DNA from: an uncultured Pelagibacteraceae bacterium
GTDB lineage: Bacteria; Pseudomonadota; Alphaproteobacteria; Pelagibacterales; Pelagibacteraceae
Length of the DNA stretch: 64,000 nt
Assembly (NCBI GenBank): GCA_902526595.1
Contig: CABZLO010000004.1
Span: 1-64,000 of the forward strand
Direction of reading: 5' to 3'
A program made the translations under genes and the position numbers. The notes under the pieces are model-generated. The model was not told the DNA's origin, made no database searches, and was given only the letters and a program-made list of their open reading frames with translations. This document shows, piece after piece, positions 1 to 64,000 of the stretch. Position 1 is the stretch's first letter. Each line of letters starts with the position of its first letter.

Positions 1-1415
1 GTATCTGGATTTAGATGAAATCTAATATCAAACTTAATATCTTTTCTTGGGTTTTTTCTCAATATTTTATCATACCCAATAAACTTATTTTGCTCTGGAT
101 AAAACTCAACTTCTCTTTGGTGTATTGTACCAAATTTTTGTAAATATCCATCATGTGATCCTGTAATTTTCCAGTAATTTTTTTTTGAAACAATGTTCTT
201 TTTTGAAACTTTAAGTCCTTTCTCAATCAGAATATTTTCCTGAACTGTTTTGGAAGAGCATGAAGAAAAATCTTCTATGATTAAAGTGTTATGAAGTGCA
301 GTGCTCTTTGAGAGCTTGTTTAATTTACTCTTTTTATCTGAGAAATATCCAGAATTAGTTATTAATTTTTTTTGATTTGAAAATATTTCAAAAGATAAAG
401 CTCCATATTGGTAATCCTTAGAAAAGTTTTTGCTTGGACTGGACCCAACATCCATCGTTAAAACAATTTTTTTATTTTTTAAAATGACATACCCACCTAG
501 TTCACTTACATCATTTTTGAAAGTATAACCAAGTCTTTTCAAATACTGATCGAAATCATTATTATCTGAATGATAATTACCGTTAAAGAAAACATCGGCA
601 CCAATATTTTTCCAGATAAATGCATAACTTGATCCTAAATAAAATATTGTTTCGTCTATATATTCTGGAATAATATTTTGAGACTCTTTAAACCACTCCC
701 TTATGATGATGAAATATTTTAGATAAAAGACTAATTGTTTAATATTTCTTGATTTAGTAAATCCTTGATTATCAATGGAGGATTTGATTATATTTTTTAA
801 AATACCCAATCCACTTTCAACATAGTTTTTTTGGTTTTTGTAAGCCAATCCAGTTAAAATTATTGCAGAACATCCTATCAATTTATTTTCAAATTCATTT
901 GAGGATTTAATTTCATTTAATAAATGATTAGTCTGTTTTTGAATCATGTGATCAAACAATAAACGATAATCTTTATCACTATCTTGATAGGTTAGCTGGT
1001 GATTTGATAACCAAGAAATTATTCTTTTAGAAGTTATATCAAATCCCCAGCTATTTTTGTTGTATTTGCCATTTTCTTTTAACCAATTTTTGACAACTGA
1101 TTGAGTAGCTTCTTTAGATGACCTTAAATCGAGGCTAAAAAACCAGAAAAAATTATTTAATTTTCCATAATCTTTAGCATCTACTTTCTTTTGCCAAATA
1201 GTCTCAACTGCAAAATCCTCAATACGATATTTTTTATTTTGATATTTTATAATTGAAGAGAGAAGATGAGGACTTGGCTTATATTGAAAACTACAGTCAA
1301 AAGTTTTTGAAATTTTTTTTTCGTAAAAATTAGAATTTTGATAAATTTTTTTGAGTTTATTCTTTAAACTAAAATAAAATTGGCCTAAAAAACCAGAGAA
1401 ATTTGTATTAATCAT
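1..1415 (-). CDS. Heparinase II/III-like protein (partial, 3' end outside window)
   Basis: This frame is absent from the ORF track because it runs off the left edge, but I read it as continuous without stops from an ATG at 1415 to base 1 (about 471 codons). The N-terminal two thirds look alpha-helical and match the (alpha/alpha) toroid typical of heparinase II/III-like proteins. The visible C-terminal part is the family's beta-rich domain, with 'GGYVILKN', 'TNSGY', 'SKSTALHNT' and the diagnostic 'HDGY...FG..HQR' stretch. The family comprises polysaccharide lyases and many uncharacterised alphaproteobacterial members. There is no signal peptide at this start. It lies 4 nt downstream of rpe and so is probably co-transcribed with it. 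In many alphaproteobacteria the next gene is purH, which would lie outside the window. The family call is fairly secure; the substrate and lyase activity are unknown. Confidence 0.82.
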   Translation of the reverse strand, partial: MINTNFSGFLGQFYFSLKNKLKKIYQNSNFYEKKISKTFDCSFQYKPSPHLLSSIIKYQNKKYRIEDFAVETIWQKKVDAKDYGKLNNFFWFFSLDLRSSKEATQSVVKNWLKENGKYNKNSWGFDITSKRIISWLSNHQLTYQDSDKDYRLLFDHMIQKQTNHLLNEIKSSNEFENKLIGCSAIILTGLAYKNQKNYVESGLGILKNIIKSSIDNQGFTKSRNIKQLVFYLKYFIIIREWFKESQNIIPEYIDETIFYLGSSYAFIWKNIGADVFFNGNYHSDNNDFDQYLKRLGYTFKNDVSELGGYVILKNKKIVLTMDVGSSPSKNFSKDYQYGALSFEIFSNQKKLITNSGYFSDKKSKLNKLSKSTALHNTLIIEDFSSCSSKTVQENILIEKGLKVSKKNIVSKKNYWKITGSHDGYLQKFGTIHQREVEFYPEQNKFIGYDKILRKNPRKDIKFDIRFHLNPD

Positions 1416-1419
1416 TAAC

Positions 1420-2079
1420 TTATTTTAATTTTAATAAATCAATATTCTTTTTTATATCTCCATCATTACTTTTGAATACAGTTGTGCCTGAAACAAGAAT
1501 ATTTGCTCCAGCATCAATAGCAATTTTACAATTTTCAAAATTTATTCCACCATCTATCTCAATATCAAAGTTTAACTTTTTTTCTTGTTGAATTTTTTTA
1601 AGTTCTTTAATTTTATCTAGGACTTCAGGCATAAATTTCTGACCACCAAACCCTGGATTTACACTCATGATTAAAACTAAATCTATTTGGTCAAGAAATT
1701 CAGTAATTAATTCGATTTTTGAATCTGGATTAAGAGAAACCCCAACTTCTTTTTTTAAATCTTTAATCGTTTTAATTGATTCTCTCAAGTTACGAGTGGC
1801 TTCTGGGTGAATTGTGATGATATCTGCTCCTGCATCTGCATATGCTTTTATATATTCATGCACTGGCGAAATCATTAAGTGTACATCAAACTTTAAAGAG
1901 CAGTGCTTTCTAAGTGCCTTAATAACTGGGGGACCAATAGTTAAATTTGGAACAAAGTGCCCATCCATGACATCTACATGTATCATGTCTGCTCCACCTT
2001 CCTCTAATCTTTTAATTTCAGTGCCTAATTGACTAAAATCAGCAGACAAAATTGATGGTGAAATTTGTATATTTTTCAT
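1420..2079 (-). CDS. rpe: Ribulose-phosphate 3-epimerase
   Basis: Interconverts D-ribulose 5-phosphate and D-xylulose 5-phosphate in the cytosolic pentose phosphate pathway. The 219-aa length is normal for this TIM-barrel family. Visible signatures are 'HVDVMDGHFVPN' near residues 34-45 (metal-binding His and catalytic Asp), 'DVHLMI' near 65-70, 'SVNPGFGGQKF' near 139-149 and 'IDGGI' near 175, which together hold the metal ligands and the phosphate site. The gene starts 28 nt after the end of the upstream membrane-protein gene and is followed after 4 nt by the heparinase-like gene, so the three minus-strand genes probably form one transcript. Confidence 0.97.
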   Translation of the reverse strand: MKNIQISPSILSADFSQLGTEIKRLEEGGADMIHVDVMDGHFVPNLTIGPPVIKALRKHCSLKFDVHLMISPVHEYIKAYADAGADIITIHPEATRNLRESIKTIKDLKKEVGVSLNPDSKIELITEFLDQIDLVLIMSVNPGFGGQKFMPEVLDKIKELKKIQQEKKLNFDIEIDGGINFENCKIAIDAGANILVSGTTVFKSNDGDIKKNIDLLKLK

Positions 2080-2107
2080 TGATTACTAGATTTACTAGTA
2101 TCAATTT

Positions 2108-2464
2108 TTAAAATTTAATTGAATTAAAAAATTGATAAATTTGTCTTGATATTTCACTTTCGAGAGGAAATGACAGCATACCCATAACAGAATAGCCCAG
2201 GATCCAAGGCATTAAATAAAATCTAATCATATAAAAAAACCAAGCCACATATAATGGTACAAGAGGACCTATAATAAATGATGGGGTAATGGGTTTAAAT
2301 AGTCTGATTAAAGGATTTGTATATTTAACAAATACTCTCATAAAAAAAAATTGAGAATCCTCTCTTTGAAAGATATTCATCGCAACTCGACCGATTAATG
2401 TCCACATGATTATGCCAAAGAAATAATCAATAAAATATATAAACGGATGAAAGTTTGCTGACAT
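2108..2464 (-). CDS. Small integral membrane protein, possibly YggT-like
   Basis: The 118-aa product has two or three hydrophobic segments (about residues 8-28, 60-82 and 85-100). Between them is a basic/proline stretch 'YTNPLIRLFKPITPS' that recalls the 'DPLL..IRR..P' loop of YggT-family proteins, followed by 'LVPLYVAWFFYMIRFYLMP'. YggT proteins are inner-membrane proteins of unclear role. The similarity is by eye only and weaker than for the clear YggT gene at 12351-12641. It stands between a transcription terminator and rpe, so it probably heads the rpe transcript. A YggT-related membrane protein is the best guess; an unrelated lineage-specific membrane protein is the alternative. Confidence 0.6.
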   Translation of the reverse strand: MSANFHPFIYFIDYFFGIIMWTLIGRVAMNIFQREDSQFFFMRVFVKYTNPLIRLFKPITPSFIIGPLVPLYVAWFFYMIRFYLMPWILGYSVMGMLSFPLESEISRQIYQFFNSIKF

Positions 2465-2489
2465 TTAAGATTTATATTTGAAAAAGAAT

Positions 2490-2521
2490 GGAAATAAAAG
2501 GGGCGAAATTAATCGCCCCTT
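2490..2521 (-). terminator. Intrinsic terminator after the symporter gene
   Basis: A perfect 9-bp inverted repeat (AAGGGGCGA / TCGCCCCTT, 2498-2506 with 2513-2521) encloses a 6-nt AATTAA loop. Read on the minus strand it is followed by TTTTATTTC. It begins 12 nt beyond the symporter stop codon. It is one of the few GC-rich hairpins in the window and should end the DUF4212-symporter transcript. Confidence 0.8.
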
Positions 2522-2532
2522 ATAAAGTTTAT

Positions 2533-4344
2533 TTACTGTTTTCCAAGAATTGTTTTACCACTTGGTACACGTACTTCATCAACCATCTTTTGAGTTGCTT
2601 TGTCTGGCTCTTGAGTCATTAAACTCACTACCACCATTGCAACCAAACTAACAGCTGATCCGAAGATACCAAATGTTAATTGAGTAATTCCTAGGAATCC
2701 ACTTCCACCAGTTCGTACCCAAACTAAGTACCAAGTACCAGCAGCTAGACCTCCTAACATACCAGCAATAGCACCTTGTCTGTTAGCTCTCTTCCACCAT
2801 ACACCAAGTACAAGTGGGAAGAACAATCCAGACATCGCAAAGTCAAATGCCCAGATGACCGAACCTAAGATACCTTGGATCTCCATTGCCGCAATCGTCG
2901 CTCCAGCAAAACCAATTACTACAAGTAATACCCTTGCAACAACTAGTCGTTTTGCAGTTTCCGCTTTTGGATCAATGATCTTATAATAAACATCATGTGA
3001 TATAGCGTTTGCAATTGCTAGAATCAAACCATCGGCTGTTGACATGGCAGCTGCCATACCTCCAGCGGCAACTAGACCTGAGATTACGTAAGGTAATCCA
3101 GCTATCTCTGGTGTTGCTAATACAACGGCTTTACCACCCATGAAGAACTCGTTTAACTCAACAGTTCCATTTCCATTAAAGTCGCTGATAAACATTAGGT
3201 TTGCAGTATTCCAGTTTTGATACCAATCTATCGCTTGAACCTCTGCTATTGATTTACCGATAATACCCGTAGATAAATTCGGATCTAACAAAGATAATTT
3301 AGATAGTGTAGCTAACATTGGAGCAGAAGAATAAAGTAGGAAGATAAAGAATAGTGACCAACCTACTGATTTTCTAGCTGCCTTTACACTTGGAGTAGTA
3401 AAGTATCTCATCATCACGTGAGGTAATGATGCTGTTCCCATCATCATTGCCAATGCTAATGAAATAAATGCCCAAGGTGTTGCGTTAACTGCAGAGTGAG
3501 CTTTAGTTATTCCTGCTAAGCCTTTAGGTACCGTTGCTAGATCAGCGGCTGAGTTTTTAACAAACCCAAATTGTGCTTCTAACTCACCAATTCTAGCCAC
3601 TTCATCAGCTAACATAAAGTGAGGGAAGAAACCCGCACCTATTTTGTTACTGATCCAGAATACTGGAAGTAAGTAAGCTATAATTAGTACGATATATTGT
3701 GCAACCTGTGTCCAAGTTACCCCTCTCATACCACCTAACATCGAACATAATAAAATACTTATTAGTCCAATATAGACTGCGTATTGGAATGGGATATCAA
3801 GTGCAACAGATGCAATAGTACCTGTAGCGTTAATTTGCGCTGTTACATAAGTAAATGAAGCAACGGTTAAAACCACTACTGCACTAAACCTTGCTAAATT
3901 ACCACCGTATCTTGTACCTATAAAATCTGGAACTGTATAACAGCCAAATTTTCTTAAGTATGGTGCTAATAAAGATGCAACTAACACGTAACCACCAGTC
4001 CAACCTACAAGTAGAGCCATATAGCCGTAACCTTTAAAGTAAATACCTCCAGCCATTGCAACGAATGAAGCACCAGACATCCAGTCTGCTGCTGTGGCCA
4101 TTCCGTTGAATACTGTTGGCACTTGCCTTCCAGCTACGTAATACGCATCTGCTTGGGCTGTTCGTGACAGGTAGCCGATCAATGCATAGATGAACACGGT
4201 AAATGCCACAAAAGCAATACCGATTGCTTTAGCAGTCATACCCATCTGTTCTGCAATTGCCATAATAATTATGAAACCTATAAACCCTCCGGTATAGATT
4301 CCATAAATCTTAGGCAAGTTGTCTATAAAATTACCCTGTTTCAT
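2533..4344 (-). CDS. Sodium:solute symporter (ActP-like large subunit, pairs with DUF4212)
   Basis: A 603-aa inner-membrane protein with about 13 hydrophobic segments, of the SSS family subtype that is always encoded with a small DUF4212 partner. It imports a small solute with Na+. Acetate or another short organic acid is the likeliest substrate, because the partner gene is immediately upstream (overlapping by 1 nt) and acetyl-CoA synthetase lies about 1 kb away. Family features are 'YYVAGRQVPTVFNGMATAADWMSGASF' around residues 68-94 and 'GGMAAAMSTADGLILAIANAISHD' in the second half. An unusual point is 'DFNGNGTVELNE' at residues 388-399, which matches an EF-hand calcium loop in spacing (DxNxNGxVxxxE). 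It sits in a hydrophilic loop between membrane segments. Expression ends at the hairpin at 2498-2521. Confidence 0.9.
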   Translation of the reverse strand: MKQGNFIDNLPKIYGIYTGGFIGFIIIMAIAEQMGMTAKAIGIAFVAFTVFIYALIGYLSRTAQADAYYVAGRQVPTVFNGMATAADWMSGASFVAMAGGIYFKGYGYMALLVGWTGGYVLVASLLAPYLRKFGCYTVPDFIGTRYGGNLARFSAVVVLTVASFTYVTAQINATGTIASVALDIPFQYAVYIGLISILLCSMLGGMRGVTWTQVAQYIVLIIAYLLPVFWISNKIGAGFFPHFMLADEVARIGELEAQFGFVKNSAADLATVPKGLAGITKAHSAVNATPWAFISLALAMMMGTASLPHVMMRYFTTPSVKAARKSVGWSLFFIFLLYSSAPMLATLSKLSLLDPNLSTGIIGKSIAEVQAIDWYQNWNTANLMFISDFNGNGTVELNEFFMGGKAVVLATPEIAGLPYVISGLVAAGGMAAAMSTADGLILAIANAISHDVYYKIIDPKAETAKRLVVARVLLVVIGFAGATIAAMEIQGILGSVIWAFDFAMSGLFFPLVLGVWWKRANRQGAIAGMLGGLAAGTWYLVWVRTGGSGFLGITQLTFGIFGSAVSLVAMVVVSLMTQEPDKATQKMVDEVRVPSGKTILGKQ

Positions 4345-4604
4345 TATTCATCCTCTCTTTCGCTGAAGCCAAATTCCTCATCGATTTTTTCTTGTCTATT
4401 CGCAAACCAGAAAATTAGAATTACGAATGCGCCAAGAGATCCCTGACATGTAAACCAATATGTCCATGGATAACCGAAAGGTCCTGTGACCTCGTTCATT
4501 TCAGCTCCAAAAAGGAAGATGCCAATTGAGAATACAAACCAGATTGCTAAAGTAATCATCAGCAAACCTCTGGATTTCTCCCAATGTTTTTCTTGATTTG
4601 ACAT
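4344..4604 (-). CDS. DUF4212 small subunit of sodium/solute symporter
   Basis: This 86-aa protein has two membrane segments (about residues 14-34 and 48-66) and an acidic C-terminus. It matches the small partner found next to one subtype of SSS transporters: 'WEKSRGLLMITLAIWFVFSIG', then 'FGYPWTYWFTCQGSLGAFVILIFWFANR'. Its stop codon overlaps the symporter start by one base (TAATG-type coupling), implying translational coupling and a stable complex. A good Shine-Dalgarno (GAGAGG) lies a few bases before the ATG, which is unusual in this window and suggests high expression. The role of the small subunit is not established in general. Confidence 0.9.
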   Translation of the reverse strand: MSNQEKHWEKSRGLLMITLAIWFVFSIGIFLFGAEMNEVTGPFGYPWTYWFTCQGSLGAFVILIFWFANRQEKIDEEFGFSEREDE

Positions 4605-4690
4605 TTTTACCTCTCTATTTAGTTATAACTGGCAAAACCATAACCATTATAAGGCTTTTGAAAAGACCTAAATTTAACCATAATAGGTAC

Positions 4691-4718
4691 TTATTTACTG
4701 ACTTTTTTAAGGTATAAA
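4691..4718 (+). promoter_or_regulatory. Candidate promoter for the 4739 gene
   Basis: TATAAA at 4713-4718, with a TTATTT at 4691-4696 sixteen bases upstream, resembles a sigma-70 promoter in the 134-nt divergent spacer. The first in-frame ATG of the ORF (4718) overlaps this -10 box, so if the promoter is real, translation must start at the next ATG (4739). This is a motif reading only. Confidence 0.35.
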
Positions 4719-4738
4719 TGCCACACACGGGGCAAATT

Positions 4739-5362
4739 ATGTCAAAATACAAGCTAACTTGGAAAGATTTAACAACAACGGATTTTAAAACATATCTGTT
4801 TGCAATGTTTAAAGCATTCATTCCTAAAAAAAAAATTAAGGATTTAAATGAACTTGAAGTTTTTATTCAAACTAAATCTGCATGGGTTACGCAAGTAACT
4901 TTATATAATTATTTAAAAACTCGAATGGGAACAAGATATGTCCTCCATTTTGATAATGATGAATTCATGGGATCTGTCAATCTTGCTAAATGGAACATTT
5001 ATTCTGTAGCACTTCAAGATTTATCTTTTTTTACTTTCTCTTATTTGAGGGTAAATTTTAATTTTCATGAAACCGATAAGGCAAAAGAAATTTTTAATAA
5101 AATATTAGACGATGAAATTTCCAATAAAATGCCACTAAATATTGTTGACCAAGCTAGAATAGATTTTGACAACAGGTTTCAGAATATTAATTGGGATAAC
5201 TATTATACAGATTTACCATTTAATCCAAGCGCACTCTCGTTATATAAATGGGCACCAATTGCTGAAGAGTTAAAAATCTTAGATCGTAAAATTGTCTTAA
5301 ATTCTATGATATTAAAATGGGATGTTATCAAACAAGAATTTCAAAACTTAATTCAGTTTTAA
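4739..5362 (+). CDS. Conserved hypothetical protein next to acs
   Basis: A 207-aa cytosolic protein without signal peptide or membrane segment. I do not recognise a named family. The first 40 residues, '[20 protein letters not shown]', lead into a basic stretch 'FIPKKKIKD'. The rest is mixed alpha/beta with many aromatic residues, including '[23 protein letters not shown]' and '[19 protein letters not shown]'. I chose the second ATG (4739) because the track start (4718) lies inside a TATAAA box and has no ribosome site, whereas GGGG lies 5-9 nt before 4739. Its stop codon shares a TTAA with the stop of the convergent acs gene. It is divergent from the symporter pair, so a link to acetate or organic-acid use is possible but not shown. 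Confidence 0.65.
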
Positions 5363-7443
5363 ATATTTTTTCTATTATCAACTAAACTATCAACAACGCT
5401 TGGATCAGCTAAAGTAGTGGTATCTCCTAGTTGTCCATGTTCATTTGCAGCTATCTTTCTAAGAATTCTTCTCATTATCTTCCCTGATCTTGTTTTTGGA
5501 AGACCAGGGGTAAAATGTATTAAGTCTGGAGTTGCAAGTGGTCCAATCTGCTTTCTAACCCAAAGTTTTAAATCTCTCTCAAGATCTCCAGTCTCTGTTT
5601 CACCTGCATTCAAAGTGACATAACAATATAGACCGTTTCCTTTAATATCATGTGGGTAACCAACTACTGCTGCTTCAGCAACTTTTGGATGAGCAACAAA
5701 CGCACTTTCAATTTCAGCTGTACCCAAATTATGTCCTGATACAATGATTACATCATCAACTCTTCCTGTGATCCAATAGTATCCATCTTTATCTCTTCTG
5801 CAGCCATCACCAGTAAAATATTTTCCGTTAAATTGAGAAAAGTATGTGTCAATAAATCTTTGATGGTCTCCATAAACAGTTCTCATTTGACCTGGCCATG
5901 ATTGAGCAATACAAAGTCTTCCTTCTCCAGCACCTTTTATCTCTTTTCCGTTTTTATCGACAATAACAGGCTTAATTCCATAGAAGGGTTTTGTAGCTGA
6001 ACCAGGTTTTAACGGGATGGCTCCTGTTTGAGGAGATATCAATATTCCCCCCGTCTCAGTTTGCCACCAAGTATCTACAATTGGGCTTTTAGAATTACCA
6101 ACCGTTTTGTAATACCACATCCAAGCCTCAGGATTAATTGGTTCACCAACAGTCCCAAGTAATTTCAAAGATTTTCTAGACGTTTTTTTGACCGGTTTAT
6201 CACCCTCGCGCATTAAAGCTCTAATTGCTGTGGGAGCAGTGTAGAAAATATTAACTTTATATTTATCAACGATCTGCCACCATCTTGAAGTGTCGGGATA
6301 ATTAGGAATTCCCTCAAACATTATTGTTGTAGCACCATTAGCAAGGGGTCCATAAATAATATAACTATGACCCGTTACCCAACCAATATCAGCAGTACAC
6401 CAATAGATATCTTTTGGTTTATAGTTAAAAATATATTGATGGGTCATTGATGCATAAACCATATACCCACCAGTTGTATGAAGAACTCCTTTTGGTTTAC
6501 CAGTTGAACCTGATGTATATAAAATAAATAAAGGATCCTCAGCATTCATTTCTTCAGGCTCACAATGACTTGGAACATCTTTTATTAGATCATGATACCA
6601 AACATCTCTTTCTTCATTCCAATTGATATAATTTCCAGTTCGTTTAACAACAATACATTTTTTTATATTTGGACAACTCGTTAGCGCCTCATCAGTTGTA
6701 TATTTTAATGGAATAGTTTTTCCACCTCTAACACCTTCGTCAGCTGTAATTATATATTCAGACTCACAATCATTAACTCTACCTGAAATTGATTCTGCAG
6801 AAAAACCTCCAAATATTATAGAATGTACTGCTCCAATTCTAACACATGCTAACATTAAAATTGCAAGCTCTGGGATCATGGTTAAATAAATTGTAACTCG
6901 ATCTCCTTTTTTAATTCCAAGTTTTTTTAAACCATTTGCTGCCTTTGAAACTTTTTGGTGTAATTGTTTATAGGTCATTTTTTGACTATCTTTTGGATCA
7001 TCGCCAACCCAAATAATTGCAGTTTTATCTTTTTTATCTTTTAAATGTCTATCAATACAGTTAGCTGAAGCATTTAAAGTTCCATCATGATACCATTTAA
7101 TTTTTACTTCTTTAGTACTGTACTTAACGTCTTTGATTTTTTTATAAGGTTTTATCCAAGTAATTCTTTTTCCCTCTTTCCTCCAAAAATCGTCATTACT
7201 TTTTATAGATTGAGAGTATTTTTGTTGGTATTTACTTTTATTTGCCAAACTTGCTTTTACCCATTCTGGTTTAGTTTTTATGACTATTTCAGGTGGTGCA
7301 GAATCATTCTCTTTTTTGGTTTTCTTTTTACTTTTCTTTCTTTTTTTAATTTTTTTTGTAACCTTTTTTACTTTAGTTTTTTTCTTAACTTTTTTAGACG
7401 ATTTTTTTTTTACTTTAAATTTTTTTTTCTTTTTTTTGGGCAT
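5359..7443 (-). CDS. acsA: Acetyl-CoA synthetase with lysine-rich N-terminal tail
   Basis: Activates acetate to acetyl-CoA through acetyl-AMP. The catalytic region is standard: phosphate-binding '[18 protein letters not shown]', 'WWQTETGG', '[24 protein letters not shown]' and the C-terminal 'TRSGKIMRR', whose Lys is the acetylation-sensitive catalytic lysine in this family. The protein has 694 aa against about 650 for typical Acs. The excess is an N-terminal tail in which 29 of the first 44 residues are Lys, before the usual start region ('[16 protein letters not shown]'). No internal Met lies between the tail and the conserved domain, so the tail is part of the gene unless a rare start codon is used. 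It lies 15 nt after the EVE gene in the same direction. The plus-strand Phe-rich ORFs over the tail are shadows. Confidence 0.96.
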
Positions 7444-7458
7444 GCGAAAATTTTTTTC

Positions 7459-7872
7459 TTAAATTCTACTCATGTTATTTATGATTTTCCAGCTTTTATA
7501 ATCGATTGGCATCACAGATAATCTGCTCTGTTTAATTAACGCTAAATTGCCCAATTCCTTGCGTTTTTTTATACCTTCCAAGGTAACCGGTTTTTCTAAT
7601 TTCTTTTTAAACGTAACAGTTACAGCTACAAAGCGCCCACTTTTGTCAGTTTTGTCAATGTAGTGTTCTTTGATGACCTCTACAATACCCACAATTTCTT
7701 TACCGATATTCGAATGATAAAAAAAACAAAGATCACCCTTTTTCATAGTCTTTAAATTTTTTGCAGCCTGATAATTTCTTACACCATCCCATGGAGCACC
7801 TTTAGCACCTGATTTTATTTGTTGATCAATAGACCATACATCTGGTTCAGATTTTAATAACCAATATTTCAC
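7459..7872 (-). CDS. EVE domain-containing protein
   Basis: A 137-aa protein consisting of a single EVE domain (PUA-like fold), opening with the family motif 'YWLLKSEPDVWSID'. It continues with 'WDGVRNYQAAKNLKTMKKGDLCFFYHS' and 'GIVEV'. EVE proteins are thought to recognise modified bases in DNA or RNA; the exact role in bacteria is not settled. It is 15 nt upstream of acs on the same strand, so the two may share a transcript. The spacer of about 100 nt to the divergent oxygenase gene would hold the promoter. Confidence 0.92.
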   Translation of the reverse strand: MKYWLLKSEPDVWSIDQQIKSGAKGAPWDGVRNYQAAKNLKTMKKGDLCFFYHSNIGKEIVGIVEVIKEHYIDKTDKSGRFVAVTVTFKKKLEKPVTLEGIKKRKELGNLALIKQSRLSVMPIDYKSWKIINNMSRI

Positions 7873-7970
7873 TTAACCATTTTCTATTATTTCATTGAAT
7901 TTTTCAATATTTTTAGAATTATTTTGATTAACTGATTGTAAGAAAAAATAAAATTGATAATTTTAACATT

Positions 7971-8513
7971 ATGAGAGCTGCTAATTACTCATCAATGAAT
8001 ATATTTAATAAAGATCAAATTAAGGAGATTAATAAAGTTATCACTTCAAATTTTGTAGAGGGTAAAGATGATTTTGCAGTTGACTCAAAGAAAACTTCAA
8101 ATGTGAAATTTGTAAATCTAGGAGGCATTCAAAGGTATATTTACCCGTTTATTGATTTTTGCTTAACTGCAAATAACAATTATTTTGGATTTGATTTACA
8201 TCCACTTACATCATTAAAAAAATTAAATTATAATTCTTATGAAGTAGGCACTGAATATAGTTGGCATATTGATGCTGTTCCTGGAGATCCTATTAGAGAT
8301 ATTAAATTAACAGCTTTATTAAATTTATCAGAAGATAACTATGATGGTGGAGAGCTAGTTTTATTTAGGGCATCAGAAATTATTTGTAAAGAGTTTAATA
8401 CACCAGGAAGTGCAATTATTTTTCCTTCATTTATTAATCATAAAGTTAATAAAATAGTTTCAGGTAATAGGCATACTTTAGCTATTTGGCTTTCTGGACC
8501 TAAGTTTAGATAA
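7971..8513 (+). CDS. 2OG-Fe(II) oxygenase (PKHD-type prolyl-hydroxylase-like)
   Basis: A 180-aa non-haem iron dioxygenase. The double-stranded beta-helix core shows the iron ligands H99 and D101 ('YSWHIDA') and H157 ('FPSFINHKV'), with R167 ('GNRHTLAIWLSGP') placed to bind 2-oxoglutarate. 'YDGGELVLF' is typical of the PKHD/PiuC-like group, but the protein is shorter than PiuC (about 225 aa). The substrate cannot be inferred from context. An alternative in-frame start exists at 'MNIFNKDQ' 8 codons downstream. It is convergent with tsaD, with only 5 nt between stop codons. Confidence 0.88.
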   Translation: MRAANYSSMNIFNKDQIKEINKVITSNFVEGKDDFAVDSKKTSNVKFVNLGGIQRYIYPFIDFCLTANNNYFGFDLHPLTSLKKLNYNSYEVGTEYSWHIDAVPGDPIRDIKLTALLNLSEDNYDGGELVLFRASEIICKEFNTPGSAIIFPSFINHKVNKIVSGNRHTLAIWLSGPKFR

Positions 8514-8518
8514 ATTAT

Positions 8519-9592
8519 TTATAGTTTAACTCCAGCACCTTTCAAAAATATAGCTTCCCCATCCAACGGCCATCTAGGTTTTGCTGGGTGATCCAATTCA
8601 CTAAACTGTTTTAATTTAAATTTTTCTAAACCAACCATAGCTATCATTGCAGCATTATCTCCACAAAGTTCTATTGGTGGAAAAATGCTTAGGTAATTTT
8701 TTTCTTCGCATAAACTGATTAGCATATTTCTAATATTTTTGTTAGCTGCAACTCCTCCAGCAACCACAAACGTTTTTTTAGTTGGGTTACTTTGCTTTTC
8801 GAAATCTGTAAATGCAATTTTAGTTTTTTTATATAAAATTTTTTCAATTGTTTTCTGAAATGATGCAGCAAGATCAAATTTTTCTTGATCAGTTTTAATA
8901 TTTTTTGTTATTCTTAATACTGCAGTTTTAAGTCCTGCAAAAGAAAGGTTACAACCACCCTTATTAAAAATAGGTTTTGGTAAATTATATTTATTAGCAT
9001 CACCCTTCTTTGCTAAAATTTCAATTTGTGGACCACCTGGAAATTCTATTCCTAAAAGTTTTGCAGTTTTATCGAACGCTTCTCCCAAAGCGTCATCAAT
9101 TGTTGTTCCTAATCTTTTATACTTCCCTAAACCTTGAACATTTAAAAATTGTGAGTGCCCACCTGATATTAACAAAAGCAGGTAGGGATAATTTAAATTT
9201 GAATTTAATTTAGGACTTAAGGCATGACCTTCTAGATGATTAATCGCTATAAAAGGTTTGTCTATAGAAGTGGCAAAAGCTTTTCCAAAACTTAAACCAA
9301 CTGATAGACAAACAATTAAGCCAGGTCCTGCAGTGGAAGCTACAGCATCAATTTCATCAATTTTTTTTCCACTATCATCAATAGCTTTTTGAACAATCCA
9401 ATCAATTTTTTCAATATGAGATCGTGCTGCTAATTCTGGAACAACTCCTCCAAATTCTTTATGAACTTCAACCTGGCTTGAAACAATATTTGATAATACT
9501 TCAGGGTTTCCCAGCTCATTTTCAGTTATTATTGATGCAGCCGTCTCATCACAGCTCGTTTCTATTCCGAGAATTAAGGGTTTTTTGCTCAT
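8519..9592 (-). CDS. tsaD: tRNA threonylcarbamoyladenosine synthase subunit TsaD
   Basis: Catalytic subunit for N6-threonylcarbamoyladenosine (t6A) formation at position 37 of ANN-decoding tRNAs, acting with TsaB and TsaE. The 357-aa ASKHA-fold protein starts with 'ILGIETSCDETAAS' and has the metal-binding 'NHLEGH' at residues 118-123. It also shows 'LLISGGHSQFL', 'DDALGEAFDKTAKLLGI', 'FPGGPQIE' and, near the C-terminus, 'VAGGVAANKNIR' and 'CGDNAAMIA'. Length and motifs are complete. It is divergent from hemC with a 56-nt spacer, the arrangement seen in many alphaproteobacteria. Confidence 0.97.
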   Translation of the reverse strand: MSKKPLILGIETSCDETAASIITENELGNPEVLSNIVSSQVEVHKEFGGVVPELAARSHIEKIDWIVQKAIDDSGKKIDEIDAVASTAGPGLIVCLSVGLSFGKAFATSIDKPFIAINHLEGHALSPKLNSNLNYPYLLLLISGGHSQFLNVQGLGKYKRLGTTIDDALGEAFDKTAKLLGIEFPGGPQIEILAKKGDANKYNLPKPIFNKGGCNLSFAGLKTAVLRITKNIKTDQEKFDLAASFQKTIEKILYKKTKIAFTDFEKQSNPTKKTFVVAGGVAANKNIRNMLISLCEEKNYLSIFPPIELCGDNAAMIAMVGLEKFKLKQFSELDHPAKPRWPLDGEAIFLKGAGVKL

Positions 9593-9648
9593 TCAAATAG
9601 TTTTTAATAATTGTACAATCTCAATACAAGTAAGAAATAAATATATTT

Positions 9649-10566
9649 ATGAATAGAAAAATTATCATTGGATCCAGAGGAAGCAAGTTAGCGATGATTT
9701 ATGCTAAAAAAGCTAAAGATAATATTGTCAAAACCACTTATTTTAGTGATGAAGATGTGGTTATAAAAAAAATTTCTACAAAAGGGGATGAGTTTCAGGA
9801 TGTAAGATTGTCAGAAGTTGGAGGCAAAGGATTATTTTCAAGTAATATTGAAAAAGAGCTTCAAGATAAAAATATTGATATTGCAGTTCACGCACTTAAA
9901 GACATGCCAGCCATTGAAACAAAAGGTCTTAAAACAGACTCATTTTTAGAGAGAAATGATCCAAGAGAAATTCTCATAACAATGAATAAAAAAAAATTAA
10001 GTGAATTAAAAAAAAATTCTGTAATTGGAACTTCATCTTTTAGAAGAGAATATCAAATTAAAAAAATTAGATCAGATCTTGTATGTAAACTTATTAGGGG
10101 AAATGTTGATACACGAATTAAAAAATTAAAAGATGGAATATATGATGCAATAATTTTGTCTTATGCAGGGATTAAATTTTTAAATTTTGATGATGAAATT
10201 TCAGAAATTTTTTCACCAGAACAAGTGATACCAAGTGCTGGACAAGGTATAATTGCTCTTCAATGTAGAGAGAGTGATGAGGAAATAATCTCAGTTTTAA
10301 AAAAAATAAATCACAATGAGACATTTATGAGAGCACATGTTGAGAGAAATATTTTAAAAGTTTTGGAGGGAGATTGCGAAACCGCAGTTGGAGCCCACTC
10401 CATAATAAAAGATGATAAAATTATTGTTGAAGCTGAACTATTTTCTTTAGACGGTTCTAAAAGGTTTTATGAAAAAAAAACTGACAAAGCAGAAAATTTC
10501 AGTGAAATCGGTAAAGAAATAGGTCAAATTTTAAAAACAAAATCCAATAATTCCTATAAAAGATAA
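9649..10566 (+). CDS. hemC: Hydroxymethylbilane synthase (porphobilinogen deaminase)
   Basis: Joins four porphobilinogen molecules into hydroxymethylbilane in haem synthesis. Visible features are 'GSRGSKLAMIYAKK' (residues 8-21), 'EVGGKGLFSSNIEKEL', 'HALKDMPA' (81-88) with the catalytic-site Asp region, 'GTSSFRREYQI' and 'EGDCETAVGAH', where C243 carries the dipyrromethane cofactor. The length of 305 aa is normal. It is followed after 1 nt by hemD, so the two are certainly in one transcript, with mscS and yggT close behind. Confidence 0.97.
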   Translation: MNRKIIIGSRGSKLAMIYAKKAKDNIVKTTYFSDEDVVIKKISTKGDEFQDVRLSEVGGKGLFSSNIEKELQDKNIDIAVHALKDMPAIETKGLKTDSFLERNDPREILITMNKKKLSELKKNSVIGTSSFRREYQIKKIRSDLVCKLIRGNVDTRIKKLKDGIYDAIILSYAGIKFLNFDDEISEIFSPEQVIPSAGQGIIALQCRESDEEIISVLKKINHNETFMRAHVERNILKVLEGDCETAVGAHSIIKDDKIIVEAELFSLDGSKRFYEKKTDKAENFSEIGKEIGQILKTKSNNSYKR

Positions 10567-10567
10567 T

Positions 10568-11266
10568 ATGCATATTTTATTAACAAGACCGCTAGAAGAT
10601 TGTTCTGAAATGATTGTTAAATTTAAATCCTTAGGTCATCAAGTTTCTCATCTACCTTTATTAAATGTTGAGGAAGTAGATTATGATAGAATTAATTTTA
10701 AAGATTTTCATGGAATTATTTTCACTAGTGCTAATGCTGTAAAATTTCTAAACCACAATGAAATTAATAAGACAATCAAATGTTTTTGTGTCGGTCAGAT
10801 AACTGAAAAAAAAGCAAGAAGTTTTGGTTTCCAAAATACAATTGCAGCAGAAGGTAATGTTTCAAACTTAAAAGAATTAATTTTGCAAAACTATGATGCA
10901 TCGAGTGGTCAGTTACTTTATATAAGTGGAGAAACCATATCTGCAGATCTTGACAAACAGTTGATAAATGAAGGTTATAGTATTAAGAGGATTGTGAATT
11001 ATAGAGTTAATCACAACATGAATTTTAATGAAGCCTTTGTTAAAGAATTAAAACAAAACATGCCTGACATGGTCTATGTTTACTCCCAAAATAGTGGATC
11101 AAGCTTTTTAAATTTTATCAAAATTCATCAATTAGAAAGTCAATGGATGGATACGAATTTAATGTGTATTGGTGAAAAAACTTCATCTATACTGAACGAA
11201 ATTAAATGGAAAAAGATATTTCTTTTTAATCCTGGAGAAGAGGAGTTTTTGTTATATAAAATTTAG
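10568..11266 (+). CDS. hemD: Uroporphyrinogen-III synthase
   Basis: Cyclises hydroxymethylbilane with inversion of ring D to give uroporphyrinogen III. HemD sequences diverge strongly, but this 232-aa protein shows the family pattern: 'ILLTRPLEDCSEM' at the N-terminus, 'GIIFTSANAVKFL' (about residues 49-61), 'LYISGETISADL' and 'VYVYSQNSGSSFLNFI' before a last 'CIGEKTSSIL'. Its position 1 nt after hemC supports the call. Confidence 0.93.
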   Translation: MHILLTRPLEDCSEMIVKFKSLGHQVSHLPLLNVEEVDYDRINFKDFHGIIFTSANAVKFLNHNEINKTIKCFCVGQITEKKARSFGFQNTIAAEGNVSNLKELILQNYDASSGQLLYISGETISADLDKQLINEGYSIKRIVNYRVNHNMNFNEAFVKELKQNMPDMVYVYSQNSGSSFLNFIKIHQLESQWMDTNLMCIGEKTSSILNEIKWKKIFLFNPGEEEFLLYKI

Positions 11267-11268
11267 CC

Positions 11269-12354
11269 ATGGATATAATAAATAATTTTTCTGAAATATT
11301 TTTGTCGGTTTGGAATAAGGGAATTCTTGGAGTTGATATTTTTCAAATTTTAATTGGTATTGGTATATTTTTAGTTTTTCTGATTTTTAGAGGTCTCATC
11401 AGTAAATTAGTTATTAAAAAATTAGAAATTATATCAAAGCGAACTACAAATAAACTAGACGATACTTTTGTTCGATCTTTAGAAGGGCCCGCAAGATTTC
11501 TGCCAATTGTTTTAGGTTTTTTTATTGCAAGTTATTACATGACTTTTTCTGCCGAAGGTAGGGATGTTGTAGATACTATTAACAGAACCTTAATAACAAT
11601 TTTAATATTTTGGGTCATTCATCAAATAATAGAACCAGTATCTTATATATTAAGTGGACTAGATAAACTTCTAACAAGAGAACTTATTGGATGGATAATT
11701 AAATCATTAAAAGTATTAATTTTTATACTTGGGTTAGCTGCTGTTCTTGAGTTATGGGGAATTAAAATTGGTCCAATAATTGCAGGACTTGGTTTGTTTG
11801 GTGTTGCGGTAGCTTTAGGTGCACAAGATTTATTTAAAAATCTAATTTCAGGAATTTTAGTATTAGTTGAAAAAAGATTTAAAATTGGAGATTGGATTGC
11901 TGTTGAAGGAATTATAGAAGGGATTGTTGAAAAAATTGGTTTTAGATCCACAACAATTAGAAAGTTTGATAAGTCTCTAGCAATTATTCCAAACTTTCAG
12001 TTTGCAGAAAATGCAGTGATAAATGTTAGTGAAACTTCAAATTGGAGAGTGAGGTGGATTATAACTCTTCAGTATGACTCTACAATTGATCAATTAAAAA
12101 AAGTGAGAGACGAAATAGAGGAATATATTAATAAAAGTGAAGACTTTAACCAAGCAACAGGAGTTGCTGTAAGAATAGAAAAATTTTCAGACAGCTCTAT
12201 TGATTTACTGGTGAGATGTTTCACAAATTCTAATAGTTGGAGTAATTCTTTAGAAGTGAAAGAGAGATTAGCAATCGAAATAAAAAAGATAGTTGAAAAA
12301 AATGGTGCTTCTTTTGCTTTCCCAAGTCAGTCGATTTATGTTGAAAAAAAATGA
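11269..12354 (+). CDS. Small-conductance mechanosensitive channel (MscS family)
   Basis: An inner-membrane channel that opens under membrane tension to release osmolytes during hypo-osmotic shock. The 361-aa protein has N-terminal hydrophobic helices (about residues 25-45, 75-95, 105-125 and 145-165), then the pore-lining helix 'GLGLFGVAVALGAQDLFKNLISGILVLVEKRFKIGDWI'. This is the classic Gly/Ala-rich TM3 followed by the beta domain. The C-terminal cytoplasmic domain ends at 'FAFPSQSIYVEKK'. It is 2 nt after hemD and overlaps yggT by 4 nt, so it is expressed with the haem genes. Confidence 0.95.
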   Translation: MDIINNFSEIFLSVWNKGILGVDIFQILIGIGIFLVFLIFRGLISKLVIKKLEIISKRTTNKLDDTFVRSLEGPARFLPIVLGFFIASYYMTFSAEGRDVVDTINRTLITILIFWVIHQIIEPVSYILSGLDKLLTRELIGWIIKSLKVLIFILGLAAVLELWGIKIGPIIAGLGLFGVAVALGAQDLFKNLISGILVLVEKRFKIGDWIAVEGIIEGIVEKIGFRSTTIRKFDKSLAIIPNFQFAENAVINVSETSNWRVRWIITLQYDSTIDQLKKVRDEIEEYINKSEDFNQATGVAVRIEKFSDSSIDLLVRCFTNSNSWSNSLEVKERLAIEIKKIVEKNGASFAFPSQSIYVEKK

Positions 12355-12641
12355 TAGCAATTTTTTATTTAGTTTTACAAATTTTAAAACTTTATTCGTA
12401 TGTTGTAATTGCCAATGTAATTGTTAGTTGGTTAATTGCTTTTAACGTCTTAAATACCCAAAACAGATTTGTTTATTCTCTATTAGAATTAACCTATAGA
12501 CTTACAGATCCACTTTTAAATAAAATCAGACGTTTTATACCTAATTTAGGATCTTTAGACATATCCCCTGTAATTCTTCTTCTATTGATTTGGTTTATTG
12601 AAATGTGTATGAAGCTCTACATCGCGCCAATGATTTTTTAG
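12351..12641 (+). CDS. YggT family membrane protein
   Basis: A 96-aa protein with two membrane segments (about residues 3-28 and 70-92) separated by the typical YggT loop 'YRLTDPLLNKIRRFIPNLGSLDISPVILLLLIWF'. YggT proteins are widespread inner-membrane proteins, linked in other bacteria to osmotic tolerance and, in filamentous relatives, to cell division or thylakoid organisation. It starts inside the mscS stop region (ATGA overlap), fitting an osmotic-stress pair with the channel. The function in this organism is inferred only from context. Confidence 0.93.
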   Translation: MIAIFYLVLQILKLYSYVVIANVIVSWLIAFNVLNTQNRFVYSLLELTYRLTDPLLNKIRRFIPNLGSLDISPVILLLLIWFIEMCMKLYIAPMIF

Positions 12642-12650
12642 AAAGATGAA

Positions 12651-13496
12651 ATGATTTTAATAGATGGAAAGAAAGCTGCTGCAGAGTTAAGAGAAGAGCT
12701 TAAACATGAAGTTACAAGTTTAAAAGCTAAATACAATAGAGTGCCAGGTTTAACAGTTATCCTGATAGGAGATTTAACTCCAAGCCAAATTTATGTGAGA
12801 AATAAAGAAAAATCTGCAAATGAGGTAGGTTTAAAATCTGAAGTTATTAAATATCCAGATTCAGTAGAGGAAAAAACAGTATTAGAAAAAATTGAAGAAT
12901 TAAATAAAGACGAAACAGTTTCAGGAATTCTAGTTCAGCTCCCGCTGCCAAAACATATTGATAAACAAAAAGTTATTGAAACTATTTTACCGTCAAAAGA
13001 TGTTGATGGATTTCATCCAATGAATGTAGGAAATCTTTCTTCTGGATATGAAAGTTCAGTGCCATGTACTCCTTTAGGTTGTTATTTATTAATCAAAAAA
13101 GTTGAGCCTAACTTAAAAGGAAAGAAAGCAGTAATAGTTGGAAGGTCAAATTTAAATGGAAAGCCAATGACGCAACTTCTTTTAAAAGAAAATTGCACAG
13201 TGACAGTAACTCATTCAAAAACTAAAGACCTGAAAGCAGAATGTTTAGAGGCAGATATCATAGTTGCTGCTGTTGGAATTCCAGAGCTTGTCAAAGGTGA
13301 CTGGGTTAAAAAAGATACGATAGTTATTGATGTAGGTATAAATAAGACCGATAAAGGTATTGTTGGAGATGTTGATTTTGATGAAGTTTCTAAAAATGCA
13401 AAAGCATTAACACCGGTCCCAGGTGGTGTTGGACCTATGACAATCGCTTGTTTATTGAAAAATACTATAGAGTGTTTCAAAAGATCGCAAATTTAG
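12651..13496 (+). CDS. folD: Bifunctional methylenetetrahydrofolate dehydrogenase/cyclohydrolase
   Basis: Converts 5,10-methylene-THF to 10-formyl-THF through NADP+-dependent oxidation and hydrolysis, feeding purine and formyl-Met synthesis. The 281-aa protein carries Y48 and K52 ('SQIYVRNKEK') of the cyclohydrolase site and 'GILVQLPLPKH'. It also has 'DVDGFHPMNVG', the Rossmann motif 'AVIVGRSNLNGKPMT' and 'PVPGGVGPMTIACLLKNT'. It is complete. It lies 9 nt after yggT and probably ends the hemC transcript. Confidence 0.97.
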   Translation: MILIDGKKAAAELREELKHEVTSLKAKYNRVPGLTVILIGDLTPSQIYVRNKEKSANEVGLKSEVIKYPDSVEEKTVLEKIEELNKDETVSGILVQLPLPKHIDKQKVIETILPSKDVDGFHPMNVGNLSSGYESSVPCTPLGCYLLIKKVEPNLKGKKAVIVGRSNLNGKPMTQLLLKENCTVTVTHSKTKDLKAECLEADIIVAAVGIPELVKGDWVKKDTIVIDVGINKTDKGIVGDVDFDEVSKNAKALTPVPGGVGPMTIACLLKNTIECFKRSQI

Positions 13497-13533
13497 CAAT
13501 TAAATCTCACAATTTATTCTGTTACTCTAAGAT

Positions 13534-13737
13534 ATGAAAAAACCAAAGTATCCCTACAGGATTGCCATAATTTTTCTTTTATTAACTTTTCCAACAATTG
13601 GAGCCACTCAACTCGGTTGGTACCTTCACGATCAACAAACAGGATTTGATTATGGAATGATAGTAGGCACTGTATCAGTAATCTATGCAGCTTATTTATT
13701 GTACGAAAAAAAATGGAGAGAGGAAGATGAAGATTAG
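13534..13737 (+). CDS. Small two-helix membrane protein
   Basis: A 67-aa product with two hydrophobic segments (about residues 8-28 and 40-58) separated by 'LHDQQTGFDYGMIVGT' and ending in the charged tail 'KKWREEDED'. I do not recognise a family. Gene-like spacing (3 nt before the next ORF) and charge asymmetry support it as a real inner-membrane protein, probably co-translated with the SHOCT protein that follows. Confidence 0.72.
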   Translation: MKKPKYPYRIAIIFLLLTFPTIGATQLGWYLHDQQTGFDYGMIVGTVSVIYAAYLLYEKKWREEDED

Positions 13738-13740
13738 TTT

Positions 13741-14007
13741 ATGGAAAAAATAATTTTTTTTGGATTAGTAATCCCTATTATGGGTTACGTTCTATATTTA
13801 GGTGGCATGGCAATTATGAATGGATTTAATGCTAAGGAAGCCAATAGAGCTGAAAAAGAAGAAGTTGAAGAAGAAACCAAGACAACCATATCAGCTGATA
13901 ACGCTTCACTGAGTGATGAATTAGCAAAATTAAATAGTTTGCGAGAAAGTGGAGTGCTTACTCAAGAGGAGTTTGAGAAAGCAAAAAATAAATTATTAAA
14001 TACCTAA
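13741..14007 (+). CDS. SHOCT domain membrane protein
   Basis: An 88-aa protein with one N-terminal membrane helix (about residues 4-26), an acidic coiled-coil-like linker 'KEANRAEKEEVEEETK' and a C-terminal SHOCT domain. That domain reads 'LSDELAKLNSLRESGVLTQEEFEKAKNKLL', the consensus L..L..L.e.G.lt.eEFe..K..LL. SHOCT domains are short helical hairpins that often occur at the ends of membrane proteins and are thought to mediate oligomerisation. It starts 3 nt after the preceding small membrane gene and ends 1 nt before the dioxygenase. Confidence 0.85.
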   Translation: MEKIIFFGLVIPIMGYVLYLGGMAIMNGFNAKEANRAEKEEVEEETKTTISADNASLSDELAKLNSLRESGVLTQEEFEKAKNKLLNT

Positions 14008-14008
14008 G

Positions 14009-14800
14009 ATGTTAAGAATTATTCCCAATAAAAATAATATTGGGGCTGAGATTGACACCGATCTTCAAAAACTTTCAAAAGAAAATTTCAAAATCATTAT
14101 GAATACTCTAAATAAATATGGGATGATCTTTTTTAGAAGACAAAATCTTTCTTCTAAACATTATGTTGAGTTTGCTAAAAATTTTGGAAAACTCGCAAAT
14201 TATCCTAGATTAAAAGGATTAAACAAAAAATATCCTCAGATAACTGTTGTTCAAAGAAAAGAAAGTGATAAAGGGCCAAGTTTTGGGGAGCAGTTTCACA
14301 CAGACTCTATTTATACAAAAAAACCACCAAGATTTACAATGTTGTTATCAAAATTAGTTCCAAGAAAAGGAAAAGCAAATACCGAATTTTGTTCGCAGTA
14401 TTATGCTTTTAAAGATTTAACAAAATCTATGAAAAGAAAGTTATCAAGCTTAAAGGGTGTCTATTCCTCGGAAGGACCAATTTCAATTACCACAAAAGAG
14501 AGAGTGAAAGAGAAAGGGAAGAAAATAAAAGAATTAAAATCTACTCATAAAATTATAAGAAAAATTAGTTCAAATTATGCAATTTACTCTAGCCCAGGTC
14601 ATCTAGTTGGATTTCAGCCAAAAATAAAAAATACAATTAATTTAAAAAAAAAATTATTCAAACATCAAATTAAAAAAAAATTTCAACATTCTTTAGAATG
14701 GGAAAAAAATCAATTAGCTATTTGGGATAACAGATCCATGTTGCATCAAGCAACACCTTTTAAAGGTAATAGAATTATGCACAGAATAACAATTCTTTAA
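14009..14800 (+). CDS. TauD/TfdA family 2-oxoglutarate-dependent dioxygenase
   Basis: A 263-aa non-haem iron dioxygenase. 'YGMIFFRRQNLSSKHYVEFAKNFG' near residues 31-54 matches the family N-terminus. 'QFHTDSIY' gives the iron-binding His and Asp, 'WDNRSMLHQATPF' the distal His, and 'RIMHRITIL' the 2-oxoglutarate-binding Arg at the very C-terminus. Family members oxidise taurine, aryloxyacids, carnitine precursors and others; the substrate here is unknown. The C-terminal half carries an unusually basic insert with many KKK runs before 'FQHSLEWEKN'. It converges with the PQQ-type dehydrogenase and shares the TTAA stop palindrome. Confidence 0.88.
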   Translation: MLRIIPNKNNIGAEIDTDLQKLSKENFKIIMNTLNKYGMIFFRRQNLSSKHYVEFAKNFGKLANYPRLKGLNKKYPQITVVQRKESDKGPSFGEQFHTDSIYTKKPPRFTMLLSKLVPRKGKANTEFCSQYYAFKDLTKSMKRKLSSLKGVYSSEGPISITTKERVKEKGKKIKELKSTHKIIRKISSNYAIYSSPGHLVGFQPKIKNTINLKKKLFKHQIKKKFQHSLEWEKNQLAIWDNRSMLHQATPFKGNRIMHRITIL

Positions 14801-15861
14801 TTTTTCTCCATTAACCATAATTTATCACTTGCTAAAAAATAAATTTTACCATTTTTAGGATGTACTTGAATGTCTCTTAGTCTTCCAATTTTATCTTTAA
14901 AGACTAAATTCTCTTTAACATTAGATAGATCAGAAAAATCAATTGTTCTTAATGATTTATCCTTTAAAGAAGTTACTAAAGCGAGACCATTCCATTCTTT
15001 AAATTCTGAACCTTTGTAAATTGTGATTGCGCTGGTTGCAATTGAAGGAACCCAGTATTTAATAGCTTTTGTGAAGCCAGGCTTCCATTTTGGTCCAATT
15101 TTGCTTCCTGAATAATTTGTTCCACCCCAGCCTAAAATTTTCCATCCATAGTTTTCACCTTTTTTTGCTTCACCAAACCAATCTCCTCCTTTGGCTCCGT
15201 GATTACTCATATAAATTTTTCCATCATAAGGTGAAAGTGTTAAACCTTGAGGGTTTCTAATACCTATTTGATATATTTCTGGCAGCCAATCTGACTTTCC
15301 TTCGAACTTCGGATTGTCTTTAGGTATGCTTCCATCTAAGTGTATCCTTATAATACTACCTGGATGCTGAGTTGGATCTTGTGCAATCATACCTTGTCCT
15401 CTTTCACCAGCAGATGCAAATAAATAATTATCTTTAATAGCTAGTCTTGATCCAAAATGATATCCAGAGTCTATTGGTGGATTAGCTTGAAAGATATTTT
15501 TAAAATCTAATTCTCGTTTATTTAATTTCGCTTTCGCAATTGAAGTGCTAGTTTTCCAATTAACTCTATTTTCAGTATAAGAAATCCAAACAGTATTGTT
15601 TTGATAAATAATATCTAGCAATCCTCCTTGACCATACTCTAAAAAATTCAAATTATGTTTTACTTCTAAAATTTCTTTTGTAGCAATATTTATAATTTTT
15701 ATCTTTCCACTTTTTTCCGTAATTATTATTTCGTTCTCACTGATAAAAGACGAGCCCCACGGATCTTTAAGATTAGCAATTTTTTCAAAGTTTAAATTTT
15801 CAGAAAAACCATTTGAACATAGAAAAGCAAAAAAAATAATAGATAAGAAAAATCTAATCAC
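14797..15861 (-). CDS. PQQ-dependent aldose sugar dehydrogenase-like secreted protein
   Basis: A periplasmic six-bladed beta-propeller of the glucose/sorbosone dehydrogenase (GSDH) family, which oxidises aldoses with PQQ. Features are 'LKDPWGSSFI', 'GQGGLLDI', 'HFGSRLAI', 'LFASAGERGQG', 'PGSIIRIHLDGSIP.DNP', 'IGIRNPQGL', 'MSNHGAKGGDWFGEAKKGENYGW' and a C-terminal 'GRLRDIQVHPKNGKIYFLA'. The track start (15897) would overlap the upstream SDR by 35 nt and put 12 hydrophilic residues before the signal peptide. I prefer the in-frame GTG at 15861, one base after the SDR stop, which gives a clean signal peptide 'VIRFFLSIIFFAFLCSNGFS' and a 354-aa protein. Whether PQQ is made or scavenged cannot be told here. 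Confidence 0.9.
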   Translation of the reverse strand: MIRFFLSIIFFAFLCSNGFSENLNFEKIANLKDPWGSSFISENEIIITEKSGKIKIINIATKEILEVKHNLNFLEYGQGGLLDIIYQNNTVWISYTENRVNWKTSTSIAKAKLNKRELDFKNIFQANPPIDSGYHFGSRLAIKDNYLFASAGERGQGMIAQDPTQHPGSIIRIHLDGSIPKDNPKFEGKSDWLPEIYQIGIRNPQGLTLSPYDGKIYMSNHGAKGGDWFGEAKKGENYGWKILGWGGTNYSGSKIGPKWKPGFTKAIKYWVPSIATSAITIYKGSEFKEWNGLALVTSLKDKSLRTIDFSDLSNVKENLVFKDKIGRLRDIQVHPKNGKIYFLASDKLWLMEKN

Positions 15862-15862
15862 T

Positions 15863-16573
15863 TTATGAAAGTTTAGATCTACCACCATCAACAGCAATTA
15901 TTTGACCTGTAACCCAAGAACTATCTTCAGTTATTAAAAATTTAGCTAATGAAGCCGAGTCTTTGCCTTCACCCAATCTTTTTAAAGGATGAGCCTTTGC
16001 GATACCTTCTGCAATTGCTGTATTTTTTAACATTGGTTCTGCAATTTTGGATTTTGTTAGACTTGGAGCAACACAGTTTACTCTAATGTGTGGAGCAAAT
16101 TCTGCAGCAAGAGAAACCGTTAAACCCTCAACAGCTGCTTTTGTAGATGCGATAATAGCATGGTTAGTAAAACCTCTTTGTGCAGCAACAGTTGAAAATA
16201 AAACAATTGAACCTTTATTTTTCTTTAGGCTTTCTTGATATCCTTTGATCGCTTCAACTGCTGAATATAAATTTAATTTCATACATTTAGTGAAATCTTC
16301 TTCCTTTACCATTCGTAAAGGTTTTAAATCAATTGAACCAACGCAGTAAGCAATCCCTTTTATTTCTGGGACATCAGCTTTGACTTTTTCTATAAAACCC
16401 TCTTCTAAAACGTCAGCAACTGTGAATGAACATCCTAGTTTATCTGCGATAGCGTTTACTTCACTTTCGTTCCTTGCGACTAAATGAATATCATTACCAG
16501 AATTTTTTAATTGTTCTGATAGATTAGAGCCAATAGATCCTGTCGCACCAAAAATGAGATATTTTTCTGACAT
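15863..16573 (-). CDS. Short-chain dehydrogenase/reductase (SDR)
   Basis: A 236-aa Rossmann-fold oxidoreductase with N-terminal cofactor motif 'IFGATGSIGSNLSEQL' (residues 7-22, G-x3-G-x-G), 'VARNESE' and 'CVGSID' in place of NNAG. The catalytic Ser region is 'SIVLFSTVAAQRGFTNHAIIASTKAAVEGL'. The usual Tyr of YxxxK is replaced: the segment reads 'HAIIASTKAA', so the Lys is kept but an Ile or Ala stands where Tyr is expected. It ends with 'GQIIAVDGGRSKL'. It may thus be an atypical or inactive SDR. It is followed 1 nt later by the sugar dehydrogenase and is divergent from the first photolyase gene with only 27 nt between starts. Confidence 0.9.
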   Translation of the reverse strand: MSEKYLIFGATGSIGSNLSEQLKNSGNDIHLVARNESEVNAIADKLGCSFTVADVLEEGFIEKVKADVPEIKGIAYCVGSIDLKPLRMVKEEDFTKCMKLNLYSAVEAIKGYQESLKKNKGSIVLFSTVAAQRGFTNHAIIASTKAAVEGLTVSLAAEFAPHIRVNCVAPSLTKSKIAEPMLKNTAIAEGIAKAHPLKRLGEGKDSASLAKFLITEDSSWVTGQIIAVDGGRSKLS

Positions 16574-16600
16574 AAAAATTTTTATTAGTTATATTTAATC

Positions 16601-18091
16601 ATGAAGTTATTTTTTATACTTGGTAATCAATTATTTCCAACAAAATACATCGACCGCTTCAAAAAAGACCATACGTTCTTTATGGCAGAAGATAAAGGTT
16701 TATGCACTTATGAAAAGCATCATAAGCAAAAAATTTTATTGTTCCTATCTTCTATGCGGTCCTATGCTGATAGTCTTAAGAAAAATAAATTTAAATTAGA
16801 ATATTCAAAAATCGAAGATAAAGAATTTAGTGAAGATTATTTAAAAAAATTAAAAAAAATTATTACCCAAAAAAAAATCAAAGAAATTTCTAGCTTTGAG
16901 ATAGAAGACAAGCCTTTTGAACAAAAGATTTCCATGTTTTTTAAAAAAGAAAAGATTGATTGGAATATCTTACAAACACCAATGTTTTTAAATTCTCGTG
17001 AAGAATTTAAAAAATATTTAGGAAATTCAAAAAAACCATTTATGGCAACTTTCTACAAAGAGGTTAGAAAAAAATCTGGAATATTAATGGGTTCTGACGG
17101 CAATCCTATTGGTGGTAAGTGGAGTTTTGACGAAGACAATAGAAATAAATTACCCAAAGATATTTCAATACCTAAATTTCCTAAAATTAAAGAAACAAAT
17201 CATACAAAAAAATTAAAACCTATTATTGAAAAATTATTCAAAGATCATCCAGGTAGTACAAATAATTTTTGGTTTGCAACAGAATATGATGATGTTGTGA
17301 AACTTTTGAATTTTTTTATAAAAGAAAAATCAAATTTATTTGGTGACTACGAAGATGCCGTAGATCAAAAAGATAATATTCTTTTTCACAGTGCTCTAAG
17401 TCCCTATATTAATCTTGGCTTAATAACGCCAGAATTTATAATTCAAAAAGTTCTAGATTTTCATAAAAAAAATAAAATTAGAATGAATTCTATTGAAGGA
17501 TATATTCGTCAAGTGATTGGTTGGAGAGAATTTATGCGAGGAATTTACCAAGGTTATTCAAAAGAAATGGAAAATGGAAATTTTTTTAAACAAAATAGAA
17601 AAATGAAAAATTCTTGGTACGAGGGAAATACAGGTCTTCCCCCATTAGATTATGCGATTAAAAATGCTGTTAATCACGGATGGTCACATCATATCGAGAG
17701 ATTAATGATTTTATCAAATATTATGAACTTGTGCGAGATCAAACCTATGATCGTTTACAAATGGTTTATGGAAATGTTTGTAGACTCTTCCGACTGGGTG
17801 ATGGTTCCAAATGTATATGGTATGGGGCTATTTAGTGATGGAGGAATTTTTGCAACCAAACCTTATATATGCGGATCGGCATATTTTATGAAAATGATGG
17901 ATTTTAAAAAAGGTGAGTGGTGTAATACTATGGATGGTCTTTATTGGAGATTTATAGATAGAAATAGAAAATTCTTTTTAAAAAACCCTCGTTTATCTAT
18001 GATGGTTAGGATATTTGATAAAATGAAAGCAGACAGAAAAAAATTAATTTTATCTGAAGCAGAAAAATTTATCAAACAAAATACTGCATAG
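16601..18091 (+). CDS. Cryptochrome/photolyase of the FeS-BCP (PhrB/CryB) type, missing two cluster cysteines
   Basis: A 496-aa flavoprotein of the bacterial (6-4)-photolyase/CryB group. It opens with 'FFILGNQLFP' and 'VFMAED'-like 'TFFMAEDKGL'. The antenna-like domain covers about 1-130 and the FAD domain contains 'YIRQVIGWREFMRGIY' (301-316), 'HGWSHHIERLMILSN' and 'DWVMVPNVYGMGLFSDGG'. Members normally hold a [4Fe-4S] cluster on four Cys (C350, C438, C441 and C454 in Agrobacterium PhrB). Here C378 and C441 sit at the first and last positions, but the middle CxxC is absent and the segment between 'AYFMKM' and 'LYWRF' is about 10 residues shorter. C424 is a possible substitute ligand. The stop codon overlaps the GTG of the DUF2256 gene. 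Confidence 0.92.
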   Translation: MKLFFILGNQLFPTKYIDRFKKDHTFFMAEDKGLCTYEKHHKQKILLFLSSMRSYADSLKKNKFKLEYSKIEDKEFSEDYLKKLKKIITQKKIKEISSFEIEDKPFEQKISMFFKKEKIDWNILQTPMFLNSREEFKKYLGNSKKPFMATFYKEVRKKSGILMGSDGNPIGGKWSFDEDNRNKLPKDISIPKFPKIKETNHTKKLKPIIEKLFKDHPGSTNNFWFATEYDDVVKLLNFFIKEKSNLFGDYEDAVDQKDNILFHSALSPYINLGLITPEFIIQKVLDFHKKNKIRMNSIEGYIRQVIGWREFMRGIYQGYSKEMENGNFFKQNRKMKNSWYEGNTGLPPLDYAIKNAVNHGWSHHIERLMILSNIMNLCEIKPMIVYKWFMEMFVDSSDWVMVPNVYGMGLFSDGGIFATKPYICGSAYFMKMMDFKKGEWCNTMDGLYWRFIDRNRKFFLKNPRLSMMVRIFDKMKADRKKLILSEAEKFIKQNTA

Positions 18092-18222
18092 TGAAAAAAG
18101 AAAATCTACCATCTAAAATTTGTTTAGTTTGCCAAAGACCCTTTAAATGGAGAAAAAAGTGGAGACTAAATTGGAATAAAGTTAAGTATTGTTCAAAAAA
18201 ATGTTCAAATCAAAAAATTTAA
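18091..18222 (+). CDS. DUF2256 zinc-ribbon microprotein (not in ORF track)
   Basis: A 43-aa ORF starting with GTG at 18091 inside the photolyase stop (TAGTG overlap) and ending with TAA at 18222. The reading is 'MKKENLPSKICLVCQRPF', then 'KWRKKWRLNWNKVKYCSKKC', which matches DUF2256: a KxCxxCxRPFxWRKKW core followed by VKYCSxxC, so CxxC...CxxxC makes one zinc site. DUF2256 genes are known to occur next to photolyase/cryptochrome genes, and the 1-nt overlap implies translational coupling. The function is unknown; a small nucleic-acid-binding or chaperone-like partner of photolyase is a guess. It was too short for the supplied track. Confidence 0.88.
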   Translation: MKKENLPSKICLVCQRPFKWRKKWRLNWNKVKYCSKKCSNQKI

Positions 18223-18266
18223 ATTTGTCACAGAGACTAGTTTAAAAAAGAAATTATACAAATCCC

Positions 18267-19724
18267 ATGAACAAGATTGTTTGGTTTAGATATGATTTAA
18301 GACTAATTGATAATGATGCTTTTTTAAATGCAATTAAAAATGGCAATATTTTACCAATTTTTATATTTGATAAGGGTTATTTTAAATTAGAAGTCTCTAG
18401 TAGTTTTCATTTGAAGTTTATAATTGAGTCACTCAAAGAACTCGACAATATATTACAAAAAGAATTTGGTACTAACTTAAATATATATTATGGAGATACT
18501 CTAGAAATATTAAAAAAAATTATAGAAAATTTTAATATTAATGAGGTTTTCTCAAATAAAATATTCAAGAACAAATATTTAAATGATTTAGATTTAAATT
18601 TAAAAAATTTTTTTATTTCAAAAAATGTCAAATGGAATTTTTATAATCAATTTGGAATCCAATTAAATCACAGAGAACGATACAAATGGTCTGCTAATTG
18701 GAATAAATTCATAAATAGTAGACTAACTACTGGTAAATCAAATTGTAAATTTCTATTTGATCAAAAGTTAGATAATTTTGACATTATCGAAACAAATGAA
18801 ATTGATAGTAAATTTATACAAAAAGGTGGTAGAAAGCACGCATTAGACTTACTAGATAGTTTTCTAGATTCTAGATCAGAGAATTATCAACAAGAGATGT
18901 CTTCACCTTTAACTGGCGAAAAATCCTGTTCAAGATTAAGTCCTCATATTACATATGGAAATATTTCTCTTAAAGAAATATACAACAAAACAAAAAAAAA
19001 AATTAATACTATTGAGTCTTATTCAAATAAAAAATCATTATTAGCTTTTAAAAGTAGATTAGCTTGGCACTGCCATTTTATTCAAAAATTGTATGATGAA
19101 CCTGAAATTGAATTTACTAATTTAAATAAGGCTTATGATGGACTCAGAGAAAATGACTTTAATGAAGATTACTTTTTAGCTTGGAAGGAGGGCAAAACTG
19201 GATTTCCATTTGTTGATGCCTGTATCCGTTATTTAATTAAAACAGGTTGGATTAATTTTAGAATGAGAGCAATGCTTGTATCTTTTGCTTCATATCAGCT
19301 TTGGCTAGATTGGAAAAAAACTTCAAAACACATGGCTAAATTATTTACAGATTATGAGCCTGGTATCCATTACTCTCAATTTCAAATGCAATCAGGTACA
19401 ACTGGAATAAACTCTATTAGAATTTACAATCCAATTAAACAATCTTTTGATCAAGATGTTGATGGTAAATTCATACGTAAATGGGTGCCAGAATTAAGGA
19501 GTATTCCAGATAAATTAGTTCACGAACCATGGAAATTGACCTATCTGGATCAAAAAGGTTTGGGAATAGAGATTGGTACTGATTACCCTTCACCAATTGT
19601 TGATAATAAGATTTCTACTAAGTTAGCAAAAGATAAGATATGGAATGTTAAAAAATCTACAAAGTCAAAAATTATATCCAAAGATATTTTAAATAAACAT
19701 GCGAGCTTGTCGTTAAGAAGATAG
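18267..19724 (+). CDS. phrB: Deoxyribodipyrimidine photolyase / cryptochrome, class-I-like variant
   Basis: A 485-aa blue-light flavoprotein. The N-terminal antenna domain starts 'IVWFRYDLRLIDNDAF' and the FAD domain carries 'SRLSPHITYGNISLKEIY', 'FKSRLAWHCHFIQKLYDEP' and 'GFPFVDACIRYLIKTGWINFRMRAMLVSFA'. Where class I CPD photolyases have the cofactor-loop 'LIDGDLAANNGGWQW', this protein has 'LFTDYEPGIHYSQFQM', then 'GINSIRIYNP'. The Asn that contacts flavin N5 is therefore not at its usual place. I recall such 'YEPGIHYSQ' sequences as a distinct photolyase/cryptochrome subgroup. Activity is likely light-driven DNA repair, but signalling cannot be excluded. The gene is 44 nt after DUF2256 and 4 nt before the DUF4174-like gene. 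Confidence 0.93.
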   Translation: MNKIVWFRYDLRLIDNDAFLNAIKNGNILPIFIFDKGYFKLEVSSSFHLKFIIESLKELDNILQKEFGTNLNIYYGDTLEILKKIIENFNINEVFSNKIFKNKYLNDLDLNLKNFFISKNVKWNFYNQFGIQLNHRERYKWSANWNKFINSRLTTGKSNCKFLFDQKLDNFDIIETNEIDSKFIQKGGRKHALDLLDSFLDSRSENYQQEMSSPLTGEKSCSRLSPHITYGNISLKEIYNKTKKKINTIESYSNKKSLLAFKSRLAWHCHFIQKLYDEPEIEFTNLNKAYDGLRENDFNEDYFLAWKEGKTGFPFVDACIRYLIKTGWINFRMRAMLVSFASYQLWLDWKKTSKHMAKLFTDYEPGIHYSQFQMQSGTTGINSIRIYNPIKQSFDQDVDGKFIRKWVPELRSIPDKLVHEPWKLTYLDQKGLGIEIGTDYPSPIVDNKISTKLAKDKIWNVKKSTKSKIISKDILNKHASLSLRR

Positions 19725-19728
19725 AATT

Positions 19729-20253
19729 ATGAATTTAGAAAAATATAAATGGAAAAGTAGAATTTTATTAGTAAATACACCAAATTTTAAACACAAATCA
19801 TATCAAAGAGCAAAAAAAATATATCAAAGCAAGATTAAGGAATTCCATAAAAGATATGTAAAATTAATTTGTAAATCAAATAAAAACAAAACTTTTTCAA
19901 TAAATCTTATTGGTTTCGATGGAAAATCAAAAAAAATTATGAATGATTTAAAACCCAAGCTAGTTTTCCAAATAATTGACAAGATGCCATTAGGTAAAAA
20001 AATTAGACCAATTAACCTATCTTTATATTCTGATTATAATCCTAAAACCACAACACATGGATTAGGATTTAAAAATAAAGAAAAAGCTTTATTTACAATT
20101 AATAAAATTAAAAATAGATCTACAAAGTATCAAGTAAATGTAGTTTCGACCATGCTTGGTAGAGCCAAAAATCATCCAAACAAAACTAAAGACATGGGTG
20201 GAGCTATAAAAGTATTTGAAGATTGGTTGAAACGATATAAGAGAAAAAAATGA
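19729..20253 (+). CDS. Basic protein, possible DUF4174-like N-terminus with unknown C-terminal domain
   Basis: A 174-aa, strongly basic protein without membrane segments. The N-terminal half ('LEKYKWKSRILLVNTPN' and a later 'QIIDKMPLGKK') recalls DUF4174, a thioredoxin-like-fold family that begins with 'L..YRWKNRLLLVF'. The C-terminal half, 'HGLGFKNKEKALFTINKIKN' followed by 'STMLGRAKNHPNKTKDM' and 'AIKVFEDWLKRYKRKK', does not fit DUF4174 and looks like a separate conserved helical module. It lies 4 nt after the photolyase gene and overlaps the next gene by 4 nt, so it belongs to the photolyase transcript. The function is unknown; high charge and context hint at nucleic-acid contact. Confidence 0.72.
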   Translation: MNLEKYKWKSRILLVNTPNFKHKSYQRAKKIYQSKIKEFHKRYVKLICKSNKNKTFSINLIGFDGKSKKIMNDLKPKLVFQIIDKMPLGKKIRPINLSLYSDYNPKTTTHGLGFKNKEKALFTINKIKNRSTKYQVNVVSTMLGRAKNHPNKTKDMGGAIKVFEDWLKRYKRKK

Positions 20254-21692
20254 AAAGTAAGACGTCTAATTTTTTAAATAAAATAATAATTTTAACAATT
20301 TTAATAATACCCAACATTGTTAATGCTGATTTTTTTGAGGATATAACTAATAAAATTGTAGATAATCCAAAAAGACTTAGTTATGGCATTTCTGTTGCCG
20401 ATATAAATCAAAATGGAAAATATGAATTTATAGTTACAGGATTTGGTTATCCTAATTTAGCTTTATCATATAACAATGGAACATTAATTAATATTGCTAA
20501 TCAAAATGTATTTTCAGATGAATCTAGAAAAACTATTGGTGTTGCAGCCTGTGATGTTGATAGAGATGGTTATGAAGAAATATATTTTCTTAACACAGAT
20601 ACATATAGTGGAACAAAAAAATATTCGGACAGACTTATAGATTTAGAGGAAAATAAGTTTTTAGACATGTTCGAAATTGAAAAAAATAAAGAGGATTTAA
20701 ATTTAACAGCAGGTAGATCCGTCGCTTGTGTGGATAGAAGAGGTAATGGTGAATATGGTCTCTATGTATCAAATTACGGAGGACCAACAAGGTTTTATGA
20801 GATTGAAAATAAAAAGATTAGGGATAAATCAGTTAGTTTAAATTTAGATAAGGTTACAGGTGGAAGGGCAGTTGTTTCAGGGCATATTTTAACAGATAGA
20901 TCTGATATTTTCGCAGCAAATGAAAGAGGCCCAAATTTTCTTTTGAAAAATAATAATGGGGTTTTTGAAGATGTTGCATTTGATTATCGAGTAGATGATG
21001 TGATCCAGAACGGCAGAGGAACTGCACTATCAGACATACTTTATCGAGGAAGATTAGATATTATAAGTGGAAACTGGCAGGGTTATCACAGAGCTTACGC
21101 TTTAAGAGATAATCAATTTAAAGATATAGGCAACAGTAAATTTGATAAACCTTCAAGAATTCGAACAATTATATCTGCTGATTTTGATAACGACGGTTAT
21201 GATGAAGTCTTCATGAACAACATCGCTGAGCCTAATAAGTTATTTAGGATAATAGAGAATGGAGCTTTTGAGGAAATAATACTGGAAACAGGCCTTGAAC
21301 CAGATGGGTTTGGCACGGGAGCTGCAGTTGCTGACATTGATGATGATGGCATTTTAGAATTATTAGTTTCTCGTGGTGAAAGCAAAGAACAGCCATTAAC
21401 TCTGTATAAAGCAACAGTTGATAAACAAAGCAAATATTTGAGAATTAAACCTATTAATAAATTTGGGGCACCAGCAAGAGGTGCAACAGTTACATTACTT
21501 ACAAATCAAAGAAAACATTCAAAAACTATTGATGCTGGATCTGGTTATTTGTGTCAAATGGAGCCTGTGGCACATTATGGAATTAGAAAAAACGAAATAA
21601 ATTTTAAGGTAGAAGTTAAATGGACTGATGGTACTAAAAATTTAATCAAAATAACTTCGTTAAATCAAACAGTTACTATAAAACAAAAATGA
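20250..21692 (+). CDS. Secreted FG-GAP/VCBS repeat protein with ASPIC/UnbV domain (CRTAC1-like)
   Basis: A 480-aa exported protein with signal peptide 'FLNKIIILTILIIPNIVNA'. Several integrin-like FG-GAP repeats carry calcium-loop motifs: 'DINQNGKYEF' (about residue 48), 'DVDRDGYEEI' (105), 'DFDNDGYDEV' (310) and 'DIDDDGILEL' (365). The last 80 residues match the ASPIC/UnbV domain: 'KFGAPARGATVTLL', 'GSGYLCQMEPVAHYGI' and a closing 'VKWTDGTKN'. Such proteins are beta-propellers at the cell surface or in the periplasm, with unknown ligands. The gene overlaps both neighbours by 4 nt (ATGA-type), tying it to the photolyase operon despite its different location in the cell. Confidence 0.9.
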   Translation: MKSKTSNFLNKIIILTILIIPNIVNADFFEDITNKIVDNPKRLSYGISVADINQNGKYEFIVTGFGYPNLALSYNNGTLINIANQNVFSDESRKTIGVAACDVDRDGYEEIYFLNTDTYSGTKKYSDRLIDLEENKFLDMFEIEKNKEDLNLTAGRSVACVDRRGNGEYGLYVSNYGGPTRFYEIENKKIRDKSVSLNLDKVTGGRAVVSGHILTDRSDIFAANERGPNFLLKNNNGVFEDVAFDYRVDDVIQNGRGTALSDILYRGRLDIISGNWQGYHRAYALRDNQFKDIGNSKFDKPSRIRTIISADFDNDGYDEVFMNNIAEPNKLFRIIENGAFEEIILETGLEPDGFGTGAAVADIDDDGILELLVSRGESKEQPLTLYKATVDKQSKYLRIKPINKFGAPARGATVTLLTNQRKHSKTIDAGSGYLCQMEPVAHYGIRKNEINFKVEVKWTDGTKNLIKITSLNQTVTIKQK

Positions 21693-22378
21693 AAAAAATC
21701 TTATCTAAATTCATTTTAATTTTCTTTGTATTTTTTCAATTTGAGTCATTCGCAGAAGAAAAAAATTATCATAAAGAATTAATTACTGATTGGTCTAGAA
21801 TATTTCCAGATCAAAATAGAAATGCAGCTGGACCAAAGTTTTTTAAGTATATTATAGATAAAGAAATTACTTATAAAGATTTTAAAGAATTTAATAAATT
21901 ATACTGTGCAGTTTCTGGATCATTAATTGACCCAAATAGCGAACCAGATTTTTTATACGCTAAAGAGACCAAAAGTGGGGAAAAGATTTGTGGTGATTAC
22001 TATAAGTGCTGTATTCCTTGCTCGTGCGATATTATGAAATATTCTGAAGTTGAAAAGATGACTCATAAATTTTTGGATGGTTTAAAAGATTTTTATGTAT
22101 TTACCATCAGAAATCCTTGCAAGAAGAAAGATTTTCCTGACCGAGTAAATAAAGATTACTTTTGTGATGGAGAAAAAATCAACAATAATCAAGTCTATAA
22201 TCTTAATGATCGAGTAGTAATAGGCTTATTACATGAAGGAAGAAGCTGTAAAAAAGAAGAGATAGATTTTGTAAAAAGTCACCAAGTAACCGGAAGGTTT
22301 TGTGAATTACGAAATAATACTCCTTTAGAAAATTTGAAAACTGGAATGGGCGATATATTTATTAAGCTTGCCAGATAA
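21689..22378 (+). CDS. Secreted cysteine-rich protein of unknown function
   Basis: A 229-aa protein with a clear signal peptide ('ILSKFILIFFVFFQFESFA') and ten cysteines in the mature part, including a dense 'CGDYYKCCIPCSC' cluster near residues 99-112 and later single Cys in 'RNPCKKK', 'YFCDG', 'RSCKKE' and 'RFCELR'. The even number suits periplasmic disulfides; the CC-x2-C-x-C group could also bind a metal. I do not recognise a family. It overlaps the FG-GAP gene by 4 nt, so the two are co-translated and may act together at the cell envelope. Confidence 0.75.
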   Translation: MKKILSKFILIFFVFFQFESFAEEKNYHKELITDWSRIFPDQNRNAAGPKFFKYIIDKEITYKDFKEFNKLYCAVSGSLIDPNSEPDFLYAKETKSGEKICGDYYKCCIPCSCDIMKYSEVEKMTHKFLDGLKDFYVFTIRNPCKKKDFPDRVNKDYFCDGEKINNNQVYNLNDRVVIGLLHEGRSCKKEEIDFVKSHQVTGRFCELRNNTPLENLKTGMGDIFIKLAR

Positions 22379-22424
22379 TATTATTTAATTTGTTCAAAGA
22401 AGTGTTCTGAGCTAAGCTGAATTA

Positions 22425-23144
22425 GTGAATATTCTCGTATTACAACACATTAAGATAGAAGACCCCGGATATATTAAAGATTTAATGTTAGCTGATGGAT
22501 TCAATCTAACCACTATTGAGTTAGATGAAGGTGAAAAAATACCTGACGATCTAAATAAATTTGATGGAATGTTTTGTATGGGGGGTCCAATGGATACCTT
22601 TATGGAAAAGCAGTATCCATGGTTGGTAGAGGAAAAGAAAAAAATTAAAGAGTTTGTTGTAGATCTAAAAAAACCTTATTTAGGATTTTGTTTAGGCTGT
22701 CAGTTACTAGGAGAAGTAATAGGGGGGCAGGTAGTTAAATCAAATCCTGCTGAGATTGGCATGATGGATATCAACTTTACAAAAGAAAAGGAAGTTGACA
22801 ATTTATTTTCAAAATTTCCAAAACAAATCAAAAGTCTTCAATGGCATTCCTATGAGGTGCAGGGCATTCAAAATCATAAGGATGTGACTTTGTTAGCTTC
22901 TTCACCAGTTACAAAATTTCAAATTTTTAAATACCAAAACCACGCCTACGGAATTCAATTCCATATAGAAATAAAAAATACCACAGTCAATGAATGGGGA
23001 TGTGTCCCAGAATATAAAAAAGCTTTGGAGGATCAGCTTGGTAATGGTGCGTTAGAAAAATTTGATCAATCTGCAAAGGATAATATGAAAGATATGAATA
23101 ATTATTCTAAAATCCTTTATAATAATTTTAAAAAACTTTTATGA
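22425..23144 (+). CDS. Class I glutamine amidotransferase-like protein
   Basis: A 239-aa protein of the GMP-synthase-like type-1 glutamine amidotransferase group. The nucleophile is C89 in 'LGFCLGCQLLGE' and the His of the triad is in 'AYGIQFHIEIK' near residue 176. 'MFCMGGPMDTFM' and 'SLQWHSYEV' are further family marks. The usual Glu after the His (HxE) is present as 'HIE'. No synthetase partner is fused or adjacent, so the acceptor is unknown. The start is GTG (22425); no ATG lies near the conserved N-terminus 'NILVLQHIKIEDPG'. It overlaps the next small membrane-protein gene by 4 nt. Confidence 0.88.
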   Translation: MNILVLQHIKIEDPGYIKDLMLADGFNLTTIELDEGEKIPDDLNKFDGMFCMGGPMDTFMEKQYPWLVEEKKKIKEFVVDLKKPYLGFCLGCQLLGEVIGGQVVKSNPAEIGMMDINFTKEKEVDNLFSKFPKQIKSLQWHSYEVQGIQNHKDVTLLASSPVTKFQIFKYQNHAYGIQFHIEIKNTTVNEWGCVPEYKKALEDQLGNGALEKFDQSAKDNMKDMNNYSKILYNNFKKLL

Positions 23145-23362
23145 ACAATAAAATATTTGAATGGGCTGGAGTTATAACTGCAATATTATATTCTTTGTTT
23201 GTAGCTTTGAATATAGGAATTGAATTTTTCGGTTTTTGTTTATTACTTTTATCGGCAATTTTAATCGGAATTTGGGCCTATAGGGGTGGTCATAAAGGAA
23301 TTTTATTTCTACAATTTTTTTATGCAACAGCTGGTATTATTGGGATGGTACGTTGGTTTTAA
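23141..23362 (+). CDS. Small three-helix membrane protein
   Basis: A 73-aa product, almost entirely three hydrophobic helices (about residues 5-25, 29-47 and 53-70) with the short loop 'YRGGHKG'. It resembles small bacterial membrane proteins with a 'W.G...ailys..vaLNIG.e..GF' pattern, and its layout resembles half-size PnuC/SWEET-like proteins, but I cannot assign a family. It is translationally coupled to the amidotransferase (4-nt overlap) and shares a TTAA stop with the convergent photolyase-like gene. Confidence 0.7.
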   Translation: MNNKIFEWAGVITAILYSLFVALNIGIEFFGFCLLLLSAILIGIWAYRGGHKGILFLQFFYATAGIIGMVRWF

Positions 23363-24498
23363 TCAAAACTTGATATTATTTTTGGAATATAATTTTTAAA
23401 ATTAAAAAAACCTTTGTTGCAATATTGCCAGGAAAATCGATCAAGATCCCTGTATAAAAAGTCTAATTTAATATTATTTGAATTTAAATAACTTAAATTT
23501 TCACCTACAGTTGGGTATAGTCCGTAACAATTTTCAATATTTTTAATTTCATTAATATCAATAACCTCACATTCGATAGAATTATCTTTCAATCTTTGTT
23601 GTTGGTCATCAATTAAAAGAGACTTAAATTTCACTGACTTCTCACTGAGCTTGATAGATCTACTTTCATTTTTAATAGAAACTATGTAAATTTTTTGAAA
23701 GTTATTTTTTTTAAAGTCAGAGATTTCAAATGAGAGATTATTTTCAAAAGCTAAAAGATTTTTCCCTTCCAAATCCTGTGGGTTACTGAAATCTTGTTTA
23801 ATTGTAGAGTAAGTTTTTTCTGAGATTTTTGGAGGTGCGTTTTCATTCAATTTGATGTTTTGAAACCTGTTATTAGTAAATTTTTTTATGTTCCACTCGC
23901 TTGCTAGGTAATGTTTACCTTGTGTTTGAATTCCAGCTACCCATCTCCAACCAAGGGTGTTAGATGCAGCGTCTCCATCATAAAGATGTTGCATAAAAAA
24001 CTCAGCACCAAGTTGCCATGGTAATTCTAAAGTGAAAATCCAAATACTTGCAAACCACATTCTAGTATGGTTGTGAAGATAGTTATTTTCTTTGAGTTCA
24101 TTTACCCAGTAATTAAAGCATTCAATATTTGTTTTCCCTTCGATTGCTCTCAAATATTCTTTGTTATCTTTTAAATCTTCTCTTGTTTTTTTTAGATCTA
24201 TTAAATAATCATTCCATACATTTGGTCTTAGTTCTAACCAGCCTTTCCAATAAGTACGCCAAAGAACTTCTTGAATAAATTTTTCGTTTTTAGCGAAAGA
24301 AAATTTATTAAGAGACTTTTTTATTATTTCTTTTTCGCTTATTATTCCGTGTGTAATGTAAGGTGATAAGCACGAGACATTAGATCTACTCTCTGGACCA
24401 AGATCAAAATTTCTTAATTTAGAGTAATCTGTTAAATTATTTTCGATAAAATGATTTAGTTTTTCAATGGCTTTCGCCCTCGAAGCCTCAAACGACAT
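23359..24498 (-). CDS. Short photolyase-like FAD-domain protein with extra C-terminal domain
   Basis: A 379-aa member of the photolyase/cryptochrome superfamily that begins directly with the FAD-binding domain. Seen are 'SRSNVSCLSPYITHGIISEKEI' (37-58), 'FIQEVLWRTYWKGWLELRP' (74-92), 'NHTRMWFASIWIFTLELPWQLGAEFFMQHLYDGDAASNTLGWRWVAG' (143-189) and 'LASEWNIKKFTNNRF'. The canonical Asn of the flavin pocket ('ASNTLGW') is kept. The usual N-terminal antenna domain is missing. Instead about 130 residues follow (about 250-379) with alternating strands and helices ('KIYIVSIKN', 'FKSLLIDDQQQRL', 'ECEVIDINEI', 'NIKLDFLYRDLDRFSW') that look Rossmann-like, as if the domain order were swapped. Enzyme activity is unknown. 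Confidence 0.85.
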   Translation of the reverse strand: MSFEASRAKAIEKLNHFIENNLTDYSKLRNFDLGPESRSNVSCLSPYITHGIISEKEIIKKSLNKFSFAKNEKFIQEVLWRTYWKGWLELRPNVWNDYLIDLKKTREDLKDNKEYLRAIEGKTNIECFNYWVNELKENNYLHNHTRMWFASIWIFTLELPWQLGAEFFMQHLYDGDAASNTLGWRWVAGIQTQGKHYLASEWNIKKFTNNRFQNIKLNENAPPKISEKTYSTIKQDFSNPQDLEGKNLLAFENNLSFEISDFKKNNFQKIYIVSIKNESRSIKLSEKSVKFKSLLIDDQQQRLKDNSIECEVIDINEIKNIENCYGLYPTVGENLSYLNSNNIKLDFLYRDLDRFSWQYCNKGFFNFKNYIPKIISSFD

Positions 24499-24505
24499 AT
24501 TTAAA

Positions 24506-24886
24506 TTACCTAGATTTTTTTTTCTTAAGACCTAGTTTGTCACTATGTCTTAATCTTAGAACAACGATTGCTCCAGCGATTAACAGTATAGCAACTGCCT
24601 CATAAACAAGAGCTGTAGGATCCATTTCTTTTCCTTGAAGTATAATAAATCGAGCAAGAGCTGTTATTGCAATAAGAAGTGGTAAGGTAATACTTATAGA
24701 TTGCTGATTCCAAAAAACTCTTACCATTGCAAGAACTTCTAAATATAGAAACATTAAAAGTAAATCAGCTAGGGTCACTAATTGATTTGTAAACATATTT
24801 AATATTTCAATACCAACAGCAATAACAGTGCTGATTAAAATAATACACATCAAACCTAATTGTAAGTTTTTTGCTATCTTATCCAT
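24506..24886 (-). CDS. PsiE family membrane protein
   Basis: A 126-aa protein with four hydrophobic helices that fits the phosphate-starvation-inducible PsiE family: 'LADLLLMFLYLEVLAMVRVFW', 'ITALARFIILQGKEMDP' and a basic tail 'LRHSDKLGLKKKKSR'. PsiE's function is not known; in enterobacteria it responds to phosphate limitation and cAMP-CRP. The start ATG overlaps the end of the upstream membrane gene by 1 nt, and the photolyase-like gene begins 7 nt downstream. The three minus-strand genes therefore probably form an operon. Confidence 0.88.
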   Translation of the reverse strand: MDKIAKNLQLGLMCIILISTVIAVGIEILNMFTNQLVTLADLLLMFLYLEVLAMVRVFWNQQSISITLPLLIAITALARFIILQGKEMDPTALVYEAVAILLIAGAIVVLRLRHSDKLGLKKKKSR

Positions 24887-25344
24887 TATTTATCTTTACT
24901 AAATGGTAGCCATTTTTCAAATACTGACTTTGAGGAACCATCATATGGAATTGAGTAAGAATATGGGTTTGGACTAGTTAGAACTTCAATTCCTTTTGAA
25001 AAGACAAATATAAAAACAATAACAAAAACAATTACCATTATTTTAAAGGGATCAAAATTTTTTGTTTTAAAAACGCTAGCAGAACTTTCTTCGGCTCTGT
25101 GGAAATGTTTAAATGTCATATACACTGCAAAAATCAACCCAATATGAGCAAGAAATAGCCCTGCCCAACCAAATGCAAAAGTTGTATATGAAAAAACATA
25201 TAAACTAAAAACAGTTGTCCAAATAAAACTTAAAACCAGAAGAATTTGTAATCGCACTGTTTTAGGTAGAGCCCTCAAATCATTTTTACTATCATCAAAT
25301 AAAATATTTGCTGCTTCTATCATCCAATTTTTTAATGATTCCAT
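24886..25344 (-). CDS. Membrane protein of unknown function
   Basis: A 152-aa protein with an N-terminal amphipathic region, three hydrophobic helices (about residues 28-50, 54-77 and 102-122) and a hydrophilic, possibly extracytoplasmic C-terminus 'SPNPYSYSIPYDGSSKSVFEKWLPFSKDK'. I do not recognise the family. It precedes the PsiE-like gene with a 1-nt overlap and so probably heads a transcript that also includes the short photolyase-like gene. Confidence 0.72.
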   Translation of the reverse strand: MESLKNWMIEAANILFDDSKNDLRALPKTVRLQILLVLSFIWTTVFSLYVFSYTTFAFGWAGLFLAHIGLIFAVYMTFKHFHRAEESSASVFKTKNFDPFKIMVIVFVIVFIFVFSKGIEVLTSPNPYSYSIPYDGSSKSVFEKWLPFSKDK

Positions 25345-25401
25345 AAATCTAAGATATAGTTTTAAACAAATTTGACAAACAATAAATTGACCTAAGATTT
25401 A

Positions 25402-26589
25402 TTAAGAACGTAGTTTTTTCTTATGAAAATTAATAAATCTTTCAACATTTGTTTTATTAAAGGTTTTATTTTCTTCAAAAGAAACTTTTTTCATAGAGTA
25501 GGCTACACTCTTAGTTTGTCTAGAAATTATTGTAACATTTCCTTTGTAAAGTTTAATTTTAACTAAACCATTAACTTTATTTTTACTTAGATCCATAATT
25601 TTTTGAAGTTTAAATCTTTCTTTTGAATACCAGTAGCCATTGTAAATAAGCTCTGAATATCTTGGCATAATTTGATCTTTTTTATGCATTGTATCTTTAT
25701 CGAGAGTTACAGACTCCATTGCACGATGGGCATGCATTAACAAGGTACCACCTGGTGTTTCGTATACACCTCTAGACTTTATTCCAATAAATCTATTTTC
25801 AACTAAATCAACTCTGCCAATTCCGTTTTTACCCGCAAGTTGATTTAATTTTTCTAATAGTTTTGCTGGAGTAATTTTTTTCCCATTTATACCAAATGGA
25901 TCTCCATTTTTAAAATTGATAGTAACGAAAGATGCTTTGTTTGGTGCCTTCTCTGGTGAAACTGATCTTTGAAAAATAAATTCTGGTGCAAAATTTTTTG
26001 GATTTTCTAAAATCTTACCTTCAGTCGAGGTATGAAACAAATTATCGTCCACTGAAAAAGGAGAAGCGCCTTTTTTATCCTTTGGAATGGCTATGTTGTG
26101 TTTCTTCGCATAATTAATTAGGTCAGTTCTTGATTTTAATTTCCAAATTCTCCAAGGAGCAATGACTTTTATTTTGGGACCAAAGTAATGATAGCCTAAT
26201 TCAAATCTTATTTGATCGTTCCCTTTACCAGTCGCACCGTGAGAAACTGCAAATGCTTTAAATTTTTTAGCAACTCTAATCTGATCTTTAGCTATGAGTG
26301 GTCTTGCTATGGATGTACCCAACAAGTAGACACCTTCATAAATAGCATGGCCTCTGATCATTGGATAAACATAATCTTTTACAAAAATATCTTTTAAATC
26401 TCTGATAATTATTTTAGTAACACCAAATTTTTTTGCATTAGAGATGATTTTTTTTCTATCAATCTGTTGTCCTACATCTGCAGTGTAACAAATTACTTCT
26501 GCGTCATAATTTTCTTGAAGCCATTTTAAAATTATAGAGGTATCAAGCCCTCCAGAGTATGCTAGAACAATTTTTTTTTTTGATTTCAT
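25402..26589 (-). CDS. argG: Argininosuccinate synthase
   Basis: Joins citrulline and aspartate with ATP to argininosuccinate in arginine synthesis. The 395-aa protein has the PP-loop 'LAYSGGLDTSIILKW' (residues 9-23), 'CYTADVGQ', 'LLGTSIARPLIAK', 'VSHGATGKGNDQIRFELGY' and 'FVTINFKNGDPFGINGKK'. The last part also carries the family's 'GRVDLVENRFIGIKSRGVYETPGGTLL'. Length and motifs are normal, except for a lysine-rich helical C-terminus. It lies 4 nt downstream of the IalB-like gene on the same strand. Confidence 0.97.
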   Translation of the reverse strand: MKSKKKIVLAYSGGLDTSIILKWLQENYDAEVICYTADVGQQIDRKKIISNAKKFGVTKIIIRDLKDIFVKDYVYPMIRGHAIYEGVYLLGTSIARPLIAKDQIRVAKKFKAFAVSHGATGKGNDQIRFELGYHYFGPKIKVIAPWRIWKLKSRTDLINYAKKHNIAIPKDKKGASPFSVDDNLFHTSTEGKILENPKNFAPEFIFQRSVSPEKAPNKASFVTINFKNGDPFGINGKKITPAKLLEKLNQLAGKNGIGRVDLVENRFIGIKSRGVYETPGGTLLMHAHRAMESVTLDKDTMHKKDQIMPRYSELIYNGYWYSKERFKLQKIMDLSKNKVNGLVKIKLYKGNVTIISRQTKSVAYSMKKVSFEENKTFNKTNVERFINFHKKKLRS

Positions 26590-26593
26590 TAAA

Positions 26594-27106
26594 TTAACTG
26601 CAAGCTTTTCGAGATGCGATATAAGCTTTAGTAAATCCTAGCAATGAATAGTGATCAATTGTTTGAGAACCTTTTTGATTGTATCCAGTAATCATTATTC
26701 GAGAACCTTTTCTCATTTGCTTAATCATTTTTAGTTCAATTTTATTGTCAGCAATCCAAGCAAATCCCTGTTCTTTAATATCAAACTTAAATTTGTTCTT
26801 TCCTGAAGCTGCAGTGACAGAGTTGCTTTTGTTAAACTCATAGCCTGGGGTTACACTCACTTCATTGCTAATACTTTCGCTTGGTCTAAAGGCTACAAAT
26901 AATTTTGCATCTCTTTTGTTTGATTTTGGAGCTTGCAAGATAGGTGAGGATTGTGCGAAACAAACTTTTCCACTTGCTTCAGAAACCACCATAGCTTCCC
27001 AGTCTTTATATTTGCCAATTTTCTTTACTTCTTGAGCTTGAAGCTGGCTAAAGTTAGTTAAAAACAAAATACTACAAAACGTTATAATTCTTTTAATTAA
27101 GGACAT
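26594..27106 (-). CDS. Invasion-associated locus B (IalB) family periplasmic protein
   Basis: A 170-aa exported protein with signal peptide 'LIKRIITFCSILFLTNFSQLQA' and the IalB family pattern: 'YKDWEAMVVSEASGKVCFAQSSPI', 'FVAFRPSESISNEVSVTPGYEF', 'FAWIADNKIELKMIKQMRKGSRIMITGYNQKGSQTIDHYSLLGFTKAYI'. Two Cys, one early and one at the C-terminal 'RKACS', probably form a disulfide. Named after a Bartonella invasion factor, the family is common in free-living alphaproteobacteria and its role there is unknown. Its ATG lies within the end of the aldo/keto reductase gene (10-nt overlap). Confidence 0.9.
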   Translation of the reverse strand: MSLIKRIITFCSILFLTNFSQLQAQEVKKIGKYKDWEAMVVSEASGKVCFAQSSPILQAPKSNKRDAKLFVAFRPSESISNEVSVTPGYEFNKSNSVTAASGKNKFKFDIKEQGFAWIADNKIELKMIKQMRKGSRIMITGYNQKGSQTIDHYSLLGFTKAYIASRKACS

Positions 27107-28131
27107 GGATTAGGGTAAATTTTTTGAACATTGTTAATTTCTTTAATGACATCTTCTGATAGATTAACATTTACACTTTCTATATTTGTTTTCAACTGCT
27201 CCATTGTTGTTGCTCCAATAATCACACTAGTCATAAAGTCTTGTATTTCACAAAATTTGATAGACATTTGACTCATATCAAGATCATGTTTCTTGCTTAT
27301 ATTGTAATAAAGCTCTACCGCTTCCTTGGTATTTGGCTTTCTGTATCTTGTCCAAAAATCAAAATCTCTCTCCATTCTTGATCCTTTTGGAAACTTTTTA
27401 TTTCTATATTTTCCACTCAAATAACCACTTGCAAGTGGAGAATATGATAGACATCCGATTTCTTCTCTTATTGATACTTCCGCTAATCCAACCTCGTAAG
27501 ATCTATTTAATAAACTATATGGGTTCTGGATTGACATCATTCGGGGCAAATTTTTGTCTTTCGATAGCTTAAGAAAGCTCATTGTTCCCCAGGGTGTTTC
27601 ATTCGATAAACCAATGTATCTGATTTTACCTTGATCTATATACTTATTTAATTCTTTTAAAACATCCTCAAATTGGTTCCATTCGTTTTCTTGATGAACA
27701 TAACCTAACCTTCCAAAGTTATTTACTTTTCTCTCTGGCCAATGAAGCTGATATAAATCAACATAGTCAGTTTTTAATCTTTTAAGACTATTATTTAAAG
27801 CGGTCTCTAAGTTGGGACCTACAAAACTATTTTCTCCATTTCTTAAATAGTCCCTAGCAGGTCCTGCAACTTTAGTTGCTAGAATTACCTTGTCTCTTTT
27901 TTTAGTTTTCTCAAACCATTTTCCAATAATTTCTTCTGTATCACCATAAGTTTCTTTTCTGGGAGGTACGGCATATAATTCTGCTGTGTCCCAAAAATTG
28001 ACTCCCTGATCTAAAGCAAAGTCCATTTGCTCAAATGCTTCATTTTGCGTATTTTGTTCTCCCCAAGTCATAGTTCCGAGACAAATTGTGCTTACTTTTA
28101 AGTCAGTATTTCCTAGATTTTTGTAATTCAT
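27097..28131 (-). CDS. Aldo/keto reductase (Tas-like)
   Basis: A 344-aa NADPH-dependent TIM-barrel oxidoreductase close to E. coli Tas in layout. It starts 'NLGNTDLKVSTICLGTMTWGEQNTQNEAFEQMDFALDQGVNFWDTAELYAVPP', which contains catalytic Asp and Tyr, followed by 'LATKVAG', 'YVDLYQLHWP', 'YIGLSNETPWG' and 'NPYSLLNRSYEVG'. The C-terminal cofactor site is 'SVIIGATTMEQLKTNI'. Likely substrates are small carbonyl compounds. It is divergent from the Bax-inhibitor gene across a 78-nt spacer and is the first gene of a minus-strand run with ialB and argG. Confidence 0.94.
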   Translation of the reverse strand: MNYKNLGNTDLKVSTICLGTMTWGEQNTQNEAFEQMDFALDQGVNFWDTAELYAVPPRKETYGDTEEIIGKWFEKTKKRDKVILATKVAGPARDYLRNGENSFVGPNLETALNNSLKRLKTDYVDLYQLHWPERKVNNFGRLGYVHQENEWNQFEDVLKELNKYIDQGKIRYIGLSNETPWGTMSFLKLSKDKNLPRMMSIQNPYSLLNRSYEVGLAEVSIREEIGCLSYSPLASGYLSGKYRNKKFPKGSRMERDFDFWTRYRKPNTKEAVELYYNISKKHDLDMSQMSIKFCEIQDFMTSVIIGATTMEQLKTNIESVNVNLSEDVIKEINNVQKIYPNPCP

Positions 28132-28172
28132 TTGAAAATTGTGTTAATGTTTTATTAACCTTTTAAGGTATC

Positions 28173-28201
28173 TTGAATAATTAGTAAAAGGCTATTATAT
28201 A
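28173..28201 (+). promoter_or_regulatory. Candidate sigma-70 promoter of the Bax-inhibitor gene
   Basis: TTGAAT (28173-28178), a 17-nt spacer and TATATA (28196-28201) lie just upstream of the ATG at 28210. The implied start of transcription would be at or within a few bases of the start codon, so the mRNA may be nearly leaderless. This is a motif reading only. Confidence 0.5.
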
Positions 28202-28209
28202 ACACTAAT

Positions 28210-28971
28210 ATGGAATTTGATAAAAACGGAATACTAAACAGAGCAAAAGCAGCTCAACAATCAACTGTAGTAATGGATGAAGGCTTAAGAGCCTACATGC
28301 TAAAAGTTTATAACTACATGGCAACAGGAATTCTATTAACTGGAATAGTTGCGCTTTTAACCTTTAAAATGTCAGTCGTTACTAATGATACTGGATCTAT
28401 TGTTGGTCTAACTCAAATGGGTAATGCAATTTATATGTCAGGCTTAAAATGGCTTGTGATGCTTGCGCCATTAGGAATTGTTTTTTATATGAGTTTTGGA
28501 ATTAATAAAATGAGTGCATCAAAAGCTCAAACAACTTTTTGGGTTTTTGCAGGTTTGATGGGCTTATCTTTATCATCAATTTTATTAGTATACACAGGCA
28601 TGAGTGTAACAAGAGTTTTCTTTATTTGTTCAGCAACTTTTGGGGCAATGAGTATTTATGGTTACACTACAAAAAGAGATCTAACTAAATTAGGTTCTTT
28701 TTTAATAATGGGTTTAATTGGAATAATTATCGCTTCGATAGTTAATATATTTATGAAATCATCAATGATGTATTTTGTGATTTCAATATTAGGAGTTTTA
28801 ATTTTTGTTGGTCTTACAGCTTACGATACTCAAAAAATTAAAAATATGTATGCAGCTAGCGACACTGGTGAAATTATGGGCAAAAAAGCTGTGATGGGTG
28901 CACTTACTCTTTATTTAGACTTTATAAATCTATTTATAATGTTGCTTAGACTTTTTGGCCAAAGACGTTAA
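28210..28971 (+). CDS. Bax inhibitor-1/YccA family membrane protein
   Basis: A 253-aa inner-membrane protein with seven hydrophobic helices. Family marks are 'RAYMLKVYNYMATGILLTGIVAL' at the N-terminus, 'PLGIVFYMSFGINKMSASKAQTTFWVFAGLMGLSLSSILLVYTGMS' and 'VGLTAYDTQKIKNMY', whose Asp is part of the di-Asp pH/Ca2+ sensor of this family. It ends with 'GALTLYLDFINLFIMLLRLFGQRR'. In bacteria these proteins are linked to FtsH-dependent quality control and ion leak. The gene converges with DUF2794 and shares its TTAA stop. Confidence 0.95.
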   Translation: MEFDKNGILNRAKAAQQSTVVMDEGLRAYMLKVYNYMATGILLTGIVALLTFKMSVVTNDTGSIVGLTQMGNAIYMSGLKWLVMLAPLGIVFYMSFGINKMSASKAQTTFWVFAGLMGLSLSSILLVYTGMSVTRVFFICSATFGAMSIYGYTTKRDLTKLGSFLIMGLIGIIIASIVNIFMKSSMMYFVISILGVLIFVGLTAYDTQKIKNMYAASDTGEIMGKKAVMGALTLYLDFINLFIMLLRLFGQRR

Positions 28972-29315
28972 TTTTTAAAGCTTCTCCAATTGGTATTTTT
29001 TAATAATAATCTAAGTTCATAAGAGTTTTTTAAGATTTTACCATTTGTATCTGTTATCAAATATTTAAGATTTTTATTTTTTGGCTTAAAATTTTTACAA
29101 ATTTTATAAAGAGCATTTTCAGTTGCGTTTCTAAAAACACTAAAGCTCACTTGTTTGCTAGAAATATTTAACCCATAGTCTTTCCAAGATCCTTCAGATA
29201 CCATATTTGCATATAGATCCAAAATTATTTTAAGTTCATCTTTTTCAAAGAACTGCTTTTGCTCTATTTTATTTTGAGTGTTATTAATTATTAATTTTAG
29301 ATTACTACGCATCAA
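28968..29315 (-). CDS. DUF2794 domain-containing protein
   Basis: A 115-aa cytosolic protein that matches DUF2794, a family confined to alphaproteobacteria: 'FEKDELKIILDLYANMVSEGSWKDYGLNISSKQVSFSVFRNATENALYKICKNFKPKNKNLKYLI', then 'GKILKNSYELRLLL'. The function is unknown. It overlaps the end of yciB by 11 nt, so it is co-transcribed with it. Its presence supports the alphaproteobacterial assignment. Confidence 0.9.
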   Translation of the reverse strand: MMRSNLKLIINNTQNKIEQKQFFEKDELKIILDLYANMVSEGSWKDYGLNISSKQVSFSVFRNATENALYKICKNFKPKNKNLKYLITDTNGKILKNSYELRLLLKNTNWRSFKN

Positions 29316-29856
29316 TTTTATGTTTATTAATTAGTGGTATTTGGAATGCTGTAAAAATTATTGTTATTGGCAACATTCCCCATACTTTAAAGTTAACCCA
29401 AAACTCCTCAGTTTGCGTTCTCCAAACTAATTCATTAAGCACAGCGAGCCCAAGAAAAAAGAACATCCATCTTTTATTTAATATTTCCCATCCAATATCA
29501 GATAAAGGTATCGATTTTCCCATAATTTTTTTTAGAATTGGTTCTCTTGTAAAATATTTTCCAAAAAATAAAGCAAGAGCAAACAAGATATTAATTATAG
29601 TTGGTTTTACATAAATAAATATTGGGTCATTGAAATAAATAGTTAGTCCACCAAAGAATGTGATTAGTATCCCACTCACCAAAGGCATTGGAGGTATTTT
29701 TTTTTCGAAGAACCATACAACTGCCAAAGCAATTAAAGTTGCAACTATAAGTGGAGGTATTGCAACCGATAAATTCTTATTATTATAATAATAAAAGAAA
29801 AAAAATATTGCTAATGGCCCGAAATCGGTAATAAATTTCAAAAAAGATTTATTCAC
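29305..29856 (-). CDS. yciB: Inner membrane-spanning protein YciB (septation protein A)
   Basis: A 183-aa protein with five to six membrane helices. Family marks are 'KFITDFGPLAIFFFFYYY' at the start, 'PPMPLVSGILITFFGGLTIYFNDPIFIYVKPTIINILFALALFFGKYF' and 'WRTQTEEFWVNFKVWG..PITIIFTAFQIPLI'. YciB/IspA proteins take part in normal envelope organisation and septation in gammaproteobacteria; the mechanism is unclear. It is divergent from hspQ across 87 nt. Confidence 0.94.
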   Translation of the reverse strand: MNKSFLKFITDFGPLAIFFFFYYYNNKNLSVAIPPLIVATLIALAVVWFFEKKIPPMPLVSGILITFFGGLTIYFNDPIFIYVKPTIINILFALALFFGKYFTREPILKKIMGKSIPLSDIGWEILNKRWMFFFLGLAVLNELVWRTQTEEFWVNFKVWGMLPITIIFTAFQIPLINKHKIDA

Positions 29857-29943
29857 TAAAAAGATATTAACATATTTGCCACATCACAAAACATTAATCT
29901 TTTTTGCATTGATTTTTATATTTAAATACCCATACTAAAGATA

Positions 29944-30264
29944 ATGCCAACCCAAAAAGCTAAATTTTCAATCGGCGACATTGTTAAACATAAACACTTT
30001 GAATTTAGGGGTGTGATTTATGATGTTGATTTTGAATTTAACAATTCAGAGGAATGGTATCAATCGATACCAAAAAATGTCAGACCAAGAAAAGATCAGC
30101 CATTTTACCACTTACTTGCTGAAAATGATGAAATCACTTATGAAGCATATGTTTCAGAGCAAAACTTGCTTATGGACGACTCTGATGAGCCAATAAAACA
30201 CCCTTTAATTGAAGAAATTTTTTCAGGAAAAAAAGGTTCAAGCTACTTTAAGCTATCAAATTAA
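29944..30264 (+). CDS. hspQ: Heat shock protein HspQ (hemimethylated-DNA-binding YccV fold)
   Basis: A 106-aa protein with the HspQ/YccV core: 'KFSIGDIVKHKHFEFRGVIYDVDFEFNNSEEWYQ', 'RPRKDQPFYHLLAE', 'YEAYVSEQNLLMDDS.EPIKHPLIEEIF'. In E. coli HspQ binds hemimethylated DNA and acts as a specificity enhancer of Lon protease. The length is normal and the gene complete. It is monocistronic by context, followed by a 181-nt spacer holding a candidate structured RNA. Confidence 0.95.
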   Translation: MPTQKAKFSIGDIVKHKHFEFRGVIYDVDFEFNNSEEWYQSIPKNVRPRKDQPFYHLLAENDEITYEAYVSEQNLLMDDSDEPIKHPLIEEIFSGKKGSSYFKLSN

Positions 30265-30332
30265 GCATATCAATATTCCAACACATTTAGCTCAAATCTA
30301 GGCCATAAATATTAATTAAATCTACGTTATAT

Positions 30333-30406
30333 TCTGATCAAGGGTGTTAAACGTTATATTTAGTCTTATTGTCTCCCCCTCTGCATTCTTGATCAGATAA
30401 CTTTTT
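30333..30406 (+). ncRNA. Candidate small structured RNA or terminator between hspQ and ccmC
   Basis: A perfect 10-bp inverted repeat (TCTGATCAAG 30333-30342 with CTTGATCAGA 30388-30397) closes a 45-nt interior that contains CCCCCTC. It is followed by TAACTTTTT (to 30406). A TTATATT at 30326-30332 could be a -10 box, so a transcript of about 70 nt with its ends paired and a short U-run is possible. It lies in the only spacer near 180 nt in this half of the window. It matches no RNA family I recognise (not 4.5S, 6S or a SAM riboswitch). It could also be a long-loop terminator for hspQ or a leader of the ccm operon. Confidence 0.4.
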
Positions 30407-30445
30407 CATAATAGAAATTCCAAAATTAATTATTAAATAATAGAT

Positions 30446-31153
30446 ATGTTAAAGATCTTTGAACCAAATAAAATTTTTCAAATAACTTCTAAAGCCCCAA
30501 AGTATATTTTATTTTTATTTGTTGTTGTTTTAACAGTTGGTTTGACAGAGGCATTAATTTTGTCTCCAGAGGATTATAAACAAAGCGACGCAGTTAGAAT
30601 TATGTATGTTCATGTTCCATCAGCATGGATCTCACTTGGAATTTTCTCGTCGATTACTTTTTTATCGATAAGTGGTTTTATTTTTAAGAATAAAAATTTT
30701 TTTTTAATAGCAAAAAGTTTAGCACCATCTGGATTTGTTTTTAATGTAATTGCTTTAGTTACAGGTGCAATTTGGGGCAAACCTACATGGGGAACTTGGT
30801 GGGCATGGGACGCTCGGATTACATCAATGTTAATTTTAGCATTATTTTTTGCTATGTATTTAATAGCTTGGAGAATTTACGAGAAAGAAGAAAAAGTTTT
30901 TAAGATTACTACTTTTATAACTATCGTTGGTATTATAAATGTTCCAATTACTAAATACTCGGTTGATTGGTGGAATACACTTCACCAGCCAGCATCAATT
31001 AATATTCTAACAAAAAGCTCAATACATTCCTCAATGCTTTTCCCGTTATTATTAATGACTGCGGCATTTGCTCTATTTTCGTTGTTAATTTTCTTAATGA
31101 AATATAATACAGAACTGATAAAAATTAAAAATAAAGGCTTAGATAGATTATGA
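30446..31153 (+). CDS. ccmC: Haem exporter permease CcmC
   Basis: Inner-membrane haem-handling protein of cytochrome c maturation system I, which presents haem to CcmE. The 235-aa protein has six hydrophobic helices and the tryptophan-rich haem motif 'GAIWGKPTWGTWWAWDARIT' near residues 107-126. Flanking His are in 'IMYVHVPSAW' and 'WWNTLHQPASI'. It overlaps ccmD by 4 nt and heads the ccmC-D-E-F-G-H operon. The ABC subunits CcmA and CcmB are not in the window. Confidence 0.97.
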   Translation: MLKIFEPNKIFQITSKAPKYILFLFVVVLTVGLTEALILSPEDYKQSDAVRIMYVHVPSAWISLGIFSSITFLSISGFIFKNKNFFLIAKSLAPSGFVFNVIALVTGAIWGKPTWGTWWAWDARITSMLILALFFAMYLIAWRIYEKEEKVFKITTFITIVGIINVPITKYSVDWWNTLHQPASINILTKSSIHSSMLFPLLLMTAAFALFSLLIFLMKYNTELIKIKNKGLDRL

Positions 31154-31377
31154 TTAATAAATTACTTTTTATGAATGGATATGCAGTGTACGTAATGTCT
31201 GCTTTTGGCTTTACTCTTTTAAGTTTTTTAGGCTTGTATATGATTACGAAGCTACAATTCGTTAAAGAGCAAAATAAATTTGTTGCTAAGTTTGGGTCTT
31301 TAAATCCTAACAAAGCTAATTCTGCAAAAACACAAAGAATCAATAAAGAAATTTTAGCTAACGCCACAAATAACTAA
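31150..31377 (+). CDS. ccmD: Haem exporter protein CcmD
   Basis: A 75-aa protein with one membrane helix: 'FMNGYAVYVMSAFGFTLLSFLGLYMI', in which 'GYAVYVMSAFG' is the CcmD signature. It helps release holo-CcmE from the CcmABC complex. It is somewhat longer than typical CcmD (about 45-60 aa) because of a basic, Asn-rich C-terminal tail. Position between ccmC (4-nt overlap) and ccmE confirms the call. The minus-strand ORF 31125-31367 over it is a shadow. Confidence 0.92.
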   Translation: MINKLLFMNGYAVYVMSAFGFTLLSFLGLYMITKLQFVKEQNKFVAKFGSLNPNKANSAKTQRINKEILANATNN

Positions 31378-31387
31378 CTTTTAAACC

Positions 31388-31807
31388 ATGTATGGTCGTA
31401 AAGTTAAATTAAGATTTTTGTTTGTAACATTAATTTTAGTTACATTAATTTTAACAGTTTTTTTAATTCTAAAATCTTTAGAGGAAAATGTAGTTTTTTT
31501 TCAATCACCAACTGAAATTAAAACATTATCAGAATTAGATACAAATAAAATTAGAGTTGGAGGAATGGTTAAAAAAAATTCAATTAATGTAAATTCTGAT
31601 GAAGTTAACTTCATTATCACAGATTTTAAAAATGAAATAAATGTAAGTTATTCTGGTGCTGTCCCTAATCTCTTTGCTGAGGAAAAAGGGGTAGTTGCAG
31701 AAGGATTTTTAAAAGATAGAAATTTTTTTTCTGCCACTAAAATATTAGCTAAGCATGATGAAAATTACATGCCACCAGAAGTAAAAGAAGCTTTGGAGGA
31801 GAAATAA
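31388..31807 (+). CDS. ccmE: Cytochrome c-type biogenesis haem chaperone CcmE
   Basis: A 139-aa periplasmic haem chaperone anchored by one N-terminal helix (about residues 9-29). '[12 protein letters not shown]' and '[23 protein letters not shown]' belong to the OB-fold. The haem is bound covalently by H123 in '[14 protein letters not shown]', with Y127 as the likely axial ligand. The gene sits 10 nt after ccmD and is followed 1 nt later by ccmF. Confidence 0.97.
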
Positions 31808-31808
31808 A

Positions 31809-33683
31809 TTGATTTACAGTGTTGTCGGTCATTACTCACTTATCTTAGGTTTATGTGTTGGCTTAATTTTAATTTTTTTTTCAATTCAAAATTTTAAAAA
31901 CTCAAATCAATTAGATACTAAAATTTTATCTTTTTCGTTTTTACAATTATTTTTTGTTTTAATTAGTTTTTTAGTTTTAATTATTTCTTTTGTTATATCA
32001 GATTTTAGTAACGAAACTGTATTTAACAACTCACATACAACTAAACCCCTTTTTTATAAAATTAGTGGAACTTGGGGAAACCACGAGGGGAGCTTGCTGT
32101 TATGGTTATTAGTTTTAACATTATTTATATTTATATTTTTATTAAGAACTAAAGATCAACCAATTAAGTATAAAATTTTAACACTAGGTTTTCAGCAAGT
32201 AATTATAATTGGTTTTTTTTTATTTCTCATTCAAACTTCAAATCCTTTTAATTATTTATTTCCAGTTCCAGATGAGGGCTTAGGATTAAATCCAATATTG
32301 CAGGATCCTGCATTAGCAATTCATCCACCAATTTTATATTTGGGTTATGTTGGTTCCTCTATTATTTTTTCATCTGCTTTAGCTGCAACCACCTTAAAAA
32401 TGGTTTCAACAAGCTGGGCGGTACATATTAAAAAATGGGTTTTAATCTCCTGGATTTTTTTAACATTAGGTATTTTACTTGGATCAATTTGGGCTTATTA
32501 TGAATTAGGTTGGGGAGGATTTTGGTTTTGGGATCCAGTAGAAAATGTCTCTTTAATGCCTTGGCTAGCTTTGACAACTCTTTTACACTGCATTTTAGTA
32601 CTTGAGAGAAAAGAAATCCTAACTTCATGGGTTATTATATTATCTATTGCTACTTTTACTTTGAGTATGTGTGGAACTTTTTTAGTAAGATCTGGAATTC
32701 TAAATTCTGTTCATACATTTGCTAATGATCCAGAAAGAGGTTTATTTATTTTAATATTCTTATTTGCTTTAATTTTTTTGTCTTTATTCATTTTTTTCTT
32801 TTTTCATCAAACCACTAAAGATAATTCGTCTAATTTTTTTTGGTTAAGTAAAGAAACTTCAATTTTAGTAAATAACTGGTTTATGATGTATTTTCTGTCA
32901 GTTGTATTGATTGGTACAGTTTATCCTATATTTTTAGACGTCATATCCTCTCAAAAAATATCTGTGGGGCCACCATTCTATCACAAACTCATTGCTCCAT
33001 TTTTAATTCCTTTTTTATTTGCGATGTCAATTGGTCCAAAGTTAAAATGGATAAAATCTGATTTGAAAAACAAGATCTATCTGATTTCTTTATTAACTAT
33101 CTCTATTTTAATATCTTTTTTTATTGTCAAAATTTTTAATACAAATATCCTTATTAACACTATTTTAATCTCAAGTGCTCTCTATTTATTTTTTATTACA
33201 TTGAGAGATTTTTTTAATAAGAAATATAAAAATTTTGCTCAAAACACTGCTCATTTTGGATTTAGTTTATTGATTTTAAGTATTTTATTTAACAATTTAT
33301 TTTCAAGTGAAATTATAACCAATTTAAAAGTAGGTGAAACTTATGATAATTCAAAAACTAAAATAGTTTTTGAAAGTATCAATCAAAAAACAGAAAAAAA
33401 TTATAAATCTATAATTGCTAATTTTAATATTACGAATTCCGAAGGTATAAACAATAACTTGTCACCTGAACTAAGAATATATAATCAGCCTAATATCACA
33501 ACTAGTGAGGCAGATATTAAAACTACATTAATGAAGGATAAATTTATTGTAATTAATCTTGTCCAAAATCAGGATTATTTTAATGTAAGATATCAAGTTA
33601 AACCTTTCATGTTGTGGATATGGTTATCGGTTATCATGATAAGCTTAGGTGGTTTAGTTAGTTTTTTACAAAAAAGAATATGA
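31809..33683 (+). CDS. ccmF: Cytochrome c haem lyase subunit CcmF
   Basis: A 624-aa inner-membrane protein with about 14 helices that accepts haem from CcmE and, with CcmH, attaches it to apocytochrome c. The WWD domain reads 'WAYYELGWGGFWFWDPVENVSLMPWL' near residues 228-253. Also seen are 'GTWGNHEGSLLLWLL', 'HPPILYLGYVG' and 'SMCGTFLVRSGILNSVHTFANDPERG'. The start is TTG (31809), one base after the ccmE stop. It overlaps ccmG by 4 nt. Confidence 0.97.
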   Translation: MIYSVVGHYSLILGLCVGLILIFFSIQNFKNSNQLDTKILSFSFLQLFFVLISFLVLIISFVISDFSNETVFNNSHTTKPLFYKISGTWGNHEGSLLLWLLVLTLFIFIFLLRTKDQPIKYKILTLGFQQVIIIGFFLFLIQTSNPFNYLFPVPDEGLGLNPILQDPALAIHPPILYLGYVGSSIIFSSALAATTLKMVSTSWAVHIKKWVLISWIFLTLGILLGSIWAYYELGWGGFWFWDPVENVSLMPWLALTTLLHCILVLERKEILTSWVIILSIATFTLSMCGTFLVRSGILNSVHTFANDPERGLFILIFLFALIFLSLFIFFFFHQTTKDNSSNFFWLSKETSILVNNWFMMYFLSVVLIGTVYPIFLDVISSQKISVGPPFYHKLIAPFLIPFLFAMSIGPKLKWIKSDLKNKIYLISLLTISILISFFIVKIFNTNILINTILISSALYLFFITLRDFFNKKYKNFAQNTAHFGFSLLILSILFNNLFSSEIITNLKVGETYDNSKTKIVFESINQKTEKNYKSIIANFNITNSEGINNNLSPELRIYNQPNITTSEADIKTTLMKDKFIVINLVQNQDYFNVRYQVKPFMLWIWLSVIMISLGGLVSFLQKRI

Positions 33684-34198
33684 AAAAAAAATTAATTCCG
33701 TATTCAATAATATTTACATTTTTAATTATTTTTGCTGTTTTTTACAAAAGTTTAAAAGATACAAATATTTATACACCAGAGACGAAGATCAATAATGATA
33801 TCCCAATTTTCTCGGCTGATCTTTTGCTTTTAAATGAGAATTCAAATTCAACTGAAATTTTTGAATTAGATAAATTCTATTTATTAAACATTTGGGCTTC
33901 TTGGTGTGTTCCATGTAGAGATGAACACCCAATATTAATGAGTTTAAGTAAAAATAATAAATTAAATATTATTGGCATCAATTATAAAGATAACAAAAAA
34001 AATGCTAAAAGCTTTTTGGATGAATTAGGAAATCCTTATGAAAAAATCATTGTTGATAAAAATGGGACAAATTCAATTGAGTGGGGAGCTTTTGGTGTAC
34101 CTGAAACTTTTATAATTTATAATAACAAAATAATTAAAAAATATATTGGACCTCTTAATAATGAGTTGCTGTTAGAAATACAAAAAATAATAAAATGA
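33680..34198 (+). CDS. ccmG: Thiol:disulfide interchange protein CcmG/DsbE
   Basis: A 172-aa membrane-anchored periplasmic thioredoxin that reduces apocytochrome c or CcmH. The anchor helix is at about residues 5-23. The active site is 'LLNIWASWCVPCRDEHPIL' near residues 68-86 (WCVPC), and 'GVPETFII' carries the cis-Pro. It overlaps ccmF and ccmH by 4 nt each, showing tight translational coupling. Confidence 0.96.
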   Translation: MKKKLIPYSIIFTFLIIFAVFYKSLKDTNIYTPETKINNDIPIFSADLLLLNENSNSTEIFELDKFYLLNIWASWCVPCRDEHPILMSLSKNNKLNIIGINYKDNKKNAKSFLDELGNPYEKIIVDKNGTNSIEWGAFGVPETFIIYNNKIIKKYIGPLNNELLLEIQKIIK

Positions 34199-34557
34199 AA
34201 ATATTTAAAAATTTTGTAATTATTTTTCTCTTAATGACTATTAATAATATTAATGCGAATGAAAATAGTGAAAGAAATGAAATCACAAAAAATCTCAGAT
34301 GCTTGATATGTCAAGGACAATCAGTTTATGACTCAGACTCTGATTTTGCAAATAGCATGAAAATTTTAGTAGATAAAAAATTAGACGAAGGCTTATCAGA
34401 AAAAGAAATATATATTTATTTTAAAGAAAAATATGGTGATTGGATTTTGTATGATCCTGGTCTCAACAAAAATACCTATTTACTATGGTTATTACCAATA
34501 TTGATATTTCTATTTGGAGGTGCAATAATTGCTAAAAGTTTTATACTAAAGAAATAA
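34195..34557 (+). CDS. ccmH: Cytochrome c-type biogenesis protein CcmH/CycL
   Basis: A 120-aa protein with signal/anchor sequence, the redox motif 'LRCLICQGQSVYDSDSDFA' (LRCxxCQ) near residues 34-52, 'MKILVDKKLDEGLSEKEI' and 'YGDWILYDP', and a C-terminal membrane helix. It keeps apocytochrome c haem-binding cysteines reduced together with CcmG. It ends the ccm run. No ccmI-like TPR gene follows, since the next gene is the lipid A deacylase. Confidence 0.95.
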   Translation: MKIFKNFVIIFLLMTINNINANENSERNEITKNLRCLICQGQSVYDSDSDFANSMKILVDKKLDEGLSEKEIYIYFKEKYGDWILYDPGLNKNTYLLWLLPILIFLFGGAIIAKSFILKK

Positions 34558-34570
34558 CTATTAATTATCT

Positions 34571-35083
34571 ATGAAATTCAAAAATTTTCTGACTTCATTA
34601 TTCTTGGTTTTTTTTACTTTTTCAGTGAATGCTGAAGAATTAAAAATAAAAAATCAAAATACAGAATTTAATATTTATACAGGCATGTTCGATTTTAGTG
34701 ATGATGGAAAAAAATCCACATTATTAGGTTTCCAACATCAAAATGAGAACTTGAATAAGGATACTTTTCTAGGAAATCTATCACCAATAACTGGAGCTTT
34801 AATCACAGCAGATGCTGCGGGTTATTTGTATACTGGTGTACAAGCTCAATATAAACTGGGTGCTTTAAATATCACTCCGAGTTTTACTCCTGGTTTATAT
34901 TTTGAAGGAGACGGTAAAGACTTAGGACATTTGATTGAATTTAAAAGTGAATTACAATTTTCACTAGATTTGTCAAATACTAGCGAGCTAGGTTTTTCTT
35001 ATAATCATATATCTAATGCTAGTTTAGGAGATAAAAATCCTGGGGCAAATAGTTATATGTTTAATTTCTTAAAAAACTTCTAA
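34571..35083 (+). CDS. Outer-membrane lipid A 3-O-deacylase, PagL/acyloxyacyl hydrolase family
   Basis: A 170-aa exported beta-barrel protein with signal peptide 'FLTSLFLVFFTFSVNA'. The C-terminal active-site pattern is 'YNHISNASLGDKNPGANSY', the PagL motif with catalytic His and Ser (HxSN) and NPGxN, ending in a terminal Phe typical of outer-membrane proteins. PagL removes the 3-O acyl chain of lipid A. The length fits the family. It lies 13 nt after ccmH and 8 nt before the first FMN oxidase gene. It may be transcribed with either; functional linkage to cytochrome assembly is not evident. Confidence 0.85.
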   Translation: MKFKNFLTSLFLVFFTFSVNAEELKIKNQNTEFNIYTGMFDFSDDGKKSTLLGFQHQNENLNKDTFLGNLSPITGALITADAAGYLYTGVQAQYKLGALNITPSFTPGLYFEGDGKDLGHLIEFKSELQFSLDLSNTSELGFSYNHISNASLGDKNPGANSYMFNFLKNF

Positions 35084-35091
35084 TAAAACTT

Positions 35092-36243
35092 ATGAATTTA
35101 AAAGATTGTCATAATTTTGCTGATTTCAGAAAATTAGCACAAAAAAAGTTACCTTCTCCAATTTTTCATTACATAGATGGCGCTGCAGATGATGAAGTTA
35201 CTTACGCAAGAAATACAAGTGCATTTGATGATGTTGATTTGGTGCCAAATGTTTTAAGGGGTGTAGAGAATGTTGATTTATCAACAACAATATTTGGAAA
35301 GAAATTAGATTTACCTTTTTATTTATCACCTACCGCCTTACAGAGATTATTTCATTATGATGGTGAGAGAGCTGTAGGTAAAGCAGCTAAAAAATATAAC
35401 ACTATGTTTGGGGTATCGGCCTTAGCTACAGTAAGTGTCGAAGAAATTTCCTCACTTGTTGATACACCAAAAATGTTTCAGTTTTACTTTCATAAAGATA
35501 GAGGACTTAATGATTCATGTCTTGAAAGAGCAAAAGCAGCCAAGTTTGATGTTATGGCTCTAACCGTTGATACAATAACTGGAGGAAATAGAGAAAGAGA
35601 TTTGAGAACTGGGTTTACATCACCACCTAAACTAACATTATCAAGTTTATTTAGTTTTGCTACAAAGCCAATGTGGGGAATAAATTATTTAACAAAAGGT
35701 AAGTTTGAATTACCTCATCTTCAAGATTTTGTAAAAGAAGGTACAAGCACCAACTCTTCAATTGGTAATTATTTTACTACAATGCTTGATCAATCAATGA
35801 ACTGGAAAGATGCTGAACAACTTTGTTCTAAATGGGGTGGTCATTTTGCTTTAAAAGGAATAATGAGCGTAGAAGATGCTAAGCGAGCGGCTGATATTGG
35901 ATGTACAGGAATAATGGTTTCAAACCATGGTGGAAGACAACTCGATGGGTCAAGGTCGCCTTTCGATCAACTTGCTGAAATTGTTGATGCTGTCGGTGAT
36001 AAACTGGATGTAATTTGTGAGGGTGGAATTCACAGAGGAACTCACATGCTTAAAGCATTATCATTAGGTGCAAAGGCATGTTCTGGGGGAAGATTATATT
36101 TATACGCTCTAGCAGCAGCTGGACAAGCAGGTGTTGAAAGAGCTTTAGAAAAATATAAGTCTGAATTAGTAAGAGATATGAAGTTAATGGGGTGCACCAA
36201 AATAAGTGATCTAAATAGAAGTAATTTAAGATTTAGAACATAG
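35092..36243 (+). CDS. FMN-dependent alpha-hydroxyacid oxidase/dehydrogenase, paralogue 1
   Basis: A 383-aa TIM-barrel flavoprotein of the LldD/glycolate oxidase family, oxidising L-2-hydroxyacids to 2-oxoacids. 'FHYIDGAADDEVTYARN' (about 24-40) contains the substrate Tyr. 'VMALTVDTITGGNRERDLRTGF' and the catalytic 'MVSNHGGRQLDGSRSPFDQL' (His and Arg) follow. The phosphate-binding region reads 'CEGGIHRGTHMLKAL' and 'SGGRLYLYAL': compared with the usual DGGxRRG, the Asp is Glu and one Arg is His, while GR is kept. It is followed 5 nt later by a full-length paralogue of identical length. The substrate (lactate, glycolate or other) cannot be read from sequence. Confidence 0.93.
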   Translation: MNLKDCHNFADFRKLAQKKLPSPIFHYIDGAADDEVTYARNTSAFDDVDLVPNVLRGVENVDLSTTIFGKKLDLPFYLSPTALQRLFHYDGERAVGKAAKKYNTMFGVSALATVSVEEISSLVDTPKMFQFYFHKDRGLNDSCLERAKAAKFDVMALTVDTITGGNRERDLRTGFTSPPKLTLSSLFSFATKPMWGINYLTKGKFELPHLQDFVKEGTSTNSSIGNYFTTMLDQSMNWKDAEQLCSKWGGHFALKGIMSVEDAKRAADIGCTGIMVSNHGGRQLDGSRSPFDQLAEIVDAVGDKLDVICEGGIHRGTHMLKALSLGAKACSGGRLYLYALAAAGQAGVERALEKYKSELVRDMKLMGCTKISDLNRSNLRFRT

Positions 36244-36248
36244 CAACC

Positions 36249-37400
36249 ATGAATATAAATGATTGTTATAACTTTGAAGATTTTAGAAAATTAGCAAAAA
36301 AAAAATTACCATCTCCTATTTTTCATTACATAGACGGTGGCTCAGACGATGAGGTAACTCTAAATAGAAACACAAATGCTTTCAATGATTGTGATCTTGT
36401 TCCAAATATATTAGCAAGTGTTGGAGAGCCTGATTTATCCACAACAGTATTTGGCAGAAAAATTGATATGCCTCTTTTCTTATCACCTACAGCAATGCAA
36501 AGTTTGTACACTCCTGAAGGGGATAAAGCATCAGCAAGAGCTGCTGAAAAATTTGGAACGATGTATAGTATGTCTACAATGGCATCGTTTTCAATTGAAG
36601 AAATTGCGAATATTTCAAGTGGTCCAAAACTTTTTCAACTATATGTTCATAAAGATCAATCTATTACTGACGATTTAATTGATAGATGTCGAAGAGCTAA
36701 TTTTGATGGGCTTTGTTTGACTGTAGATACTCTTGTTGCTGGAAACAGAGAAAGAGATCATAGAACTGGGTTTACTACACCTCCCAAATTAACCTTAGAA
36801 AGCTTGCTAAGTTTTGCGATGCGTCCACAATGGGTTTTTAAATATTTAACAAATAAAAAATTTGAGTTAGCTAACATTAAGCACAAAACTGACAAAGGAA
36901 CTAATATTGCTAAGTCAGTTATAGATTATATCAATGAACAATATGATCCTAAAATGAATTGGAAAGATGCAGAGTACTGTATTAAGAGATGGAACGGTCC
37001 TTTTGCTTTAAAGGGGGTGATGTCAGTTGAAGATGCAAAAAGAGCAATTGATATTGGTTGTACAGCTATAATGATTTCTAATCATGGAGGAAGACAATTA
37101 GATGGTTCAAGATCTCCTTTTGATCAAGTGAAAGCTATCTCAGATGCAGTTGGTGATAAATTAGAAATTATACTTGATGGTGGCATCAGAAGAGGAACGC
37201 ATGTTCTTAAAGCCTTGGCTGCAGGAGCAACAGCTTGTAGTTTTGGTAAAGCATTTCTTTTTAGTTTAGGAGCAGGAGGTCAAAAAGGTGTTGAAAGATT
37301 ATTAGATAACATGCAAAAAGAAATTAGAAGAAATATGATTTTGATGGGATGTAAAAAAATTGAAGAGTTAGATGCGTCAAAAATAATCTACCGTAACTAA
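36249..37400 (+). CDS. FMN-dependent alpha-hydroxyacid oxidase/dehydrogenase, paralogue 2
   Basis: A tandem paralogue (also 383 aa) of the preceding gene, homologous over its whole length. It keeps 'FHYIDGGSDDEVTLNRN', 'CLTVDTLVAGNRERDHRTGF', and the catalytic 'MISNHGGRQLDGSRSPFDQV'. In contrast to paralogue 1, its phosphate site has the canonical 'LDGGIRRGTHVLKAL' but the following GR is replaced by Gly-Lys ('SFGKAFLFSLGAGG'). The two may be subunits of one hetero-oligomer or have split substrate ranges. The ORFs on both strands inside it are shadows. Confidence 0.93.
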   Translation: MNINDCYNFEDFRKLAKKKLPSPIFHYIDGGSDDEVTLNRNTNAFNDCDLVPNILASVGEPDLSTTVFGRKIDMPLFLSPTAMQSLYTPEGDKASARAAEKFGTMYSMSTMASFSIEEIANISSGPKLFQLYVHKDQSITDDLIDRCRRANFDGLCLTVDTLVAGNRERDHRTGFTTPPKLTLESLLSFAMRPQWVFKYLTNKKFELANIKHKTDKGTNIAKSVIDYINEQYDPKMNWKDAEYCIKRWNGPFALKGVMSVEDAKRAIDIGCTAIMISNHGGRQLDGSRSPFDQVKAISDAVGDKLEIILDGGIRRGTHVLKALAAGATACSFGKAFLFSLGAGGQKGVERLLDNMQKEIRRNMILMGCKKIEELDASKIIYRN

Positions 37401-37462
37401 TCAACAAGTAATTGCCAGGATTATTGTAAATATTCTAAAAAAGTTTTTTTAAAAATCATGAA

Positions 37463-37476
37463 TAGACATTAGTCTA
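37463..37476. promoter_or_regulatory. Candidate operator palindrome before the aminotransferase gene
   Basis: TAGAC-ATTA-GTCTA is a perfect 5-bp dyad at 37463-37476. A third GTCTA copy follows at 37483-37487, in the 106-nt spacer ahead of the aminotransferase. The spacing would suit a dimeric regulator such as a GntR- or LacI-type protein, but no regulator gene lies nearby. Dyads of this size arise by chance in AT-rich DNA. Confidence 0.25.
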
Positions 37477-37506
37477 CTTTTCGTCTAGGTTTTCATTTTT
37501 AAAATT

Positions 37507-38673
37507 ATGATACTTGCAAAAAATTTAGAAAATTTAGGAACAGAATCTGCATTTAGCGTCTTAGCAGAAGCTAAAGCATTGGAGGCCAAAGGCCATCCAA
37601 TGATTCATTTAGGATTAGGTCAGCCAGACTTTAAAACCCCGAAGCACGTTGTTGAAGCTGCAAAAAAAGCGTTAGATGATGGACATCACGGATATGTAAT
37701 GTCTAACGGAATTCTAGAATGTAGAGAGGCTGTAACAAGGTGGATTAAAAAACAGTATAATACCAACATTGATCCTGAAAGAATTTTAATCATGCCTGGT
37801 GGAAAGCCTACGATGAGCTATGCCATTCAATGTTTTGGTGAACCAGGAGCAGAAATAATTCACCCTACACCTGCGTTTCCAATTTATGAGTCAATGATAA
37901 ATTATACTGGTTCTACCCCAGTTCCATATGATCTTACTGAAGATAAAGATCTTAAATTTGATCCAGATAAAATATTATCTTTAATCACTGATAAAACTAG
38001 ATTGTTAATTTTAATCAATCCAAATAACCCAACAGGTAGTTTTGTTGAGAAACCTGTAATAGATTATTTTGCTAAAGAATTAGAGAAGCACCCACATGTT
38101 ACTATTTTAAGTGATGAAATTTATAGTAGACAAATTTTTGATTATAAAGAAATGCCATCTTTTTTTCATTATGAAGCTTTAAAGGAGAGATTAATAGTTT
38201 TAGAGGGATGGAGCAAAGCTTACTCAATGACTGGTTGGAGACTAGGGTGGAGTTATTGGCCTAAAGAAATGATTCCTCATGTTAATAAATTATTAATAAA
38301 TAGTGTCTCTTGTGTAAATGCAGCTGCACAATTTGCAGGCATAGCGGCTTTAGATGGCCCAGATGACTCGATAAAAGACATGTTAGATAAATTTACATTA
38401 AGAAGAAATTTAATTCACAAAGGATTAAATGACCTGCCTGGAATAGAATGTAGTTTACCAGGTGGTGCTTTTTATGCTTTTCCAAAAGTAATAGGTACAG
38501 GTATGAATGGATCTGAATTTTGTAAAAAAGCTATGCACGAAGCTGGAGTTGCTATTGTTCCAGGAACAGCATTTGGTAAAACTTGCCAGGATTATGTAAG
38601 ATTTAGCTTTGCTGCGTCTAGAGATAATATACAACAAGCATTAGAAAACATAGGTAAGATGCTCACTAAATAA
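37507..38673 (+). CDS. Class I/II PLP-dependent aminotransferase
   Basis: A 388-aa fold-type I aminotransferase of the aspartate-aminotransferase group. Seen are 'HLGLGQPDFKTPKHV', 'GHHGYVMSNGILECREAV', 'PGGKPTMSYAIQ', 'NPNNPTGSFVEK' and 'DEIYSRQIFD'. The PLP lysine is in 'EGWSKAYSMTGWRLGW' and the substrate-carboxylate Arg region in 'YVRFSFAASRDNI'. The substrate is not evident. It follows the two hydroxyacid oxidases and precedes two more hydroxyacid enzymes, so amination of the 2-oxoacids they make is a reasonable inference. Confidence 0.93.
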   Translation: MILAKNLENLGTESAFSVLAEAKALEAKGHPMIHLGLGQPDFKTPKHVVEAAKKALDDGHHGYVMSNGILECREAVTRWIKKQYNTNIDPERILIMPGGKPTMSYAIQCFGEPGAEIIHPTPAFPIYESMINYTGSTPVPYDLTEDKDLKFDPDKILSLITDKTRLLILINPNNPTGSFVEKPVIDYFAKELEKHPHVTILSDEIYSRQIFDYKEMPSFFHYEALKERLIVLEGWSKAYSMTGWRLGWSYWPKEMIPHVNKLLINSVSCVNAAAQFAGIAALDGPDDSIKDMLDKFTLRRNLIHKGLNDLPGIECSLPGGAFYAFPKVIGTGMNGSEFCKKAMHEAGVAIVPGTAFGKTCQDYVRFSFAASRDNIQQALENIGKMLTK

Positions 38674-38711
38674 GCTGTATTTTTTTATTTTTTTTAATAA
38701 TATTAAAAATT

Positions 38712-40085
38712 ATGAACCAACAAGTTGAAACAGAATTAAAAAGTCTTTTAAACAGCAGATATTCAACATCAGAGTCTGCTCGTGGTAATTATGCGAGAGG
38801 AGAAGATACTTACGATCCAATTTTATCAAAAGCAGTAGTTTTTCCAGAAACTAATGAAGAGGTATCAAAAATACTAAAACTTTGTAACGAGCATAAAGTT
38901 CCAGTAGTTCCATATGGGACAGGTACATCTTTAGAGGGCAATGTAGTAGGAAATGAAAATGGCATAACTATCTGCTTGGAAAAAATGAATAAAATTTTAA
39001 GTGTAAACACTGAAGATTTTGATTGTAGAGTTCAGGCATGCGTAACAAGAGAGCAATTAAATGAGCATTTAAGAGAAGATGGTGTTTTTTTTCCCATAGA
39101 TCCAGGAGCAAACGCTGCTTTAGGAGGCATGGCATCCACTTCGGCTTCAGGAACAATGGCAGTAAAATATGGGACAATGAAAACAGTTATTTCAGGTCTA
39201 ACCGTAGTATTACCAAATGGAGATATTATAAACACAGGTGGCAGAACTAAAAAAACTTCAGCAGGTTATAATTTAACAAATTTATTTATTGGATCGGAAG
39301 GAACTCTTGGTATTATTACTGAAGTTCACTTAAGATTATCTCCTATACCCGAAAGTATAATGAGTGCGGTATGTCATTTCTCTTCATTAGAGGACGCAGT
39401 GATGACAGCTCAACAGGTTATTCAGTATGGTGTTCCAATTGCAAGAATTGAAATGCTTAACGCAGATCAGATGGGAATTTCTATAAATTACTCTAAATTA
39501 AAAGACATTGAGGCAGTACCAACTTTATTTTTTGAATTTCATGGATCAGAGTCTTCAAATAAAGAAAATATCAACATTGTAGAGGAATTATCAAAAGAAA
39601 ATAACGGAAGCTCATTTAAATGGGCCAAAGACTTAGAGGATAGGAACAAACTTTGGCAAGCAAGATGGGATGTATATTATTCTGTTAAAGCTCTAAACGA
39701 TAATGGAAGAGTTTATTCAACTGACGTTTGTGTTCCAATTTCAAAAATAACTGAATGTGTAAAATTTGCAGAGGAAAAAGCAAAAGAATTCGGAGTTAGA
39801 GCACCAATGGTAGGACATATGGGAGATGGCAATTTCCATGTTGTATTACCTTACGATCCTACAAAAAAAGAAATGTACAAACAGCTTAGAGCATTTAATG
39901 GTACTTTAATTAGAAAAGCTTTAGAGCTTGAAGGAACAATTACAGGCGAACATGGAGTGGGACTTCACAAAAAAGAATATTTACTCGAACAGCATCCCGA
40001 CAATATTCCAGTAATGAAATCAATTAAAAGAACATTGGATCCAAACAACATAATGAACCCTGGAAAAATTTTTGATTTAAACTAA
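38712..40085 (+). CDS. FAD-linked oxidase, GlcD / D-lactate dehydrogenase type
   Basis: A 457-aa flavoprotein that oxidises D-2-hydroxyacids (D-lactate, glycolate or similar) and passes electrons to the respiratory chain. The PCMH FAD domain shows 'VPVVPYGTGTSLEGNVVG', 'FFPIDPGANAALGGMASTSASGTMAVKYGTM' and 'LFIGSEGTLGIITEV'. The C-terminal domain ends with 'EGTITGEHGVGLHKKEYL' and 'LDPNNIMNPGKIFDL'. No glcE or glcF partner is adjacent, so it more likely acts as a single-subunit D-lactate dehydrogenase. It lies 38 nt after the aminotransferase and 8 nt before the next dehydrogenase. Confidence 0.94.
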   Translation: MNQQVETELKSLLNSRYSTSESARGNYARGEDTYDPILSKAVVFPETNEEVSKILKLCNEHKVPVVPYGTGTSLEGNVVGNENGITICLEKMNKILSVNTEDFDCRVQACVTREQLNEHLREDGVFFPIDPGANAALGGMASTSASGTMAVKYGTMKTVISGLTVVLPNGDIINTGGRTKKTSAGYNLTNLFIGSEGTLGIITEVHLRLSPIPESIMSAVCHFSSLEDAVMTAQQVIQYGVPIARIEMLNADQMGISINYSKLKDIEAVPTLFFEFHGSESSNKENINIVEELSKENNGSSFKWAKDLEDRNKLWQARWDVYYSVKALNDNGRVYSTDVCVPISKITECVKFAEEKAKEFGVRAPMVGHMGDGNFHVVLPYDPTKKEMYKQLRAFNGTLIRKALELEGTITGEHGVGLHKKEYLLEQHPDNIPVMKSIKRTLDPNNIMNPGKIFDLN

Positions 40086-40093
40086 TCTTCAAT

Positions 40094-41047
40094 ATGAAAA
40101 AAATCCTGATCACTAGAAGATTGTTAAGATCTTGTGAGGATAAAGCTAAAGAAACATTTGAAGCAAATTTTAATTTAAACGACGAGTTATATTCTCAAAA
40201 AAAATTAATTGAATTAAGCGTAGGACAAGATGCAATATTATCATCTTTAACTGATAAATTAGATGCTGAAACAATTAATCAACTTTCAGATACTATAAAA
40301 ATAATTTCTAATTTTGCAGTTGGATTTGGAAATATAGACTTAGATGCAGCAAAGAAGAGAGGTATTGCAGTTACAAATACTCCAGATGTACTAACTGATG
40401 CAACAGCTGAAATTGGAATGTTGTTGATATTAGGTGCATGTAGAAGAGCTGCTGAGGGAATTGAAAGTGCTAAAGAAGGTGGTTGGAAGTGGTCTGCAGA
40501 TTATTTAATTGGTAAGCAATTAACAGGTGCAAGACTTGGAATACTTGGGATGGGGAGAATTGGTCAAAAAATTGCAAAAGTTGCTAATTCTTTAGGAATG
40601 ATCATTCATTATCACAACAGATCAAAGTTAAGTGAAGATAAAGAAAACGGAGCAACTTACCATGACAATTTGAAAGACTTACTTTCAGTATCTGATGTAT
40701 TGTCTGTTTGTTGTCCAGCTTCAAAAGAAACAGTCGATATGATCAACAAAGATACAATTGAATATTTACCTAAAGGAGCAATTGTCACAAACGTTGCAAG
40801 AGGAGATATAATTGAGGATGAAGCTTTGATTGATGCTCTGAATAGAAGAAAAGTTTATGCTGTCGGGTTAGATGTTTACAAGAACGAACCAAATTTAAAT
40901 CCTGGATATCTGAAACATAAAAGCGCATTTATACTTCCACATTTAGGTAGTGCCACAAAAGAAACTCGTACAGCAATGGCTAATTTGGCAATAGATAATA
41001 TCTATGAATTTTTTAAAACAGGTAACTGTAAAAATAAAGTTAATTAA
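40094..41047 (+). CDS. D-2-hydroxyacid dehydrogenase (glycerate/glyoxylate reductase type)
   Basis: A 317-aa NAD(P)-dependent enzyme that reduces glyoxylate or hydroxypyruvate or oxidises D-glycerate. Family marks are 'ISNFAVGFGNIDLDAAKKRGIAVTNTPDVLTDATAEIGMLLIL', the dinucleotide motif 'LGILGMGRIGQKIAK', 'NVARGDIIEDEALIDAL' (catalytic Arg), 'DVYKNEPNLNP' (Glu) and 'ILPHLGSATKETR' (His). The length is normal. It closes the 35-41 kb 2-hydroxyacid group; a 112-nt spacer with only weak secondary structure separates it from the alcohol dehydrogenase. Confidence 0.95.
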   Translation: MKKILITRRLLRSCEDKAKETFEANFNLNDELYSQKKLIELSVGQDAILSSLTDKLDAETINQLSDTIKIISNFAVGFGNIDLDAAKKRGIAVTNTPDVLTDATAEIGMLLILGACRRAAEGIESAKEGGWKWSADYLIGKQLTGARLGILGMGRIGQKIAKVANSLGMIIHYHNRSKLSEDKENGATYHDNLKDLLSVSDVLSVCCPASKETVDMINKDTIEYLPKGAIVTNVARGDIIEDEALIDALNRRKVYAVGLDVYKNEPNLNPGYLKHKSAFILPHLGSATKETRTAMANLAIDNIYEFFKTGNCKNKVN

Positions 41048-41159
41048 CAATCTCAAGTTGTATTAATTAAATCTATCATTTATTAAAATTATTCTAAGCT
41101 GCTAGACTTATTTTTTAATTCAATCTACAATTTAAAAATAAAAATTAAAGAGGGGTATA

Positions 41160-42221
41160 ATGAAAGCACAGGTGTTACATAAGTATGACCCAGAGATGAA
41201 AGAAAAGGTTTGGGTTACAGGTGAAGAGTTACCAAATCCAAAAATAGAGAAAGCCAGCGATGTAATCGTTAAAATTGGAGCTGCAGGAGTTTGCAGAACA
41301 GATTTACATATAATTGAAGGAGTATGGAAACACATTACAGACCAAAATAATGATCTATTACCAATGGTTATGGGACATGAAAATGCTGGGTGGATTGAAG
41401 AAGTTGGTAAAGATGTTACAGGATTTAAAAAAGGGGATGCAGTTATTTTACACCCTAAAGTTTCTGGCACAGGAGGAACATGTTTAGACTGCAGAAGAGG
41501 AAATGATATGCATGCGGAAGATCCTATCTTTGCAGGTTTGAATGTTAAACATGGAGGATATTCAGAATTACTTCAAACAAGTGTTAGAAATTTAATAAAA
41601 ATTCCAAAAGTTCTTGGTCCAATAGATGTAGCTCCTTTTTCTGACGCTGGTTTGACGGCCTACAGGGTAGTGAAAAAAGCTACAAGACACCTACTACCTG
41701 GAGAAACTTGTGTAATAATAGGTGCTGGTGGACTAGGGCATATAGCAATTCAATGTATGAAAGCAATGTGTGCCGCAAATATTATTGTGGTTGAAAAAGC
41801 TAAAGCACCCTTAGATCATGCAATGGAGCTTGGAGCAGACCATGGAGTCTTAATAGATGGTAATGAAATTGAGAGGGTTAAAGAGCTTACTAAAGGTAAA
41901 GGAGCAGAGGCTGTCATTGATTTTGTTGGTGAAAAAGGTTCAACACCAATGGGAATTAAAATGACAAAAGCAACTGGAACTTTTTATATTGTAGGCTATG
42001 GAGAAGAAATAAGAGTTTTGGCGATTGATATGATCGATCAAGAAAAAAGTATAGTTGGAAGTCTTGTTGGTACATGGGCTGAATTATACGAATTAATGGA
42101 ATTAGCTGACAAAGGTTTAGTTAAACTTTCTATGAAAGAATATAAACTTGAAGATGCTAACAAAGCTTTACATGACCTAAATGATGGAAAGATTAAAGGT
42201 CGTGCTGTTTTGGTTCCATAA
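41160..42221 (+). CDS. Zinc-type NAD(P)-dependent alcohol dehydrogenase with reduced structural-zinc lobe
   Basis: A 353-aa medium-chain dehydrogenase. The catalytic zinc ligands are visible as C45 ('GVCRTDLH') and H73-E74 ('MGHENAGWIEEVG'), and the cofactor motif is 'VIIGAGGLGHIAIQCM'. The structural zinc lobe, normally four Cys, is reduced to 'GTCLDCRRGNDMHAED': C108 and C111 remain, the first Cys is Gly and the fourth is His. A strong ribosome site (GAGGGG) precedes the ATG. It is 24 nt ahead of the ABC importer and probably oxidises the polyol or alcohol that the importer brings in; this link is inferred from context. Confidence 0.93.
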   Translation: MKAQVLHKYDPEMKEKVWVTGEELPNPKIEKASDVIVKIGAAGVCRTDLHIIEGVWKHITDQNNDLLPMVMGHENAGWIEEVGKDVTGFKKGDAVILHPKVSGTGGTCLDCRRGNDMHAEDPIFAGLNVKHGGYSELLQTSVRNLIKIPKVLGPIDVAPFSDAGLTAYRVVKKATRHLLPGETCVIIGAGGLGHIAIQCMKAMCAANIIVVEKAKAPLDHAMELGADHGVLIDGNEIERVKELTKGKGAEAVIDFVGEKGSTPMGIKMTKATGTFYIVGYGEEIRVLAIDMIDQEKSIVGSLVGTWAELYELMELADKGLVKLSMKEYKLEDANKALHDLNDGKIKGRAVLVP

Positions 42222-42245
42222 TTAACAACAAAAAGAGGGGAAAAC

Positions 42246-43781
42246 ATGAAGACAATAAAAACCTACGTAGTAGCACTTATCTCGGCTTTGTTGGTATTAA
42301 GTCCTGTTGCGTATGCTGATAAGTGGAGCGATCAGTTTCCACATATCAAGGCTACTGGAGATATTCCAGGTGATTGTTCTTATGATGCTATGTCTAAGAA
42401 AAATTACAAAGGTAAGACGCTTAAAATAAATACACATGCTGTTCCAGTTATGGGAGAGCCAACAGCTTTACATGCTGAGCAATTTGCTAAACTTACTGGA
42501 GCAAAAGTTGATGTAACACATACACCAGCTGGTGATTTGTATGCAAAAGCGATGGTTCCATTTCAAGCAGGTCAAGCTCCGTATGATATAGTTTTTGGAT
42601 TTTCAAACTTTATTAATGATTGGAAAAGATACTTAGAGCCAGTTCCAAAAAAATATGTTGAGATGAAACAAATGCAAGACGTTACTCCATCTCACATTGG
42701 TATAGCATCTTGGGATGGTGTTATGTATCAGTTTCCAGTTGATGGTGACAGACACTATTTAAAATATAGAAAAGACGTGATTGATAATCCTGAGTATCAA
42801 AAAAAATATAAAGCTGATACTGGTAAAGAGTTAAGAGTTCCAAAAACATGGAAAGAGTATGGAGAAATGGCTGCGTACTTTAATGGTTGGGACTGGGATG
42901 GAGATGGCGAGAAAGAATATGGATCTGCAGAAGTTATGAAAAAAGATGACTTGATGTATGCAGCTTTTTATTCAAGATCTGCTGCTTACTCAAAAAATCC
43001 TAAAACTCCAGGTGGTTTTTTCTTTGATTTAAAAACTATGAAACCATTGATTAACAATCCAGGTTTTGTGGAAGCTTTAACAGACTGGGTTGCAGCTACT
43101 AAATATGTTCCTCCAGGAGGAATAAACTTTGGTCTTGGTGATGAAATTGGATCATTTGGTGGTGGACAAACTTTGTTTAGTTTTTCATGGGATGATGCAT
43201 TTGTTGCTGCTATGCAACCTGACAGCCCAATTAACAACAAAGTTGGTGCTGCTCAATTACCTGGTGCAATGAAAGTTTGGAATAGATCAACAAACTCTTG
43301 GGATGATGGCTTTAACCAAGCTCCTTTCTTCGTATGGGGATGGGCAGTTGGTGTTGCTAAGAAAAGTAAAGAAAAAGAAATGGCTTTTGATTACTTATGT
43401 TTCTTTGCAAACGAAGCAAATCACCAAGCTGACATAGGTATTGGTCGTTTTGGAGTTAACCCATTTAGAAATGATGACTTTAAAGCAGATGTTTGGACTC
43501 AAATTGGTTGGGATAAAGATATTGCCCAATCATACGTTGATACCCTAGCTCAGATGGAAGATAGTAAGAATAGAGTTTTCCCATTGAGAGTTCCAGGTAC
43601 ATTTGAGTTTAACGCTGCATTAGCTACAGCTGCTGCAAAAGCTTTAGCTGGACAGTTATCACCACAAGCTGCCTTAGACGAAGCTGCTAAGCAGTGGGAA
43701 GATATACTTAATAGAGTAGGAAAAGACAATGTAAGAGCAGCTTACTCTGTTGGTGTAGCAATGGAAGATAACAAGCTTTAA
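42246..43781 (+). CDS. ABC transporter periplasmic substrate-binding protein (glycerol/polyol GlpV-like)
   Basis: A 511-aa type II binding protein with signal peptide 'YVVALISALLVLSPVAYA' and a GAGGGG ribosome site. It has 'LKINTHAVPVMGEPTALHAEQFAKLTGAKVDVTHTPAGDLYAK', 'PYDIVFGFSNFINDWKRYLEP' and 'GQTLFSFSWDDAF'. Length and partners resemble the GlpV component of the rhizobial glycerol importer more than ordinary maltose-type proteins. An EF-hand-like loop 'DWDGDGEKEYGSAE' lies at residues 216-229. A perfect hairpin after the stop codon separates it from the permease genes. The substrate is inferred; it could be glycerol, a sugar alcohol or a sugar. Confidence 0.9.
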   Translation: MKTIKTYVVALISALLVLSPVAYADKWSDQFPHIKATGDIPGDCSYDAMSKKNYKGKTLKINTHAVPVMGEPTALHAEQFAKLTGAKVDVTHTPAGDLYAKAMVPFQAGQAPYDIVFGFSNFINDWKRYLEPVPKKYVEMKQMQDVTPSHIGIASWDGVMYQFPVDGDRHYLKYRKDVIDNPEYQKKYKADTGKELRVPKTWKEYGEMAAYFNGWDWDGDGEKEYGSAEVMKKDDLMYAAFYSRSAAYSKNPKTPGGFFFDLKTMKPLINNPGFVEALTDWVAATKYVPPGGINFGLGDEIGSFGGGQTLFSFSWDDAFVAAMQPDSPINNKVGAAQLPGAMKVWNRSTNSWDDGFNQAPFFVWGWAVGVAKKSKEKEMAFDYLCFFANEANHQADIGIGRFGVNPFRNDDFKADVWTQIGWDKDIAQSYVDTLAQMEDSKNRVFPLRVPGTFEFNAALATAAAKALAGQLSPQAALDEAAKQWEDILNRVGKDNVRAAYSVGVAMEDNKL

Positions 43782-43787
43782 AAAACT

Positions 43788-43814
43788 TTGTGGCCGTCAT
43801 AACGACGGCCACAA
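43788..43814 (+). other. Intra-operon hairpin between binding-protein and permease genes
   Basis: A perfect 11-bp stem (TTGTGGCCGTC / GACGGCCACAA) with a 5-nt ATAAC loop begins 6 nt after the binding-protein stop. No U-run follows, so it is not a classical terminator. Such hairpins between binding-protein and permease genes usually protect the upstream mRNA from 3' exonucleases and raise binding-protein levels. The GC content of the stem stands out against the AT-rich surroundings. Confidence 0.8.
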
Positions 43815-43839
43815 CAAATAAATTCCAAAAATTACAATT

Positions 43840-44706
43840 ATGAATTTTAAGCACAAGTATGTTTTTTTATTTCCTGGTTTATTTGTGCTTATAGGAATAC
43901 TTATTTTTCCTATAATTTTTACTATCAGATTAAGTTTATCAGGCTGGAATAGTTATACGCCTGAAATGAATTTTATAGGAATTACAAATTATATAAGACT
44001 TTTTACTGACGACCCAAGATTTTGGGAGTCTTTCTTTAGACTAAGTTTTTTATCAGTTACTACTGTTATTCTTCAATACATTATTGGTTTTGCATTAGCG
44101 CTTATAGTTTGGAGAGAAATTAAATTTAAAAGATTCTTCAGAGTTATTTTTCTAATTCCTATGATGACCACACCTGTCATTATGACAGTAATTTGGAGAA
44201 CGTTTTTTCATGAGTCCCTAGGTCCTGTGAATGATCTCTTGGGTAACTTAGGAGTAGAGCCTATATTATGGCTCAGTGATCCAGTTATTGCTAAATTCAC
44301 TGTCATTATTGTTGAAGTTTGGCAGTGGACCCCATTTATGTTTTTATTGTTACTTGCAGGTTTATTATCTCTACCTAAAGAACCTTTTTTAGCTGCAGCC
44401 ATAGATGGTGCAAGTCCTTTAAGAAAGTTTGTATATGTTACATTTCCACTAATGGCACCAATCTCAATTGGTGCAATTATTATTAGATTAATTGAGGCCT
44501 CAAAGATAATGGATACAGTTTTTGTATTGACTTCTGGAGGACCAGGTACTGCAACAGAGACATCAAGTTTTTATATTTACATTAAAGGTTTAAGGGAGTT
44601 TCAAATGGGTTATGCTGCAACACTTTCTTTTACGTATTTAGTTATAATGATCATAAGTCTAACGATCATAGCAAAAGTTTTAACAAAATTGATGATTAAA
44701 GAATAA
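43840..44706 (+). CDS. ABC transporter permease (MalF/UgpA type, GlpP-like)
   Basis: A 288-aa permease with six membrane helices; the first follows 'KHKYVFLFPGLFVLIGILIFP'. The coupling (EAA) loop is 'EPFLAAAIDGASPLRKFVYVTFPLMAP' near residues 182-208, which docks onto the ATPase. 'FWESFFRLSFLSVTTVILQYIIGFALAL' is typical of the sugar/glycerol permease family. It overlaps the next permease gene by one base. Confidence 0.94.
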   Translation: MNFKHKYVFLFPGLFVLIGILIFPIIFTIRLSLSGWNSYTPEMNFIGITNYIRLFTDDPRFWESFFRLSFLSVTTVILQYIIGFALALIVWREIKFKRFFRVIFLIPMMTTPVIMTVIWRTFFHESLGPVNDLLGNLGVEPILWLSDPVIAKFTVIIVEVWQWTPFMFLLLLAGLLSLPKEPFLAAAIDGASPLRKFVYVTFPLMAPISIGAIIIRLIEASKIMDTVFVLTSGGPGTATETSSFYIYIKGLREFQMGYAATLSFTYLVIMIISLTIIAKVLTKLMIKE

Positions 44707-45554
44707 TGGAAAAACTCTACAAATTTTTAAAATATACATTTATTATTCTGTGGACAGTTTTTATTGTGGCTCCTTTTCTGTGGGCTATTTCTACTTCTTT
44801 TAAAGATTTCCAGTCAGTAAATAGTAAGGTTACTTATATTCCCTGGTTAGATTTTGAACCAACACTTGAAGGATGGCGTGTATTAGTTAAGTCACCTGCA
44901 AGAGGTGGAGTGGATATTGTTGAACCTTACTTCAATAGCCTTTTTGTAACCTGCACTGCAAGTTTAATAAGTATAGTTTTAGGGACGTTAGCAGCTTATG
45001 CTCTATCGAGATTTACATTTAAAGCAGGTTTTGTAAGAAATAACGATATTACTTTCTTTTTTATATCTCAAAGAATAATGCCACCGATTGTTTTATCGAT
45101 ACCCTTTTTTATATTTTTAAGCACGATTGGATTATTAGATAGTTTGATAGGACTAGTAGTAGTTTATATAGTTCTATTAATGCCCATAGCAGTTTGGATT
45201 ATGGTAGATTTTTTTAATAGAGTTCCAAAAGAGTTAGATGAAACAGCACTGATAGACGGATGTAATCCTTACCAGGCATTTTATAAAGTTGTGCTGCCAA
45301 ACTCTATACCAGGATTAATTGTTGCAGGTATGTTCTGTATTATATTTGGTTGGATAGATTTTTTCTTTGCATTTATTTTAACATTTACAGAGGTACAATT
45401 ATTACCTGTAAAGGTTGTAGCGCTTAATTCTTCAATAACACCTTGGTGGAGCTTGTCAGCATCTGCTTTAATATCGGTCGCGCCTTTAATTATTGTAGCT
45501 TTCATTGTGGAGAGATATTTATCTAAAGGAAATTTATCTGGAGCATTAAAATAA
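44706..45554 (+). CDS. ABC transporter permease (MalG/UgpE type, GlpQ-like)
   Basis: A 282-aa permease with six helices; 'FIVAPFLWAISTSFKD' marks the first and 'PYFNSLFVTCTASLISIVLGTLAAYALSRF' the second pair. The coupling loop is 'PKELDETALIDGCNPYQAFYKVVLPNSIPG'. It pairs with the preceding permease to form the membrane channel. It overlaps its neighbours by one base on each side (TAATG-type coupling). Confidence 0.94.
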   Translation: MEKLYKFLKYTFIILWTVFIVAPFLWAISTSFKDFQSVNSKVTYIPWLDFEPTLEGWRVLVKSPARGGVDIVEPYFNSLFVTCTASLISIVLGTLAAYALSRFTFKAGFVRNNDITFFFISQRIMPPIVLSIPFFIFLSTIGLLDSLIGLVVVYIVLLMPIAVWIMVDFFNRVPKELDETALIDGCNPYQAFYKVVLPNSIPGLIVAGMFCIIFGWIDFFFAFILTFTEVQLLPVKVVALNSSITPWWSLSASALISVAPLIIVAFIVERYLSKGNLSGALK

Positions 45555-46633
45555 TGAATTTAATCGGAGAAAATATAACTTACAAACCAGACGATCAGTT
45601 TCATTTAAACGATGTTTCATTTAATTTTAAAAAAGGAAATCTGTATACTATCCTAGGAAGAACTTTATCTGGAAAAACTACATTTTTAAAAACAATCGCT
45701 GGTCTGCTAAACCCTGATAGTGGAAATTTATCATTTGAGGACAATGATTTTATCAAAATACCTGTGTGGGAAAGAAATGTAGCAATGGTTTATCAACAAT
45801 TTATTAATTATCCTCATCTAAATGTTTATGAGAATATAATTTTCCCCCTTAAACAAAGGAAAATAAGCGAAGATCAAATAAAGAAGGATGTAGAAGAAGC
45901 GCTTAAAACTGTAGGACTAGTCGGTTTCGAAAATAGGAAGATCCAAGAATTATCTGGAGGACAGCAACAAAGAGTTGCTTTAGCGAGATCATTAGCAAAA
46001 AAAGCAAAAATATTATTACTGGATGAACCTTTGGTTAATTTAGATTACAAATTAAGAGAACAATTAAGAGAAGAATTTAAAAGAATATTCACACAAGGTT
46101 TATCTGAAGATACTATTTTAATCTACTCTACTACTGACCCACAGGAAGTCATGGAATTAAACGGTGAGGTGATAGTGTTAGATGAGGGTAAAGTTTTACA
46201 AAAAGGACCTGCAAAAGAAATTTTTGAAAATCCTAGAACTTTAAAGGTGGCTGAAATTTCAAATGATCCACCAATGAATATTTTGAAGGGAACAAAAAAT
46301 TCTGAAAAACTAAGTTTTGAAAATATTTTAATTAATTCTCCTTCCCATTTTAAAAATTTAAGTGATCAAGGTTATAATTTTGGGATTAGGGCCTCAGAAA
46401 TAAAATTAGATGATCAAGGTGAAGAGTTTGAAATTGAACTTGCTGAAATTAGTGGCTCAGAAACCTTATTGCATTTAAAAAAAGGAGAGTCTAAGGTGAT
46501 AGCTCTTATAGAAGAAGTTATGAATTTTAAAATTCATGAAAAAGTAAAAATTAAATTTAATGAAAATAAATTATATGCTTTTGATCAAAATGAAGAATTA
46601 GTTTCTTCACCTTATGGAGTATCTCATGGCTAA
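45554..46633 (+). CDS. ABC transporter ATP-binding protein (GlpS-like, canonical signature)
   Basis: A 359-aa ATPase with Walker A 'LGRTLSGKTTFLKTIAGL' (residues 35-52), Q-loop 'VYQQFINYPHLNVYENIIFPL', signature 'LSGGQQQRVALARSLAKKA' and Walker B 'ILLLDEPLVNLDYKLREQLREEF'. The usual catalytic His switch region reads 'ILIYSTTDPQEVMEL', where the expected His ('THD') is replaced by Thr-Asp. A C-terminal MalK/TOBE-like domain follows from about residue 240. The 'LVNLDYKLREQLREE' segment is characteristic of GlpS. It overlaps the second ATPase gene by 8 nt. Confidence 0.94.
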   Translation: MNLIGENITYKPDDQFHLNDVSFNFKKGNLYTILGRTLSGKTTFLKTIAGLLNPDSGNLSFEDNDFIKIPVWERNVAMVYQQFINYPHLNVYENIIFPLKQRKISEDQIKKDVEEALKTVGLVGFENRKIQELSGGQQQRVALARSLAKKAKILLLDEPLVNLDYKLREQLREEFKRIFTQGLSEDTILIYSTTDPQEVMELNGEVIVLDEGKVLQKGPAKEIFENPRTLKVAEISNDPPMNILKGTKNSEKLSFENILINSPSHFKNLSDQGYNFGIRASEIKLDDQGEEFEIELAEISGSETLLHLKKGESKVIALIEEVMNFKIHEKVKIKFNENKLYAFDQNEELVSSPYGVSHG

Positions 46634-47702
46634 AATTGAGTTATCAAATATTTCTCATACTTATAACCCAAATGATAATAATCCAACTTATGCACTTAAT
46701 CCGTTTTCTATGACTTGGGAAAATGGAAAGAGATACGCAATTTTAGGACCATCTGGTTGTGGAAAAACCACAATGTTAAACATTGTTTCAGGATTAGTTA
46801 GACCATCAAAAGGAAATATTTTATTTGACGAGAATGATGTAACAGATCTTATAACGGAAGAGAGAAATATAGCTCAAGTCTTTCAATTTCCAGTTATTTA
46901 TAACACCATGACAGTTTATGATAATTTAGCTTTTCCATTAAGATGTAGAAATTTTTCAGATCAAAAAATTGAAGAAAGGGTTAAATCAGTTTCAGACACT
47001 CTTAGATTGTCATCTTTTCTAAAGTCTCCAGCAAGAAAACTTACTGCCGACCAAAAGCAACTCATATCTCTTGGAAGAGGATTAGTAAGAGAGGATGTTG
47101 CGGGTGTTTTGATGGATGAACCATTAACCGTAATTGATCCAGATTTAAAATTTAGATTAAGAAGAAATTTAAAAGAAATTAATGAACAATACAAAACAAC
47201 ATTAGTTTATGTCACCCACGATCAAAACGAAGCAATGACATTTGCTGACAATATCATTGTGATGGATCAAGGAGAAATAGTTCAAGTAGGACTTCCAAAA
47301 GACTTATTTGAAAAACCAAGAACCACATTTGTTGGATATTTTATAGGTTCCCCTGCTATGAATTTATTTAATTCTCAAATTCTTTCTGATAATTCAATAA
47401 AGCTTAATAATGATACCATTAAAACTAAAACTGACTTGTCAAAAATTAAAGACAAGAATGTAAAATTGGGAATACGATCAGAATTCATTAAAATTGCAAC
47501 TGGTCAAAAAGAAAATATTGTTAGTGTTAAAGTAACAAGAGTTGAGGATTTTGGAAATTTTAAACTCATAACTGGTAAAGCTGGCGATTTAGAGATTAAG
47601 TCTAAGGTTGAGAGAGAAATTCCAATATCACTCGAGGAGCTAAAACTTCATTTACCTGCAGAAAAATGTTGTATTTACTCTAACGAAATGCTCGTTAATT
47701 AA
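46626..47702 (+). CDS. ABC transporter ATP-binding protein (GlpT-like, degenerate signature)
   Basis: A 358-aa second ATPase with intact Walker A 'LGPSGCGKTTMLNIVSGL', Walker B 'GVLMDEPLTVIDPDLKFRLRRNLK' and switch 'VYVTHDQNEAMTFA'. The signature helix is 'LTADQKQLISLGRGLVRED' instead of LSGGQ. The same LTAD...LGRGLVR...DEPLTVIDP pattern is what I recall from rhizobial GlpT, so the pair makes an asymmetric heterodimer with one consensus and one degenerate ATP site. The track start (46614) adds four residues; I prefer the ATG at 46626 in the typical ATGGCTAA overlap with the preceding stop. It converges with the GGT gene. Confidence 0.94.
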   Translation: MAKIELSNISHTYNPNDNNPTYALNPFSMTWENGKRYAILGPSGCGKTTMLNIVSGLVRPSKGNILFDENDVTDLITEERNIAQVFQFPVIYNTMTVYDNLAFPLRCRNFSDQKIEERVKSVSDTLRLSSFLKSPARKLTADQKQLISLGRGLVREDVAGVLMDEPLTVIDPDLKFRLRRNLKEINEQYKTTLVYVTHDQNEAMTFADNIIVMDQGEIVQVGLPKDLFEKPRTTFVGYFIGSPAMNLFNSQILSDNSIKLNNDTIKTKTDLSKIKDKNVKLGIRSEFIKIATGQKENIVSVKVTRVEDFGNFKLITGKAGDLEIKSKVEREIPISLEELKLHLPAEKCCIYSNEMLVN

Positions 47703-47704
47703 AA

Positions 47705-49282
47705 CTAATACCCAGATGCATATCCATCTTTTCTAGGATCCGAACCTCCAATTAATTTACCTTTTTTTCTGTCTATCTGGATTGCTTGACCTCCACCATG
47801 TGGATCATTAGTAAATTCTACTTTATGGCCAATAGTTTCAAGTTTACTTTTAACATCCTCGCTTATTTCTTTCTCAAGTTTGTAGATATTATTGAAATGA
47901 AATGCTCTAGGATAAGAAATGGCTTCTTGGGGAGACATATTAAAGTCAAAAATATTATTAAATACATGCACTTGTCCAACAGGTTGATATTGACCACCCA
48001 TTACTCCAAATGAAAGTACGGTTTTATTATCATTGTCTAAAGCTAAGCCTGGGATAATAGTGTGTAATGGTCTTTTGCCACCCTCAATACAGTTTGGATG
48101 ATCTCTTTCTACTCTAAAATTAGTTCCTCTATTGTGAAATAGGATACCTGACTTATTAGATGTAATCCCACTTCCAAACGAGTAGCAAATAGAATTTATA
48201 ATGGAGACAGAATTTAAATCCTTGTCAACCACTGTTAAGTATACAGTTTCTGGATGATTTGGAATCTTTAGGTCATTGATTTTATAACACTTGTTTAAAG
48301 ATATATTGTTAAATAATTCTTGAATACTTTGATCACTTAGAATTTTTTCTAGATCAATACTTATAAAATTTGGGTCTGCAATATTCTCTTCTCTTATTTT
48401 ATAACATAATTTTGTTACTTCAGCTTCAAGATGGAACCTTTCAACACTATCAGGGTTAAACTTATTTATTTTTAATTTCTCTAACAGTTTTAACATTAAT
48501 AACACTGTTACACCTGGTCCGTTAGGTGGACATTGGTGAACAGTCATATCTTTTAAATTCGAGGATATAGTTTTGGATTTTAAGGTTTTTTGAATTGAAA
48601 AATCTTCAATTGAATGTAGTCCTCCAATTTCATTTAAGCTCTTTACCATATCCTCAGCTATTGAACCTTGATAAAATTCCTTAATTCCATTTTTTTTAAT
48701 TATTTTTAGAGTATTAGCTAAAGGAATATTTTTTCTAATTTCATTATTTTTATAAACTTTTCCATTTTTTAAATATAAGTTTTTAGTAATTTTATGATTA
48801 TTTAATTTTTTAAATGACTTTTCCCAAGCTTCAGAAACTTTTTTAGTTACTTTATAACCATCTTCAGCATAATTAATTGAATTTAAAAATAATTCTCCAA
48901 AGTCTAACTTGCCATGTTCGTCGTGAATAGTTTTCCAAGCATCAAGGGCCCCTGGAATAGTTATGGAATGAGGGGTTGTTAACTCTATTTTATCAATGTC
49001 TTTACTTTCAAAAAATTCAAAGTTAGCTTTTTTAGGAGCAATACCTGATCCATTGTAGGAAATTGGATCTTTATTTTCCATTTTAACTATTGCAAAACAA
49101 TCACCCCCAATACCAGTTGAATTTGGTTCTACGACTGATAAGCAAATTGATGCTGCAATTGCAGCATCTACTGCATTTCCACCTTTTTTTAAAATATTAA
49201 GCGCTTCCTCCGTTGCGAGTGGGTGTGAAGTAGCGGCCATTGCATTTGCAGAAGTAGAGTCTGAATTTTTGTTAGATTTCAT
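47705..49282 (-). CDS. Gamma-glutamyltransferase family protein
   Basis: A 525-aa Ntn-hydrolase of the GGT family, which cleaves or transfers gamma-glutamyl groups; related acylases use other amides. The N-terminal half shows 'AATSHPLATEEALNILKKGGNAVDAAIAASICLSVVEPNSTGIGGDCF'. The autocleavage site that exposes the catalytic Thr is in 'PETVYLTVVDKDLNSVSIINSICYSFGSGI', close to the TTHxSVVD motif, with Tyr in place of His. 'GGKRPLHTIIPGLAL' and 'GVMGGQYQPVGQVHVFNNI' are in the small subunit. No signal peptide is seen, so it should be cytosolic, unlike classic periplasmic GGT. It is divergent from the TRAP operon. Confidence 0.92.
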   Translation of the reverse strand: MKSNKNSDSTSANAMAATSHPLATEEALNILKKGGNAVDAAIAASICLSVVEPNSTGIGGDCFAIVKMENKDPISYNGSGIAPKKANFEFFESKDIDKIELTTPHSITIPGALDAWKTIHDEHGKLDFGELFLNSINYAEDGYKVTKKVSEAWEKSFKKLNNHKITKNLYLKNGKVYKNNEIRKNIPLANTLKIIKKNGIKEFYQGSIAEDMVKSLNEIGGLHSIEDFSIQKTLKSKTISSNLKDMTVHQCPPNGPGVTVLLMLKLLEKLKINKFNPDSVERFHLEAEVTKLCYKIREENIADPNFISIDLEKILSDQSIQELFNNISLNKCYKINDLKIPNHPETVYLTVVDKDLNSVSIINSICYSFGSGITSNKSGILFHNRGTNFRVERDHPNCIEGGKRPLHTIIPGLALDNDNKTVLSFGVMGGQYQPVGQVHVFNNIFDFNMSPQEAISYPRAFHFNNIYKLEKEISEDVKSKLETIGHKVEFTNDPHGGGQAIQIDRKKGKLIGGSDPRKDGYASGY

Positions 49283-49304
49283 TAATAAATTCTACAGAAT
49301 TAAT

Positions 49305-49334
49305 TTGATTTAATACAAAGAATTAAAATACAAT
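49305..49334 (+). promoter_or_regulatory. Candidate promoter of the TRAP transporter operon
   Basis: TTGATT (49305-49310), an 18-nt spacer and TACAAT (49329-49334) form a plausible sigma-70 promoter about 110 nt ahead of dctP. Transcription would start near 49341 and meet the hairpin at 49359-49380 at once. A second TATAGT at 49391-49396, without a good -35, might serve as a downstream promoter. Confidence 0.45.
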
Positions 49335-49358
49335 CTGGAATTGAATAAATCGTCATAA

Positions 49359-49380
49359 GGGGCAAAACGCCCGATTTTTT
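49359..49380 (+). terminator. Terminator-like hairpin in the dctP leader
   Basis: GGGC (49360-49363), loop AAAAC and GCCC (49369-49372) are followed by GATTTTTT. Outer bases AAATC/GATTT can extend the stem across a bulge. The element lies between the candidate promoter and dctP on the same strand, with no upstream plus-strand gene to terminate (the neighbour is the divergent GGT gene). It therefore looks like a leader attenuator or the end of a short RNA. Confidence 0.55.
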
Positions 49381-49445
49381 AGAAAGACTCTATAGTGAAT
49401 CTATGTTTTACTTCGCACAGTTAATTAACTAGAGGAGAGAACAAA

Positions 49446-50606
49446 ATGATTAAAAATAAAAAATCATTAAAAGGTGCTAAAACACCTTCAAGACGAAAGT
49501 TCTTCAAAGCAGCAGCAGCAACTGGTGCAGCAGCAACAGCAGCTGTAGCAATGCCGAATCTTGCTTTGGGAGCTGGTCACATTACTCTAAAGATGCAAGC
49601 AGCTTGGCCTTCAGGCGCTAACATCTTTTTTGAAATGGCGTCAGACTACGCAAAAATGGTTAGCGATATGTCAGACGGAAAACTAAAAATTGACGTTCAA
49701 CCAGTCGGTGCAGTTGTTAAAACTTCTGAAATCGGACAAGCGGTAAGTTCTGGAGTAGTAGATATGGGTCACTGGGTGACTGCATACTGGTACGGAAAAA
49801 ATCCAGCAGCTTCACTTTTTGGAACTGGTCCTTCATACGGTATGTCATCTCAAGAAGTTATGGCTTGGATGGAGTATGGTGGAGGAAGAAAGCTATATGA
49901 AGAAGCAGTAGCAAGTGTAGGATTTAATTACACAGGTTTCTTCCATATGCCTATGCCAGCTCAACCATTTGGTTGGTTTAAAAAGAACGTAACAAAAGTA
50001 TCTGATGTTAAAGGTATGAAGTATAGAACAGTTGGTCTAGCGACTAACGTTTTAACTGCTATGGGAATGGTCGTAAGACAATTGCCTGGTGGTGAAATCC
50101 AACCAGCAATGAAAACTGGTTTGATTGATGCTGCAGAGTTTAACAACCCAACATCAGACTCACAGTTTGGAATGCAAGATGTCTCTAAACACTATCACTT
50201 AGGAAGTTTCCACCAATCTCAGGAAATGTTCGAAATTCCTATGAATACTAAGAGACTAAATAGCCTTTCACCTGCTCATCAGGCTATCTTGAGAAATGCT
50301 GCATATGCTGCAAACTCAGATAATTACTTCAAAGCTTTAGTTAGATATTCAAAAGATTTAGCTAAATTAATGAATGAGCATAAGGTTAATGTTTACCAAA
50401 CATCTGACGCTATCTTAGCTGAACAACTAAAAGGTTGGGATAAGGTCATTGGTGAGTTTTCTGGTAAAGATGCTTTCTTCAAGAAAGTAGTAGACTCACA
50501 AAAAGCATACGCTAAGAGAACTATGAAGTATCTGTTGATGAATCAACCGAACTACAAATTAGCTTATGAAAATGAGTTTGGTCCAATTCAGAAAGTTAAA
50601 ATCTAA
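49446..50606 (+). CDS. dctP: TRAP transporter periplasmic solute-binding protein DctP, Tat-exported
   Basis: A 386-aa binding protein of the DctP family. The N-terminus carries a twin-arginine signal, 'PSRRKFFKAAAATGAAATAAVAMPNLALGAG', so it is exported folded. The mature part has 'WPSGANIFFEMASDYAKMVSDMSDGKLKIDVQPVGAVVKTSEIGQAV', 'FNYTGFFHMPMPAQPFGWF', 'KGMKYRTVGLATNVLTAMGM' (the conserved Arg that holds the substrate carboxylate) and 'GLIDAAEFNNPTSD'. It most resembles the mannitol/chloroaromatic-type subgroup. A strong GAGGAGAG ribosome site and codon choice rich in preferred codons suggest very high expression. The ligand is likely an organic acid. Confidence 0.96.
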   Translation: MIKNKKSLKGAKTPSRRKFFKAAAATGAAATAAVAMPNLALGAGHITLKMQAAWPSGANIFFEMASDYAKMVSDMSDGKLKIDVQPVGAVVKTSEIGQAVSSGVVDMGHWVTAYWYGKNPAASLFGTGPSYGMSSQEVMAWMEYGGGRKLYEEAVASVGFNYTGFFHMPMPAQPFGWFKKNVTKVSDVKGMKYRTVGLATNVLTAMGMVVRQLPGGEIQPAMKTGLIDAAEFNNPTSDSQFGMQDVSKHYHLGSFHQSQEMFEIPMNTKRLNSLSPAHQAILRNAAYAANSDNYFKALVRYSKDLAKLMNEHKVNVYQTSDAILAEQLKGWDKVIGEFSGKDAFFKKVVDSQKAYAKRTMKYLLMNQPNYKLAYENEFGPIQKVKI

Positions 50607-50623
50607 TTAACTTTTAGAAATTT

Positions 50624-50656
50624 AAAAAGGGGGTTTAAAATACCCCCTTTTTTTTT
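50624..50656 (+). terminator. Strong hairpin with U-run between dctP and dctQ
   Basis: An 11-bp stem (AAAAAGGGGGT / ACCCCCTTTTT, 50624-50634 with 50642-50652) with loop TTAAAAT leads directly into a run of T up to 50656. It lies 18 nt after the dctP stop and 27 nt before dctQ. As a partial terminator it would make much more binding protein than membrane subunits from one promoter. Confidence 0.85.
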
Positions 50657-50682
50657 ACATTAATTTAATATATTTGTTGTTG

Positions 50683-51267
50683 ATGGAATCTTTCATTAAA
50701 TTTGCTGACACACTTAGCACCTCCATGGGTAAAGCATTTTCTTGGTGTATAGTAATTTTAATGGGAGGAACCGTTTATGAAGTTGTTATGGCTTATGTTT
50801 TTAACATGCCAACTTTATGGAATTTTGATTTTAGCATGCAGATGTATGGTGCAATACTAATGATGTCAGGCGCATACTGTTTAGCAACTGAAGCTCATGT
50901 AAGAGGTGATGTCATTTATAGATTATTTAAAGAAAGAACTCAGGCTTGGATAGATTTAGTTCTATACTTTATTTTCTTTTTTCCTGGAGTATTAGCTCTA
51001 GCGTTTTATGGTTATGAATACGCTGCAATGGCCTGGAAGATTAAAGAAACTAGTTGGAGCAGCCCTGCGCAAATTCAAATTTATATGGTTAAATCAATGA
51101 TACCTTGTGCTGGTGTTCTATTAGTTATTCAAGGAGTAAGCGAAGTTTTCAGATCATTTATTTGTATAAGAACAGGTCACTGGCCATCTAGAATGGTTGT
51201 TGCAGAAGAAACAGAGCAGATATTAATGAGGCAGTCAAAAGAGGAGGAACAAAAAGATGTTGTTTAG
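50683..51267 (+). CDS. dctQ: TRAP transporter small membrane subunit DctQ
   Basis: A 194-aa protein with four membrane helices, the small subunit of the TRAP importer. 'GKAFSWCIVILMGGTVYEVVMAYVFNMPTLWNFDFSMQMYGAILMMSGAYCLATEAHVRGDVIYR' is typical, including the conserved 'HVRGDV'. The track start at 50674 is a TTG run ('MLL' before MES); I chose the ATG at 50683. It overlaps dctM by 11 nt. Confidence 0.93.
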   Translation: MESFIKFADTLSTSMGKAFSWCIVILMGGTVYEVVMAYVFNMPTLWNFDFSMQMYGAILMMSGAYCLATEAHVRGDVIYRLFKERTQAWIDLVLYFIFFFPGVLALAFYGYEYAAMAWKIKETSWSSPAQIQIYMVKSMIPCAGVLLVIQGVSEVFRSFICIRTGHWPSRMVVAEETEQILMRQSKEEEQKDVV

Positions 51268-52618
51268 TTTAACAAATCCAGAGGTTGCTATTTTAATGAT
51301 GGGAATTTTTCTTTTTGCGGTTCTTTTAGGTTTTCCAATTGCCTTTACTTTAATGGCAATGGGAATTGGTTTTGGTTATTACGCTTATTACGATGCGACC
51401 ATGATGGAGCATATTTTTGACAATAGAATATTTCAACTCTTTGTTCAAAACACTTATACAGTAATGGATAACAACGTTCTCACAGCTGTACCTTTATTTT
51501 TATTTATGGGTTACTTAGTTGAGAGAGCAGGAATAGTAGCAAAATTATTTTTTGCAATCAGATTAGCCGCACACAGATTGCCTGCATCAATGGCGGTAGC
51601 AGCATTGATAACATGCACATTATTTTCGACAGCAACAGGAATTATTGGAGCAGTTGTAACCTTAATGGGATTATTAGCTTGGCCTGCGATGGTTAAAGCA
51701 GGTTATGACAAAAAATTTGCATCAGGTATTATTTGTTCTGGAGGGTGCTTAGGAATCTTAATTCCTCCAAGTATTATGTTAATTGTTTATTCAGTTATTG
51801 CGCAACTTTCCCCACTAAGACTTTTTGCAGCTGCTATTTTTCCAGGTTTATTATTAGCAGGTTTATATATTGGGTATGCAGTTTTTAGAGCTTGGTTAAA
51901 CCCATCAATAGCCCCTAGACCTCCTGAGGAGGATATTCCGCCAAGAGCTGAAATTTTAAAAGAAGTTTTAGTATCTTTCGTACCTTTGTTTGGATTAATT
52001 ATGTTAGTTCTTGGAACAATTTTGGCTGGGATTGCAACTCCAGCAGAGGCAGCAGCAGCAGGTGCATTTGGAGCTCTGATATTATCGTGGTTTTATAAGA
52101 CACTTAAATGGCAAAATTTTAAAGAGTCAGTATTTTTAACTGCTAAAACAACAGCTATGATCATGTGGTTATTTATTGGGTCTTGGACATTTTCATCTGT
52201 GTTCTCTTATTTAGGAGGTCACGAAGTTTTTGAGCATTTCTTTACTTCAATAAATATTTCAACTTGGCAGTTTTTAGTTATTACTCAAATCATAATATTT
52301 CTTTTAGGATGGCCGTTAGAGTGGACAGAGATTTTAATTATTTTTGTACCTATATTTTTACCTTTACTAGAAATTTTTGGAGTTAATCCGTATTTCTTTG
52401 CAATGTTGATTGCTTTAAACTTGCAAACATCCTTCCTAACTCCACCCATGGCGATGTCCGCCTATTACTTGAAAGGAGTTCAAAAAACAAATGTTGAACT
52501 TCTACAAATTTTTAGTGGAATAATGCCATTCTTAGGGATTGTTATTTTTGCAATGTTTCTAATGTACATGTTTCCTGCAATAGCATTATGGTTACCAGAA
52601 ACGTTATTTGCACAATAA
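51257..52618 (+). CDS. dctM: TRAP transporter large permease subunit DctM
   Basis: A 453-aa membrane protein with about 12 helices that forms the Na+-coupled translocation pathway. Family marks are 'FLFMGYLVERAGI', 'STATGIIGAVVTLMGLLAWPAMVKAGYDKKFASGIICSGGCLGILIPPSIMLIVYSVI' and 'GIATPAEAAAAGAFGALIL'. The C-terminal part has 'LLGWPLEWTEILIIFVPIFLPLL' and 'LQTSFLTPPMAMSAYYLKGV'. The length is normal for the single (non-fused) DctM type. It ends 4 nt before the amidase start. Confidence 0.96.
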   Translation: MLFSLTNPEVAILMMGIFLFAVLLGFPIAFTLMAMGIGFGYYAYYDATMMEHIFDNRIFQLFVQNTYTVMDNNVLTAVPLFLFMGYLVERAGIVAKLFFAIRLAAHRLPASMAVAALITCTLFSTATGIIGAVVTLMGLLAWPAMVKAGYDKKFASGIICSGGCLGILIPPSIMLIVYSVIAQLSPLRLFAAAIFPGLLLAGLYIGYAVFRAWLNPSIAPRPPEEDIPPRAEILKEVLVSFVPLFGLIMLVLGTILAGIATPAEAAAAGAFGALILSWFYKTLKWQNFKESVFLTAKTTAMIMWLFIGSWTFSSVFSYLGGHEVFEHFFTSINISTWQFLVITQIIIFLLGWPLEWTEILIIFVPIFLPLLEIFGVNPYFFAMLIALNLQTSFLTPPMAMSAYYLKGVQKTNVELLQIFSGIMPFLGIVIFAMFLMYMFPAIALWLPETLFAQ

Positions 52619-52622
52619 AAAA

Positions 52623-53951
52623 ATGTCAGACATATTTTCGTTAAAAGTTGAGGAGCTTGCCTCAAAGATCAAAGATGCCCAATTAACGTCAGTTGAGATT
52701 TGTGAAACATATCTGGAAAGAATTAAAAAGTTTGAAAAGGATGTGAAGGCTTGGGCTCATTTTGATAAAAAACTTTTACTTGAAAAAGCAGCTGAGTCAG
52801 ATGAGCATAGAAGATCAGGTAAACCCCTCGGGCCTTTGCATGGAATCCCAATAGCTATAAAAGATATAATTGGTACAGTAGACATGCCAACTGAATGTGG
52901 AACTGTTATTAGAAAAGGAAAATCTTTTTCTCAAAATGCAGAAATAGTAGATTTACTTTTGTCAGCTGGGGCAATTGTGATGGGCAAAACAGCAACTTCT
53001 GAGCTTGCCTTTCTTGGTCCACCTAAAACTACTAATCCACACGATCATACAAGAACGCCAGGAGGTTCATCTAGTGGATCTGCTGCATCGATAGCTTCTT
53101 TTATGGCACCTTTATCAATCGGATCTCAAACTGGTGGATCTGTCATAAGACCAGCATCTTACTGTGGAGTTGTGGGTTATAAACCATCTTATGGATTAAT
53201 TTCAAGAAATGGAGTTCTTAAAACATCTGACAAGTTAGACCATATTGGCATCTTTGGAAGATCTGTAGAGGATGTTGCGTTACTTGCAAAAGTTCTTATT
53301 AAAAAAGATAATTATGATAGTGCAACAGTTCACTATTCAGCCGAAAACATGTTGGATGAAACAAAAAAGGGACCATTGTTTGATCCAAAATTCATTTTTT
53401 ACAAAACTGATCATTGGAAAATTGTAGATAAAAAATCAAAAGAAGCATTTGAATATTTTATAAAGTCTTTTAAAAAAAATATTGAAGTATTTGATACACC
53501 TTCATATTTTAAAGATATTCATAAGTACCATCAAATTATTCATGAAACTGATTTAGCAAATAACTTTGCTCTTTATTATAAAAAATATAAAAAAAAATTA
53601 TCAAAGTATATGCAAGATGCGATAGCAAAAGGAAATAAACATTCCGCAAAAGATTATGCTGAAGCAGTTGATTTTATGAAAAGAAGCTACGAGTCATATC
53701 AGGAAGTTTTTGAAGATTACCACGGAGTTTTGTCTCCATCTAGTCCAGGTGTAGCACCCAAAGGTTTAAAAAGTACAGGAACTGCTGAATTTAATAAAGT
53801 TTGGTCTTATCTTGGAACACCTTGTATTTCTTTACCTTTACTTCAAGGCGAAGGAAATATGCCTTTAGGAGTGCAATTAATAGGCGCGAAATATGATGAT
53901 CACAGGTTTTTAGGTATTGCTAATTGGTTAGAAAAGGAATGTAATAAATAA
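52623..53951 (+). CDS. Amidase (amidase-signature family)
   Basis: A 442-aa amide hydrolase with the Ser-cisSer-Lys triad: K80 in 'PIAIKDIIGT', the cis-Ser in 'TPGGSSSGSAASIA' (about S149) and nucleophile S173 in 'IGSQTGGSVIRPASYCGVVGYKPSYG'. It is too divergent, and lacks GatB/GatC neighbours, to be GatA. The track start 52608 is a TTG inside dctM; the ATG at 52623 gives the typical 'MSDIFSLKVEELASKIKDAQLTSVEICETYLERI'. Following the TRAP genes by 4 nt, it probably hydrolyses an amide imported by them or made from it. The substrate is unknown. Confidence 0.93.
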   Translation: MSDIFSLKVEELASKIKDAQLTSVEICETYLERIKKFEKDVKAWAHFDKKLLLEKAAESDEHRRSGKPLGPLHGIPIAIKDIIGTVDMPTECGTVIRKGKSFSQNAEIVDLLLSAGAIVMGKTATSELAFLGPPKTTNPHDHTRTPGGSSSGSAASIASFMAPLSIGSQTGGSVIRPASYCGVVGYKPSYGLISRNGVLKTSDKLDHIGIFGRSVEDVALLAKVLIKKDNYDSATVHYSAENMLDETKKGPLFDPKFIFYKTDHWKIVDKKSKEAFEYFIKSFKKNIEVFDTPSYFKDIHKYHQIIHETDLANNFALYYKKYKKKLSKYMQDAIAKGNKHSAKDYAEAVDFMKRSYESYQEVFEDYHGVLSPSSPGVAPKGLKSTGTAEFNKVWSYLGTPCISLPLLQGEGNMPLGVQLIGAKYDDHRFLGIANWLEKECNK

Positions 53952-53952
53952 A

Positions 53953-54129
53953 ATGATTAAATTTACAACATTTCTAGGAACTTTGCTTGCTGCTGCATTT
54001 TTAATTGGTCTTGCGACTACGTTAACAAGATCAACTATGATTGGTTTTTTCGATGTTCTTCCTGTTTATATTTTGATGGCTATAGCAATTTTCATGATGG
54101 TCTACGAAGCTTTCTTCGACAAAAAATAA
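53953..54129 (+). CDS. 58-aa two-helix membrane protein (not in ORF track)
   Basis: This ORF is too short for the supplied track. It starts one base after the amidase stop (TAA-A-ATG) and ends with TAA at 54129. It begins 'MIKFTTFLGTLLAAAFLIGL' and ends 'FMMVYEAFFDKK', with two hydrophobic helices (about residues 5-24 and 36-54). The tight spacing to the amidase and a reading frame with SAR11-like codon use support a real gene. I do not recognise a family; it may be an accessory membrane protein of the TRAP/amidase operon. Confidence 0.72.
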   Translation: MIKFTTFLGTLLAAAFLIGLATTLTRSTMIGFFDVLPVYILMAIAIFMMVYEAFFDKK

Positions 54130-54144
54130 TTTTTAAGTATTAAA

Positions 54145-55050
54145 TTGTCTAAACAGAATAAAAATTTTTTAGCTTTCTCATTGCTTTTTATTCAACCAAT
54201 TTTTATGTCTTCTAATTTAATAGTTGCCAGAGGTGGTATTGAATTTGTTCCCCCAATTTCTCTAGCATTTTGGAGATGGACTTTTGTTTTTATAATCCTT
54301 TTACCTTTTACCTTTATATCTTTAAAAAAAAATTATTTAACAATAAAAAAAGAATATAAAAAATTATTTTTCTTAGGTGCTATGGGATGCGGGGTATGTG
54401 GTGCATTTCCATTTCTAGCTGGAGCAACAACAACAGTTACCAATATGGCTATTATTTACACTTCATCGCCTATCTTTATAATTTTAATTTCTGCAATTTT
54501 TTTTCAAGAAAAAATAAATTATCTTAAAATAATTGGATTGATTTCTTGTTTAATTGGTGTTTTTGCAATTATTATTAAGGGAGACTTAAACTTATTAATA
54601 AATTTAAACTTTACTATTGGTGACCTATGGATGCTTGCTGCAGCTATAGGCTGGGCATTATATTCAATATATCTTTTTTACTGGAAGTCTGATTTATCAA
54701 TTTTTCAGAGATTTACATTGGTCTCTTTTTTTGGTGCACTCAGTTTGTTGCCTTTTTATATTATTGAAGAGCTTTTAGTAGCTAGAACTACTTTTAACGA
54801 ACAATTTTATATGTGGGTATTATTTGCAGCTATTTCTCCGGGTATAATCGCATTCACTTTGTATACTCAAGCTCAAAAAAGTCTTGGAGCGTCATTAACT
54901 GGATTTACACTTTATGTTTTTACAATTTATGGTGCAATTTATGGATATTTTATATTTGATGAAAAATTTGAATCATTTCATTATGTAGGCACAGCTTTGG
55001 TGTTTTTGGGAGTTTACCTGGCAAAAAAAAATTATGAAACTAAAACGTAG
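54145..55050 (+). CDS. EamA/DMT family transporter
   Basis: A 301-aa inner-membrane protein with ten helices in two EamA repeats: the first has 'SNLIVARGGIEFVPPISLAFWRWTFVFIILLPF' and 'MAIIYTSSPIFIILISAIFFQEKI', the second 'GDLWMLAAAIGWALYSIYLFYWK' and 'FTLYVFTIYGAIYGYFIFDEKFESFHYVGTALVFLGVYLAKK'. DMT transporters mostly export metabolites such as amino acids. The start appears to be TTG (54145), giving 'MSKQNKNFLAFSLLF'; no ATG precedes the first helix. It overlaps the hydrolase gene by 17 nt. Confidence 0.9.
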   Translation: MSKQNKNFLAFSLLFIQPIFMSSNLIVARGGIEFVPPISLAFWRWTFVFIILLPFTFISLKKNYLTIKKEYKKLFFLGAMGCGVCGAFPFLAGATTTVTNMAIIYTSSPIFIILISAIFFQEKINYLKIIGLISCLIGVFAIIIKGDLNLLINLNFTIGDLWMLAAAIGWALYSIYLFYWKSDLSIFQRFTLVSFFGALSLLPFYIIEELLVARTTFNEQFYMWVLFAAISPGIIAFTLYTQAQKSLGASLTGFTLYVFTIYGAIYGYFIFDEKFESFHYVGTALVFLGVYLAKKNYETKT

Positions 55051-55852
55051 GAATTTTTTCTTGGAAATTATAATTGGAATTATAACTATTTATATTTTAA
55101 TATTAATTTTGCTTTTTTTATTCCAGCGAAATCTCATGTACCACCCAGATGAAAATAACTATTTTGGGGATAAGCTAGAGGTAGAAATAGAAAAGGTTAA
55201 TATCAAAACAAGTGATAACATTAATATTGTGGGCTGGTTTCATAACAAGAGTTTAGATAATTATAAAACCATACTTTACTTTCATGGAAATGCAGGAAAA
55301 CTAGAAAATAGAATATACAAATTAAATCATTTTAAAGATTTAGATGTAAATTTTTTAATTATAGCTTGGAGGGGTTTTAGCGGCAATGAGGGAAAACCCA
55401 CAGAAAATAACCTTTATATTGATGGAAATAGCGCGATTGATTGGCTTAAAAAAAAGGGTGTAGTTGAAAAAGATATAATTATTTACGGTGAATCGCTCGG
55501 TACTGGGATAGCAATAGAGATAGCTCAAAATAAAAATTTCGCTGGATTAATTTTAGAGACACCTTTTACCTCAATGGTGGAAGCTGCAAAAAATTTTTAT
55601 CCCTACATACCTGTAGGACTTCTTTTGAAAGATAAATACAAAAACAAAGAAAAAATTAAAAATATTAATATTCCTGTTTTGGTCATGCATGGTGAAGCTG
55701 ATCAAATAGTTCCTTTCTGGATGGGAAAAAAAATATTTGATTTAGCGAACAATCCTAAATATTCATATTTTACAGAGTATGATGATCACATGATGGAATA
55801 TGACTCTAAATTAGTATCAGCACTTAACGACTTTTTAAAAAGTTTAAATTAG
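55034..55852 (+). CDS. Membrane-anchored alpha/beta hydrolase (BEM46/ABHD13-like)
   Basis: A 272-aa hydrolase with one N-terminal membrane anchor (about residues 8-32) followed by 'QRNLMYHPDENNYFG', typical for the BEM46-like group. The fold shows 'TILYFHGNAGKLENR' (oxyanion region), 'IAWRGFSGNEGKPTE', nucleophile Ser in 'IIYGESLGTGIAIEIA', Asp in 'MHGEADQIVPF' and His in 'YDDHMMEYD'. The substrate is unknown; bacterial members are thought to act on lipid or ester substrates near the membrane. It begins within the end of the DMT gene. Confidence 0.9.
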   Translation: MKLKRRNFFLEIIIGIITIYILILILLFLFQRNLMYHPDENNYFGDKLEVEIEKVNIKTSDNINIVGWFHNKSLDNYKTILYFHGNAGKLENRIYKLNHFKDLDVNFLIIAWRGFSGNEGKPTENNLYIDGNSAIDWLKKKGVVEKDIIIYGESLGTGIAIEIAQNKNFAGLILETPFTSMVEAAKNFYPYIPVGLLLKDKYKNKEKIKNINIPVLVMHGEADQIVPFWMGKKIFDLANNPKYSYFTEYDDHMMEYDSKLVSALNDFLKSLN

Positions 55853-55900
55853 GCCACATTCTAAACAAATAAAATTCAAAATATTTTTTAATAGTTAAGT

Positions 55901-56464
55901 ATGAAAAAACTATATTTAATTATTCTATTACTATTCTCAATTCAAACCTTCAGTTCTGCTAACGAAAATTTATCCTCAGTTGATAATTTATTTCATATTG
56001 ATCACATGAATTCTCACAATGAAAATTTTGCTTTATATTTTAAAACACGAGAAAAAGCTATTTTGACAAAGGGAGAAGATAGTAATTATATAAATGATTA
56101 TCCTAAAGATCTTTATATTTACAATTACGAAACAAAAAGTTCTTTACCATTAATATCTCATGAATGGTTTCCAAGAAAAGCTAAATATTTTTTACAAGAA
56201 TATGATTTTCCAGTTTTTCCAGATGATTTTGCTTATTATTTATTAAAAGATAACAAAACACTTGTAATGATAAGTGCAGTTAAAAGCTTAAGAGCAAACT
56301 TTAAATTTGATATTATAGAGAAGAAATTAGAAATTTATCCAGTTAATGGAAAGTTTGATTTTATTATTTCTTCAATTGCAAAAGGTTGTGATCATTATGA
56401 TTTTAATGATAATTATAAATGCAGTTTTTACAAACCTTTAATCTCAAGCACTTTAATTAATTGA
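55901..56464 (+). CDS. Secreted protein of unknown function
   Basis: A 187-aa protein with signal peptide 'LYLIILLLFSIQTFSSA'. The mature part is rich in aromatic and acidic residues, has one Cys pair near the C-terminus ('KGCDHYDFNDNYKCSF') and no membrane helix, so it is probably periplasmic. I do not recognise a family. It is preceded by a 48-nt AT-rich spacer and overlaps the end of convergent ftsY by 8 nt. Confidence 0.7.
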   Translation: MKKLYLIILLLFSIQTFSSANENLSSVDNLFHIDHMNSHNENFALYFKTREKAILTKGEDSNYINDYPKDLYIYNYETKSSLPLISHEWFPRKAKYFLQEYDFPVFPDDFAYYLLKDNKTLVMISAVKSLRANFKFDIIEKKLEIYPVNGKFDFIISSIAKGCDHYDFNDNYKCSFYKPLISSTLIN

Positions 56465-57374
56465 TTTGTGTAAAGGCTTCGGCAAACTTTTCAGCCTCAA
56501 AAATCTGAAGATCATCTTCTTTCTCCCCTAAACCAAGAGCAATAATTGGTAGCTTATATTTTTTAGCAACTGCTAGAAGAATACCACCTTTTGCTGTTCC
56601 ATCTAATTTTGTCATTATTAGTCCTGTAATGGGTATAATTTTATTAAATTCTTCAACTTGGTTGATTACATTTTGTCCTGAGGTAGCGTCTAAAACTAAA
56701 ATTACATCGTGAGGAGCTTCAGAGTCTATTTTTTTTGCTACGTTTGCAATTTTCTTGTATTCTTCCATTAAATTTTTTTTGTTTTGTAATCTTCCAGCAG
56801 TGTCTATTAAAACTTGATCGAATTGATTATTTACCGCCTCTTCTATTGCTTTATATGCCACTGAAGCTGGATCAGATCCTTGTGATGATTTAGTAATTGA
56901 AACATCTACCTTTTTTGACCAGTTTTCTAATTGTTCAATTGCTGCTGCTCTAAATGTATCTGATGCAGCAAGCATTACTTTGTTTCCATTGCCTTTAAAT
57001 ATTTTACTAATTTTTCCTATTGTAGTTGTTTTGCCAACTCCATTAACACCAGAAATAAGTATTGCGTTAAGTTTTTCTTTTTTTTTAAAAAATTCAAAAT
57101 TTTCTAAAGGTTTCATCAATTCGATTATATAATTTTTTAAAATAATATTTATTTCATCTGATGTATCTTTGTTTGGATCAATTTTAGTTTGGGAAACAAT
57201 TTCTCTAATTTCTGATGCAGCAGCAATACCAACATCTGATTGAATCAAATAATCTTCAATCATATCTAAAGTTTTGTCATCTATTTCTTTTTTAATTACA
57301 ATATTTTTTAAACCAGAACTAAATGCTGACGCGCTTTTCTTAAAACCAGATTTAAATTTATCAAAAATTCCCAT
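56457..57374 (-). CDS. ftsY: Signal recognition particle receptor FtsY
   Basis: SRP-receptor GTPase that docks ribosome-SRP complexes at the inner membrane. The 305-aa protein has the four-helix N domain from about residue 10 and the G domain with 'LISGVNGVGKTTTIGKI' (G1), 'LAASDTFRAAAIEQLENW' (I-box region), 'VLIDTAGRLQNKK' (G3) and 'GLIMTKLDGTAKGGILLAVA' (G4). The acidic A domain of E. coli FtsY is missing, as is usual in compact alphaproteobacterial versions. It overlaps dapF by one base. The partner gene ffh lies about 1 kb away in the opposite direction. Confidence 0.97.
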   Translation of the reverse strand: MGIFDKFKSGFKKSASAFSSGLKNIVIKKEIDDKTLDMIEDYLIQSDVGIAAASEIREIVSQTKIDPNKDTSDEINIILKNYIIELMKPLENFEFFKKKEKLNAILISGVNGVGKTTTIGKISKIFKGNGNKVMLAASDTFRAAAIEQLENWSKKVDVSITKSSQGSDPASVAYKAIEEAVNNQFDQVLIDTAGRLQNKKNLMEEYKKIANVAKKIDSEAPHDVILVLDATSGQNVINQVEEFNKIIPITGLIMTKLDGTAKGGILLAVAKKYKLPIIALGLGEKEDDLQIFEAEKFAEAFTQIN

Positions 57375-58198
57375 TAAATTTTTATGTTAATTTCTTTAAT
57401 ATCAGAAACGGGTCCTTTCATGTGAATACTGTCATTTTCATCAATAAATATTGATAACTTGCCAGTAGAAAACTCGATATCTACTTTATTATCTGAAAGT
57501 CCATTTCTTAATGCAGCAAAAGCAGTAGCACAAGCTGCCGTACCACAAGCCTTAGTAAGACCTGCTCCTCTTTCCCACACTTTAACTTTAATTAGTTCTT
57601 TATTAACAACTGTTGCTAAAGTGACATTACATTTTTCTGGAAACAATGGATGGTGTTCAATTTGTGGTCCAATTTTTTTTATTTCAAAATTTTCATTATT
57701 CTCAACAAAAAAAATTATGTGTGGGTTTCCAACATTTACTGCTGTACCTCCAGTATGATTATTATTATTTATATCAGTTATTTTTATATTAAGGTTATTG
57801 GTATCCGTTTCTTCTGAAAGTGGAATTTCATTCCACTCTGTTCTACCTTTTCCAATTTCTGTGGAGACTACTTTTTTTCCTAATATCTCAGATTTTAAAT
57901 CACCAGATTGTGTAGTTAAAGTAACTAATGATTTATTATTTTCTTTAGATAACAAATCTGCAACACATCTTGTTCCATTTCCACATGCTCCAGAAGTTCC
58001 ACCATCAGAATTATAAAATTCTAGAGATGCATCAGAACTATCATTTTTAGTTATTAATATTAATTGATCACAACCTATAAATTCTCTATCGCAAATCTTA
58101 ATAATTTGCTCTTTGCTTAAATTAGTAATTTTTTGCCTATTATCTATAATGACAAAATCATTACCTAAACCATCCATTTTAAAAGCTTTGATATCCAT
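57374..58198 (-). CDS. dapF: Diaminopimelate epimerase
   Basis: Converts LL- to meso-diaminopimelate for lysine and peptidoglycan synthesis. The 274-aa protein has both catalytic cysteines: 'DGGTSGACGNGTRCVADLL' near residues 70-88 and 'ERGAGLTKACGTAACATAFAAL' near residues 211-232. 'FKMDGLGNDFVIID' is the conserved start and 'GNPHIIFFVEN' lies in the middle. It is divergent from ffh; a perfect TATAAT (minus strand, 58239-58244) stands 40 nt before its ATG. Confidence 0.97.
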   Translation of the reverse strand: MDIKAFKMDGLGNDFVIIDNRQKITNLSKEQIIKICDREFIGCDQLILITKNDSSDASLEFYNSDGGTSGACGNGTRCVADLLSKENNKSLVTLTTQSGDLKSEILGKKVVSTEIGKGRTEWNEIPLSEETDTNNLNIKITDINNNNHTGGTAVNVGNPHIIFFVENNENFEIKKIGPQIEHHPLFPEKCNVTLATVVNKELIKVKVWERGAGLTKACGTAACATAFAALRNGLSDNKVDIEFSTGKLSIFIDENDSIHMKGPVSDIKEINIKI

Positions 58199-58216
58199 AT
58201 GTAGATATTTAACTTA

Positions 58217-58246
58217 TTTATTGACTTTTTGAACCTCTATTATAGT
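58217..58246. promoter_or_regulatory. Overlapping divergent promoters of dapF and ffh
   Basis: The near-palindrome CTATTATAG holds TATAAT on the minus strand (58239-58244) toward dapF and TATAGT on the plus strand (58241-58246) toward ffh. TTTATT at 58217-58222 gives an 18-nt spacer for the plus-strand promoter. The two -10 boxes overlap by four bases, so polymerase could occupy only one direction at a time. This is a motif reading only. Confidence 0.5.
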
Positions 58247-58280
58247 TTGTTGGCGTTTCCGCAAAAATATTAACTTTGTG

Positions 58281-58335
58281 GTGTCTTTGGAAACAAAGAG
58301 ATCGACACTAGTCAGCGAGGCTTCGCCCACTAGTG
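58281..58335 (+). promoter_or_regulatory. Structured ffh leader with two mutually exclusive helices
   Basis: Helix 1 pairs GTGT-CTTTG (58281-58289) with CAAAG...ACAC (58294-58298 and 58305-58308) over a GAAA tetraloop, leaving a 6-nt bulge AGATCG. Helix 2 pairs CACTAGT (58306-58312) with ACTAGTG (58329-58335) and can hold a small GCGA/TCGC hairpin inside. They share 58306-58308, so both cannot be complete at once. The element lies in the roughly 100-nt leader of ffh, ends 21 nt before the ATG and is GC-rich for this genome. No known riboswitch or SRP RNA motif is recognised. Confidence 0.45.
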
Positions 58336-58356
58336 CTATTACTGCTGTGCAAAAAT

Positions 58357-59715
58357 ATGTTTGAAAATTTGACAAATAAATTTGAAGAAATCTTTTCTTC
58401 TCTAAAAAAATCACCTTCACTTGATGAAGCTCAAGTTGATGAAGGTTTAAGAGGAATTAGGCAAGCTCTTTTAGAGGCTGATGTATCTTTAGAGGTTGCT
58501 AAAGATTTTATTGAAAAAGTTAAGCCAAAAGCTTTGGGTCAAGAGATTATTAGATCGACTTCACCAGGGGATATGGTTGTCAAAATTGTATACGATGAAC
58601 TTGTAAGTTTGTTGGGAGAGTCTAACAGCGATATAAATCTTAACGCAGTACCACCTGTCCCAATGATGTTGGTAGGACTTCAGGGTTCAGGTAAAACAAC
58701 AACAACCGCAAAACTTGCTAAGTACTTGGAGAACAACAAAAAGAAAAAAGTTATGATGGTAAGCTTAGACATTTATAGACCAGCGGCACAAGAGCAACTT
58801 AGATCTTTAGGGGAACAAAATAACATTTTAACCTTACCAATTGTTGAAGGGCAGCAACCAGCAGATATTTGTAGAAGAGCAATTGGTGCTGCTAATTTAA
58901 ATGGTGCTGAAATAATCCTTTTTGATACTGCTGGAAGAACTCAAATTGACTTACAGATGATGAGTGAGATTAAACAAATTGAAGGTGTAATTAATCCAAC
59001 AGAAACATTCCTAGTAGCAGACTCTTTAACAGGTCAAGTTGCAGCATCAGTTGCAAAGGAATTTAAAAATACAGTTAATTTATCAGGAATTATTTTAACT
59101 AGAGCCGATGGTGATGCTAGAGGTGGTGCTGCGGTCAGTATGAAATATGTTTCAAATGTTCCTATTAAATTTTTAGGAATAGGCGAAAAAATTGACAATC
59201 TTGAAGTGTTTCACCCTGACAGAATAGCTAACAGAATTCTTGGAATGGGAGATATAGTTTCTCTTGTTGAAAAAGCTGCTCAAGATCTTGGCGAAGAAAA
59301 TATTAAGAAAACTGAAGAAAATTTAAAAAAAGGTCAGTTTTCAATGGAAGATTATTTGGCTCAACTAAGACAAATGAAAAAAATGGGTGGCATTGAAGGA
59401 ATAATGTCATTTATGCCAGGAGTTTCAAAAATTAAATCTCAAATGGACTCAGCTGGAATTGATGAGAGAATTATTACTACAAATGAAGCTATTATTTTGT
59501 CTATGACAAAAAAAGAGAGAGAGAACCCAAAAATAATTGATGGTTCTAGAAAAAAAAGAATTGCTAATGGCTCTGGTACCAATCCAGCCACTATCAATAA
59601 ATTGTTAAAACAATTTAAAATGATGTCTGAAATGATGAAAAAGATGTCCAAAGGAAATATTAAGGGTATGTCTGATAAAGGAATACCACCAGAGCTATTT
59701 AACCAATTAAAATAA
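58357..59715 (+). CDS. ffh: Signal recognition particle protein Ffh
   Basis: SRP54 GTPase that binds signal sequences and 4.5S RNA. The 452-aa protein has the N domain ('[17 protein letters not shown]'), G domain with '[21 protein letters not shown]', '[13 protein letters not shown]', '[11 protein letters not shown]' and '[16 protein letters not shown]', and the Met-rich M domain. The M domain includes '[28 protein letters not shown]' and the RNA-binding '[30 protein letters not shown]'. The track start (58333, GTG) lies inside a leader hairpin and adds 'MLLLLCKN'; the ATG at 58357 gives the conserved N-terminus. It heads the rpsP-trmD-rplS run, 14 nt before rpsP. Confidence 0.97.
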
Positions 59716-59729
59716 TAAAAGGAGAAGAT

Positions 59730-60155
59730 ATGTTAAAACTAAGATTATCAAGAGGAGGAACAAAAAAACGTCCAGTATATAAAGTCGTTGTAGCTGATAG
59801 TCGTTTTGCGAGAGACGGAAGATTTATTGAGAAGGTTGGATTTTTTAATCCTCTTTTACCCAAAGATAAAAAAGAAAGAGTAGGTCTTGAGGCCGAAAGA
59901 ATTAAATTTTGGCTTGGTCAAGGAGCTAAACCAACGACTAGAGTCGCGAGAATATTGGGAGAAAATGAATTAATGCCAATGCCTGTAAACGGTAATAACC
60001 CTAATAAAGCTATTCCGAAAAAAGAAAGGAATAAAAAAGAGGAAGATAAAACTGAAGCTCCTAAAGCAGACGCAGCAGCAGAAGCTCCAAAGGAAGAAGC
60101 TCCTAAAGCAGACGCAGCACCAGCAGCAGAAGCTCCAAAGGAAGAAAAAAAATAG
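59730..60155 (+). CDS. rpsP: 30S ribosomal protein S16 with EAPK-repeat tail
   Basis: The first 80 residues are normal S16 ('[40 protein letters not shown]', '[20 protein letters not shown]'). About 45 residues of low-complexity tail follow, with the unit '[15 protein letters not shown]' repeated about twice and ending 'EAPKEEKK'. A similar tail ends L19 two genes downstream. The gene has one of the best Shine-Dalgarno sites in the window (AAGGAG). S16 is needed for early 30S assembly. The rimM gene, which usually follows, is missing. Confidence 0.97.
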
Positions 60156-60169
60156 TTTAAAAATTATTT

Positions 60170-60856
60170 ATGTGGCAAGCTCAAGTGTTTACACTTTATC
60201 CAGAAGTTTTTCCTGGTCCTCTGTCAAAAGGATTATATGGAAAAGCTATGTCTAAAAAGTTATGGGATTTAAAGGTTGTTAACATAAGAGATGCAGCTGA
60301 AGATAAACATAAAACTGTAGATGACACACCTTATGGTGGTGGTTCAGGAATGTTACTAAAGGCTGATGTCCTTGCTAAATCATTAGATCAAAACAGAATT
60401 GAAGGTGAAAAAATTTTATATTTGTCTCCAAAAGGAAAAAAATTTGATCAAAGCTATGCAAAAAAATTGGCAACTGCAAAATCCTTATCACTTATTTGTG
60501 GTCATTTTGAAGGCGTTGACGAGAGAGTATTATCTACAAGAAATATAGAAGAAGTAAGTATAGGAGACTATGTTTTGTCTGGAGGCGAAATAGCTGCATA
60601 TGTTGTTATAGATAGTGTACTAAGGCTATTACCAGGGGTATTAGGAAATGATAATTCTAAGATCGAAGAAACTTTTGAAAATGGTCTATTAGAGTATCCG
60701 CAGTATACAAAACCTCAAATTTGGGAGGAAAAATCAGTACCAGATGTACTATTATCAGGTGATCATAGTAAAATTAAAGACTGGCGTTTATCTCAATCTG
60801 AGGCTATAACACGCGACCGAAGACCAGATTTGTGGGAAAAATATAAGAAGAACTAA
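60170..60856 (+). CDS. trmD: tRNA (guanine-N1)-methyltransferase
   Basis: Methylates G37 of tRNAs reading CNN and related codons, which prevents frameshifting. The 228-aa SPOUT enzyme shows '[17 protein letters not shown]', '[18 protein letters not shown]', '[16 protein letters not shown]', the knot loop '[21 protein letters not shown]' and '[17 protein letters not shown]'. The length is normal. It begins 14 nt after rpsP, with no rimM in between, and rplS begins within 20 nt after it. Confidence 0.97.
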
Positions 60857-60872
60857 TTTGATTATTGCTAAC

Positions 60873-61427
60873 ATGAAAACTATTGAAGAAATAAACCAAC
60901 ATAACGTAAAAAAAATTCTTTCTGAGAAAAAAATTCCAGATTTTTATCCAGGTGATGTTGTTAAGGTTGGTGTTAGAATTACTGAAGGTAAAAAAGACAG
61001 AATTCAATATTTTGAAGGTGTCTGTATCGCTAAAAAAAGTAGAGATTTAAACTCCTCTTTTACAGTAAGAAAGATTTCTTTCGGAGAAGGAGTTGAGAGA
61101 ACTTTTCCCTTATATGGAACATTAATAGATTCAATTAAAGTTATAAGATCAGGTAAAGTCAGAAGAGCAAAACTATATTATTTAAGAGATAGAACTGGTA
61201 AATCAGCAAGAATAGCAGAAAAAATAAGAAAAAAAATTGGTATTGATGTTGATGTTAAGCCAGAAACAGTAACAGAAGAAAACGTTGCTCCCGCAGTAGA
61301 GGCACTAAAAGAAGAGGCCCCTAAAATAGAAGCAGTACAAGACGATACTGTTAAAGCTGAGGAGGCACCAAAAGAAAAGGCTTCTAAGGAAGATCAAAAA
61401 CTAGAAAGCCCTTCAGAAAAAAAATAA
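60873..61427 (+). CDS. rplS: 50S ribosomal protein L19 with charged C-terminal tail
   Basis: The first 120 residues are ordinary L19 ('[35 protein letters not shown]', '[21 protein letters not shown]', '[15 protein letters not shown]'). About 60 residues of Glu/Lys/Ala/Pro-rich tail follow, containing 'EEAPKIEA', '[12 protein letters not shown]' and 'SPSEKK', related in style to the S16 tail. L19 sits at the 30S-50S interface. The track start at 60858 is TTG; I prefer the ATG at 60873 ('[11 protein letters not shown]'). leuC follows after 11 nt. Confidence 0.96.
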
Positions 61428-61438
61428 TTTTTTTTTCA

Positions 61439-62842
61439 ATGTCCACAACTCTTTACGATAAAATATGGAATGATCACTTAGTTGATCAACAAGATGATGG
61501 AACAGCCCTTCTTTTTGTTGATAGACATTTAGTTCATGAGGTGACAAGTCCACAAGCATTTGAAGGATTAAGAAATTCAAATAGGAAAGTAAGACATCCT
61601 GATTTAACACTAGCAGTTGCAGATCATAATGTTCCAACTACGGATAGGACTAAAGGAATAGCTGATCAAGAGTCTAAAATACAAGTAGATACTTTAGATG
61701 CAAATTGTAAAGAATTTGGCGTTCAACTTTTTGGAATGGATGACAGAAGACAAGGCATTGTACACATCATAGGTCCAGAACAGGGATTTACTCAACCAGG
61801 TACTGTTATTGTATGTGGAGATAGTCATACAGCAACGCATGGAGCCTTCGGAGCTTTAGCATTTGGAATCGGAACATCAGAAGTTGAACACGTTTTAGCT
61901 ACACAAACTCTAGTTCAAAAGAAAGCAAAAAATTTTAGAATAAATGTTAATGGTAAACTACCGTTAGGTGTTACTTCAAAAGACGTAATTCTTCAGATAA
62001 TTGGAAAAATTGGTACAGCTGGTGGAACGGGTTGTGTAATTGAATATGCAGGAGATTTAATAAGATCATTGAGCGTTGAGCAAAGAATGACGATCTGCAA
62101 CATGACAATTGAAGGTGGAGCAAGAGCAGGATTGATTGCGCCAGATGAAAAAATATTTGAGTATTTAAAAGGTAAACCTATGTCACCTAAAGGTGAAAAT
62201 TGGGAAAAAGCTTTGAATTATTGGAATGGTCTTAAGACTGATAGAGAGGCAAATTTTGATAAGGAAATAAATTTAAATGCAGAAGAAATTTTGCCAATGA
62301 TAACATGGGGAACTTCTCCACAAGATGTTATTACAATTGATGGAAAAGTTCCTAATCCACAAAGCGAGACAGATGAGGACAGAAAAAACTCAATTGAAAG
62401 ATCACTAAAATACATGGGTCTAAAACCTGATATGTCAGCAACAGATATAAAGATTGATAAGGTTTTTATTGGAAGCTGCACAAACGGAAGAATCGAGGAT
62501 TTAAGAGAGGCAGCTAAAATTTTAAAAGATAAAAAAATATCATCTCATGTCAATGCAATGGTAGTTCCAGGGTCTGGGTTAGTTAAAGAACAAGCTGAAC
62601 AGGAGGGATTAGATAAGATTTTTATCAGTTCAGGATTTGAGTGGAGGGAGCCAGGTTGCTCTATGTGTTTAGCAATGAATGCTGACAAGCTTAAGCCTGA
62701 GGAAAGATGTGCCTCTACTTCAAATAGAAATTTTGAAGGAAGACAAGGTAGAGGCGGCAGAACTCATTTAGTGAGCCCAGGAATGGCAGCTGCAGCGGCA
62801 ATTTCAGGAAATCTTGACGATGTTAGAAAGTATCAAAATTAA
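61439..62842 (+). CDS. leuC: 3-isopropylmalate dehydratase large subunit
   Basis: Aconitase-family subunit that isomerises 2- to 3-isopropylmalate in leucine synthesis. The 467-aa protein has '[12 protein letters not shown]', '[21 protein letters not shown]', '[32 protein letters not shown]' and the [4Fe-4S] ligands: Cys in '[13 protein letters not shown]' and the CxxC of '[11 protein letters not shown]'. It is complete, followed without gap by leuD. The minus-strand ORFs over it are shadows. Confidence 0.97.
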
Positions 62843-63448
62843 ATGCAAAAGTTTAATACATTAAAAAGTATTCCCGCATATTTACCAATAGTAAATATTG
62901 ATACGGATATGATTATACCTAAGCAATTTTTAAAAACTATTAAAAGAACTGGACTTGGAAAAAACCTATTTTTTGAAATGAGATACGATGATCAAGGAAA
63001 AGAAATTGATAACTTTGTCCTTAACAATGATCCATTCAATAAGTCAAAAATTTTAATTGCAGGTAAAAACTTTGGATGTGGCTCTTCAAGAGAACATGCT
63101 CCTTGGGCGCTACTAGATTTTGGAATTACTTGTGTAATCAGTTCAAGTTATGCAGATATTTTTTATAGCAATTGTTTTAAGAATGGTATTTTGCCAATTA
63201 TTCTTGAGGAGGAAAAAATAAAAGAGCTTTCAGAATACGCAAACAGAAAGGAAGAAATTTCAGTTGATCTAAATGAACAAGTGATTGTTTACGGTAATAG
63301 CGAAACTAAGTTTGAAATTGATCCATTTAAAAAAAAGTGTTTACTTGAAGGTCTTGATGATATCGCTTTATCTTTAAAAAAATCAGACAAAATTAAAACA
63401 TTTGAAAATAATTTAAAAAATCAAAAACCTTGGATTTTTAATGATTAA
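62843..63448 (+). CDS. leuD: 3-isopropylmalate dehydratase small subunit
   Basis: The 201-aa swivel-domain partner of LeuC. Marks are '[29 protein letters not shown]', the substrate-binding '[22 protein letters not shown]' and '[22 protein letters not shown]'. Its ATG directly follows the leuC stop codon and its own stop overlaps the leuB start by 8 nt, so the three leu genes are translationally coupled. Confidence 0.97.
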
Positions 63449-64000
63449 GGTAAAAAAAAGAAAAATTCTTTTATTACCTGGTGACGGTATTGGTCCAGAA
63501 GTAATAGGTGAAGTAAAAAAAATTATTAATTGGTTTAATGATAAAAAATCACTAGATTTTGAAGTAGACGAAGATCTTGCTGGTGGTTGTTCTTATGATA
63601 AACATGGAACTCCAATCACTGATGAAGTATTTTATAAAGCTTTAGAGAGCGAAGTTGTTATGCTAGGCGCGGTAGGTGGACCAAAATGGGATGAAGTAGA
63701 ATTTTCTAAAAAACCAGAAAGAGCATTATTAAAATTAAGAAAAGAACTAAAACTATTTGCTAATTTACGACCAGCAATATGCTTTGAACAATTGGTAGGT
63801 GCTTCAACTTTAAAACCAGAAGTAGTGTCGGGTTTAGACATAATGATTGTTAGAGAGCTTACAGGCGGAATATATTTTGGGGAACCAAGAGGAATTAAAC
63901 CAATTGAGAATGGAGAGAGAAAAGGAATAAATACTCATACATATACGACTAGTGAAATTGTAAGGGTGGCACGTATCGCATTTGACCTTGCAAGAAAAAG
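63441..64000 (+). CDS. leuB: 3-isopropylmalate dehydrogenase (partial, 3' end outside window)
   Basis: An ORF not listed in the track because it runs off the right edge. It starts at ATG 63441 in the ATGATTAA overlap with leuD and is open to base 64000 (186 codons). It reads '[18 protein letters not shown]', '[15 protein letters not shown]', '[10 protein letters not shown]', '[14 protein letters not shown]' and '[16 protein letters not shown]'. These are the NAD-binding and substrate-binding motifs of isopropylmalate dehydrogenase, which oxidises and decarboxylates 3-isopropylmalate. About half of the usual 360-370 aa is visible. Confidence 0.96.

Follow-up and report, generated by a model that had tools for sequence, protein, structure and literature searches.

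The locus and its photolyase genes

The window, that is, the whole stretch of 64,000 nucleotides analysed here, comes from a SAR11 (Pelagibacteraceae) genome and carries on its minus strand an open reading frame, running from 24498 down to 23362 with its stop codon at 23359-23361, that encodes a photolyase-like protein of 379 residues. The photolyase genes of the window considered here, and the parts of this protein, are as follows.

16601-18091, plus strand: FeS-BCP/DPRP-type photolyase gene, a conserved neighbour (Pfam DPRP, E 4.5e-66)
18267-19724, plus strand: further photolyase-like gene, 485 amino acids (PF00875 and FAD_binding_7; best PDB match 4u63, class III)
23359-24498, minus strand: NewPHL-type photolyase gene, 379 amino acids plus stop
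23863-24498, minus strand: shortened FAD-binding photolyase domain, N-terminal, residues 1-212 (Pfam and alignment to E. coli PhrB 202-395)
23959-23961, minus strand: codon of Asn180, equivalent to E. coli N378 near the flavin (PhrB alignment; invariant in 17 family members)
23764-23862, minus strand: linker, residues 213-245 (low-confidence coil in the AF2 model)
23362-23763, minus strand: C-terminal alpha/beta 'Z-domain', a putative relocated antenna-type domain, residues 246-379 (profile comparisons; AF2-predicted strand/helix order)

The FeS-BCP/DPRP-type gene lies downstream of the NewPHL-type gene in all 56 of the SAR11 loci with full flanks, giving a two-photolyase neighbourhood. In none of these 56 syntenic loci did we find the photolyase gene at 18267-19724, a lineage-specific insertion whose protein has a very long branch in the FAD-domain tree; the length of that branch may be exaggerated, the FAD segment having been cut at a default position. 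The genes between the photolyase genes (19729-22378, plus strand: DUF4174, FG-GAP/UnbV_ASPIC and a gene of 229 amino acids) occur in only 7-9 of the 56 loci, and we therefore regard them as a variable insert. Directly upstream of the NewPHL-type gene and on the same strand, a PsiE-family gene (24506-24886, minus strand) is kept in 55 of the 56.

The FAD-binding domain

The Pfam family FAD_binding_7 matched residues 74-198 (E 6e-16), the match covering only positions 1-127 of the 203 in the profile, and the domain of the window protein lacks the final ~75 positions of the family. No DNA_photolyase (antenna) domain was found at either end of the 379-residue protein by single-sequence Pfam search, and the original prediction, that the FAD domain comes first with no antenna N-terminal to it, is borne out.

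Residue equivalences were taken from a phmmer alignment to E. coli PhrB. The residues kept are E77 (E274 in E. coli), W80 (W277), R81 (R278), N143 (N341), M147 (M345), D174 and D176 (D372 and D374), N180 (N378) and W186 (W384); the flavin-pocket asparagine, picked out beforehand as intact within the motif ASNTLGW, is thus the equivalent of the E. coli one. In the electron-transfer chain W184 (W382) and W161 (W359) are kept, and the position of W306, the outer tryptophan, is occupied by Leu109. Across a 17-member family alignment the FAD- and CPD-contact residues and the tryptophans are invariant or nearly so, the exception being Leu109. Because the residues that bind FAD and the CPD are retained together with W184 and W161, the protein is predicted to be a functional CPD photolyase that uses a Trp dyad.

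Membership of the NewPHL class

The SAR11 protein belongs to the known NewPHL class, the architecture of which has already been published and is not new. This assignment was made through the described traits of the class and through alphaproteobacterial homologues, including that of Ruegeria TM1040. The characterised NewPHLs are the proteins of Dinoroseobacter shibae (A8LJA9) and Methylobacterium mesophilicum (M7YZC8) (Emmerich et al. 2020, NAR 48:12845); the SAR11 protein is known here from its sequence.

According to PMC9426592, Prochlorococcus Phr7 has its FAD domain at the N-terminus and a Z-domain at the C-terminus and corresponds to the NewPHL class that Emmerich et al. described in 2020, the members of which are reported to repair CPDs in single-stranded DNA; Phr7 is also reported to lack Fe-S cluster cysteines (PMC9426592). 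NewPHLs have been termed inverted in topology (PMC13274461), a Trp dyad has been reported for the D. shibae protein (PMC8948257), and the flavin asparagine is among the conserved NewPHL residues (PMC12083526). All of the described sequence traits are present in the window protein, which is why we place it in the class: its FAD domain is N-terminal and its second domain C-terminal, N180, beside flavin N5, is invariant, the tryptophans form a dyad rather than a triad, and no Fe-S cysteine cluster was found after the FAD domain, the five cysteines of the protein being scattered. The swapped order suggested beforehand, FAD domain first and antenna-like domain last, consequently stands as a description, but not as a novelty, being the published inverted topology of NewPHL/Phr7 (PMC9426592, PMC13274461).

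The FAD-domain tree, some rows of which carry long-branch warnings, puts the window protein within a group of alphaproteobacterial homologues that includes Ruegeria TM1040 WP_011536985 (support 97/99). Phr4/6-type proteins make up the group next to it (87/89), and the classical photolyases are set apart (100/100). With class I/III CPD photolyases (E. coli PhrB, 1dnp; Agrobacterium PhrA, 4u63) the window protein shares the FAD- and CPD-contact residues, but those enzymes have an N-terminal antenna, a complete FAD domain and a three-Trp chain. CPD repair in single-stranded DNA has been reported for DASH cryptochromes as well as for NewPHLs; the DASH proteins, however, have the normal domain order, and membership of that class was rejected on a TIGR02765 score of 64 bits against a cut-off of 317.

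Origin of the C-terminal domain

No family in Pfam or in the further profile libraries searched covers residues 213-379, PF00875 matched none of 17 single Z sequences, and no solved structure matching the Z profile was found. We compared profiles with hhalign, using 29 sequences for the Z-domain and 18 for the antenna domain. The Z-domain matched the antenna with P 8.2e-5 over ~96 collinear columns, the register holding from the second strand onward, and the reverse comparison, with the antenna as query, was weaker (P 9.8e-4); we regard the statistic, which is one of sequence profiles, as moderate. Five further families served as controls, and for the Z-domain against Usp, ETF, CTP-transferase-like, response-regulator and SDR domains the P values lay between 0.015 and 0.6. 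In 20 resampled runs the antenna comparison fell below P 0.01 in 19 and below 0.001 in 12, as against two and none, respectively, for the best control family. With a plain HMM the Z part also fell in collinear order on residues 5-119 of one classical photolyase, though the score was only 2.7 bits.

Structure prediction was based on alignments of 78 and 73 close SAR11 relatives only, and gave AF2 models with a mean pLDDT of 58 for the full-length protein and 54 for the C-terminal part alone. The strand and helix order of the full-length model, poor as it is, is compatible with an antenna domain; a Foldseek search of the Z-domain model against the PDB returned no photolyase match, the models being poor (pLDDT 54-58).

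Relatives with the same reversed order offer a bridge. Phr4/Phr5 and Phr6 of marine Synechococcus and Cyanobium have been described as such (PMC9426592), and they share with the window protein an FAD domain followed by an antenna-type domain, the FAD domains being sister groups; Phr5 differs in often being a separate gene and in being more antenna-like than the Z-domain, and at least some of the FAD proteins have extra cysteines after the FAD domain, which the window protein does not. In the loci L105-L112 short FAD proteins of the sister group are followed by a separate Phr5-type gene of about 140-170 amino acids, and in Deinococcus sp. AJ005 the Phr5-type domain is fused to the FAD protein. 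The Phr5-type domains matched the antenna profile with P 2.3e-10, which improved to 5e-12 once two more members were included. Their match to the Z-domain, in the same register, had P 5.5e-5 to 4e-4 (1.5e-4, and 5.5e-5 with the enlarged set). Three of eight Phr5-type single sequences matched PF00875 (best E 0.013), and the Phr5-type HMM found the N-terminal antenna of the normal-order photolyase in the window (18267-18581, E 2e-7).

The loci L105-L112 represent split reversed photolyases in Alphaproteobacteria, a Phr4-type FAD gene and then a Phr5-type antenna-like gene (for example, 2105-2533 of L110, plus strand); in L111 the second domain is in a different frame. Fused reversed photolyases also occur beyond Cyanobacteria and Pseudomonadota, on plasmids of Deinococcus sp. 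AJ005 (L144, 2920-4290) and Persicobacter (L145, reading frame from about 2824), and the Deinococcus protein has a cysteine cluster after its FAD domain.

Taken as sequence profiles, these comparisons suggest that the Z-domain is an antenna-type domain moved to the C-terminus. It had been proposed that the region might be a relocated antenna through something like a circular permutation; the relocation is favoured by a profile match that exceeds those of five other alpha/beta families, both directly and through Phr5, but a permutation inside the domain is not, as the domain appears to have moved whole, keeping the order of its strands, so that the protein is permuted and the Z-domain itself is not. 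The other possibility raised at the outset, a new domain with another cofactor, was rejected for the Z region, there being nothing in its favour. The Usp family, too, gave matches to antennas (P 4e-6) and to Phr5 domains (P 5e-5), which is to be expected of members of one fold superfamily, and 'same superfamily' is therefore a safer statement than 'direct descendant'; the evidence speaks most strongly for a fold of the antenna type and somewhat less so for direct descent. With that reservation, we lean towards a history in which an ordinary antenna domain was moved whole to become the NewPHL Z-domain, with Phr4 plus Phr5 (split) and Phr6 (fused) as surviving relatives of the transition, and in which NewPHLs are rearranged photolyases rather than antenna-free ancestors.

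It is unlikely, in our judgement, that the protein is a NewPHL in which an alpha/beta domain of unrelated origin was recruited as the Z-domain to cover the FAD pocket, resembling the antenna only through general Rossmann-like similarity. The failure of single Z sequences to match Pfam and the negative fold search, made with poor models, would fit such a recruitment, as would the NewPHL FAD domain having no C-terminal helices of its own, a gap that a cap from outside would fill. The other alpha/beta families, however, scored far worse (P 0.015-0.6, against 8e-5 for the antenna and 4e-4 for Phr5), a difference stable under resampling, and recognisable antenna-type domains occupy the same position in the sister clade.

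Proposed function

We consider it quite likely, judging from the sequence comparisons, that the window protein is a NewPHL-type photolyase in which the FAD half repairs CPDs and an antenna-type alpha/beta domain, moved behind it, probably serves as a cap or in DNA docking. The N-terminal half would bind FAD, and under blue or near-UV light an electron would pass from reduced FAD to the cyclobutane pyrimidine dimer and split it; by analogy with the NewPHLs studied, single-stranded DNA would probably be the preferred substrate. Photoreduction of the FAD would run through the short chain of W184 and W161, Leu109 standing in place of the usual third tryptophan. At the position aligned with the antenna motif YE/DP the Z-domain reads YxPxGP; the acidic residue has been lost, which makes the usual antenna chromophores less likely, and the domain is most likely a structural cap or a DNA-docking part and not a light antenna. 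In published work on the class the second domain is reportedly described as sealing the FAD site.

Photolyase-like proteins have repeatedly turned into photoreceptors, and the three further photolyase relatives in this SAR11 genome could cover repair, so that a cryptochrome-like photoreceptor might be imagined in place of a repair enzyme; the retention of the CPD-contact residues E77, W80, N143, M147 and W186 speaks against it, and we hold this to be improbable.

Distribution and conservation

Close relatives of the protein are 79-93% identical to it, mostly across the full length. At E<=1e-60 the gene was detected in 135 of the 197 genomes of Pelagibacteraceae, in most cases at full length and uninterrupted by stops, and in 68 of the 77 high-quality ones, most of them again full length. 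The original prediction had named absence or lack of conservation of the C-terminal part in orthologues as evidence against it; when 77 orthologues from SAR11 were compared with the window protein, median identities were 83% in the FAD part, 76% in the linker and 77% in the C-terminal domain, which changes faster at the sequence level than the FAD part and yet is clearly kept in SAR11. The architecture, sought also in other genomes, recurs: of the 289 alphaproteobacterial genomes sampled, 21 contain the C-terminal domain (E<=2e-23), and when 299 Pseudomonadota genomes were sampled, full-length matches were confined to Alphaproteobacteria. No relatives were found in the viral contigs scanned with the family alignment. 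That the gene is a truncated or decaying photolyase with meaningless C-terminal residues, a reading to which an FAD domain shorter than those of classical photolyases might lend itself, is refuted by this conservation within the Pelagibacteraceae and across Alphaproteobacteria, and has next to no probability.

Implications

A NewPHL-type enzyme is a near-constant part of the SAR11 light-damage kit, beside the conserved FeS-type photolyase gene. What the present analysis may add to a known class is profile evidence for the Z-domain as a relocated antenna-type domain, and with it a plausible origin. It has been proposed that NewPHLs, together with short photolyases related to them, stand near the origin of the whole photolyase/cryptochrome family, because they seem to be antenna-free. 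Should the Z-domain prove to be a relocated antenna, that argument would weaken, and the class would be a natural case of whole-protein permutation.
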